Positions 1 to 42,373 of a stretch of 42,373 bases of DNA are shown piece after piece. The notes under the pieces were generated by a model. The model had not been told where the DNA came from and searched no databases. It saw nothing but the letters and a program-made list of their open reading frames with translations. Both the position numbers and the translations under genes were made by a program. The stretch comes from an uncultured Bacteroidia bacterium (GTDB lineage: Bacteria > Bacteroidota > Bacteroidia > J057 > CALDDN01), in contig CALDDN010000049.1 of assembly GCA_937936615.1 (NCBI GenBank), positions 1 through 42,373 of the forward strand, in the 5' to 3' direction. The stretch's first letter is position 1. Each line of letters starts with the position of its first letter.

Positions 1-8
1 CCGTCAAC

Positions 9-812
9 GTGGCCTCGGTGCCGCAGCGCAGCCCCTTCCGCTACCCGGGCGGCAAGACGTGGTTCGTCCCCGAGTTCCGGGCGTGGATGCGCCGCCTGCC
101 CAGCAAGCCCCAGTTGCTGATCGAGCCTTTCGCGGGTGGCGCAATCATCGGACTTTCCTCGGCATTCGAAGACTTAGCCGAACGAAGCTTGCTCGTTGAG
201 CTGGACCCCGATGTGGCAGCGGTATGGCATACCTTGTTGTCGGACGACAATTCCTGGCTGGCGGAAACGATCCTTCATTTCGAACTCACCCCCCAAAATT
301 TGACGGCGGCACTCGAGGCCGCGTCCTGCAGCACGAAGCACCGCGCCTGGGCTACCCTGCTGCGGAATCGCGTGGTGCACGGGGGCATTCTGGCTCCGGG
401 TTCGGGCCTGATCCGGCGGGGCGAGAACGGCAGGGGCCTCGCCAGCCGCTGGTACCCCGAAACGCTGAGCCGCCGCATCCGGGCGATCTACGCCATGCGT
501 CACCGGATTGCTTTCCGCCAGGGGGATGCATTCGCGGTACTCGATGAGCTGGGCCACCGACCCGATGTGGCGTGGTTCATCGACCCGCCCTACCACCGAG
601 CCGGCCGGCGGCTCTACACCTGCCACCGGATCGACCACGAGGCCCTTTTTGCACGGGTGGCCCGCCTGCGCGGCCCCTTCCTGCTGACCTACGACGATGC
701 GCCCGAAATCCGCGGACTGGCCAGCCGCCACAGCTTGGCGACGCGCCTCGTGCCCATGAAAACAACCCACCACCGCCAGAAATACGAGCTGGTCATCGAG
801 GCGCGGGGCTGA
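9..812 (+). CDS. Dam-type (D12 class) N6-adenine DNA methyltransferase
   Basis: Transfers a methyl group from S-adenosylmethionine to adenine N6 in DNA. The N-terminal FRYPGGK motif (residues 10-16, SAM binding) and the catalytic DPPY motif (192-195) are both present in the order of the D12/Dam family, and about 267 residues is the usual length. The start shown is GTG at 9. The frame stays open to the window edge, so the true start may lie a few codons further upstream, although the motif position suggests little is missing. No restriction endonuclease or specificity subunit lies within the window, so it looks like a solitary methyltransferase used for regulation, repair or phage protection, or the remnant of a mobile system. 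Target sequence cannot be read from the protein. maeB follows 61 bases later. Confidence 0.85.
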   Translation: MASVPQRSPFRYPGGKTWFVPEFRAWMRRLPSKPQLLIEPFAGGAIIGLSSAFEDLAERSLLVELDPDVAAVWHTLLSDDNSWLAETILHFELTPQNLTAALEAASCSTKHRAWATLLRNRVVHGGILAPGSGLIRRGENGRGLASRWYPETLSRRIRAIYAMRHRIAFRQGDAFAVLDELGHRPDVAWFIDPPYHRAGRRLYTCHRIDHEALFARVARLRGPFLLTYDDAPEIRGLASRHSLATRLVPMKTTHHRQKYELVIEARG

Positions 813-833
813 AAGTCGCTGCAGGGCTTTTCC

Positions 834-841
834 TATCTTTA
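834..841 (+). promoter_or_regulatory. Possible -7 box of maeB
   Basis: TATCTTTA is one base away from the Bacteroidota -7 consensus TAnnTTTG and lies 32 bases before the maeB start codon. No clear -33 TTG is seen upstream, so this is weak. Confidence 0.3.
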
Positions 842-873
842 CCCAGCCGAACCCCCCAAAGCGCGTCTGCCCC

Positions 874-3153
874 ATGGCCAAAAAGATGATCATCCGCCGC
901 GAGGACTCCCTCGAGTACCACGCCACCGGCAAGCCCGGTAAAATCGAAATCGTGCCCACGAAACCCGTTTCGACGGTGCGCGACCTTTCGCTGGCCTATT
1001 CGCCCGGGGTGGCCTACCCCTGCCTGGCCATCGCCGAAGATGTCAACAAGGTCTACGACTACACGGCGCGGGGCAACTTGGTGGCCGTCATCAGCAACGG
1101 TACGGCGGTGCTGGGGCTGGGCAACATCGGACCCGAAGCCTCGAAACCCGTAATGGAGGGCAAGGCGGTTCTGTTCAAGAAGTACGCCGACATCGACAGC
1201 GTGGACATCGAGCTGCGCTCGACCGACATCGAAGAATTCATTACGGTGGTCAAGGCTCTGGAACCGACTTTCGGGGGCATCAACCTGGAGGACATCAAAG
1301 CTCCCGAGTGCTTCGAGATCGAACAGCGGCTGCGCGAGCTACTGCACATCCCCATCATGCACGACGACCAGCATGGCACGGCCATCATCTCGGCGGCGGC
1401 GTTGCTCAATGCGCTGGAACTGCAGGGCAAGCGGCTCGAAGACGTACGCGTTACAGTCTGCGGGGCGGGCGCGGCGGCCATTTCGTGCACCAAGCTCTAC
1501 CTGGAACTGGGCCTCAAGCTCGAAAATCTGGTCATGGTCGATATCGGCGGCCCGCTGACGACCGACCGCACCGACCTGGATCCCATGCGGGCGCAGTTTG
1601 CCACCTCGCGTACCGAGCTTAAAACGCTGGCTGATGCGATGGTCGATGCCGATGTGTTCATCGGGCTGTCGGCAGGCAACATCGTCTCGGCAGAGATGGT
1701 GCAGCGCATGGCTCCCAAGCCCATCATCTTCGCGCTGGCCAATCCCGAACCGGAAATCAACTACGAACTGGCCCGCGCCGCCCGTCCTGACAGCATTGTG
1801 GCCACGGGCCGGTCGGACTACCCCAACCAGGTGAACAACGTGCTGGGCTTTCCCTACATTTTCCGGGGAGCTTTGGACGTACGGGCCACGCAGATCAACG
1901 AGGCCATGAAACTGGGGGCCGTGCATGCCATCGCGCAGCTGGCCCGCGAGAGTGTGCCGCCCGAAGTGGTACAGGTCTACGGCCAGCACCTGTCCTTTGG
2001 GCCTGAATACCTGATTCCCAAGCCCATGGACAGCCGCCTCATCACGACGGTAAGCATGGCCGTGGCGCGGGCGGCCATGGAATCGGGCGTGGCCCAGCAC
2101 CCCATCACCGACTGGCACGCCTACGAGGAGCAGCTCATGAGCCGCCTGGGCCTCAACAAGGGCCTGATGCGCATCATCATTGCCCGGGCGCAGCGCAACC
2201 CCAAGCGCATCGTCATGCCCGAAGCCAACAACTACAAGATTCTGAAGGCCGCCCAGATTCTGATCGACGAGGGCATCGCCCAGCCGATCCTCCTGGGCCA
2301 GCGACGCCTCATCGAGGAAAGCCTCCAGGAATTCGAAATCGAACTGCCCGATGTGCAGATCATCGACCCGCAGGCCGAACTCAAGCAACGCAAGTACTTT
2401 GCCGACCTCTACTTCAAAAGCCGCCAGCGCAAGGGCCTGACCCCCACCGAGGCCCTGCACCGCATGCGTTACCGCAACTACTACGGAGCCATGATGGTGG
2501 CCCAAGGCATGGCCGACGGCATGATCTGTGGCCTGACCGAGGGCTACGCGTCGGCCCTGGTACCGGCCCTCGAAGTGATCGGTCTCGAACCGGGCCTCTC
2601 GACCTGCGCCGGTCTTTACATCATGAACTCGCGGCACGGCATTCACTTCTTTGCCGACTGCACCATCAACCGCCTGCCCGATGCCGACCGGCTCGTCGAG
2701 ATCGCCCTGCTCACGGCCCGCGCCGCCCGCTATTTCAACGTCGAACCGCGCATCGCCATGCTTTCGTACTCCAACTTCGGGTCGAGCAAAGACCCGATGG
2801 CCCAGAAAGTGATCCGCGCCACCGAGCGGCTGCACCGCGAGCATCCCGAACTCATCGTCGATGGCGACATTCAGGCCAACGTGGCCCTGCGGCCCGACCT
2901 CATGCAGGAGTTCTTCCCCTTTACCAAGCTGGCCGAGCAAGGGGCCAACACGTTCATTTTCCCGAGTCTGGGTTCGGCCAACATATCCTACAAGCTCCTG
3001 CAGGAATTAGGCGATGTAGAAGCCATCGGGCCGGTACTGCTGGGGCTGGCCAAGCCCGTGCACGTGCTGCAGATGGGCTGCTCGGTACGCGAGATCGTGA
3101 ACATGGCCGCTCTGGTGGTGGTCGACGCACAGGGACAGAACGAATTTTTCTGA
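874..3153 (+). CDS. maeB: NADP-dependent malic enzyme with C-terminal phosphotransacetylase-like domain
   Basis: Oxidatively decarboxylates malate to pyruvate with production of NADPH in the cytosol, supplying reducing power and linking the TCA cycle to gluconeogenesis. The protein is 759 residues, the standard length of the long MaeB form. Residues 1 to about 430 form the malic enzyme part, with YSPGVAYPC near 42 and the HDDQHGTA metal/substrate segment near 163, followed by a Rossmann GAGAAA loop near 197. From about 435 the chain is a phosphate acetyl/butyryltransferase-like domain ([11 protein letters not shown]). In characterised MaeB enzymes this domain binds acetyl-CoA as an allosteric inhibitor rather than acting as a catalyst; that is family knowledge. 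The ATG at 874 gives the expected N terminus. It appears monocistronic. Confidence 0.95.
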
Positions 3154-3249
3154 TGCGGCCCACCGCTTTGAACTGCTTTAGCGGGGCATGCCGGGCCTTT
3201 CAGATTCGGGGCCCAAATGACAGCCGACTAAAAATTGGTCTGTCACATC

Positions 3250-3281
3250 TTGCATGTCTGTACTTCTTTTTCTTAGCTTTG
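3250..3281 (+). promoter_or_regulatory. Bacteroidota-type promoter before the 117-codon gene
   Basis: A TTG at 3250-3252 is followed after 21 bases by TAGCTTTG (3274-3281), a full match to TAnnTTTG. It sits about 63 bases upstream of the ATG at 3345, in an AT-richer stretch downstream of maeB. A short frame of eight codons (3283-3309) begins right after the box and is probably fortuitous. Confidence 0.5.
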
Positions 3282-3344
3282 CATGAACATTCTCTCTAAG
3301 AAAAACTGACTTCATTCACTAACTAAACAAAACATTCAAACACC

Positions 3345-3698
3345 ATGCCTCGCCGCAAATCCAAAGAACTAAGCCAGCAAAAGAAAATAGAGGATTTAAC
3401 GTCCTCCCGCCCCTATTATCCCCCTTGGCTTGAAGGAATCAGAGTCTGGGCCGTTTTAGACGACCCTGAATCGAATACCTACCATCTGAACGTTGAAATT
3501 ATCGAGACTGGACGCATCTTTGAGCGTATAGTTGATTTTGATATCGTCGATTCAGAAGTCATCTTTTATGACTCATACTGTTGTGATCCCGATCATAAGG
3601 CCTTGGGTGAGCTGGAAGAATATTTCGATCACGAGTTCTGCTTTTTCTCCCTCTTGGAGGAAGACTTGAACATGGATGGGTCGTTCCTATTGTTTTAA
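3345..3698 (+). CDS. Hypothetical acidic protein, AT-richer than neighbours
   Basis: I do not recognise a family for this 117-residue protein. The first 20 residues are rich in Lys and Arg. The rest is strongly acidic, with a two-cysteine segment (DSYCCDPDH) near 75 and a hydrophobic Phe-rich C terminus. No signal peptide or membrane helix is visible, so it is probably cytosolic. Codon use is clearly AT-richer than in the flanking maeB and MFS genes, and it stands alone between oppositely oriented neighbours with its own promoter-like box, which suggests recent acquisition. The ATG at 3345 is the first start in frame after the promoter. It may be a small accessory or anti-phage-type cargo gene, but nothing in the sequence shows a function. 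Confidence 0.65.
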   Translation: MPRRKSKELSQQKKIEDLTSSRPYYPPWLEGIRVWAVLDDPESNTYHLNVEIIETGRIFERIVDFDIVDSEVIFYDSYCCDPDHKALGELEEYFDHEFCFFSLLEEDLNMDGSFLLF

Positions 3699-3724
3699 TC
3701 TATTTCTCTCACTGAAACTTAACG

Positions 3725-3741
3725 AAGAGCAGGCTCTTTTT
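3725..3741 (+). terminator. Short hairpin with T tract
   Basis: AAGAGC and GCTCTT form a small dyad (3725-3730 and 3733-3738) running into a short T tract, 26 bases after the stop of the upstream gene. The stem is weak, and the tract overlaps the stop codon of the convergent MFS gene. Confidence 0.35.
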
Positions 3742-5044
3742 AACCTACGGCGGGATCGCCTGCAGCCAGGCGGCCCCGCCACTTCGTGAGAGCCAGGAGC
3801 ACAAAGCCCGAGACGAAAAAGAGGGCCAGAAAAATGATGGCGTTGCGCATCGAACCGGTCAGCTGGTTGACCAGGCCAAAGCAGAAGGTGCCCACGATGA
3901 TGGCCACCTTGTCGAGTACCGAATAGAAGGAGAAAAACGAGGCGTTGGCTGCTACCTCGGGCGGCAGCAGGCGCGAGTAGGCGGCTCGCGAGGTCGATTG
4001 CGTGCCCCCCATGACCCAGCCCACAGCCGCCCCCAGTCCGTAGAACTCAGCCGGAGTCTCGATGAACCAGGCGTAGCCGATGATGCCCACCCACATCAGC
4101 ACGGCGGTCTTGAGGGCGAAGATATTGCCTTTTTTTTCGGATAAAATGGCAAAGAAATAGGCTCCCCCCACGGCAATGAGCTGAATGAGCAGCAGAGCGA
4201 TGATGAGGCTGCCCGCTTCGAGCTTCAGTTCCTCGGTGCCAAAGTCGGTCGCCACATTCATGACCGTCTGCAGGCCCATGTTGTAGCAGAAAAAGGTCAG
4301 CAGAAAACGACCCAGCAGCGGGATAGCCGGAACCTGGCGCAGGCAGTAGAGCAGCTCGGCGAAGCCACTGCGGGGATTCTCGCTGGGAGCAGTCTCGCGG
4401 TCGGCCCGCAGGTGGTGGAAGGTATAGCTGCCGAAGCCCGCCCACCAGAGACCCGTCAGCACGAACGAGAGCCGCGTGGCCGTGCCGGCCTCCATGCCGA
4501 ACCACTGGGGCTGCTGCACGATGACCAGACTGACCACCAGCAGGATGACGCTGCCTACGTAGCCGAGGCTGTAGCCCCGAGCCGACAGCTGGTCGAAGCG
4601 GTCGGGCGTGGCGATTTCGGGCAGGAAGGAGTTGTAGAACTGATCGGAGAGGGCAAAGAAAAAAGTAGCCGACACAAAAAGCCCTAGCCCCAGGTAGACG
4701 CTCGCGCCCGTGAACCAGAACAGCCCCACGCACGAGGTGGCACCGGCGTAGCAGGCCAGCCGCAAAAAAGCTTTTTTCTGGCGGCGGGCATCGGCCCGAC
4801 CGGCCAGCAGCGGCCCCAGCAGCACGATGAGCAGATAGGCCGTCGAGATGGCGTAGGAGCGCAGCGAGACGCGGTCGATGCTCCCGCCCAGCAGGGCCAC
4901 CCGTTCAGGCGTAACGGCAAAGTAGTAGATGGGGAAAATGGCCGTGGCGATGACCAGGGAATAGACCGAGTTGGCCCAGTCGTAGAAACACCAGGCTCGC
5001 AGTTCGCGGGGCCGATTTTTGGGGGGTGCTGCAGTAAGACTCAT
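3740..5044 (-). CDS. MFS transporter, Atg22/UMF1-like family
   Basis: An integral membrane transporter of 434 residues with about twelve hydrophobic segments, consistent with a complete major facilitator. The N-terminal signature AWCFYDWANSVYSLVI (residues 17-32) is typical of the Atg22-like/UMF1 branch, called 'vacuole effluxer' after the yeast protein. The bacterial substrates of this branch are not firmly established, so amino acid or other small-molecule efflux is only an extrapolation. A polar loop near residues 212-222 is probably the central cytoplasmic loop. The gene is transcribed away from the TM2-domain gene, whose terminator lies just upstream, so it must have its own promoter in the short space 5045-5077. 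I see no clear -7 box there. Confidence 0.85.
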   Translation of the reverse strand: MSLTAAPPKNRPRELRAWCFYDWANSVYSLVIATAIFPIYYFAVTPERVALLGGSIDRVSLRSYAISTAYLLIVLLGPLLAGRADARRQKKAFLRLACYAGATSCVGLFWFTGASVYLGLGLFVSATFFFALSDQFYNSFLPEIATPDRFDQLSARGYSLGYVGSVILLVVSLVIVQQPQWFGMEAGTATRLSFVLTGLWWAGFGSYTFHHLRADRETAPSENPRSGFAELLYCLRQVPAIPLLGRFLLTFFCYNMGLQTVMNVATDFGTEELKLEAGSLIIALLLIQLIAVGGAYFFAILSEKKGNIFALKTAVLMWVGIIGYAWFIETPAEFYGLGAAVGWVMGGTQSTSRAAYSRLLPPEVAANASFFSFYSVLDKVAIIVGTFCFGLVNQLTGSMRNAIIFLALFFVSGFVLLALTKWRGRLAAGDPAVG

Positions 5045-5077
5045 CGGCAGACAAGTTACAGGCTTTTAGGCAGGTGT

Positions 5078-5112
5078 AAAAACAAAGCAGCCGCCCAGTG
5101 AGGGGGCGGCTG
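5078..5112 (-). terminator. Rho-independent terminator of the TM2-domain gene
   Basis: A perfect 9-bp stem (5088-5096 with 5104-5112) closes a 7-base loop. On the minus strand it is followed by CTTTGTTTTT. It lies 31 bases downstream of the TM2 gene stop and separates it from the MFS gene on the same strand. Confidence 0.82.
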
Positions 5113-5143
5113 GATGAAGCAGGCCAAATGACTCAGTGGCGGC

Positions 5144-5581
5144 TTACCACGAGAAGAACTTGTTGCTGTTTTCAAAACTGCCTGTGCCGTTGAAGATCAG
5201 TAAAATAATAAAATCAATAAGAGGCACAATGCCGAATATTCCAAAAACAGTAATAAAGTAATACAATACCATGAGTGGCGTGCTGCCTAAGTAGAGTCGG
5301 TGGATGGCCAGGCCGCCGATGAAGAAGCAAAGCACAATCGCCAGGATCTGTTTGTCGTCCCGCGGCGCAAGCACATCCATCGAACCGGCTTGAGCAGACA
5401 GAACTGAGGTTACGGCTGTAATCTGCTGATCGACAAGGGACAGATCAGCTGCAGGTGTGGCCTCCAGCAGGCTCTCGATGGCCACATCGTCGACGTAGAA
5501 CTCGGCTACGTTCGTAGCCAGGGTTTGACTGCCGACCAACAGCGGCAGCGTTCCTAGGAGGAAAGCAAAAAGCTTGGTCAT
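5144..5581 (-). CDS. TM2-domain membrane protein with signal peptide
   Basis: A 145-residue secreted or inner-membrane protein. Residues 1-22 form a signal peptide (MTKLFAFLLGTLPLLVGSQT). A soluble stretch of about 50 residues follows. The C-terminal third is a TM2 domain: two membrane helices joined by the GGLAIHRLYLGST turn (near 93-105), ending in a second helix rich in Ile and Phe. TM2 proteins are common in Bacteroidota, but their function is not established. The gene carries its own terminator downstream (5078-5112). A tandem 15-base repeat and a TATCTTGC box lie just upstream, so it appears to be transcribed alone. The ATG at 5581 directly precedes the signal peptide. Confidence 0.85.
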   Translation of the reverse strand: MTKLFAFLLGTLPLLVGSQTLATNVAEFYVDDVAIESLLEATPAADLSLVDQQITAVTSVLSAQAGSMDVLAPRDDKQILAIVLCFFIGGLAIHRLYLGSTPLMVLYYFITVFGIFGIVPLIDFIILLIFNGTGSFENSNKFFSW

Positions 5582-5619
5582 AGGATAACTAAGTGGGTTA
5601 AAACGTGATCAATTTGAAC

Positions 5620-5627
5620 GCAAGATA
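5620..5627 (-). promoter_or_regulatory. Possible variant -7 box of the TM2 gene
   Basis: On the minus strand the sequence reads TATCTTGC, which resembles TAnnTTTG but ends in TTGC. It lies about 38 bases upstream of the ATG, immediately downstream of the tandem repeat at 5629-5658. No -33 TTG is seen. Confidence 0.25.
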
Positions 5628-5628
5628 G

Positions 5629-5658
5629 CAGTATTCAGGTTTACAGTATTCAGGTTAC
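5629..5658. repeat. Two tandem copies of a 15-base unit
   Basis: CAGTATTCAGGTT occurs at 5629-5641 and again at 5644-5656, a 15-base period with 13 identical bases at the start of each unit. The pair lies where the -33 region of the TM2 gene would be, so it could be a regulator site or a small duplication. Confidence 0.8.
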
Positions 5659-5839
5659 TGGGGTCGGTCGAACCAACTGCCAAAGATTAAGCAGGAAAAG
5701 CAGGAAATTTTACAAGTCACGTAAGCAAATACACGTAAGTTTTTCAATTATAAAATCGACATCTTTAAACTCATAAACCCATACCAAGCCAATTCATCGA
5801 AAAGTCGTAGCTTGCTTCGCCAAGAATGATCATGCCCCG

Positions 5840-6457
5840 ATGAGCCACGCCTACCAAGACCTTAAAACCGCCCGGACGGACGTGCCGATCTTGCCGGCCA
5901 TCGCCCGTCGTTGGAGTCCTCGGGCTTTCTCCGAACAAGCCCCCCCCACCGAACACCTGCGCCAGTGCTTCGAAGCGGCCCGCTGGGCGGCCTCTTCATT
6001 CAACGAGCAGCCCTGGCGGTTCTATGTGGGCCTGCGCAGCAACGCCACTTGGCAGGCCATTTACGACGCGCTCTCGCCCTTCAACCAACAGTGGTGCGCT
6101 CCCGTGCCGGTACTCATCCTGGCCGCCGCCCGTACACACTTCAGCCACAACGACCACCCCAACCGCCACGCCCTGCACGACGTGGGACAAGCCCTGGCCT
6201 ACCTGGCCCTGCAGGCGACCGAGCTGGGCCTCTACACGCACATGATGGCGGGCTTCGACCCGGCCACCGCACAGCACCTGCTGGCTCTGCCCGCGGAACT
6301 GACGCCCGCTACGGTCGTGGCCTTGGGCTATGCGGGCGACCCCGCCTACCTGAGCGAATCGCACGCCAGCTCCGAGCAAAGCCCCCGCACGCGCCGGTCC
6401 CTCGAGGAACTGGTCTTTGGCGGGCCGAACGGCCTGCCTTTTGACTGGGCGAACTGA
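5840..6457 (+). CDS. Nitroreductase family protein (FMN-dependent)
   Basis: A 205-residue member of the nitroreductase superfamily, which are dimeric FMN enzymes using NAD(P)H to reduce nitro groups, quinones or related acceptors. The RRWSPRAFS segment near residues 23-31 binds the FMN phosphate in this family. AARWAASSFNEQPWRFYV (about 45-62) is the second typical block, and HDVGQALAYLALQATELGL near 111-129 matches the conserved FMN-contacting helix. The length is normal. The start at 5840 is chosen because it precedes the family's first conserved block by about 20 residues. It is followed after 7 bases by the HesA/MoeB gene and the two probably share a transcript. Physiological substrate unknown. 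Confidence 0.88.
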   Translation: MSHAYQDLKTARTDVPILPAIARRWSPRAFSEQAPPTEHLRQCFEAARWAASSFNEQPWRFYVGLRSNATWQAIYDALSPFNQQWCAPVPVLILAAARTHFSHNDHPNRHALHDVGQALAYLALQATELGLYTHMMAGFDPATAQHLLALPAELTPATVVALGYAGDPAYLSESHASSEQSPRTRRSLEELVFGGPNGLPFDWAN

Positions 6458-6464
6458 TCCCCCG

Positions 6465-7589
6465 ATGGACGTAAGCCGCTATGCCCGTCACCTGGCCCTG
6501 CCCGATTTCACAGCGGCGCACCAGCAGCGACTGGCCCAAGCTCGGGTGCTGGTCATCGGGGCCGGCGGGCTGGGCTGTCCCTGCCTGCTCTACCTGGCGG
6601 CAGCCGGCGTGGGCTGTCTGCGCATTGCCGACCCCGACCGCGTGGCCCTGAGCAACCTCCAACGCCAGACCCTCTACACCACCGCCGACATCGGCCGCCG
6701 CAAGGCCGATGCCGCCCGCGACCGCCTGCTGGCCCTCAACCCCGAAATCTGCATCGAGAGCCACGCCCTGCCCTTCAATGCCGAAACGGCCTTCGACCTA
6801 CTGACAGGCTGCGACCTGGTGATCGACGGTTCGGACAACTTCGCGACCCGCTACGTGGCCAACGATGCCGCTGTGCTGGCAGGGCTGCCGCTGGTTTTCG
6901 GGTCGGTGTTTCGCTACGAGGGGCAGGTAGCTGTGTTCAATGCAGTGCGTCCCGACGGCAACCGCGGCCCCAACTACCGCGACCTCTTCCCTGAGCCGCC
7001 CCCAGCGGGCACCGTACCCGACTGTGCCGAGGGAGGTGTGCTGGGGGTGCTGCCCGGCGTGGTGGGCACCCTGCAGGCTCTCGAAGCCCTCAAGCTGCTG
7101 ACGGGCCTGGGCGAAAGCCTCGATGGCCGGCTCTGGAGCTTTGATGCCCGCAGTTTTACGGCCCAAACCCTGGCCATCGTCGCCGACCCCGACAACCCCT
7201 TGCGGGGCAGCCCTCCGCGTCAAACCGGCTTGATCGACTACGCGGCTTTCTGCGGGCTGCCGCCCTCGGTACCCGAACTCGAGCCGCAGGAACTGGCCTG
7301 CTGGCAGGCAGCCGGTGTCGATTTCGACTTGATCGACGTGCGCGAAGCCAGCGAATACGCTGCCGCCAACCTCGGCGGACGGCTCCTGCCCCTAAATGAA
7401 CTGACCGACCGCTGGGCCGAACTCGATCCCGCACGCTGCATCGTCGTGCACTGCCAGCGGGGCGGGCGGAGTCAGCAGGCCGCCGCCCTGCTGCGCGACC
7501 GGGGTTTTGCCGAAGTCTGGAATCTAAGGGGGGGGCTGGAGGGCTGGATAGCGGCAGGCCTGCCCCTCGGGTCGCAGGTTCAGGGCTGA
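6465..7589 (+). CDS. HesA/MoeB/ThiF-type adenylyltransferase with C-terminal rhodanese domain
   Basis: E1-like enzyme that adenylates the C terminus of a small sulfur-carrier protein (MoaD- or ThiS-like) for molybdopterin, thiamine or cysteine sulfur transfer. The 374-residue protein has the nucleotide loop GAGGLG (32-37), the NLQRQ arginine segment (near 64-68) and DGSDNFATRY. A rhodanese domain follows from about residue 285, with the active-site loop HCQRGGRS (Cys near 329) that could carry a persulfide. The start is placed at the ATG at 6465, giving the family N terminus MDVSRYARH and a 7-base gap to the upstream nitroreductase. Oddity: the region where MoeB has a zinc CxxC reads GPNYRDLFPEPP, so those two cysteines are absent. 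No moaD or thiS is nearby, so the partner is unknown. Confidence 0.88.
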   Translation: MDVSRYARHLALPDFTAAHQQRLAQARVLVIGAGGLGCPCLLYLAAAGVGCLRIADPDRVALSNLQRQTLYTTADIGRRKADAARDRLLALNPEICIESHALPFNAETAFDLLTGCDLVIDGSDNFATRYVANDAAVLAGLPLVFGSVFRYEGQVAVFNAVRPDGNRGPNYRDLFPEPPPAGTVPDCAEGGVLGVLPGVVGTLQALEALKLLTGLGESLDGRLWSFDARSFTAQTLAIVADPDNPLRGSPPRQTGLIDYAAFCGLPPSVPELEPQELACWQAAGVDFDLIDVREASEYAAANLGGRLLPLNELTDRWAELDPARCIVVHCQRGGRSQQAAALLRDRGFAEVWNLRGGLEGWIAAGLPLGSQVQG

Positions 7590-7619
7590 GCGGGTTCGAT
7601 AGAGGATTTTTTTAGAGGT

Positions 7620-7659
7620 TTTACAAAGAAAAAACGCGCAGCCCGAGGGGCTGCGCGTT
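7620..7659 (-). terminator. Strong terminator of the alternative complex III operon
   Basis: A perfect 12-bp stem (7633-7644 with 7648-7659) closes a 3-base loop. On the minus strand it is followed by TTTTCTTTGTAA. It lies about 20 bases after the actF stop and ends the operon. On the plus strand no T tract follows, so it is not a clear terminator for the HesA gene. Confidence 0.88.
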
Positions 7660-7679
7660 CAGGCTCGTAACCAGGAAGC

Positions 7680-9176
7680 TCAATACTGATGGTAGAGGCT
7701 TTCTTTGATATAGGGATGATTCTTGGGAACGATGGCGGCTTTGCCAAGGAATGCCGCGGTAACAAGCATGAAAAGGCCGAAAAAGAGAATGTGCAGACCC
7801 AGTTCCATGACACCGTAGCTGCCAAACTCCTGCAGGGTACCGGGCATGACGGCCAGAAACACATCCAGACCGTGGCCAAAAATGATGACAAAAGCTACGA
7901 AAGCCATCGTTGGCGTGTGGCGCATGTTGCCGCGGCTCAGCAGGATGAAGAACGGCAACACGAAGTTGATGATGACCAGCGCGAAGAATGTAACGGGGTA
8001 CTCGTTCAGCCGCTTGTAGAAGTAAAAGCCTTCTTCGGGGATGTTGGCGTACCAGATCAGCAGGAACTCACTGAACCAGATGTAAGTCCAGAAGATGCTG
8101 AATGCGAACATATACTTGCCCAGGTCGTGGAAATGGGATGCGTTGACATAAGGCAGGTAGCCGCGGTTCTTGAGATAGAGGGTAAAAAGATAGAGCACGG
8201 CGATGCACGTTACGAGGCAGGTCGAGAACATGCGCACCGAGAACATGGTGCTGAACCAGTGGGCCTCTACCGACATGATCCAGTCCCACGAAGCGACCGA
8301 GAACGTAATCCCAAATACGATGATGAATCCACCCGAGAGGTACATCCGCTTGTTGAAGCCAGCGATACCGCCCTCGAGGTCTTCTTTGCGTGAGCTGTTG
8401 CGCAGCAGGATGAAGAACAGCATCCAGACAACGACAAACAGCAGGTTGCGGATCAGGAAAAAGGGCGTGTTGAGGTAGGGGGCCTTGCCTTGGAGCAGCG
8501 GATCGTTGGCTACGGTTGCCGCATCGGTCCAATGGTAGAGGTGATGGCTGCCCGCCAGAAACGTCAGAAAGAGGATGCCGGCCCCGATGGGGATGAAATG
8601 GGCCATCGCTTCGAGGATGCGCTGCAACTGCACATACCAGCCGGCATTGGCAGCGTAGTTGAGAGCGATGAAAAAGACGCTGAGCACACCTACGCCCATG
8701 AACAGGAAGCCAAAAATCAGCAGATTGGAATAGAGCCGCGTCAGCCAGAAGGGTTCGTGGATGTGCGGGCCGGCATGGTGGGCGTCCGCATGGGCCGCGT
8801 CGTGGTGCGAATCGGCCGCATGGCTTCCGTGGGCTTCGGCCGCATGGGAATCGCTGCTGTGGGCGGCATCGGGTTGGGCGGCACCAGCTGGCTGCTCGGC
8901 TGCGGCATCAGGCGATTGAGCATCGGGTGCCTCGGTGTTCTGGGTGAGGACGAAAGGCGAGGCAGGTGTCTGCACCACCGACGAGTGGCCGTGATCGCCG
9001 CCGTGGCCGTTGCTGTGGTGCTTGCCTTCGTTGGATATGGCAATGATCAGTCCGACGACAAAGAGCAGCAGACCCAGACCTATGAACGTAAAGACCCAGC
9101 GTCGCGCACCGCTGTCGAACTCGAAGCGTTTTTCGAGGTCGGCGGGGTTGATTTCAGGATAATGTCCGTGACTCAT
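7680..9176 (-). CDS. actF: Alternative complex III subunit ActF (NrfD-like quinol-site membrane subunit)
   Basis: Membrane subunit of alternative complex III, the quinol oxidoreductase that replaces cytochrome bc1 in many Bacteroidota. The protein has 498 residues and about ten helices of the NrfD/PsrC type, paralogous to ActC. The first helix (about 27-47) is followed by a hydrophilic insert of roughly 90 residues (about 51-140) that is rich in Ala, His, Asp and Gln, with about 16 histidines in 53-140. It ends at HIHEPFW, where the normal fold resumes. This makes the protein longer than typical ActF, and the insert lies outside the conserved core. It is the last gene of the operon: actE lies 24 bases upstream and a terminator follows directly. 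Identity from operon order and fold is firm; the role of the insert is unknown. Confidence 0.93.
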   Translation of the reverse strand: MSHGHYPEINPADLEKRFEFDSGARRWVFTFIGLGLLLFVVGLIIAISNEGKHHSNGHGGDHGHSSVVQTPASPFVLTQNTEAPDAQSPDAAAEQPAGAAQPDAAHSSDSHAAEAHGSHAADSHHDAAHADAHHAGPHIHEPFWLTRLYSNLLIFGFLFMGVGVLSVFFIALNYAANAGWYVQLQRILEAMAHFIPIGAGILFLTFLAGSHHLYHWTDAATVANDPLLQGKAPYLNTPFFLIRNLLFVVVWMLFFILLRNSSRKEDLEGGIAGFNKRMYLSGGFIIVFGITFSVASWDWIMSVEAHWFSTMFSVRMFSTCLVTCIAVLYLFTLYLKNRGYLPYVNASHFHDLGKYMFAFSIFWTYIWFSEFLLIWYANIPEEGFYFYKRLNEYPVTFFALVIINFVLPFFILLSRGNMRHTPTMAFVAFVIIFGHGLDVFLAVMPGTLQEFGSYGVMELGLHILFFGLFMLVTAAFLGKAAIVPKNHPYIKESLYHQY

Positions 9177-9200
9177 GATTCGGTTTCGGTTGGCAGGACG

Positions 9201-9884
9201 TTAGTTTTGGGCCATGTTTCGAGTGGCAGAGGAGGGTGCCTGCGCCTGCTTGCCGGCCGTGGTATCGGCAGGTACGGCTTGGGCGGGCGCATCGATGAAT
9301 TTAAGGTCTTCGCCGCGCTGCTTGCGTACGTAATAGACAATTTTCCAGATGTCCTCGGGGGCAATCTGCGAGCCGTGGGCCCCCATCGTACCCTTTCCAT
9401 GGAAGATGGAGAAGAAGATCTGCCCTTCTTTCAGGTTTTTGACGCGGTCGCTGTCGTAGGCTGGTGGTACGGCGGGGTAGCTGTCTTTTTTGGGTACGGG
9501 GCCATCACCTTTACCCTCTTTGCCGTGGCAGTGCGAGCAGTAAACGGTATAGAGCCGCTTGCCTTCGTCAAAATTGGCTTGTGTCAGCGGCACCGGATTG
9601 CGCAGCTCGTTGCCCGCGCGGTCGTATTCTTCCTGGGTGTTTTCGTAGGGGAAATAATAGGCCAGTTTCCCACGGGCCACCGTTCCGGCTACCGGTTCGC
9701 GGGCGTTCTTTTTGTCGGGGAAAAAGTTGTTGTAATCGGTCTGGGAATAAGGTTCCAAGGGAACCGAGTGGTACATCTGGGGGGCATACTCGATGCCCGT
9801 GCTTTCGGGCGAGCGGCTGCACGCCGTGCTCAGCAGCATAGCCGCCAGCAGCATATGGATCAGGTTTCGTTTCATGGCGTGCAT
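9201..9884 (-). CDS. actE: Alternative complex III subunit ActE (monoheme cytochrome c lipoprotein)
   Basis: Periplasmic monoheme cytochrome c anchored by lipid, thought to pass electrons from the ActA hemes to the terminal acceptor. A signal peptide with the lipobox LSTAC places the lipidated cysteine at residue 22. The single heme site CSHCH is at 116-120, and a likely distal methionine lies in GTMGAHG (Met167). The C-terminal tail of about 35 residues is rich in Ala and Gln and looks disordered. The start could be the ATG at 9884 or a second Met three codons later (9875), and both give a good signal peptide. It follows actD with only two bases between the genes, consistent with one polycistronic mRNA. 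Confidence 0.93.
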   Translation of the reverse strand: MHAMKRNLIHMLLAAMLLSTACSRSPESTGIEYAPQMYHSVPLEPYSQTDYNNFFPDKKNAREPVAGTVARGKLAYYFPYENTQEEYDRAGNELRNPVPLTQANFDEGKRLYTVYCSHCHGKEGKGDGPVPKKDSYPAVPPAYDSDRVKNLKEGQIFFSIFHGKGTMGAHGSQIAPEDIWKIVYYVRKQRGEDLKFIDAPAQAVPADTTAGKQAQAPSSATRNMAQN

Positions 9885-9886
9885 GC

Positions 9887-10444
9887 TTAGATATTATACC
9901 ATTTACCAACGAGCATTTGCTCGCGTGTTTCGACGGCTCCTGTTTCTTTGTAAGCAGCAAACACCTCGCTGTTGTAGGATTCGACCTCGTCTTGGGCTTC
10001 GATGATCATAACGAAGCGGTCGTCGGTCTGGCGCGGATCCACCACTTCGGGTTTGATGGCCGGTGAAAGCCGGTTTACAAACAGATACGTACCCACCATA
10101 CCTAGCGAACCGATCAGTACGGTCAGCTCAAAAGTAATGGGGATGAAGTTGGGGAAAGGAAAATGGGGCTTGCCCCCGACGTTTACCCGCCAGTCGAAGG
10201 TGTACATGTAGGTCATCATGACCAGAGCAATGGTGCAGCCCAGGGCACCGAATACGAAGGCCACGTCGGGCAGGCGCGAATCGCGGTAGCCCAGGGCATG
10301 TTCCAGTCCGTGGACCGGAAAAGGCGTAAAAACGTCTTTGATCTCGTAGCCGCGGCCCCGAATTTTTTCGACGGCATGCAGCAGTTTTTCGTCGTCGTCG
10401 TAGATACCGACGAGGTATTTGGTTTTTTCTTCTTTCTTGCTCAT
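9887..10444 (-). CDS. actD: Alternative complex III subunit ActD (DUF3341)
   Basis: Small membrane subunit of 185 residues. The N-terminal cytosolic domain begins KYLVGIYDDDEKLLHAVEKI (residues 9-28), the typical DUF3341 opening. Two membrane helices follow (about 74-97 and 117-144), with a short periplasmic loop between them. DUF3341 proteins occur as ActD in alternative complex III, where the subunit packs against ActC; it carries no cofactor. The gene sits 23 bases after actC and 2 bases before actE. No oddities seen. Confidence 0.93.
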   Translation of the reverse strand: MSKKEEKTKYLVGIYDDDEKLLHAVEKIRGRGYEIKDVFTPFPVHGLEHALGYRDSRLPDVAFVFGALGCTIALVMMTYMYTFDWRVNVGGKPHFPFPNFIPITFELTVLIGSLGMVGTYLFVNRLSPAIKPEVVDPRQTDDRFVMIIEAQDEVESYNSEVFAAYKETGAVETREQMLVGKWYNI

Positions 10445-10467
10445 ATCCTGCGGTCAGTTAAGTCCAC

Positions 10468-11943
<1,476 letters not shown>

Positions 11944-11985
11944 GGCAATCTACTATAGGGGAATTGGTGAGGGTTCGTACTCGAT

Positions 11986-15054
<3,069 letters not shown>

Positions 15055-15127
15055 GGGATGGAATTGAATTTTCAGGATTCAACAGGATTGTTACGCTCCA
15101 AAGTTAGGGTTTTATCGACCTGAGCAA

Positions 15128-16348
15128 TCAGTAGTGGCAGCGGGCGCATTCGAGGCCACCGAGTTTTTCGACCGTTACCTTGTCGAGCTTACCCGACTCC
15201 ATGTCGGCATGGAGCTGCGCATAAGTCGCCTGATAGTACTCGCTCTTGTTGAGGTCGACTTCTTTCTGGCGGTGGCAGTTGATGCACCAGCCCATCGAAA
15301 GACGCGAATGCTGGTACATGTCTTCCATTTCCTCGACGGGGCCGTGGCACTCCTGACATTCGAGGCCTGCGACTTTGACGTGCTGGGCGTGGTTGAAATA
15401 CACGAAGTCAGGCAGGTTATGGATGCGCACCCATTCGATGGGCTTGCCGCTCTCGTAGGCCTCGCGAATCTTGGCAATTTCGGCCTTGCCGTACTTGGGG
15501 CCTTCTTCCACCAGGTTGTGGCAATTCATGCAGATATTGACCGAGGGGAAGGTAGCCGACTTGCCTTTCTCAACACCTACGTGGCAGTACTTGCAGTCGA
15601 TCTGCAGCTCGCCCGCGTGGAGCTTGTGCGAATAGGCAATCGGCTGGACGGGCGTGTAGCCTTGGTGCAGGCCCACACTCCAGACAAAATCGTAGGCCGC
15701 ATTTGCACCACCCACCACCAGCAGCAGCACGACCACCGTCGCCACAAAGCGGTTGGTCAGGAAAGCACGGATCGAGCTGCGGAAGCCATCGAAGTTGAGG
15801 GGTATGCCCTGCTCGCGGGCGCGGATGGCATGGGCAATGACCGCGATGGCAAAGATGATGAAAACACAGGCCAGCAGCAGAATGCCCACCAGCAGCGCAA
15901 ACGACGAATAAATCGTCGCATCGGGGATGCTGGCCCCCACGCCATCGCCCGGCGCGGCAGCCGGTGCGGCAGCTGCGGGGGGCGGCGCATCTTTGAGGTA
16001 CGTCAGAATGGCACCGATCTGGTCGTCGTTCAAGGCCTGGGCCGGCATCAGCGTTTTGTTGTACTCGTTGTAGAGTGCGGTAGCATAGGCCGATTTGGGC
16101 CGGCCAGCCTTCATGTAGGCCTGCGAATTCTTGATGAACGCAGTCAGCTCGCCCAGCTCGCCGTCCCAGCGGTCGACCACGCCACGCAGGGCCGGCCCGG
16201 TGAGCTTACGGTCGAGGTTGTGGCACGAGGCACAGTTAGCGTTAAAGAGCACTTCGCCGTCGCCTTGGGCCGAGGCACGGGGGGGCGCAACAAAAGCCAG
16301 CAGCAGGAGGATCGCTGGAAACATCCAGCGTAAAGCCAGCGATTTCAT
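15128..16348 (-). CDS. actA: Alternative complex III subunit ActA with an extra N-terminal cytochrome c domain
   Basis: Multiheme cytochrome c of 406 residues, first gene of the operon. The start at 16348 gives a clear signal peptide (MKSLALRWMFPAILLLLAFV, cleavage near ASA at 27). The frame remains open upstream, so ATG at 16375 is also possible. The N-terminal domain carries one heme site, CASCH (39-43), and resembles a cytochrome c with its axial Met near MPAQ (101). A Pro/Ala linker and two membrane helices (about 146-172 and 201-223) follow. Then come five more heme sites: CKYCH 252, CMNCH 273, CQECH 331, CINCH 355 and CARCH 401. The last five match classic pentaheme ActA, which moves electrons out of ActB. 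The sixth heme is added by fusion. Confidence 0.93.
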   Translation of the reverse strand: MKSLALRWMFPAILLLLAFVAPPRASAQGDGEVLFNANCASCHNLDRKLTGPALRGVVDRWDGELGELTAFIKNSQAYMKAGRPKSAYATALYNEYNKTLMPAQALNDDQIGAILTYLKDAPPPAAAAPAAAPGDGVGASIPDATIYSSFALLVGILLLACVFIIFAIAVIAHAIRAREQGIPLNFDGFRSSIRAFLTNRFVATVVVLLLVVGGANAAYDFVWSVGLHQGYTPVQPIAYSHKLHAGELQIDCKYCHVGVEKGKSATFPSVNICMNCHNLVEEGPKYGKAEIAKIREAYESGKPIEWVRIHNLPDFVYFNHAQHVKVAGLECQECHGPVEEMEDMYQHSRLSMGWCINCHRQKEVDLNKSEYYQATYAQLHADMESGKLDKVTVEKLGGLECARCHY

Positions 16349-16453
16349 AGGATTGAGGTAATATAGAGGGTTCATTGCAGGCAATTGATCAGGCATTGGT
16401 TCAAAGCGCGGGATCGAGGAAATTCCTCTAATGACGCCCTTTGCAAATGCTAC

Positions 16454-16484
16454 GCAATTTATAAGCACAACTGCTTTCCGCCAA
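16454..16484 (-). promoter_or_regulatory. Candidate promoter of the act operon
   Basis: On the minus strand a TTG (16484-16482) is followed after 20 bases by TAAATTGC (16461-16454). This is the Bacteroidota -33/-7 spacing with a TTGC ending instead of TTTG. It lies about 105 bases upstream of the chosen actA start. Confidence 0.4.
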
Positions 16485-16580
16485 GAAATATCTTTCAATT
16501 TCTTTTGAAAACAATCAATTTAGATTTATTCTAAAATAAAAAGCCTGAAAACAATCCTTACTGCCTAATCATTCATTCAG

Positions 16581-16588
16581 TATCTTTG
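16581..16588 (+). promoter_or_regulatory. -7 box of the cupin gene
   Basis: TATCTTTG is a full match to TAnnTTTG, 100 bases before the ATG at 16689. The upstream -33 element is poor (TTA near 16558). Confidence 0.45.
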
Positions 16589-16688
16589 CAAAAATCGAAT
16601 AACACAGTACGTATTCGGGCCCAAACCCAGTCGACCACCGCTGCCTGCTTCAGTTCCGGAACCTGATCGAGAAAGAAAAAGCAACCCC

Positions 16689-17189
16689 ATGTTCCTGCTT
16701 GTGTCGCCTGAAGAAGGCAGCCAGTCAAGCGACTGGGCAGCGGTCGAGGAGGCGACCGAAGGGCGCAGCATCTGCCTGGGCCTCTTCGACCCCCAGCAGC
16801 TGACCGATCGACCCCGCACCCCGCCCCTGCCCCACCTGACCCAGTTCGGAGCTTTCCCCCACCGCAGCTGGTGGCACTTCCCCCACGAAGACCTGCGCAA
16901 GCGCAACAGCTACGAACACGTCCACACCGAAGCCGAAACCCTCTTCTGCACCGAGGGCCATTTTCTGCTCTTCCTCAACGACAGCGAAATCCGTCCCCCG
17001 CTGGTACTGCGCATCGGCCCGGGTTGCTGGTATCAGGTACCCAAGCGCACCAAGCACTGGCTGGCCATTGACCCGACAGCCTCGATCACGGTCATGACCC
17101 TCTATTCCGACCCCACCGGCTGGATGCCCTATTTCACCCAATCGGGCGTCGAACTGCAGTACGAGAGCCTCTCGAGCTGGCTCAACTGA
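16689..17189 (+). CDS. Acireductone dioxygenase-like cupin
   Basis: A 166-residue single-domain cupin. The pattern HVHTEAE (His77, His79, Glu83) with a later His123 in RTKHW reproduces the HxHxxxE...H metal site of acireductone dioxygenase (ARD). The closing segment MTLYSDPTGWMPYF resembles the ARD C-terminal block. The length is also close to ARD (about 180). ARD oxidises the acireductone of the methionine salvage cycle, giving the methionine keto acid with Fe or an off-pathway product with Ni. I infer that activity from the metal site and tail only; other mtn genes are not in this window, so a different cupin role remains possible. It has its own promoter-like box and is convergent with the next gene. 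Confidence 0.65.
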   Translation: MFLLVSPEEGSQSSDWAAVEEATEGRSICLGLFDPQQLTDRPRTPPLPHLTQFGAFPHRSWWHFPHEDLRKRNSYEHVHTEAETLFCTEGHFLLFLNDSEIRPPLVLRIGPGCWYQVPKRTKHWLAIDPTASITVMTLYSDPTGWMPYFTQSGVELQYESLSSWLN

Positions 17190-17290
17190 GTACCCGCCCA
17201 TCCCAGCCGGCACCCGGGAGCGTAGCACCCACGCCCCGCATCCCGATCGGGCACCCCGAAAAACAGGCAGCCCGCCCCACAGATGCCGCA

Positions 17291-17866
17291 TCACCCAAGC
17301 GCAGGCGGGTACCACCGGCCAGCTGCCAGCTGCACCCTGGAGAGTGAAAGCTGGCGCACGCGCCACGTCCAGCCCAGCTGCCGCAGCAGAGCCTGCCGGA
17401 CATCAGCCTCAAAACTCTCATCGACCAGCAGATCGATGACCCGCAGACCCGATCCCCCCCGCCACCGCGTCAGCTCCACCACCGGCCAGCCGTAAGCTTC
17501 CACCTCGAAAGGGTTGGCGCGGTAGCCGTAGTACAGGTGATTGAGCCCATAACGGACATAAAAACCCAGCATGCCGTAGCGAACCTGCTGCTGGCGGTGG
17601 GTCTGTTCGTGCACCACCAGAGTCAGCCAGTCGGTCAGCGAGTAGGCCTCCACCCGCTGGGGCACGTAATACACCCGTCGTCCCAGGGTAATGGCTACCA
17701 GACCATGCCGTACCAGCCAGCGGCTCAGAGGCCCACGCGAAGCCAGAGGCAGCCAGCGGGTACGGGCCAGGCTGCGGCGGTCGAAACCGAAAGCCGCCCC
17801 CAGCAAAACCCGGGCAGACGCTTGAAGCCGCCCCTCTTCGTCGATGAGACACGCCGGTGGAATCAC
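17291..17866 (-). CDS. Putative zinc metallopeptidase-like protein (HExxH, DUF4157-like)
   Basis: A 191-residue protein without signal peptide or membrane helix. The centre carries VVHEQTHRQQ (His86, Glu87, His90) followed by YRANPFEVEAYG (Glu121/Glu123). That is the HExxH...E arrangement of small zinc-peptidase-like domains such as DUF4157, in which the downstream Glu of the 'NPxExEA' block is the third ligand. Whether it cleaves anything is unknown; many such domains are uncharacterised. The C-terminal 60 residues show no known motif. A TATATTTG box lies 79 bases upstream of the ATG. It is convergent with the cupin gene and divergent from the DUF2805 gene. Confidence 0.65.
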   Translation of the reverse strand: MIPPACLIDEEGRLQASARVLLGAAFGFDRRSLARTRWLPLASRGPLSRWLVRHGLVAITLGRRVYYVPQRVEAYSLTDWLTLVVHEQTHRQQQVRYGMLGFYVRYGLNHLYYGYRANPFEVEAYGWPVVELTRWRGGSGLRVIDLLVDESFEADVRQALLRQLGWTWRVRQLSLSRVQLAAGRWYPPALG

Positions 17867-17944
17867 ACCCCAAAGCTACGGCCCACAACCGAATACGCAG
17901 AAATATTGCCTCGGGCACCCTTTGCATCGAAGGGCCGTTGCCGT

Positions 17945-17952
17945 CAAATATA
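17945..17952 (-). promoter_or_regulatory. -7 box of the HExxH protein gene
   Basis: On the minus strand the sequence reads TATATTTG, a full match to TAnnTTTG, 79 bases upstream of the ATG at 17866. The -33 position is a T tract without a clean TTG. Confidence 0.45.
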
Positions 17953-17980
17953 AGATGAAGAAAAAAACACCCTCCCCCCC

Positions 17981-18259
17981 ATGGAACTGCCCCGCCTGAG
18001 CACCACCGAAATCGACCGCATCATCGAAATGGCCTGGGAAGACCGCACACCCTTCGAGGCCATCAAGGCCCAGTTTGGCCTGAGCGAGGCCCAGGTCATT
18101 GCGCTCATGCGTCGCGAGCTTAAGCCCGCCAGCTGGCGGCGGTGGCGTGCCCGCGTGCAGGGCCGCCTCACCAAACACGCAGCCCGCCGGTCTGCCGAGG
18201 GCCTCTGGCCCTTCCGGTGCACGCGGCAAAAACCCATTTCGGGCAACCGCATCACCTGA
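17981..18259 (+). CDS. TIGR03643/DUF2805 family protein
   Basis: A basic protein of 92 residues. Residues 5-60 match the DUF2805/TIGR03643 pattern: EIDRIIEMAWEDRTPFEAI, GLSEAQVIALMRRELKP and WRRWRARVQGRLTKH. The first half looks like a helix-turn-helix (residues 10-45), so DNA or RNA binding is plausible, but the family has no established function. The last 25 residues are not conserved-looking. It begins 36 bases downstream of the divergent promoter of the HExxH gene and is followed by the MATE gene on the same strand after about 100 bases. Confidence 0.8.
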   Translation: MELPRLSTTEIDRIIEMAWEDRTPFEAIKAQFGLSEAQVIALMRRELKPASWRRWRARVQGRLTKHAARRSAEGLWPFRCTRQKPISGNRIT

Positions 18260-18274
18260 AGAAGCCATCCGCCA

Positions 18275-18306
18275 TTTGGGAAGCTTGGGCCTTTGGGCCA
18301 ACTTTG
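18275..18306 (+). promoter_or_regulatory. Possible promoter of the MATE gene
   Basis: TTTG at 18275-18278 is followed after 20 bases by CAACTTTG (18299-18306), one mismatch to TAnnTTTG, 52 bases before the MATE ATG. The same stretch can be read as a terminator of the gene before (see 18285-18316), so only one of the two readings may hold. Confidence 0.35.
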
Positions 18307-18316
18307 AAGTTTTTTT
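18285..18316 (+). terminator. Possible terminator of the DUF2805 gene
   Basis: TTGGGCC and GGGCCAA (18285-18301) can pair with one mismatch. AACTTTGAAGTT follows and then a run of seven T (18310-18316). The stem is imperfect and the T run is slightly distant. Confidence 0.3.
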
Positions 18317-18358
18317 GCCCGACCGGCCCAGCCCTAAGCCGGCACCCCCCTTCTTCAG

Positions 18359-19735
18359 ATGATCCGCCCGCCACTTTCCACCTGGACCCTGCGCATAGGC
18401 CGCAGCCTGCGCTGGCGCAGCACCAGCCAGCAGGCCTTTGCCCTGGCGTGGCCCATTGTGCTGGCCAGCATCGGCGAAAACATCATCAGCCTGCTCGATA
18501 CCGCTTTCATGGGGCGGGTCGGCGTCGTGGAACTGGGGGCCGTGGGACTGGCCACGATCTGGTATTTCATGCTGCTGATCGTGAGCATGGGACTGGGGGC
18601 GGGCCTGCAGATTCTGGTAGCCCGCCGCCTGGGCGAGGGGCAGCCGCAGGCCGTAGGCCGCAGCTTCGATCAGGGGCTGCTGGTAGGTCTGGCAGTAGCC
18701 GGCCTGCTCTACGGCGTACAGTGGGGCTTGGGGGCCCAGCTCTACCGCCTGTTCTGCGAGTCGGACGCTGTCTATGCTGCCAGCCTGACCTACCTCGACT
18801 GGCGGTCGTGGGACATCTTTTTTGCGGTGCAGATTTTCCTGCTGCGCGGCTTCTACAACGGCATCGGCGAAAACCGGATCGTGGTCTGGAGCACGGCCCT
18901 GATGGCGGCCCTCAACGCGCTGCTCAACTACGTACTGGTATTCGGAGCATGGGGCGCACCGGCACTGGGCATTGCGGGGGTGGCCATAGCCTCGGGGGTG
19001 GCCCACGTAACAGCCTGGGCAGTACTCTGGATCAACCTGTTTGCCCGGCGGCTGCCCACCCGCTTCGGACTGCTGCGCACCTTCCGGCCCGACTGGGCAA
19101 CGGCCCGCAGCCTGCTGCAGCTCTCGGCACCGCTCATCCTGCAGTACGTCATTTCGATGGTGGCTTTTTTCTTCTTCATGGGCCTGATCGAAAAACGGGG
19201 CGAAACTGCCCTGGCCGTTTCCAACCTCATGAAATCGGTCTACCTTACGTTCATGATTCCCTCCTGGGGGCTGAGTTCGGCGGTGGGTACGCTCGTGAGC
19301 CGGCGCATCGGCGAAGGACACGCCAACGCCGTACTACCGCTGATGTGGCACGTGGCACGACTCAACCTGCTGCTGGCCCTCGTGCTCTCGACCCCGCTGG
19401 TGGTGGTGCCGCAGGCGGTACTCTTTCTCTTTACCGACGATGCGGCAGTAGTCGAGGCAGCCCTGCCGCTGGTAGTGGTGGTCGTGCCAGCACTCTGGGT
19501 CTACGCCCTGAGCAACATCCTGCTGGGTGCGCTCATCGGCACGGGAGCCTCGCGCTGGTCGATGGCTACGGAGCTGCTCAATGCAGCCCTCTACATCGGA
19601 TTTCTGGTCATTGCCGCCGCGCTGGGGGGCAGCCTGCAGGTGCTCTGGATGTGCGAATGGATTTACGTTCTGGTCATTGGCCTGCTGCCCGGCTGGCTGC
19701 TCCACAGCGGACGATGGCGAGGCATAGTCGTCTGA
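18359..19735 (+). CDS. MATE family efflux transporter
   Basis: A 458-residue inner-membrane exporter with twelve hydrophobic segments in two similar halves, the MATE fold. The first conserved block, ALAWPIVLASIGENIISLLDTAFMG (start near residue 28), and GAGLQILVARRLGEG (about 81-95) match the family, and the second-half SRRIGEGHANAV (near 311-322) mirrors the latter. These proteins extrude cationic drugs, dyes or metabolites in exchange for Na+ or H+. The substrate cannot be deduced. The ATG at 18359 gives a short basic N terminus, usual for the family. It seems independently transcribed. Confidence 0.9.
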   Translation: MIRPPLSTWTLRIGRSLRWRSTSQQAFALAWPIVLASIGENIISLLDTAFMGRVGVVELGAVGLATIWYFMLLIVSMGLGAGLQILVARRLGEGQPQAVGRSFDQGLLVGLAVAGLLYGVQWGLGAQLYRLFCESDAVYAASLTYLDWRSWDIFFAVQIFLLRGFYNGIGENRIVVWSTALMAALNALLNYVLVFGAWGAPALGIAGVAIASGVAHVTAWAVLWINLFARRLPTRFGLLRTFRPDWATARSLLQLSAPLILQYVISMVAFFFFMGLIEKRGETALAVSNLMKSVYLTFMIPSWGLSSAVGTLVSRRIGEGHANAVLPLMWHVARLNLLLALVLSTPLVVVPQAVLFLFTDDAAVVEAALPLVVVVVPALWVYALSNILLGALIGTGASRWSMATELLNAALYIGFLVIAAALGGSLQVLWMCEWIYVLVIGLLPGWLLHSGRWRGIVV

Positions 19736-19809
19736 AGGCATCGGCCGCACGCCCCGCTCCCGAAGAAAAAGGAGCACGCCCCCATCCCGTTCATTTTTAT
19801 CTTAATTTT

Positions 19810-19817
19810 TAGATTTG
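19810..19817 (+). promoter_or_regulatory. Possible -7 box upstream of the glycosyltransferase pair
   Basis: TAGATTTG matches TAnnTTTG, but the surrounding AT-rich island makes chance matches likely, and it is about 280 bases from the first gene. Confidence 0.25.
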
Positions 19818-19845
19818 AATTATAAAATTAAAAAATTTTATAATT
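19818..19845. repeat. AT-only inverted repeat
   Basis: AATTATAAAATT (19818-19829) and AATTTTATAATT (19834-19845) are perfect reverse complements around four A. It could act as a weak terminator after the MATE gene, or be a by-product of the AT-rich composition. Confidence 0.6.
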
Positions 19846-20094
19846 TTTAATTTTGGTAAATAAATTTTTAGTTTAATTAAAAAACAAAAACCAGAGCCAG
19901 GTCAAAGCCGGTTTGGAGCCGCGCATAGCTCGAGGTTCGCTGTCGATCGCCGTCAGCAGAGGAAGGCTGAAAAGCCGCTGACTTGCCGTGCTCGGCCCGT
20001 TTCAATCCGGCAGAAAAACCGCCACAGTGCCCGACTGGCACCGCACCAGCGGTTGCAGGTTCCAGCCGCATTTCGTTGGTTCGCACCGCTGCCC

Positions 20095-21285
20095 GTGAAG
20101 ATTCTGCAACTGACCCTGCGTGTACCCTGGCCACCCGTCGATGGCGGCAGCCAGGCCATGCTCCACCTGGCCCAGGCCCTGCGCCGCAGCGGCTGCACCC
20201 TGACCGTGGCCGCCCTCAACACCTCGAAGCACCCCGCCCCGCCCGATGCCCTCGAGCGACTGGCCCCGGCCTGGGCTACGGACATCGATACCCGCATCCG
20301 CCCGGGGGCCGCCCTGCGCAGCCTGCTTTTGGGTAGGCAACCCTACAACGTCGAACGCTTCTGGAGCGCAGACCACGCCGCCCGACTGGCCGAACAGGTC
20401 GCCACCAACCCGCCCGACCTCATTCTCTGCGAGGGGCTTTACCTGGCCCTGTACCTCGATGCCCTGCGGGAAGCCGCACCGCAGGTGCCGGTGGTGCTGC
20501 GTGCCCACAACGTCGAATACCGCATCTGGGAACGCTATGCCGCCGCCGAAAGGCGCGGCCCACGCCGCTGGTACATAGAGCACCTGGCACGCCGGGGGCT
20601 GCGCTTCGAGCGCGAGCAGCTGCCCCGTTTCGACGGGGTGCTGGCCTTCACGCGAGCCGATGCCGCCCAGTTCCGAGTCCTGGGCTACGGCGGCCCACTG
20701 GCCCAGCTGCCCCCGGGCATCGACCTGCCCGAGGAACCTCTCGCGCAGCCCTCCATATCCCGCCGGCTGGGCTTCCTTGGCAGCCTCGACTGGCTGCCCA
20801 ATGTGCAGGGGCTGGAATGGTTTCTGGATTCGGTCTGGCCGGCGGTGCGGCGGCTGGTACCCGATGCCGAGTTTCATGTAGCGGGGCGCAGGCCGCCCCC
20901 TGCGCTGCTGGCCCGTCGCGATGCAGGTCTGCGGGTGGTGGGCGAGGTGCCCGCTGCCGGCCCCTTTCTGGCAGGGTGCACGGCCCTTGTCGTACCTTTG
21001 CTTTCCGGAAGCGGCATCCGCATGAAGATTCTGGAAGGCATGGCCTGGGGCAAAGCCCTGGTAACAACCACCCTGGGGGCCGAGGGCATCGACGCCCCCG
21101 AAGGCGAGTGCCTGCAGCGAGCCGACACCCCCGATGCCTTTGCCCGCGCCTGCGCCGAGCTGCTCGCCGCGCCCGACCGCGCCCGCAGACAGGGACTTGC
21201 CGCCCGGGCGTGGGTAGGCGAGCACTGCAGCTGGTCGGCTCTGGTGCCCCGCTACCTGGACTTTTTCCGCAGCCTGGCCCGATGA
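20095..21285 (+). CDS. Glycosyltransferase, GT4-like (first of a pair)
   Basis: A GT-B type glycosyltransferase of 396 residues from the GTG at 20095. That start is preferred because it gives MKILQLTLRVPWPPVDGGSQ, the typical N-terminal strand and glycine-rich loop of the family; a TTG 14 codons earlier is the alternative. The C-terminal donor-binding region contains VPLLSGSGIRMKILEGMAWG (near 300-319), with the E-x7-E type arrangement of retaining GT4 enzymes. It transfers a sugar from a nucleotide sugar to an unknown acceptor on the cytosolic face. Its stop overlaps the start of the next glycosyltransferase (ATGA), indicating translational coupling and a joint pathway. Confidence 0.88.
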   Translation: MKILQLTLRVPWPPVDGGSQAMLHLAQALRRSGCTLTVAALNTSKHPAPPDALERLAPAWATDIDTRIRPGAALRSLLLGRQPYNVERFWSADHAARLAEQVATNPPDLILCEGLYLALYLDALREAAPQVPVVLRAHNVEYRIWERYAAAERRGPRRWYIEHLARRGLRFEREQLPRFDGVLAFTRADAAQFRVLGYGGPLAQLPPGIDLPEEPLAQPSISRRLGFLGSLDWLPNVQGLEWFLDSVWPAVRRLVPDAEFHVAGRRPPPALLARRDAGLRVVGEVPAAGPFLAGCTALVVPLLSGSGIRMKILEGMAWGKALVTTTLGAEGIDAPEGECLQRADTPDAFARACAELLAAPDRARRQGLAARAWVGEHCSWSALVPRYLDFFRSLAR

Positions 21286-22481
21286 AACTGCTCGTGGCCC
21301 TGCCCCGCTTTCCGTGGCCCACCTTTCAGGGCGACCGCCTGCGGGCCTGGCACCAGCTACAGGCTCTGGCGGCCCGTGGCCACGTGCTGCACGTCATCAC
21401 CTTTGCCGACGAACCAGCCTACCGCCAACACCTGCCGCAGTTGAGCACCTGCTGCCGGCGCGTCGAAGTCATCTACCGACCGGCATGGCGGCACTGGCTG
21501 GCGGCTCTGCGGGGGCTTTTCAGCGGCCTGCCCTTCGAAGTCGAATACTACCGGTCGGCAGCCTTCCGGCGACGCATGGCCCAACTGCTGGCCAGCGAGG
21601 ACTACGACGGAGTGCTGGTGCAGCTGGCCCGTCTGGGCGAGGCCGTGTCCTACGAGCCGCCGACCCCTCGCGTACTCGATTACATGGATGCGTTTTCGGC
21701 CCGCCTGACCAAGCGGGCAGCTCAGGCGGGTGGACTGAAAGGCTGGTTTATTGGACAGGAAGCGGCCCGCATGGCCCGCTACGAAGCCCGGCTGGCTGCC
21801 CGCTTCGATGAACTGGCCATCATCTCGGCAGCCGATGCGACCCTGCTGCCGGCTGGGGTGGCTGCTGCGGGTCGGAAGCTGCACATCTGGCCCAACGGCA
21901 TCGCTCCCGAATTCTTCGCGACCGAACGAGCCGCCGAACCGGATATCGATCTGATTTTTACGGGCAACCTGAGCTATCATCCCAACGTGGCGGCGGCCGT
22001 CTGCCTCGTGCGCGAGGTGCTGCCCCGCCTGAGGGCTCAAGGCCTGCGCCCGCTGGTTTACCTCGTGGGCACGCGCCCGACGGCAGCGGTACAGGCTCTG
22101 GCGGGCGAACGGGTCGTGGTTACGGGCCATGTACCCGACGTACGGCCCTACCTGGGACGGGCGCGGGTGTTCGTAGCTCCGCTCTTTCTGGGGTCGGGCC
22201 TGCAGAACAAGCTGCTGGAAGCCATGGCAGCAGGCCTGCCGGTGGTAAGCACGCCCCTGGCCAACGCCGCCCTCGAAGCCGAACCGGGCATCCACCTGCT
22301 GACGGGCAGCGATGCCGCGGGTCTGGCTGCGGCTGTGGCTGGACTGCTGGCCGATCCGCAGCGGGCAGCAGAGCTGGGGCAGGCTGGACGGAACTTCGTA
22401 CGCGCACGCTTCGACTGGGGGGCGGTGGCGGCAGCCCAGGAAGCCGTGTTTCAAGGGCTGGACGCGAGGCGGCGAGCCTGA
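21282..22481 (+). CDS. Glycosyltransferase, GT4-like (second of a pair)
   Basis: A 399-residue GT-B glycosyltransferase. The N terminus MKLLVALPRFPWPTFQGDRL mirrors the first enzyme, with a loop that contacts the acceptor or donor. The C-terminal part carries VAPLFLGSGLQNKLLEAMAA (near 307-326) followed by GLPVVST, the conserved donor site of GT4 enzymes. The ATG at 21282 overlaps the TGA of the preceding gene. The two proteins share overall layout and probably arose by duplication, adding successive sugars in a glycan or glycolipid. No polymerase, flippase or sugar-nucleotide genes are adjacent, so the product is unknown. Confidence 0.87.
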   Translation: MKLLVALPRFPWPTFQGDRLRAWHQLQALAARGHVLHVITFADEPAYRQHLPQLSTCCRRVEVIYRPAWRHWLAALRGLFSGLPFEVEYYRSAAFRRRMAQLLASEDYDGVLVQLARLGEAVSYEPPTPRVLDYMDAFSARLTKRAAQAGGLKGWFIGQEAARMARYEARLAARFDELAIISAADATLLPAGVAAAGRKLHIWPNGIAPEFFATERAAEPDIDLIFTGNLSYHPNVAAAVCLVREVLPRLRAQGLRPLVYLVGTRPTAAVQALAGERVVVTGHVPDVRPYLGRARVFVAPLFLGSGLQNKLLEAMAAGLPVVSTPLANAALEAEPGIHLLTGSDAAGLAAAVAGLLADPQRAAELGQAGRNFVRARFDWGAVAAAQEAVFQGLDARRRA

Positions 22482-22823
22482 TCGCAGCACTTCGGTTCCT
22501 GCAGTTTCTTTTCTTATAAAATAATTTATAAATCCTTCGATTAAATATTTTTAAATTGATTAACAAAATAAATAAGGTTTCGGATGAGGCCCGCGGATCA
22601 TTCAAAGGGTATCGGCCTGCCGCTGGCTCATCCTCGGGAAAGGCTTGGCCTCATCGGCAAGCAATTTTTTTTATTCATTTTTAGAAAAATCAGCTCCATC
22701 CCTGCATCTGCCCGGTGCCGTCCGGCAAGTCGCCCGCGCAATACTGGCGGTTGGTGCAACCTTTTGGGGCGATGGTGGGTTCACCCCTAGACCGCGTGCC
22801 CAAGGAGCCGCGGCCCCCCAACC
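22482..22823. other. Intergenic region between the glycosyltransferases and mrp
   Basis: About 340 bases. Positions 22510-22580 are AT-rich, and 22590-22823 return to GC-rich sequence with only short, unconvincing open frames. A T-rich stretch after 22500 could end transcription of the glycosyltransferase pair. No clear TAnnTTTG box for mrp was found and no RNA gene is supported. Confidence 0.5.
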
Positions 22824-23906
22824 ATGTCGGCCATTACCGAAACCGCTGTCTGGAATGCCCTCCGCCAAGTGGAGGAGCCCGATCTCAAAAAAGACCTTGT
22901 AACCCTCAATATGGTGCGCAACCTGCGCATCGAAGGCCAGCGCGTGGCCTTTACGGTTGTTCTGACCACGCCTGCCTGCCCCCTCAAAGACTTGATCCGC
23001 AACGCCTGCGTTCAGGCCATCAAGCTGCTGGTCAGCCCCGAGGCCGAAGTAGATATCGAAATGACGGCCGAGGTAACAACGAGCCAGGCCGCCGCCCGCA
23101 TCACGGGCCTGCGCAACCTCGTGGCCGTGGGCAGCGGCAAGGGAGGCGTCGGCAAATCGACCGTAGCCTCGAACCTGGCCGTGGCCCTGGCACGGGCCGG
23201 CTCGCGCGTGGGCCTGCTCGATGCCGATATCTACGGCCCGAGCGTGCCCCTGCTCTTCGGTCTGGAAGGCGAACGGCCCCTGCTGCGCGAGCATCAGGGC
23301 CGCGACCTGATGGTACCCTTCAACCGCCACGGCGTACAGGTCATGTCGATCGGCTTTCTGGTTGAACCTGGGCAGCCGGTAGTCTGGCGCGGGCCTATGG
23401 CCTCCAAGGCCATGAACCAGCTCCTGGGCGACACGCTCTGGGGCGAACTCGATTACCTGATCCTTGACCTGCCCCCGGGCACGGGCGACATCCACATCAC
23501 GATCGCGCAGCAGTTCCCGCTGGCGGGTGCGCTCATCGTTACAACGCCGCAGGCCGTGGCCGTAGCCGACGCGCAGAAAGCTCTGGCCATGTTCACCTCG
23601 CCGCAGATTAACGTACCGGTGCTGGGGGTGATCGAAAACATGGCCTATTTCAGCCCCCCCGACCTGCCCGACCGGCGGTACTACCTCTTCGGACAGGGCG
23701 GAGGCCAGCTGCTGGCCGACCGCTTCGGCGTACCGCTGCTGGGTCAGCTGCCCTTGGTGGAGGCTGTACGCGAGTCGGGCGATGCGGGCCAGCCCATCGC
23801 GCTGGCGGGCGACTCGGCACTGGGACAGGCCTATGCCGAACTGGCCGCCCGCGTGGCCCAGCAGGTCTCGATAGCCAACGCCCGGGCTGCCCTGACAGCA
23901 GTCTGA
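22824..23906 (+). CDS. mrp: Mrp/ApbC-type Fe-S cluster carrier ATPase
   Basis: Cytosolic P-loop ATPase that binds and delivers Fe-S clusters to apo-proteins. The 360-residue protein starts with a DUF59/MIP18-like domain (about 1-80) containing TTPACPLKD (Cys52). The NTPase domain has the deviant Walker A GKGGVGKS (105-112), then DADIYGPSVP and DLPPGTGDIHIT. The C-terminal CxxC found in E. coli-type Mrp is not seen: the segment after ENMAYF reads SPPDLPDRRYYLFG, as I recall for other Bacteroidota members. Cluster binding may then involve Cys52 or other residues. An Nfu-type gene follows about 150 bases later on the same strand, fitting a small Fe-S assembly cluster. Confidence 0.92.
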   Translation: MSAITETAVWNALRQVEEPDLKKDLVTLNMVRNLRIEGQRVAFTVVLTTPACPLKDLIRNACVQAIKLLVSPEAEVDIEMTAEVTTSQAAARITGLRNLVAVGSGKGGVGKSTVASNLAVALARAGSRVGLLDADIYGPSVPLLFGLEGERPLLREHQGRDLMVPFNRHGVQVMSIGFLVEPGQPVVWRGPMASKAMNQLLGDTLWGELDYLILDLPPGTGDIHITIAQQFPLAGALIVTTPQAVAVADAQKALAMFTSPQINVPVLGVIENMAYFSPPDLPDRRYYLFGQGGGQLLADRFGVPLLGQLPLVEAVRESGDAGQPIALAGDSALGQAYAELAARVAQQVSIANARAALTAV

Positions 23907-23960
23907 GGCCAACGACTTGATGGTTCAAGAAAAAAAGGTTAACTTAGTATCGGATTGCGT

Positions 23961-23990
23961 GTTCTGCAAACCGTACTTTTTTTGTAGAAC
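23961..23990. repeat. Ten-base dyad between mrp and the nfu-type gene
   Basis: GTTCTGCAAA (23961-23970) and TTTGTAGAAC (23981-23990) are reverse complements except for one position, which would be a G-U pair in RNA. The spacer is exactly ten bases. It lies 55 bases after mrp and about 70 bases before the nfu-type gene. It may be a regulator binding site or a weak terminator, though no T run follows the stem. Confidence 0.55.
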
Positions 23991-24059
23991 AGAATTACAT
24001 ACGCAAAACCAGTAAAAAAACACTCTCGAGCAGCTACCGAAGCCAACTCAAGCGGACGC

Positions 24060-24332
24060 ATGACCCCGACGACACGACCTCAGCCAATGAACCCGCAAGA
24101 TCACCCGCTCTATAGCCGCATCGAAACGGCTTTGGAATCGATTCGCAGCTACTTGCAGGCCGATGGCGGCGATGTGCGCATTCACCGCATCGATGGCGAG
24201 GGTGCCGTCGAACTGGAACTGCTCGGTTCATGCGCCACCTGCAGCATGATCGAAACGACAATGAAACTGGGCGTCGAGCAGACGATCCGCCGGGCCGTAC
24301 CCGAGGTTACAGCGGTACGAACGCTGGCCTGA
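24060..24332 (+). CDS. NifU C-terminal domain (Nfu-type) Fe-S scaffold protein
   Basis: A small protein of 90 residues (81 if translation begins at the second ATG, 24087). The Nfu domain is evident: IETALESIRSYLQADGGDV and LELLGSCATCSM, with the two cysteines of CATC as the cluster ligands shared across a dimer. Nfu proteins carry a [4Fe-4S] cluster to targets such as aconitase or respiratory subunits. The chain is the bare domain, without the A-type region of E. coli NfuA. The first nine residues of the long form look unconserved, so the 24087 start is quite possible. It is preceded by the dyad at 23961-23990 and by mrp on the same strand. Confidence 0.9.
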   Translation: MTPTTRPQPMNPQDHPLYSRIETALESIRSYLQADGGDVRIHRIDGEGAVELELLGSCATCSMIETTMKLGVEQTIRRAVPEVTAVRTLA

Positions 24333-24348
24333 TCGGGGAATTTAAAAT

Positions 24349-24477
24349 TTAAGTGGACTTGTACCAGCGCAGCAGCAGCTCGACCACGATAATGGTTGCT
24401 GCGATGATAAGTGCGAACTTCCAGCGGGGCGGCCCGCCGCTGCGCGGCGGTCTGCGAAGTTTGTAGCCGAAGGCCAT
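24349..24477 (-). CDS. Putative 42-residue single-helix membrane microprotein downstream of nuoC
   Basis: A short open frame of 42 codons beginning 18 bases after the nuoC stop on the same strand. The product starts MAFGYKLRRPPRSGGPPRWK, a basic Pro/Gly-rich head, and continues into one hydrophobic helix (about 21-37: FALIIAATIIVVELLLR), ending RWYKST. The charge pattern fits an inner-membrane protein with its N terminus in the cytosol. It is too short for routine gene callers, and I know of no family. Support comes from the clean helix after a positive head, the ATG start, the correct strand and the tight spacing to nuoC. It may be a small complex I-associated or stress-related protein, or a chance frame. 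Confidence 0.5.
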   Translation of the reverse strand: MAFGYKLRRPPRSGGPPRWKFALIIAATIIVVELLLRWYKST

Positions 24478-24495
24478 GCGGTGCGCGGCAGGAGA

Positions 24496-24990
24496 TTACC
24501 TGTAGGGTTTGGGTGGGTCTTTTTCGGGCATCTGGATGCTGCCCGGAATGCCGATCAGGGGAAATTCCTTGCGCAGCGGGAAATACTCGAAATCCTCGGG
24601 CATGAACATGCGGCGCAGGTCGGGGTGGCCCCGAAAGCGGATGCCCATCATATCGTAGACCTCGCGCTCGTTCCAGTTGGCGGCGGGCCAGATGTCGATG
24701 GCCGAGTCAAGCTCGGGCTGGTCTTCCTGCACAAAGGTTTTGACGCGCACGCGCTTGCGCTGGGCCAGGTTCATGAGGTTGTAGCCCACCTCGAAACGCC
24801 ACTCGTCGCGGAAGTGGTCGATCGAGTACATGTCGCTGAAGTAGTCGAAGCCGTACTGCTCCTTGAGGGTGCGGAGCACGGCCAGCAGGTCTTCGGCCCG
24901 CACAGTGAGGGTCAGCTCACCGGCATATACTTTGTGGTCGGCAACTTTAGGCCCGAGGGAGGCCACGAGCTGCTGCATCGGCTGTTCCAT
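24496..24990 (-). CDS. nuoC: NADH-quinone oxidoreductase subunit C (30 kDa)
   Basis: Peripheral-arm subunit of respiratory complex I, lying between NuoD and NuoB on the cytosolic side; it holds no cofactor. The 164-residue protein carries the 30-kDa signature WNEREVYDMMGIRFRGHPDL (near 108-127), followed by RRMFMPEDFEYFPLRKEFPL. Length is normal for a stand-alone NuoC. The gene is isolated: no nuoA, nuoB or nuoD lies on either side, although these normally flank it. A TAGATTTG box lies 26 bases before the ATG. It may be a separated member of a split nuo operon or a second copy. The alternative start is the Met at codon 5. Confidence 0.92.
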   Translation of the reverse strand: MEQPMQQLVASLGPKVADHKVYAGELTLTVRAEDLLAVLRTLKEQYGFDYFSDMYSIDHFRDEWRFEVGYNLMNLAQRKRVRVKTFVQEDQPELDSAIDIWPAANWNEREVYDMMGIRFRGHPDLRRMFMPEDFEYFPLRKEFPLIGIPGSIQMPEKDPPKPYR

Positions 24991-25015
24991 GCGCTTTTTC
25001 CTGAATCTTCAACCC

Positions 25016-25023
25016 CAAATCTA
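25016..25023 (-). promoter_or_regulatory. -7 box of nuoC
   Basis: On the minus strand the sequence reads TAGATTTG, a full match to TAnnTTTG, 26 bases upstream of the nuoC ATG. No -33 TTG is present at the usual distance. Confidence 0.4.
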
Positions 25024-25236
25024 CACAAAAGGTGTCAAATGGGTGTCGAGTGCCGGTTCGATGACATCGGGGTAATACGAGGTGCTGTATTCGATCTGGA
25101 TCGGGCGGTCGCGAGGTTGCCAGGCCAGCAGCCAGCCAGCCAAACGGTTCGAGATCATCGGTGTAGAACGATTCAGCATGAAACCGCCAGACAGAATACG
25201 CAAGTCGGTGTCGAACGAGTGAAATTTCAGATTCAA
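25021..25236 (-). CDS. Doubtful 71-codon frame upstream of nuoC (gene remnant or small gene)
   Basis: The frame begins with TTG right after a TGA and has no ATG until codon 20. The product has no family I recognise; phrases such as RDRPIQIEYSTSYYPDV look protein-like, and the codon choice (CCC, GAC, ACC, CTG) resembles that of neighbouring genes. It could be the 3' remnant of a decayed gene. The stop codon coincides with the first bases of the nuoC -7 box. It may equally be a chance frame. Confidence 0.25.
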   Translation of the reverse strand: MNLKFHSFDTDLRILSGGFMLNRSTPMISNRLAGWLLAWQPRDRPIQIEYSTSYYPDVIEPALDTHLTPFV

Positions 25237-25554
25237 TCACCCAACTCATATATCCTAACGAGTTTAAAATGAGGTGTTTGCAATACGGACATCAGGTCGA
25301 AGAGACCCCACCCAAGGGGTGAGGGCACCTTCATTTTGGCTATCCAGTGCGTAAAACAAGTTGTTGTGTTTTTATTTTTTATAGATAATTATTTGTTTTT
25401 AATGTAGTTTGTTAAAAAACTGGATCGACAGCAACCCTTGGTACGATGGTTTAGTTTTAGGACCGGTAGCTGCGGGGTAAGGGAAAGATTGACCGGAACG
25501 AATGAAAATCCAAGCTGCTTCGCGCCGACACCGAATATCGAGCACGGGTCAGTT

Positions 25555-27090
25555 TCAGCCTTCGAGGCTGAACGCGAACAGGGTCTGATCGTCGAGCTGC
25601 TCGTGGGGGCCTTGCCAAGCATCGAACCAGGCCGTAAAGGCCGCTGCTTGCTCGGCTCCAACCAAGTTGCCGTGGGCCACAATCCATTCACGCAGGCGAC
25701 GGGGCGTAAGCTTGCGCCGGTTCGCTCCCCCAAACTGATCGGTAATGCCGTCGGTAAACAGGAAAAAACAGTCACCGGGCTGCCAGTCGATCTGATGGGT
25801 GGTGTAGAGCTTGTGGGCGTGCTGGGCACCTCCGACGGGAAATTTGCTGCCCGCCCACTCGTCGAGCTGGCCCGCCCGCAGCCGGTAAAGCGGTCGGCCC
25901 GCCCCTGCAAACCGCAGCCACCCCGCCGCCCGGTCGCCAAGGACCAGGCCCACATCCATGCCGTCGAGGGTGCTCTGCGTGTCTCCCTGGCGCAGGGTCG
26001 AGCGCACACGGGCATCGAGCTCGGCCAGCAACTCGTCGGGCCGATCGAAGGGGCGTTCGCCCAGCAGCTGGTTGAGCAGGCTGTAGGCCATGACGCTCAT
26101 GAAGGCACCGGGTACGCCGTGGCCCGTGCAATCGACGACGGCCGCCAGTAGCCGCCCCCCACCGCCGTGCAGGAAATAGAAGTCGCCGCTCACCAGGTCG
26201 CGCGGGCGGTAGAAGACCCAGCTTCGGGGCAAGAGCTGCACGCGCAGGCTCTCGGGCGGCAGGATGGCCAGCTGGATGCGGCGGGCGTAGGCAATGCTTT
26301 CGAGGATGTCGTCGTGCTGCTGCGCCAGGAGGCTGCGCTGGATTTCGACCTCGTGCAGCGTTTCGGTCAGGTGTTCGTTGGTGGATTTCAATTCATCGGC
26401 ACTCTGGCGGATTTCCTCTTCCTTGACTTGCAGTTCGTAATGCTGCTCGCGGGTTTCGGTGAGCAATTCACCGATTTGCGCTTCGGCCTGCCGCGCGATG
26501 CGCTGATAGAAACTGAAGTATAGCGCGATCATCGTCAGGCACAACCCCACAAACAGCCAGGTCCGAAGCCGGATATCGGCCTCGGTGAATTCGGGCTCGT
26601 ACCATTCGATCATTGGATCGAGAATCGGAAAGAGATTCACTTGGAAGAACGTCAACAGCAGAATCGAAAGCAGAATCCAGCGGTCGGTCCAGAAGCTGAA
26701 GAGCACCAATGCCGACGATGCCGCGCCGATCTGGATGTACATAAAGAAATTCTTCAGCGCGGGGTCGCGCACATTCAGGATCAGGGCCAGGGCATAGAAT
26801 ACCGTCAGCAAAGTGCCGGTCAGCAGCAGGCGGGCCGCCCGCGGCCGACCTGCCTTGTTGAGCTGCAAGACCCCGATGAGGCAGCCCCAGAATACCGGAA
26901 AAAAGAAATAGGGCACCAGCCGCGTGCTGTTAATCAGGAAAAAGGGGATCGAAATCAGGATTGTGGTCAGGGCGATGAGGTTGCAGGCCTGGGTGCGCCG
27001 GTTTTCGAGGCTGTAAACCTCGCCCGCAACGCCCCAGAGCGACACCCGGCGGTACCACGCCGCAAACGCTTGCATCATTCGAAGGATCAT
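25555..27090 (-). CDS. Membrane-bound SpoIIE/RsbU-type PP2C phosphatase
   Basis: A 511-residue protein. Residues about 38-197 contain six hydrophobic helices. A coiled coil follows (about 198-265, rich in Glu, Gln and Leu). The C-terminal half is a PP2C-type domain with the SpoIIE features ARRIQLAILPP (near 270), YRPRDLVSGDFYF (near 290), DCTGHGVPGAFMS (near 318), DGITDQFGG (near 446) and a closing DDQT (near 500). The acidic residues are the metal ligands. Such enzymes dephosphorylate Ser/Thr on anti-sigma antagonists or other regulators. No anti-sigma partner is nearby. Its ATG overlaps the sbcC stop (ATGA), so it is translationally coupled to a DNA-repair nuclease. Confidence 0.9.
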   Translation of the reverse strand: MILRMMQAFAAWYRRVSLWGVAGEVYSLENRRTQACNLIALTTILISIPFFLINSTRLVPYFFFPVFWGCLIGVLQLNKAGRPRAARLLLTGTLLTVFYALALILNVRDPALKNFFMYIQIGAASSALVLFSFWTDRWILLSILLLTFFQVNLFPILDPMIEWYEPEFTEADIRLRTWLFVGLCLTMIALYFSFYQRIARQAEAQIGELLTETREQHYELQVKEEEIRQSADELKSTNEHLTETLHEVEIQRSLLAQQHDDILESIAYARRIQLAILPPESLRVQLLPRSWVFYRPRDLVSGDFYFLHGGGGRLLAAVVDCTGHGVPGAFMSVMAYSLLNQLLGERPFDRPDELLAELDARVRSTLRQGDTQSTLDGMDVGLVLGDRAAGWLRFAGAGRPLYRLRAGQLDEWAGSKFPVGGAQHAHKLYTTHQIDWQPGDCFFLFTDGITDQFGGANRRKLTPRRLREWIVAHGNLVGAEQAAAFTAWFDAWQGPHEQLDDQTLFAFSLEG

Positions 27091-30000
27091 ACAATCTTCA
27101 GGCGGCTGACCCCCTCGCGCACCCGTTCCACCTGAATCTGGCTGCCGATGCGCTCCTTCAAAGCTTCCACGTGCGAGATGATGCCGATGCGCTTGCCCAT
27201 CGCCTGCAGGTTGTCGAGAGCGGTCAGGGCCTGATCGAGCGTCTGCGGGTCGAGCGAACCGAAGCCCTCGTCGATGAAGAGTGAATCGATGCGCACGCGC
27301 CCGCCCGCCAGATCGGCCAGTCCCAGAGCCAGGGCCAGGCTCACCACGAAGCTCTCGCCCCCCGAGAGCGTTTTGGTGGCCCGCCGCTGCCCCGCCAGGT
27401 GCTGGTCCTCGATCTGCAGTTCCAGCCCCTCGGCCTCGCCGGCGTTGCGCCGGATGCGGTAACGCGGAAAGATCCGCTCCAGGTGGATGTTGGCCCGCCG
27501 CACCAGCTGCTCGAGCGTCAGGCTCTGGGCAAATTTATCCAGATCGGGCAGCTTGCGGCCCGGCGGGTCGATCAGGCCTTTGAGCCGGTCCCAGCGGTCG
27601 AATTCCGCCTGGGCCGTCTCCAATTCCCGCTCGAGGCGCAGGCTTTCCTCGCGGTTGCAGTCGTCGGTTTCGAGCTGGTTCTGGAGCTGGCCCCTCCGGT
27701 GGTGGCATTCGTCCTGCTGGGCTTTTTGTCGGATGAGTTCCGCTTCCACCGTGGCGCGGGGCGGCAGCTGGGCTACGGCCTGCTGCTGGGCCTGGTGGTC
27801 TTTCTGACGTTGGGCGGCCACGGCTTCGGCCGATTTCAGGCGGTTGTCGGCCTCCTGGATCCGATCTTGCAGCTGCTGGGCCTCGGCATCGGACAGCAGC
27901 AGCTGGTGGAGCGCGTCGGGCTGGTCGATGCCCTGCTGGCGCAGCTCGGCGGCTAAGCGGTCGGCTTTCTGGCGGTCGTTTTGCAGGTCGATGCTGTACT
28001 TTTCGATGCTCGATTTCAGGATGGCCAATCGCTGCCGCGTATTGTTAAGCCGGCGGCTGGCTTCCTCTTTATCGTTGAGCAGGCCTTCTTCGCGTTTTTT
28101 GAGGACTTGGCGCATGGCTTCCACAGGTTCCTCCGAGCCGCCCGCCAGCCGGATGCGCTCTTCTTTCAGTTGATGGCCTTCTTTCTTGCGGGCCTGCAGT
28201 CTGGATTGCTTTTCCTCGTTCTCGGCGTGGAGGCGGTCGAAGAGCTGCTGGGCCTGCTGCAGCTCGATCCGCAGGTCGCGCAGGCAATTTTCCGACGTTT
28301 CAGCTTCCTTGGCCCACCGGTCGTAGTCCTGCAACTGCTTCAGGACCTGATCCAGCCAGCGGTCCGTGGGCTGGGGCGGCAGCTCGAAGCCGCTCCCGTC
28401 GAGCAGGGGCCGCAACTCCTCGTTTTCGAGTGCTGACAGCCGGTCTTCGATTTCCTGCAGGGTCTGGCGGTCGCGGTCGCGGTTGATCTGGGCAGCCTGC
28501 AGGTCGCTGTGCCGCTGCTCGCGCTTCTTTTTCAGGGCATTGAGTTCGGCGATCTGGCGGCTGCGGCTCTCGGAAGCGGCGGCCAATTCCTCCAGGCTCA
28601 GGGCTTCGGCGGTCGCGTCGTGGGCGGCGGGGTGGTGTTCCGATCCACAGAGGGGGCAGGGCTGGCCCGGCTGCAGCGTCTGGCGCAGGTCGGCCAGCAG
28701 GGCCGCATGGGTCTGATTCTGGAGGGCAGCCTCGGCGGCGGCGCATTGTTCTTCCAGGTCGGCGCATTCCGGCGTCAGCCGCTTGATCTGCTCTTCATTT
28801 TTATGAATATCCTTAACTAATTTTTCTTTTTTATTGAAATTAAAAATGAAATCTTTATACTTTAATTCAAAAATCTTCGCTTGGTCGGCTAAATGCTGCC
28901 AATGGGTGTGATTTTCGAGCCAGCACCGACGTTCAGCCTGTCGGGCTTTCTCTTCGGCAAGGGTTTGGGTGCAGGTCTGGTAGTGGTCGTGGGCTTGTTT
29001 TTCCGCTTTTAGCGCGTCTTCCAGTTCTTTTTGCCGCTCCTTGAAGTCCTTGCGCAGCTGTTCGAGCTGGGCATCGAGAGCCGTCAGCTGGTCGAAGAGC
29101 TTTTCACGCTTGGCCCGTTCTGGCTCGAAGTTCGCCCAGGCTTGCTCGGCCTGTGCGAGCTGCTGCTGCTGCTGACTTTCGGTTTGAGTCAGCTCCGTGA
29201 GCTGCTGCTGGTCTTTTTCGAGCTGCTTTTGAGTTCGAATCAACTGGTCGTTCAGCTCGCGCCACTGCATGTAGACCGACCGCAGGGGCAGGTAGCGGTT
29301 GTGCTGGGCCAGGCGGTCGCGGTTGGGCTGCAGGCGTTCGGCGGCCTGGCGGGCGGCTTCGTATTGGGATTGGGCTTCCTGCCATTCTTGGGCTGCTTTA
29401 TCGGCCGCTTCCCAGTCTTTGATCTGGCGTTCCAGAACTCCGCGATGGCTTTCCAGTTCAGCAATCTGCTGCCCGAGCTGCTGGAGCTCAAGCTCCAGAC
29501 CCGAACGTTCCTCGGGCGGCAGAGTCTTCAGCGCATCGCGCTGCGTCTGGATGCGCCTGCGGTTCTCGTCGGCGATTTTGTACCGGTCTCTGACCTTCTC
29601 GATGGCTGCCGCATAGAGGTCTGTTCCCGTGATCTGGCGCAGCAGCTCGGCGCGTTCCTTACCTGCTGATTCGAGAAAAGCCGCAAAATCGCCCTGCGCC
29701 AGCAGCACCGATCGCAGGAACTGCTCGAAGTCCAGGCCTGTAAATTTTACCGTGCATTTGACCGCGTCTGTCAGCTTATCGGCGTAAATCTGCCCCGTGT
29801 CGTGGTCGAAAATTTCGAGCTTGGTTGGCTTGAGGGTGCCGGTGCGCGTGCGCCCCAACGCCCAGGTGGAGCGGAAGCGGCCTTTTTTCGTCTCGTAGAC
29901 GACGGAAGCCATGCAATCGCTGCAGCCGTGGCTCATGACTTCTTCCAGGCTTTTACTCAGGCGTTTCGTTCGGCCATACAGGGCCAAGGTCAGCGCGTCG

Positions 30001-30140
30001 AGCAGCGTCGTTTTGCCGGCACCCGTAGGGCCGGTAATCGCAAAGAGCGAGACACCGGCCAGCGGGCCGTTCTCAAAATCGATGACGTGCCGCCCCCGCA
30101 GCGAATTGAGGTTTTCGACTTCCAGTTTCAGGATTTTCAT
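27087..30140 (-). CDS. sbcC: Exonuclease subunit SbcC (Rad50-like SMC ATPase)
   Basis: ATPase subunit of the SbcCD nuclease, which processes DNA hairpins and double-strand ends, the bacterial counterpart of Rad50. The 1017-residue protein has Walker A GPTGAGKT (37-44). Two long coiled-coil arms, rich in Gln, Glu and Leu, flank a zinc hook CPLC (near 493-496). The ABC signature LSGGESF lies near 923 and Walker B LFIDEGFGSLD near 955. Full length for the family. The ATG at 30140 overlaps the sbcD stop, and its own stop overlaps the phosphatase start, giving a chain of three coupled genes. One patch near codons 430-450 is AT-richer, encoding Lys and Asn; it lies in the coiled coil and looks harmless. 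Confidence 0.94.
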   Translation of the reverse strand: MKILKLEVENLNSLRGRHVIDFENGPLAGVSLFAITGPTGAGKTTLLDALTLALYGRTKRLSKSLEEVMSHGCSDCMASVVYETKKGRFRSTWALGRTRTGTLKPTKLEIFDHDTGQIYADKLTDAVKCTVKFTGLDFEQFLRSVLLAQGDFAAFLESAGKERAELLRQITGTDLYAAAIEKVRDRYKIADENRRRIQTQRDALKTLPPEERSGLELELQQLGQQIAELESHRGVLERQIKDWEAADKAAQEWQEAQSQYEAARQAAERLQPNRDRLAQHNRYLPLRSVYMQWRELNDQLIRTQKQLEKDQQQLTELTQTESQQQQQLAQAEQAWANFEPERAKREKLFDQLTALDAQLEQLRKDFKERQKELEDALKAEKQAHDHYQTCTQTLAEEKARQAERRCWLENHTHWQHLADQAKIFELKYKDFIFNFNKKEKLVKDIHKNEEQIKRLTPECADLEEQCAAAEAALQNQTHAALLADLRQTLQPGQPCPLCGSEHHPAAHDATAEALSLEELAAASESRSRQIAELNALKKKREQRHSDLQAAQINRDRDRQTLQEIEDRLSALENEELRPLLDGSGFELPPQPTDRWLDQVLKQLQDYDRWAKEAETSENCLRDLRIELQQAQQLFDRLHAENEEKQSRLQARKKEGHQLKEERIRLAGGSEEPVEAMRQVLKKREEGLLNDKEEASRRLNNTRQRLAILKSSIEKYSIDLQNDRQKADRLAAELRQQGIDQPDALHQLLLSDAEAQQLQDRIQEADNRLKSAEAVAAQRQKDHQAQQQAVAQLPPRATVEAELIRQKAQQDECHHRRGQLQNQLETDDCNREESLRLERELETAQAEFDRWDRLKGLIDPPGRKLPDLDKFAQSLTLEQLVRRANIHLERIFPRYRIRRNAGEAEGLELQIEDQHLAGQRRATKTLSGGESFVVSLALALGLADLAGGRVRIDSLFIDEGFGSLDPQTLDQALTALDNLQAMGKRIGIISHVEALKERIGSQIQVERVREGVSRLKIV

Positions 30141-31381
30141 GCTCGGGCCTCCTCTCCGCGGCGAATTTCATCGATGATTTCCAGAAAAGTGATGCGCAAC
30201 TCGTCGGGTAGTTCCGCATCGGGGTGCTGGCTGCGGTAAAGCTGCTCAAGTACGAAGTCGGGAGAGAGCTGCTCGAGGCCGGTATCGGAGCCGGTGTCGG
30301 AGTCCCAGAGTAGGGGTCGGGTTGCCCCCTCGAGCGGGCACGAGAGCAGCAGCGCGTTGGCCCGTTGGGCCACTTCCTCGAGCTGCTCCTTCCAGTAGGT
30401 GCTTTCGGGGTTGCGGCTCAGCGTTACCTCCAGCCAGTCGGGCAGGTTGGACGGTCGGGGGCCGGCCGCTTCGAGGGCCAGAGCCAGCTCCTCGGGTGTA
30501 TCGGCCTTGAGGCGCAGCAGACGGCGGCTCAGCGGAACGGCTATCGGATTGAGGGCGACCAGCTCAGGCCCTTCGAAATCAATTTCGACGATGTATTTCT
30601 GCTGGCCGGCTTCGCTGAAACTCAGGGGAATGGGCGAGCCGCTGTAGCGGATGTGCTCCAATCGGGCGACGGCCTGCGGGCGGTGGATGTGGCCCAGTGC
30701 CACGTAGGCCGCTTCGGGAAAAGCCGACGCGGGTACGCGGCCCTGGTTGCCGACGTGGATCACTTCGTCGCTCTCCTCGAAGTCGAGGCCCTGGGCGAAG
30801 AGGTGTCCCGTAACGAGGGCCGGCACCTCGGGCGGTCGCGCGGCCAGTGCCTCGGCTACGCGGCTGTAGTAACTGGCGATACCGGCCACGAGGCGTTGGC
30901 TGGCTTCGTGGTAGCTCTCGGCCTCGAAGCTGCGGCGCACGTCGGCATCGCGCAGGAAGGGTACGGCAGCGATCTGCGCCAGCGGGCGGCCCGTTGCGGC
31001 ATCGGTCAGCGGGCAGACGCAGTGGGCAGGGTCTTCGGGCGCAAAGCCCACCACCCGAATCGAAAGTGCGGCCAGCAGCTCGCGCGGGGCGTCGAGGAAG
31101 CGGGGCGAGTCGTGGTTGCCCGCCACGATGAGGGTCTGGCGCAGGGGCGAGCGCACCAGCCGTGCCAGAAACTGGTAGTACTGCTGCTGGGCCGTCTGTA
31201 CGGGGTTCGAGGTATCGAAGATGTCGCCCGCGACGATGAGCAGGTCGGGGCGGCGGGCCTCGATCTGTTCATACAGAAAATCGAGGAAGTATTCGTGTTC
31301 GGCGTGGCGGTCCTGCAGGTTGAAACGCTGGCCCAGGTGCCAGTCGGCGGTATGAAAGACCCGGAGTCGGTGGCGGTTCAT
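30137..31381 (-). CDS. sbcD: Exonuclease subunit SbcD (Mre11-like nuclease)
   Basis: Metallophosphoesterase-type nuclease partner of SbcC. The chosen start (31381, MNRHRLRVFHTADWHLGQ) places the first metal motif DWHLG at residues 13-17. GDIFDTSNP, GNHDSPR and GHIH follow in the order expected for the manganese-dependent Mre11/SbcD fold. The product is 414 residues, normal for the family. The frame extends upstream by 20 codons, but those are Lys/Phe-rich and unlike the family. The TGA overlaps the sbcC ATG by four bases. A good promoter lies at 31457-31488, so the sbcD-sbcC-phosphatase unit appears to be transcribed from there. Confidence 0.93.
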   Translation of the reverse strand: MNRHRLRVFHTADWHLGQRFNLQDRHAEHEYFLDFLYEQIEARRPDLLIVAGDIFDTSNPVQTAQQQYYQFLARLVRSPLRQTLIVAGNHDSPRFLDAPRELLAALSIRVVGFAPEDPAHCVCPLTDAATGRPLAQIAAVPFLRDADVRRSFEAESYHEASQRLVAGIASYYSRVAEALAARPPEVPALVTGHLFAQGLDFEESDEVIHVGNQGRVPASAFPEAAYVALGHIHRPQAVARLEHIRYSGSPIPLSFSEAGQQKYIVEIDFEGPELVALNPIAVPLSRRLLRLKADTPEELALALEAAGPRPSNLPDWLEVTLSRNPESTYWKEQLEEVAQRANALLLSCPLEGATRPLLWDSDTGSDTGLEQLSPDFVLEQLYRSQHPDAELPDELRITFLEIIDEIRRGEEARA

Positions 31382-31456
31382 GTCTGAGTTGTTGAGTCTG
31401 AAAAAAAACGCTCGGGCTGGTTTGTTAACCGAAAATTTCAAGTGCTGTTCTCAGGG

Positions 31457-31488
31457 CAAAAGTAAAGCAAGCCCCCGCCTAAATGCAA
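31457..31488 (-). promoter_or_regulatory. Promoter of the sbcD-sbcC-phosphatase unit
   Basis: On the minus strand TTG (31488-31486) is followed after 21 bases by TACTTTTG (31464-31457), a full match to the Bacteroidota -33/-7 pattern, 75 bases upstream of sbcD. Confidence 0.55.
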
Positions 31489-31578
31489 GCATCCGATCGA
31501 AAGCCGAGAGGGCCTGAAGTTGAGAACGCGTCGATGGGGAGGGGCAGGGCTGCACGGTGCGACCCGCCTCGGGCGGAT

Positions 31579-32487
31579 TTATTCCTCGATGAGCCGGCGC
31601 GGGTGGCGGGGTTTTTTGATTGGGAAAGCCTTGTCGGCGGGCGACGCCGGTGCTGCCTGGCTGACGCTGGCATGGGGACTGCCTAGACGCTTAAGCTCCT
31701 GCTGCACAAAGGCATAGAGAGCTTCGGCCTCACGCAGGTGACTGCTCTGGGGGTATTTTTCGATGAAGCGCAGGTAGTAGTTGCTCGCGTCGAGGTAGCG
31801 TTCGACCTGCTTTTCGGGGATGCTCAGCTGGGCATAGAGCACCGCGCAGCGAAAAAGCTTGAAAGCCGCTTCGATGCGGTACTTCGAGTCGGGGTAATCG
31901 ACTTGCAGATTCTGGAAGGCGATGATGGCCGAGCGGTAGCGGCGCATCCGGTAGTAGAGGTCGGCCTGCTTGAAGGCTTTGTAGGCGAGTTTGTCGCGCA
32001 GCTCGGCCATCTGCTTTTGCGCTTCGGCGGCATGCTGGCCCCGGGGGTACTGCTGGAGGTAGAGCTGCAGGTACTCGAGGGCCTTATGGGAGTCGGTCTG
32101 GTCGAGTTCCCAGGAGGAAGAGCGGTTGTAGTGCGACTGCGCGATCATCCAGGTTGCCTCCTCGGCACGGCTGCTGTTGGGAAACGAACGCACAAACTCC
32201 GAAAAAAAGAGGGCGGCCAAAGCCAGCTCGTTGAGGTGGTACTTGCAGTAGGCGTAGTAGAGGCTGACTTTTTCGGCGCGGTCGGTACCGCGGTAGAGGC
32301 CCCGCAGCTCGTCGAAAATCTGGGCGGCCGATTCGTACTGCTTGCGTTCGTAGTAGCAGAAGGCCGCCGAGTCGCGCTCGGCCAGGTTCTTGCTTTTGCG
32401 CAGCTTGCGGCAGGGATCGCAGCCCGTCAGGGCCAGCCCCAGAAGCAGGCCCGCCAGCCAGAGCAGCAGCATCGGTTGTCGAAACAT
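31579..32487 (-). CDS. bamD: Outer membrane assembly lipoprotein BamD
   Basis: Lipoprotein component of the BAM complex, which inserts beta-barrel proteins into the outer membrane. The signal peptide ends in LTGC, lipidated Cys23. The mature chain consists of TPR-like helical repeats: YYERKQYESAAQIFDEL, YHLNELALAALFFSEFVRSF, KALEYLQLYLQQYP and YRSAIIAFQNLQVDYPDSKY are the repeat units typical of BamD/YfiO. The C-terminal 40 residues are polar and unconserved. Length (302) is a little above E. coli BamD, as in other Bacteroidota. A -7 box sits five bases before the ATG, which implies a leaderless transcript. lepB is divergent upstream. Confidence 0.92.
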   Translation of the reverse strand: MFRQPMLLLWLAGLLLGLALTGCDPCRKLRKSKNLAERDSAAFCYYERKQYESAAQIFDELRGLYRGTDRAEKVSLYYAYCKYHLNELALAALFFSEFVRSFPNSSRAEEATWMIAQSHYNRSSSWELDQTDSHKALEYLQLYLQQYPRGQHAAEAQKQMAELRDKLAYKAFKQADLYYRMRRYRSAIIAFQNLQVDYPDSKYRIEAAFKLFRCAVLYAQLSIPEKQVERYLDASNYYLRFIEKYPQSSHLREAEALYAFVQQELKRLGSPHASVSQAAPASPADKAFPIKKPRHPRRLIEE

Positions 32488-32492
32488 GGCCG

Positions 32493-32500
32493 CAAAGATA
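32493..32500 (-). promoter_or_regulatory. -7 box of bamD, five bases from the start codon
   Basis: On the minus strand TATCTTTG is followed by CGGCC and then the ATG of bamD. With Bacteroidota promoters starting transcription a few bases after the box, the mRNA would begin at or next to the ATG. No TTG is seen at the usual -33 distance. Confidence 0.5.
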
Positions 32501-32621
32501 GGGCAGCCCGATACGGGAACCGATAAGCAAGAACACGAGGATGAGCCGGCCTACCTGAACCAATGGCGAACCAATCCCATGCGAATACCCGCCATCGGCC
32601 CGTTATATGGCCGGCCGGTTG

Positions 32622-32629
32622 TAACTTGC
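32622..32629 (+). promoter_or_regulatory. Possible variant -7 box of lepB
   Basis: TAACTTGC resembles TAnnTTTG with a TTGC ending and lies 24 bases upstream of the lepB ATG. There is no clear -33 element. Confidence 0.25.
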
Positions 32630-32653
32630 CGGTTTGAACCCTTAGCGTGCTGC

Positions 32654-33829
32654 ATGGCTTCGTTGCTGCCCCGAATCAAACGTCTGCTGGGCTTGGGACC
32701 CAAGCCCCCCCGCCCCAAGAAAAGTCCCCTCCGCGAGTGGGTCGATGCCATTGTCTTTGCCGGTGGCGCGGCCATCCTCATCCGCACCTTTCTGGTCGAA
32801 GCCTTCATGATCCCGACCGCTTCGATGGAGCGGTCGCTCATGGTGGGCGATTTTCTGTTTGTGTCCAAGTTCCACTACGGCACGCGGCTGCCCATGGCTC
32901 CGCTCTCGTTTCCCTTCGTGCACAACACCCTGCCGCTGAGCAACACGCGTTCGTGGCTCAGCTGGCCGCGCCTGCCCTACCTGCGCCTGCCGGGCTTCGT
33001 AGACGTGAAGCGCAACGACGTGGTGGTCTTCAACTACCCCGCCGACGATATCAACCCCACCAACCCGCGCCTGGGGCCGGTCGACATCCCCGCGCTCAAA
33101 GAAAACTACATCAAACGCTGCGTGGCCGTGCCCGGCGACCGCTTCGAAATCCGCGAGGGCCAGGTCTACATCGACGGCCAGCCGGGCTGGAACCCGCCCG
33201 AAATGCAGAACAGCTACACCGTTACCACGGGCAAGGAGGGCTTCAACGAGCTGGTACTTCGGGAATACGGTTTCCGCCCCCTGGGCGATCGCAACCAGAA
33301 CTACATGCCTCTGGGCACCAGCGGCCCCGGCCAGATGGACTACATCTTCTACATGCCCACCTACCTGGCCGATACGTTTGCTACCTGGCCCTTTGTCAAG
33401 AACGTGCGCCGTACCGTCGAGCGCATGCTCGATGCCCAAGACCCGCGCATGGCTGACTACTTCGGCTTCGACGTCCACCGCTTCGGCTGGTCGCTCGACA
33501 ACTTCGGCCCCCTGATCGTGCCCCAGAAAGGCAAGCCCCTGGCCCTGACCCCCGACAACCTGACCCTCTACCGTCGCGTCATCGAAGCCTACGAAGGCCA
33601 CCAGCTCGAGCTGCGCGACAGCACCATTTACATCGACGGCCAGCCTGCCACGAGCTTTACCCCCCAAATGAACTACTACTTCATGATGGGCGATAACCGC
33701 TACAACTCGCAGGACAGCCGCTACTGGGGCTTTGTGCCCGAAGACCACATCGTAGGCAAGCCCTTGTTTGTATTCTTCTCACGCGAAAACGGCATCCGCT
33801 GGAGCCGCATCTTCAAAGCGATCGAATAG
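32654..33829 (+). CDS. lepB: Signal peptidase I
   Basis: Inner-membrane serine protease that removes signal peptides from exported proteins. The 391-residue product has one N-terminal membrane anchor (about 31-49). The catalytic Ser57 lies in PTASMERSL and the catalytic Lys154 in NYIKRCVAVPGDRFEI. The late block MMGDNRYNSQDSRYWGFVP completes the family signature. A long insert, about 170-330, lies between the Lys block and this last block, making the protein larger than E. coli LepB; such long forms are normal in Bacteroidota. The ATG at 32654 is selected because the open frame further upstream has no family similarity and runs into the bamD promoter area. Confidence 0.94.
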   Translation: MASLLPRIKRLLGLGPKPPRPKKSPLREWVDAIVFAGGAAILIRTFLVEAFMIPTASMERSLMVGDFLFVSKFHYGTRLPMAPLSFPFVHNTLPLSNTRSWLSWPRLPYLRLPGFVDVKRNDVVVFNYPADDINPTNPRLGPVDIPALKENYIKRCVAVPGDRFEIREGQVYIDGQPGWNPPEMQNSYTVTTGKEGFNELVLREYGFRPLGDRNQNYMPLGTSGPGQMDYIFYMPTYLADTFATWPFVKNVRRTVERMLDAQDPRMADYFGFDVHRFGWSLDNFGPLIVPQKGKPLALTPDNLTLYRRVIEAYEGHQLELRDSTIYIDGQPATSFTPQMNYYFMMGDNRYNSQDSRYWGFVPEDHIVGKPLFVFFSRENGIRWSRIFKAIE

Positions 33830-33874
33830 GCTCCGGAATACCCTTGGCCCACCGGCTCACGGCCCATATTGCCG

Positions 33875-33908
33875 GGGGTTCAAGGTAAAATACCGGCTGC
33901 AGAACCCC
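33875..33908. repeat. Nested dyad between convergent lepB and lpxH
   Basis: GGGGTTC (33875-33881) and GAACCCC (33902-33908) are reverse complements, and inside them GGTA/TACC (33884-33887, 33891-33894) forms a second small dyad. No T tract follows on either strand, so termination is uncertain. Confidence 0.4.
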
Positions 33909-33934
33909 TCAGGAAATCGGAGAGCAAGCCCGCG

Positions 33935-34684
33935 CTAGGCCTCAAAACGGCGGAGGACGGCTCCCGCAGGCCCGACCTCCAGGTAACTGAAATGCCGCAG
34001 CCAGTCGCCCAGAATGATGAGCCGCCCGCCTTGGGGCAGAGCCTCGTCCTTGAAGAGGTGGCGATGGCCGAAGACGAAGCAATCGATGCCGGGTTGCTGC
34101 TGGCGTTCGCTGCGGGCAAACTGGCGCAGGTACTCGCGCTCACCCAGGTCGCGGATGCCGTGATCGGGGCCGGCTTTGCGGCTGGTCGTCGAAAAGAGCA
34201 GGGCCAGTGCCATTCCCGTATTGGGATGGATGCGGGCAAAGAGCCAGCGCGTGAGCGGGCTGCGCAGAAACCGCTTGAGCAGCTTGTAGCCGTAGTCGCC
34301 CGGCCCCAGGCCGTCGCCATGAGCCAGAAAATAGGTCTGGCCGTAGAGCGTAACGAGCTGCGGCGCAAAGTAAATCTGGATGCCCAGCTGCTGGGGCAGG
34401 TAGTCGCGGTACCAGAGGTCGTGATTGCCGGCAAAGAGGTGCAGTTCGACGCCCTCGTCCGAAAGTTGGGCGAGCTTGCCCAGCAGGCGGATGTAGCCTT
34501 TGGGCACCACGCGGCGGTATTCGAACCAGAAATCGAAGACATCGCCCAGCAGGTAGAGGCTGCGGGCCGTGGGGCGGATGGCCTCCAGCCAGCGGACGAA
34601 CCGCTTCTCGCGCTCGAGGCTGGCAGCTGCGTCGGGGGCACCGAGGTGCAGGTCGGCCGCGAAGTAGTGCCGGTCGCGGGCCAT
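33935..34684 (-). CDS. lpxH: UDP-2,3-diacylglucosamine diphosphatase (LpxH-type)
   Basis: Peripheral membrane metallophosphoesterase of lipid A synthesis that hydrolyses UDP-2,3-diacylglucosamine to lipid X and UMP. The 249-residue protein shows the calcineurin-like motifs in order: DLHLG (residues 11-15), GDVFDFW (near 47-53), GNHD (near 85-88), HGDG (near 121) and FGHRH (near 205). The inserted region with ARIHPNTGMALALLFS matches the helical lid characteristic of LpxH. Length is normal. It lies three bases downstream of ftsH on the same strand, so the two are co-transcribed. FtsH is known in E. coli to control lipid A synthesis by degrading LpxC, an interesting functional neighbour, though no such link is shown here. 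Confidence 0.88.
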   Translation of the reverse strand: MARDRHYFAADLHLGAPDAAASLEREKRFVRWLEAIRPTARSLYLLGDVFDFWFEYRRVVPKGYIRLLGKLAQLSDEGVELHLFAGNHDLWYRDYLPQQLGIQIYFAPQLVTLYGQTYFLAHGDGLGPGDYGYKLLKRFLRSPLTRWLFARIHPNTGMALALLFSTTSRKAGPDHGIRDLGEREYLRQFARSERQQQPGIDCFVFGHRHLFKDEALPQGGRLIILGDWLRHFSYLEVGPAGAVLRRFEA

Positions 34685-34687
34685 GGG

Positions 34688-36676
34688 TCAGCTGGGCGTG
34701 CTCGACTCCGAGGGAGTCGTCGCCGCCTCGAGGGGCGGGGGGGTGGGGCGCGGCAGGGGCTGGTATTTGTGTGCGTGAATGGTGTGGGCGGGCGGCTCGC
34801 CCAGCAGCTTTTCGAGGTCGCTCTTGTAGATGACTTCTTTTTCGAGGAGAGCTTGGGCGATGGCTTCGAGCTGGTGGCGACGCTGGCGCAGCAGGTTTTT
34901 GGCCCGTTCGTAGGCCTGCTGGATCAGCTTGCGGGCTTCCTCGTCGATGCGCTGGGCCAGAGCCTCCGAATAGGGCTTCGTGAAGTTGAATTCCTCGTTG
35001 TTGCTGAAGGATACGTTGCCGATTTCGGGGTTCATGCCATAGTAGGTAACCATGGCGTAGGCCAGCCGTGTAACGCGTTCGAGGTCGTTCTGGGCACCGG
35101 TCGATATTTTAGCGAAGACGATCTCTTCGGCCGCCCGCCCGCCCAGGGTCATGGTCAGTTCATCTTCCAGGTGATCGGTATCGACGATGTAGCGTTCCAG
35201 GGGCAGGTACTGGGCGAAGCCCAGGGCAGCCACGCCCCGCGGAATGATCGTTACCTTGACCAGGGGGTCGGTATGTTCGAGGTACCAGCCGCAAAGGGCA
35301 TGGCCGGCCTCGTGGTAGGCGATGATTTTTTTCTCTTCGGGCGAAATGAGGCGGTTGCGTTTTTCGAGGCCACCGATCACGCGGTCGATCGCGTCGTTGA
35401 AGTCCTGCAGGTCGATGGCATCCTTGTTGTTGCGGGCGGCGATGAGGGCCGCCTCGTTGCAGACGTTCATGATGTCGGCTCCGACAAAGCCCGGGGTCTG
35501 TTCGGCGAGCCGCTCGGCACTGACATCGGGGGCCAGCGTCAGTTTTTTGAGGTGGACGTTGAAAATGGCTTCACGTTCGCGCAGGTCGGGCTTGTCGACG
35601 GCAATCACGCGGTCGAAGCGGCCGGCCCGCAACAGGGCCTTATCGAGGATGTCGGGGCGGTTGGTGGCCGCCATGATGATGACGCCCGAGTCGGTGTTGA
35701 AGCCATCCATTTCGACGAGCAGCTGGTTGAGGGTGTTTTCGCGCTCGTCGTTGGCACCGGTGATGTTGCCGCGGCCCCGCGAGCGGCCGATGGCGTCGAT
35801 CTCGTCGACAAAGATGATGCAGGGGGCTTTTTCTTTGGCCTGTTTGAAGAGGTCGCGTACGCGGGCAGCCCCTACCCCCACGAACATCTCGACAAAGTCC
35901 GATCCGCTGAGGCTGAAAAAGGGCACCTGGGCTTCGCCGGCGACGGCCTTGGCCAGCAGGGTCTTGCCCGTTCCGGGAGGGCCTACGAGGAGTACCCCTT
36001 TGGGAATGTGCCCGCCCAGGCGGGTGAATTTCTGGGGGTTTTTGAGGAACTCGACGACTTCGACGACCTCCTGCTTGGCTTCCTCGAGGCCGGCCACGTC
36101 GGCAAAGGTGATCTTGACGCGGTTTTCCTTGTCAAAAAGCGAGGCTTTGCTTTTGCCGATGTTGAAGAGCTGCGAGCCGCCCATGCCTCCGCTTACGCGG
36201 CGCATCAGAAACATGTAGACCAGCCCCAGCACCACGATCAGAATGATGACCTGCAGCACGCCCCCGAACCAGTCGACGCGGTCGATGACATCGAAGGGCA
36301 CTTTTCTAGCCTTCAGGTCTTTGACAAAATCATCGGTCGAAACGACTTTGAAGGTGAAAGCGGGGTTGGCGGTACCCAGAAAATTGCGGGTGGCGTATTT
36401 GCGGTACTGGTCCTGCTGCAGGGCTTCAGGCGTCAGGTAGACCTCGACGAGTTTGGTCGTGGTGTTGTTGGTGTTGACGATGTGCACCTTATGGACGAGG
36501 TCGCGGTTGACGTATTCGTCCCAGAACTCGGTTTCGGTGATCTCGCGTTCATTCTTTTTATCGGGCAGCAGATAGAAGGAAACAAGAATGAACAGCAGGA
36601 TAATGGCATAGATCCAGTAGAGGTTACCGGCACTGTTGGGCAGGCGGTCCCGGCTTTTTTTGGGATTTTCGGACAT
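34688..36676 (-). CDS. ftsH: ATP-dependent zinc metalloprotease FtsH
   Basis: Membrane-bound AAA+ protease that degrades misfolded membrane proteins and short-lived regulators. The 662-residue chain has two membrane helices (about 19-38 and 140-160) around a periplasmic domain. The AAA module has Walker A GPPGTGKT (near 231-238), Walker [13 protein letters not shown] and the second-region [19 protein letters not shown]. The peptidase zinc site HEAGH lies near 453-457. The C-terminal 35 residues are a Pro/Thr-rich tail. All catalytic motifs are intact. It precedes lpxH with a three-base gap, and 67 bases separate it from the dehydrogenase-like gene upstream on the same strand. Confidence 0.96.
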
Positions 36677-36743
36677 GTCAAGAAGGAGGACTTCCCGGGT
36701 TCAGGAGGGTAAACAATTAAAGCTTGGTGCTTGGTTCGTTGAT

Positions 36744-37427
36744 TCAGGCGTAAAAGCTTTCGTAGTACCGCCGCTGCAGCAGGGCCGAAATCTTATAGGT
36801 ATCATCGCCCAGCTCCTCGCGCAGGGCGGCCAGCAGTTCGTAGAGGTCGCGGATGCCGATGCGCTCGGTCCACTCGAAGGGGCCATAGGGGTAATTGACA
36901 CCGGCTTTCATGGCGATATCGATATCGGCTTCGGTAGCCAGGCCTTCCTGTAGCATGAAATGGGCTTCGTTGAGGATCATCGCCAGCACGCGCGGGGCTA
37001 CCAGACCGACGTGGTCTTCTACAAAGTGGGTGCCGATGCCCACGCGGGCCAGTACCTCGGTCAGGTTGGCAGCCTGAGCCGGCACCAGAGCCGAGACCTC
37101 CCAGCTGGGCTGGTCGATGAAACCCACCCAGGCGTTGAGGCCGAAAAGCTGGGCCGTCGGCCGGCTGGAGCCGGTCAGAAAGAGCATCTCGCGCAGCGTT
37201 TTTTTGAGAGCCGAACCCAGCACCAGCACGCCCGAAAGCTCGGCATACTGCTCCATGCGGTCGAAGTCATCGTCCAGATTCAGGTCAATGATGAACTCGT
37301 AGTCGGTAAAATTGATCTCGAAGAAGGCATCGCTGTCTTCTTCAACGACGGTGGGTTGGAGCTGGTGTATGGCGTGGCCCTCGAGGGCGGCCAGTTTGGT
37401 TGAAGTTCCGAGCAATAAGGTACGCAT
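36744..37427 (-). CDS. 3-hydroxyacyl-CoA dehydrogenase C-terminal domain-like protein, degenerate N terminus
   Basis: A 227-residue protein whose C-terminal half matches the 3-hydroxyacyl-CoA dehydrogenase helical domain: GLVAPRVLAMILNEAHFMLQ, GLATEADIDIAMKAGVNYPYG and PFEWTERIG are the family's dimerisation and substrate segments. In the normal enzyme an NAD-binding Rossmann domain of about 180 residues with a GxGxxG loop precedes it. Here only about 110 residues precede, beginning MRTLLLGTSTKL and including an acidic stretch, and no GxGxxG is visible. NAD binding is therefore doubtful, and the protein may be a non-catalytic paralogue or partner. The start at 37427 is the first good in-frame ATG; a start 15 codons earlier is possible. 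It is upstream of ftsH on the same strand. Confidence 0.75.
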   Translation of the reverse strand: MRTLLLGTSTKLAALEGHAIHQLQPTVVEEDSDAFFEINFTDYEFIIDLNLDDDFDRMEQYAELSGVLVLGSALKKTLREMLFLTGSSRPTAQLFGLNAWVGFIDQPSWEVSALVPAQAANLTEVLARVGIGTHFVEDHVGLVAPRVLAMILNEAHFMLQEGLATEADIDIAMKAGVNYPYGPFEWTERIGIRDLYELLAALREELGDDTYKISALLQRRYYESFYA

Positions 37428-37561
37428 CACGGTCGAAATAGAGCTGGCCGCCTGCGGCCAGCGGGGTGGCATGCACTGAATCCTACAGCTAAGATAGTCA
37501 ATCGGCGGTCTGGTTCGTCAGGCTGCATCTGCAGGCAGGCCAACGCCCAATTTTTCCACGC

Positions 37562-37595
37562 TTGCCCCCAGTCTGGGAAAATAACTCTATCTTTG
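37562..37595 (+). promoter_or_regulatory. Promoter of the SGNH-MBOAT pair
   Basis: TTG at 37562-37564 is followed after 23 bases by TATCTTTG (37588-37595), a full TAnnTTTG match, 43 bases before the SGNH gene start. A five-codon frame (37601-37618) begins five bases after the box. Confidence 0.55.
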
Positions 37596-37600
37596 TTCAA

Positions 37601-37618
37601 ATGGATTCCTTCGTATGA
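37601..37618 (+). other. Five-codon mini-ORF in the leader of the SGNH gene
   Basis: ATG GAT TCC TTC GTA TGA (product MDSFV). The ATG is five bases after the TATCTTTG box, the same spacing as at bamD, so the mRNA could begin on it. Its stop lies 20 bases before the SGNH start codon and in a different frame. It could couple or tune translation of the main gene, or be accidental. Confidence 0.3.
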
Positions 37619-37638
37619 AATAAATCTACTCCTAAGCT

Positions 37639-39495
37639 ATGCGCCGTTGGTACCTGATGCTGCTCCTGCCGGTGAGTGCCCTGCTGCTGGCACCCCGCCT
37701 CGAGCGCGTGGCCGAAGGCCCCCTCCCCGATGCCCTCGATTCCGTATCCAGCAGCGGCTACATCAGCCGACATATCGCCTACGAGGGCCGCTATTCCTTC
37801 CTCAATTACGACATCAACTTCTGGTCGTGGAAGGACTACGCCGCCGTATTGCCTTTCTTCAACGCACTGAAAACAACCCCCTACAACAAAGTCAAGATCG
37901 TTCACATCGGCGACTCGCACGTGCAGGCCGACATCCACACGGGCCACGCCCGCAACCGCCTGCAGGAAGTCTTCGGCGAGGGCGGCCGCGGCCTGATCTT
38001 CCCCTACTCGGCCGCGCGCACCCACCCGGGAGCCGACTACTACAGCTCGCACGGCGGCAGCTGGACTTTTGCCCGCAACGTCCAGACCAATCCCCCCATC
38101 GAACTGGGCCTCACGGGCGTAAGCATCCAGACCCGCGACCCCCACGCCTGGGTCAAAATCCTGTTCAACTCGTTTTACCGGCCGGTCGAAAACCGGGTGC
38201 TCAAAATTTTCTGCCGGCAAAGCACGGCCAGTTTCGATCTCGAAATCGAAGTCAACGGGCGGCGGCTGCCCCAAGCCGTCAGCTGCCGCGACTCGCTGCT
38301 GTCCTACGTAACAGTATACCTACCCGAAAGCCCCCGCAGCCTGGCTCTGCATGTCAAAAAGTCAGGTCCCGAACAGCATTTCTTCGAACTGCACGGCCTG
38401 AGCCTCGAAACCGAAACCAACAAAGGGCTGCTCTTCCACAGCGTGGGCATCAACGGCGCGGGGCTGGTCAGCCTGCTGCGTCAGAACCTGATGGAACGCC
38501 ACCTGCGCGAAATCCGCCCCGACCTGGTCATCATCGATGTAGGAGCCAACGACTACTTCGTGGGCGGCCTCGACGAGACGGCCTACGCCCTCAACCTCGA
38601 AGAAGTAGTCGGGCGCGTGCGCCGCTCGGCTCCCAACGCCACGGTCCTGCTCACCTGCTCGCAGGACATCTACCGCTACGGGCGCACGAGCCTGCGCGAC
38701 TGCCAGCGGGCCGCCCAGCTCACCCAGCGCATCGCCTACGAAAACCGCTGCGCTTTTTACGACTACTACCGCGTAGCCGGCGGACGTTTTTCCATGAAAA
38801 AATGGCGGCAATACCAGCTGGCCAAGCCCGACCTGGTGCATTTGACCTTTGAGGGCTACCGCCAGAAAGGCGACCTCTACGCCAATGCCCTGCTGGGCAG
38901 CTACCGCCTCACCCTCGACGGTCTGGCCGACCAGCCCTTCGCACCCGACACCACCCGTACCGAACGGCTGGCCCTCTACCGAATCGAAAAACCTGACGCA
39001 CCGATCGCCCGACGCCTCGACGAACTGCCCGTCAGCCGCCCCCCCACCGCTGCCCCTCCCCCAGCCGAAGGCCGCCGCACCCTCTACACCATCCGCCCAG
39101 GCGACAACCTGGGCCGAATTGCCGCCCACTACGGCGTAACGGTCGCCGAACTCATGCGCTGGAATGCCCTGCCCAATACCGTCATCCGCGCAGGCGACCG
39201 CCTCGTCGTCTGGGCACGAAGCGATGCCAACGCGCCCGCCACCGCGCCCGCCAAGCCCACCCCCACGCCAACCGCCCCCAGCAAAACCAAAACCGATGCA
39301 CCGCCGGCCGCAGTCAAGCCAGCCACCCCGACAGCCAAGCCCGCGACGGCCCCTACCAGCCACGTCGTAGCTTCGGGCGAAACCCTCTGGAGCATCGCCC
39401 GCAAACACAACACAAGCGTTGCCGCCATCAAGAAAGCCAACGGCCTGACCTCCGATCAGATTCGGGTAGGCCAACGCCTGCGCATCGCCCCTTGA
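37639..39495 (+). CDS. SGNH/GDSL esterase-acyltransferase with two C-terminal LysM domains
   Basis: A 618-residue envelope protein. The N terminus MRRWYLMLLLPVSALLLAP is a signal or anchor segment. The SGNH domain has HIGDSHVQ with nucleophile Ser93 (GDSH 91-94), GANDYF (near 301) and the DxxH dyad in DLVHLTF (about 397-400), so it should be active as an esterase or acyltransferase. A Pro/Ala-rich region follows, then LysM 1 (about 479-526), a Pro/Ala/Thr/Lys linker, and LysM 2 (about 573-617). LysM binds peptidoglycan, so the enzyme probably works at the cell wall. An in-frame TAA at 37633 fixes the ATG at 37639 as the earliest start. The MBOAT gene follows with one base between. Confidence 0.9.
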   Translation: MRRWYLMLLLPVSALLLAPRLERVAEGPLPDALDSVSSSGYISRHIAYEGRYSFLNYDINFWSWKDYAAVLPFFNALKTTPYNKVKIVHIGDSHVQADIHTGHARNRLQEVFGEGGRGLIFPYSAARTHPGADYYSSHGGSWTFARNVQTNPPIELGLTGVSIQTRDPHAWVKILFNSFYRPVENRVLKIFCRQSTASFDLEIEVNGRRLPQAVSCRDSLLSYVTVYLPESPRSLALHVKKSGPEQHFFELHGLSLETETNKGLLFHSVGINGAGLVSLLRQNLMERHLREIRPDLVIIDVGANDYFVGGLDETAYALNLEEVVGRVRRSAPNATVLLTCSQDIYRYGRTSLRDCQRAAQLTQRIAYENRCAFYDYYRVAGGRFSMKKWRQYQLAKPDLVHLTFEGYRQKGDLYANALLGSYRLTLDGLADQPFAPDTTRTERLALYRIEKPDAPIARRLDELPVSRPPTAAPPPAEGRRTLYTIRPGDNLGRIAAHYGVTVAELMRWNALPNTVIRAGDRLVVWARSDANAPATAPAKPTPTPTAPSKTKTDAPPAAVKPATPTAKPATAPTSHVVASGETLWSIARKHNTSVAAIKKANGLTSDQIRVGQRLRIAP

Positions 39496-39496
39496 T

Positions 39497-41005
39497 TTGA
39501 GCGAAATTGCAGGCGTGGAAAGTCTGCGCCTTTTTGCCGAGCAGCTCCTGACTCCGGGGGCCACCGGCAACCACTTCTTTTTCAATACCCCCGCTTTCAT
39601 TCTGTGTTTCACGGGATTCTATGCGATTTACCTGTTGGTGGCCCAGCACTGGGCGGGACGGGCGGCTGCGCTGGTAGGGTTCAGCTTCTTTTTTTACTGG
39701 CAGTTTGGCGGGCCGTGGGTGCTGCTGCTCACGGCCACGGCTGCTGTCGATTGGGCGGTGGCGCGGCAGCTGCCCCGGGCCAATGCGAGCTTGCGGGGGC
39801 TGCTGCTGACCCTCTCGGTGGGGATCAACCTGGGGGTGCTGGCGTGGTTCAAATACCGCGGCTTTCTGTTGGGGGGCTGGGCCGAACTGGCCGCCGGCGG
39901 CACGCCCGATGCCCTGAGGCTGCTGGCCCCTGTGGGCCTGTCGTACACGAGCTTCAAGTCGCTGAGCTATCTTTTCGATGTGCGCGACGAGACGATCGAC
40001 CAGCCCGAACGCAGCTACCTGGCCTATCTGGCCTACGTCTCGTTTTTTCCCAACCTGCTGGCTGGCCCCATCCACCGTGCCGTGGACTGGCTGCCCCAGC
40101 TGCGCGAACGCTTCCAGCTGACAAGCGAACAGCTGGGGCGGGCCGTGTTCTGGTTTCTGGCAGGCCTTTTCAAAAAAACGGTCATCGCCGACCCCTTGGC
40201 CGCCGACTACCTCAACCGCATCTTCGACGCGCCCGACCGCTACAGCGGCTTCGAGGTGCTGATGGCCGCCTACGGCTACGGCGTGCATCTCTTCTGCGAC
40301 TTTTCAGGCTATACCGACATGGCCCTTGCGGTGGCCCTGCTGCTGGGCTTCGATCTGGCGGCCAACTTCAACGAACCTTTCAAGGCCCGCAACGTGGGCG
40401 AATTCTGGCGGCGGTGGCACATCACCCTCTCGACCTGGTTTCAGGACTACGTCTTTACGCCCCTGAGCTACGGCTGGCGGAGCTGGGGCCGCTGGGGGGC
40501 CGTGCTGGCGGTGCTGGTTACGTTCCTGCTTTCGGGCCTCTGGCACGGGGCGGGCTGGACTTTCATCCTCTGGGGGGCCAGCCACGGGGCGGCCATCGCC
40601 TGGGAAACGGCCACGCGCGAGAGCCGCAAGAGCGTGCGTGCACGCCTCCCAGCCCGCCTTTACGACGGCCTGAGCCTGCTGCTGACCTTTCAGTTTCTGA
40701 GTCTGACCTACATCCTCTTTCGCGCCGCGAGCCTCGAGCAAACGGGTCGGCTCTATTTGCGCCTTTTGATCGACTTCGATCTGAGCCTGGCCCCAGCCTG
40801 GGCGGCGGCCTATCCGCGGGTACTGGCCCTTATCGTGCTGGGTCTGACGCTCCATTTCCTGCCCCTGCGCTGGAAACAGAACCTGGGAGCCGCTTTCGGG
40901 CGGCTGCACTGGACGCTGCAGGCAGTGGTTTGTGTGCTGGTGGTGCTGCTGGCCTATCAGGTGCAATCGGCCGAGCCGCTGCCTTTCGTCTACCTGCAGT
41001 TCTGA
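39497..41005 (+). CDS. MBOAT family O-acyltransferase
   Basis: A polytopic membrane protein of about 500 residues with the MBOAT fold. RNVGEFWRRWHITLSTWFQD and LLSGLWHGAGWTFILWGA (the catalytic His near 350) are the two diagnostic blocks. MBOAT proteins such as PatA, AlgI and DltB move acetyl or other acyl groups across the membrane to extracytoplasmic acceptors and usually pass them to an SGNH-type partner. The upstream gene encodes just such a partner, carrying LysM domains. The start is uncertain: TTG at 39497 (one base after the upstream stop) or GTG at 39515, and the first helix begins about 30 residues in. Substrate is not established; peptidoglycan or a secreted glycan is most likely. 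Confidence 0.9.
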   Translation: MSEIAGVESLRLFAEQLLTPGATGNHFFFNTPAFILCFTGFYAIYLLVAQHWAGRAAALVGFSFFFYWQFGGPWVLLLTATAAVDWAVARQLPRANASLRGLLLTLSVGINLGVLAWFKYRGFLLGGWAELAAGGTPDALRLLAPVGLSYTSFKSLSYLFDVRDETIDQPERSYLAYLAYVSFFPNLLAGPIHRAVDWLPQLRERFQLTSEQLGRAVFWFLAGLFKKTVIADPLAADYLNRIFDAPDRYSGFEVLMAAYGYGVHLFCDFSGYTDMALAVALLLGFDLAANFNEPFKARNVGEFWRRWHITLSTWFQDYVFTPLSYGWRSWGRWGAVLAVLVTFLLSGLWHGAGWTFILWGASHGAAIAWETATRESRKSVRARLPARLYDGLSLLLTFQFLSLTYILFRAASLEQTGRLYLRLLIDFDLSLAPAWAAAYPRVLALIVLGLTLHFLPLRWKQNLGAAFGRLHWTLQAVVCVLVVLLAYQVQSAEPLPFVYLQF

Positions 41006-41361
41006 GATCCAATGAGGCCCGCTTCTCTTTTTCTTCTTTTTTGGAAAGCCTGTACCCAAGCACAGGATCGATGGCGGGTGCCTTTGGCCCCAACAAAAAA
41101 AGACTGGTGCGGCAGCCGACAAGGCGCAGCTTTTTTCAAACTCATCTTATAAAATTGATTTGAAAAGTGTATTTAAAATTTTTTATTTAAAAAAAACATC
41201 CCAAACTAAATATTTAGCAATATTTTATCCAGAATACTGCAAATTCTTTTCTTCAGCATTGGATGGCATCCTCAATCTGAGGAAAGGGAAACGGCGGGCG
41301 AAGGATGTACTTTCTACCCGACAGTCCAAAGCCCGCCCCGATTTGCCAATTTTGCAGCGCA
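41006..41361. other. Intergenic region before the Wzz-like gene
   Basis: About 355 bases. A GC-rich first part gives way to an AT-rich island (about 41140-41260), then GC-rich sequence to the ATG. CAATTTTG at 41347-41354, seven bases before the ATG, is one base from the -7 consensus and recalls the leaderless layout at bamD, but the match is weak. No gene or clear terminator was found. Confidence 0.5.
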
Positions 41362-42360
41362 ATGGAGCAGGAACCGGATTTGCACCGCCCCCAGACTTTA
41401 TGGCTGCTGCTGCGTCGTCGGCTGGGGCTTGTGCTGGCGTTTACGGGGCTGGCTACGGGGCTGGCGGCGGTACTGGTCTCGCCTCTATTCAAGCCCGACG
41501 AGTACCGCAGCCGCGTGGTGATGGTGGTGCCCAACCTGCGCAACGCCAAGACGCTGACCTTTCTCAAATCGGATTTTGCGGGCTACGGCGTGGCTACCGA
41601 CCGCGAGTTGCGGCAGGTGCAGGCCGCTCTCGAATCGGAAGCCGCCTTCCGCTACATGGTCGAGAACTTCCGCCTGCTCGAACACTACGGCCTGCGGGGG
41701 CTGACCAACGCCCATCAACGGGAAAAAACCCTGCTGGGCTACTACCGCGACCGCGTGCACATCGATGTAGTACGGCGGGCTACGCTCAGCGTTACGGTCT
41801 ACGATCGCGACCCCCAGATGGCCTCACGCCTGGCCAACGCTTTCATTACTTACGCCGACCGCTTCATCGAGACAGTAATCCGCCGCGAAAAAGGCCTCGA
41901 GGAACTTGAACAGAGCATCTATGCCCTGCGCCTGCTACGCAGCATCCAGGAAGACAGCACGGCCCTGCTGCTGCGGGGGCCCTTGCAGATGTATAATTTC
42001 GACAACCTGGCCGAAACGGTATCGAACCAGGTGGTGCAGGAACTGCTGCGCAACCCGTCGTTTGCGCAGCAGTACGACCGGCTGCAGAGTGCCGAGCAGC
42101 GGATTAAATTTCTGGAAGCCCACCTGGCCGCCATGACCTCCGAATACAACCACCGGCGTGAGAACTTGCGGATTTATCCGAGCCTGCTCAACGTGGCGGC
42201 GGCGGGGCTGCCCGCCACACTGCCTGCCCGCCCCAACCGTCCGCTCTACATCGCACTCTCGGGGCTTTCGGCCCTGCTGGCGGCTGTGGCAATGGTCTGG
42301 CTCGTCGATGGCCTGCTCTATCCGCAGCCCAGGGGCTGGGAACTCTTGCGGCTGCGCTGA
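41362..42360 (+). CDS. Wzz/chain-length-determinant-like polysaccharide co-polymerase
   Basis: A 332-residue inner-membrane protein with the layout of polysaccharide co-polymerases: a short cytosolic N terminus (MEQEPDLHRPQTLWLLLRRR), one helix (about 20-37), a large periplasmic part rich in helices and Arg/Glu, and a second helix near 295-312 (LYIALSGLSALLAAVAMVWL) with a short cytosolic tail. The N-terminal membrane-proximal block LFKPDEYRSRVVMVVP fits the Wzz domain. No tyrosine-kinase domain is attached. Such proteins set chain length of O-antigen or exopolysaccharide. The start at 41362 is chosen because the 19 codons upstream are unlike the family. Further polysaccharide genes may lie beyond the window edge. 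Confidence 0.75.
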   Translation: MEQEPDLHRPQTLWLLLRRRLGLVLAFTGLATGLAAVLVSPLFKPDEYRSRVVMVVPNLRNAKTLTFLKSDFAGYGVATDRELRQVQAALESEAAFRYMVENFRLLEHYGLRGLTNAHQREKTLLGYYRDRVHIDVVRRATLSVTVYDRDPQMASRLANAFITYADRFIETVIRREKGLEELEQSIYALRLLRSIQEDSTALLLRGPLQMYNFDNLAETVSNQVVQELLRNPSFAQQYDRLQSAEQRIKFLEAHLAAMTSEYNHRRENLRIYPSLLNVAAAGLPATLPARPNRPLYIALSGLSALLAAVAMVWLVDGLLYPQPRGWELLRLR

Positions 42361-42373
42361 GCCTCAGCGGCTG

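Follow-up and report, generated by a model that had tools for sequence, protein, structure and literature searches.

The window analysed here is a stretch of 42,373 nt from an uncultured Bacteroidia bacterium and represents contig 49 of a source assembly that totals 2.17 Mb and is 57% complete. The named relatives of its NuoC are MAGs of Bacteroidia, and the phylum, Bacteroidota, is taken from them. Within the window, nuoC and a gene with a NifU domain are convergent, and an ORF of 42 amino acids occupies most of the 163-bp gap between their stop codons (Table 1). The ORF lies on the same strand as nuoC. Its ATG stands 18 nt past the nuoC stop, and the two share one reading frame with 48 codons from stop to stop. 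These features, namely position, orientation, length and the distance of 18 bases, are as an earlier note on this DNA had given them, and the ORF listing confirms them. No terminator-like site was found in the gap, including the part between nuoC and the ORF, and the gap has no Rfam match. Another ORF, of 71 amino acids, lies in the gap upstream of nuoC and may be a remnant or a product of chance.

Table 1. Features at and around the nuoC/nifU gap (coordinates of the window)
Feature	Position	Strand	Remarks
NifU-domain gene	24060..24332	plus	convergent with nuoC and the ORF; PF01106, E 5.6e-22
Intergenic gap	24333..24495	.	163 bp, nuoC stop to nifU stop; holds the whole ORF
42-aa ORF	24349..24477	minus	start ATG; translation MAFGYKLRRPPRSGGPPRWKFALIIAATIIVVELLLRWYKST (ORF listing)
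Predicted transmembrane helix of the 42-aa ORF	residues about 20-37		modelled helix 18-41; basic Pro/Gly head before the helix
nuoC (Complex1_30kDa)	24496..24990	minus	PF00329, E 5.2e-44; TIGR01961 over cut-off
71-aa ORF	25021..25236	minus	no Pfam or NCBIfam family

The predicted product falls into two parts. Residues 1-20 form a head with six Lys/Arg, four Pro and three Gly, and the hydrophobic segment that follows reaches a best 17-residue Kyte-Doolittle mean of 2.45. This agrees with the basic Pro/Gly-rich head and clean hydrophobic helix described in the earlier note. An AlphaFold2 model gives a low-confidence head and one helix with a pLDDT above 90 for 17 residues, which is weak evidence, as the helix was modelled from a single sequence. 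By its hydropathy and the extent of this modelled helix, the segment is long enough to span a membrane. Family searches gave nothing convincing in Pfam, a best match of only E 0.19 in PHROGs and, in NCBIfam, a best match to GspL at E 0.2 (10.7 bits, against a cut-off of 65). The PDB holds no sequence match, although a query of 42 residues has little power. A limited search of the literature found no microprotein behind nuoC among the titles.

Whether such an ORF resembles a gene or a product of chance was assessed with codon statistics derived from the long ORFs of 393 kb of the source genome, 94,937 codons in all. Three sets served for comparison: 202 intergenic ORFs of 30-60 aa, which include the 42-aa ORF, 1331 ORFs shadowed by long ORFs, and 1551 fragments of long ORFs. 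The ORF has a codon score of 0.10 per codon, which 78% of the long-ORF fragments equal or exceed. Among the intergenic ORFs, this score is reached by 11 (5.4%) and the hydropathy by three, the ORF itself being counted in both cases. Both values together are reached by only two of the 202, namely the 42-aa ORF and a sub-threshold FixQ-like ORF (L097 5831-6013). A 49-aa ORF near a contig end of the same genome (L092 263-412, hydropathy 2.41) is a near miss on both measures. None of the 1331 shadow ORFs is as hydrophobic. The codon signal alone is weak, at +1.2 nats across the gap, yet it is the highest among the six frames. The start context ranks above 70% of 9375 random ATG contexts but above only 13% of the starts of 135 long ORFs.

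The gap was also simulated from trinucleotide frequencies, with an intergenic model and a model of its own region, using 40,000 draws each. An ORF of at least 40 aa arises in 7.2% of the simulated gaps per strand. When a hydropathy of at least 2.4 is required as well, the number falls to five draws under the intergenic model and two under the own-region model. Over 194 gaps and two strands, about 0.05 chance ORFs this hydrophobic are expected if 163 bp is taken as a typical gap. By these measures, the 42-aa ORF looks more like a gene than a chance ORF.

Relatives of the ORF were sought by tblastn at three taxonomic depths. In the 21 other genomes of the order, the best match outside the source genome is no better than E 0.12. 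At E <= 0.02, matches occur in four of 394 other genomes of the phylum and three of 394 of the class, against about eight expected by chance in each; these two sets overlap, and two genomes with matches occur in both. Where the loci were retrieved and the matches inspected one by one, most lay inside long or non-matching frames. Sensitivity was gauged with a 36-aa ORF from elsewhere in this genome (L094 3802-3912), which the search recovered at E <= 0.05 in five of 22 other genomes, always within a frame of 41-60 aa. The method can thus see a conserved ORF of such a size, if not in all genomes; the control is a rough yardstick, as the two ORFs differ. The control ORF, on the minus strand, itself encodes one helix and has no Pfam or NCBIfam match.

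The place of the ORF in the genome is not conserved either. Within 600 bases behind orthologous nuoC, no counterpart was found at any of 21 loci, 20 of which belong to genomes of the order and one to a genome of the class; five of the 21 stop 402-833 bases behind nuoC. Three of the 21 carry another small hydrophobic ORF that is unlike the 42-aa ORF. One of the 21 genomes of the order, G017, has no close copy of the nuoC of the source genome. Behind nifU, 18 loci of the order likewise hold no counterpart, and four of them carry other small hydrophobic ORFs. The earlier note had proposed a tblastn search for an ORF that follows nuoC and keeps its frame in related genomes, and had regarded a lack of such conservation as refuting its claim. 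Neither the nuoC loci nor the tblastn matches show such conservation. As judged by comparison of these loci, the absence behind nuoC is such a refutation at the distance of the other families of the order.

In the window, nuoC itself is solitary and lies outside any nuo operon. In the 21 orthologous loci, the flanks of nuoC, up to 4 kb in either direction, contain no presumed NuoB, NuoD or NuoF motif, and no conserved linkage of the ORF to nuo genes was found there. In other groups (L043-L050 and L051-L080, with the order members L051 and L052 and a miss, L078, set aside), 35 of 38 loci have a NuoD motif near nuoC; over all loci the count is 35 of 60. In the stretches examined for nuoD (L171-L180), that gene also stands apart from nuo motifs. 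Taken with the nuoC loci L022-L042 and L102-L121, both genes are found alone across the order, with other nuo motifs lying elsewhere. The genomes G012 and G014 have, in addition, a further nuoC that is more distant and adjoins a second nuoD. From these gene arrangements, the complex I genes look dispersed in the order. Since nuoC is solitary, a position behind it says little about membership of complex I.

In five of the 17 nuoC loci compared (L051, L102, L109, L114 and L116), the gene directly upstream of the solitary nuoC reads like an orotate phosphoribosyltransferase gene, which we take to be pyrE. The window has a gap of about 560 bp and a phosphatase-like gene at this place. In three genomes (G005, G010 and G006, loci L051, L104 and L109), nuoC is directly followed by a gene that they have in common; its product looks secreted and has the words Q.DP close to the start. 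In G012 (L174 4687-9641, G012:C1:6526380), a few kb separate the solitary nuoD from an mrp-like gene and nifU; in the window, these two genes are the neighbours of nuoC.

We consider it somewhat more probable than the contrary, at roughly 55%, that the ORF is a genuine, lineage-restricted gene for a small membrane protein that is read from the nuoC transcript. The observations on which such a reading can draw are the ORF itself, its hydrophobicity, its codon use and its modelled helix. The codon score, the hydropathy, the rank among the six frames, the simulations, the modelled helix and the spacing on the nuoC strand without a terminator-like site all argue for it. The small codon signal, a start context weaker than that of most long ORFs and the failure to find a homologue or a positional counterpart argue against it, as does the Pro/Arg/Gly-rich head, which is also expected from a random frame of GC-rich DNA. 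According to this reading, the ORF would be transcribed together with nuoC and translated, with which its codon score is consistent. The positive-inside rule holds that a basic segment stays cytoplasmic. The basic head would then remain in the cytoplasm, residues about 20-37 would form a single membrane span, and the short Trp-Tyr-Lys C-terminus would lie outside. By analogy, the helix of such a one-helix protein may pack against a larger membrane protein, or the protein may have its effect through the room it takes up in the bilayer. Any partner is conjectural, and complex I would be one guess among many. Of the earlier description as a single-helix membrane microprotein, the structural part is plausible in view of hydrophobicity, codon use and model; the suggested function in a respiratory complex finds no support.

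The ORF could instead have arisen by chance in the non-coding space between convergent genes and yield no protein that matters. The lack of relatives in the order, phylum and class, the empty positions at the 21 nuoC and 18 nifU loci, the ease with which ORFs of at least 40 aa appear in simulated gaps and the composition of the head would all follow from such an origin. However, hydrophobicity and codon use are together rare by chance, and no shadow ORF matches the former, so that we regard this explanation as rather unlikely. A different origin is suggested by the weak tblastn matches in six genomes (G008, G013, G014, G021, G034 and G241), which converge on a single protein about 690 aa long, at its C-terminal helix. 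This is a CARDB-containing Bacteroidota membrane protein, presumably BatA-like, that occurs in 54 of the 60 genomes searched. The ORF may be a relic or shuffled copy of that helix, stranded behind nuoC by rearrangement. It shares with the tails the pattern G.P.WK, a helix with Glu at W+14 and a Leu-rich end, and it stands alone, without the large domain of the BatA-like protein. With a profile of 34 BatA-like tails, the ORF ranks first among 6647 frames of the 393 kb (14.1 bits, E 0.013; the next frame has 8.4 bits), and in the alignment the W-K and the Glu 14 residues on line up. Its score is reached by none of 20,000 full shuffles and by five of 20,000 shuffles that preserve the pattern. Five of the 34 tails came from the tblastn matches themselves, though, and the family was chosen after the matches had been seen. 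A five-in-20,000 event is to be expected by chance among thousands of membrane segments. In view of this selection of the family by its hits, and of genome-wide counts at E <= 0.02 that lie below chance, homology was not accepted; once the post hoc choice is allowed for, the sequence similarity to the tail is not significant. Near nuoC, nothing of the remaining protein was seen, and the full protein was not found in the source genome, which is 57% complete. We consider a relic improbable.

A role in respiration fares worse. The earlier note had suggested that the protein stabilises or regulates a respiratory complex, a claim derived from its position. An accessory subunit or assembly factor of complex I, limited to this lineage and co-expressed with nuoC, would fit the position, strand and spacing, and one-helix accessory subunits such as CydX are described for other respiratory complexes (PMC4325964). 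Against this, the ORF is missing behind nuoC in all 21 orthologous loci, tblastn stays at chance level and the search of the PDB gave no support, for what so short a query is worth. The operon logic is weak, as those loci show no linkage of nuoC with nuoB, nuoD or nuoF. Since no relative searched has the ORF behind nuoC, a respiratory role is unsupported, and we hold an accessory function in complex I to be very improbable. Still harder to credit is a reading in which the ORF supplies a dispersed complex I with a membrane anchor specific to the lineage. The anchor would be made either separately or, by read-through of the stop codon, as a membrane tail on NuoC. Such a tail would hold the quinone-reducing arm on the membrane, and it is conceivable because the ORF lies in the frame of nuoC. 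A fused tail elsewhere was looked for and rejected: among 60 NuoC proteins, no C-terminus carries a hydrophobic tail, and the highest tail hydropathy is 0.92.

If the ORF is translated, as the gene reading has it, its product joins the large class of one-helix proteins that are confined to particular taxa and mostly have no known function, and it opens no new question on complex I. The lesson lies in the location. A position behind a respiratory gene was misleading here, as nuoC stands alone and what lies downstream of it is not conserved. Within the same genome, the closest parallel is the FixQ/CcoQ-like ORF, which is also high in hydropathy and codon score together; it differs in having a weak family match (PF05545, 13.6 bits, cut-off 29), whereas the 42-aa ORF has none. 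Among known systems, E. coli CydX is described as a one-helix subunit of 37 aa in a respiratory enzyme and as conserved behind cydAB in more than 300 homologues (PMC4325964). The 42-aa ORF differs from it in having neither a relative nor a conserved position. What it shares with subunits of the CydX type is its length, one hydrophobic helix and a location directly behind the gene for a respiratory subunit.
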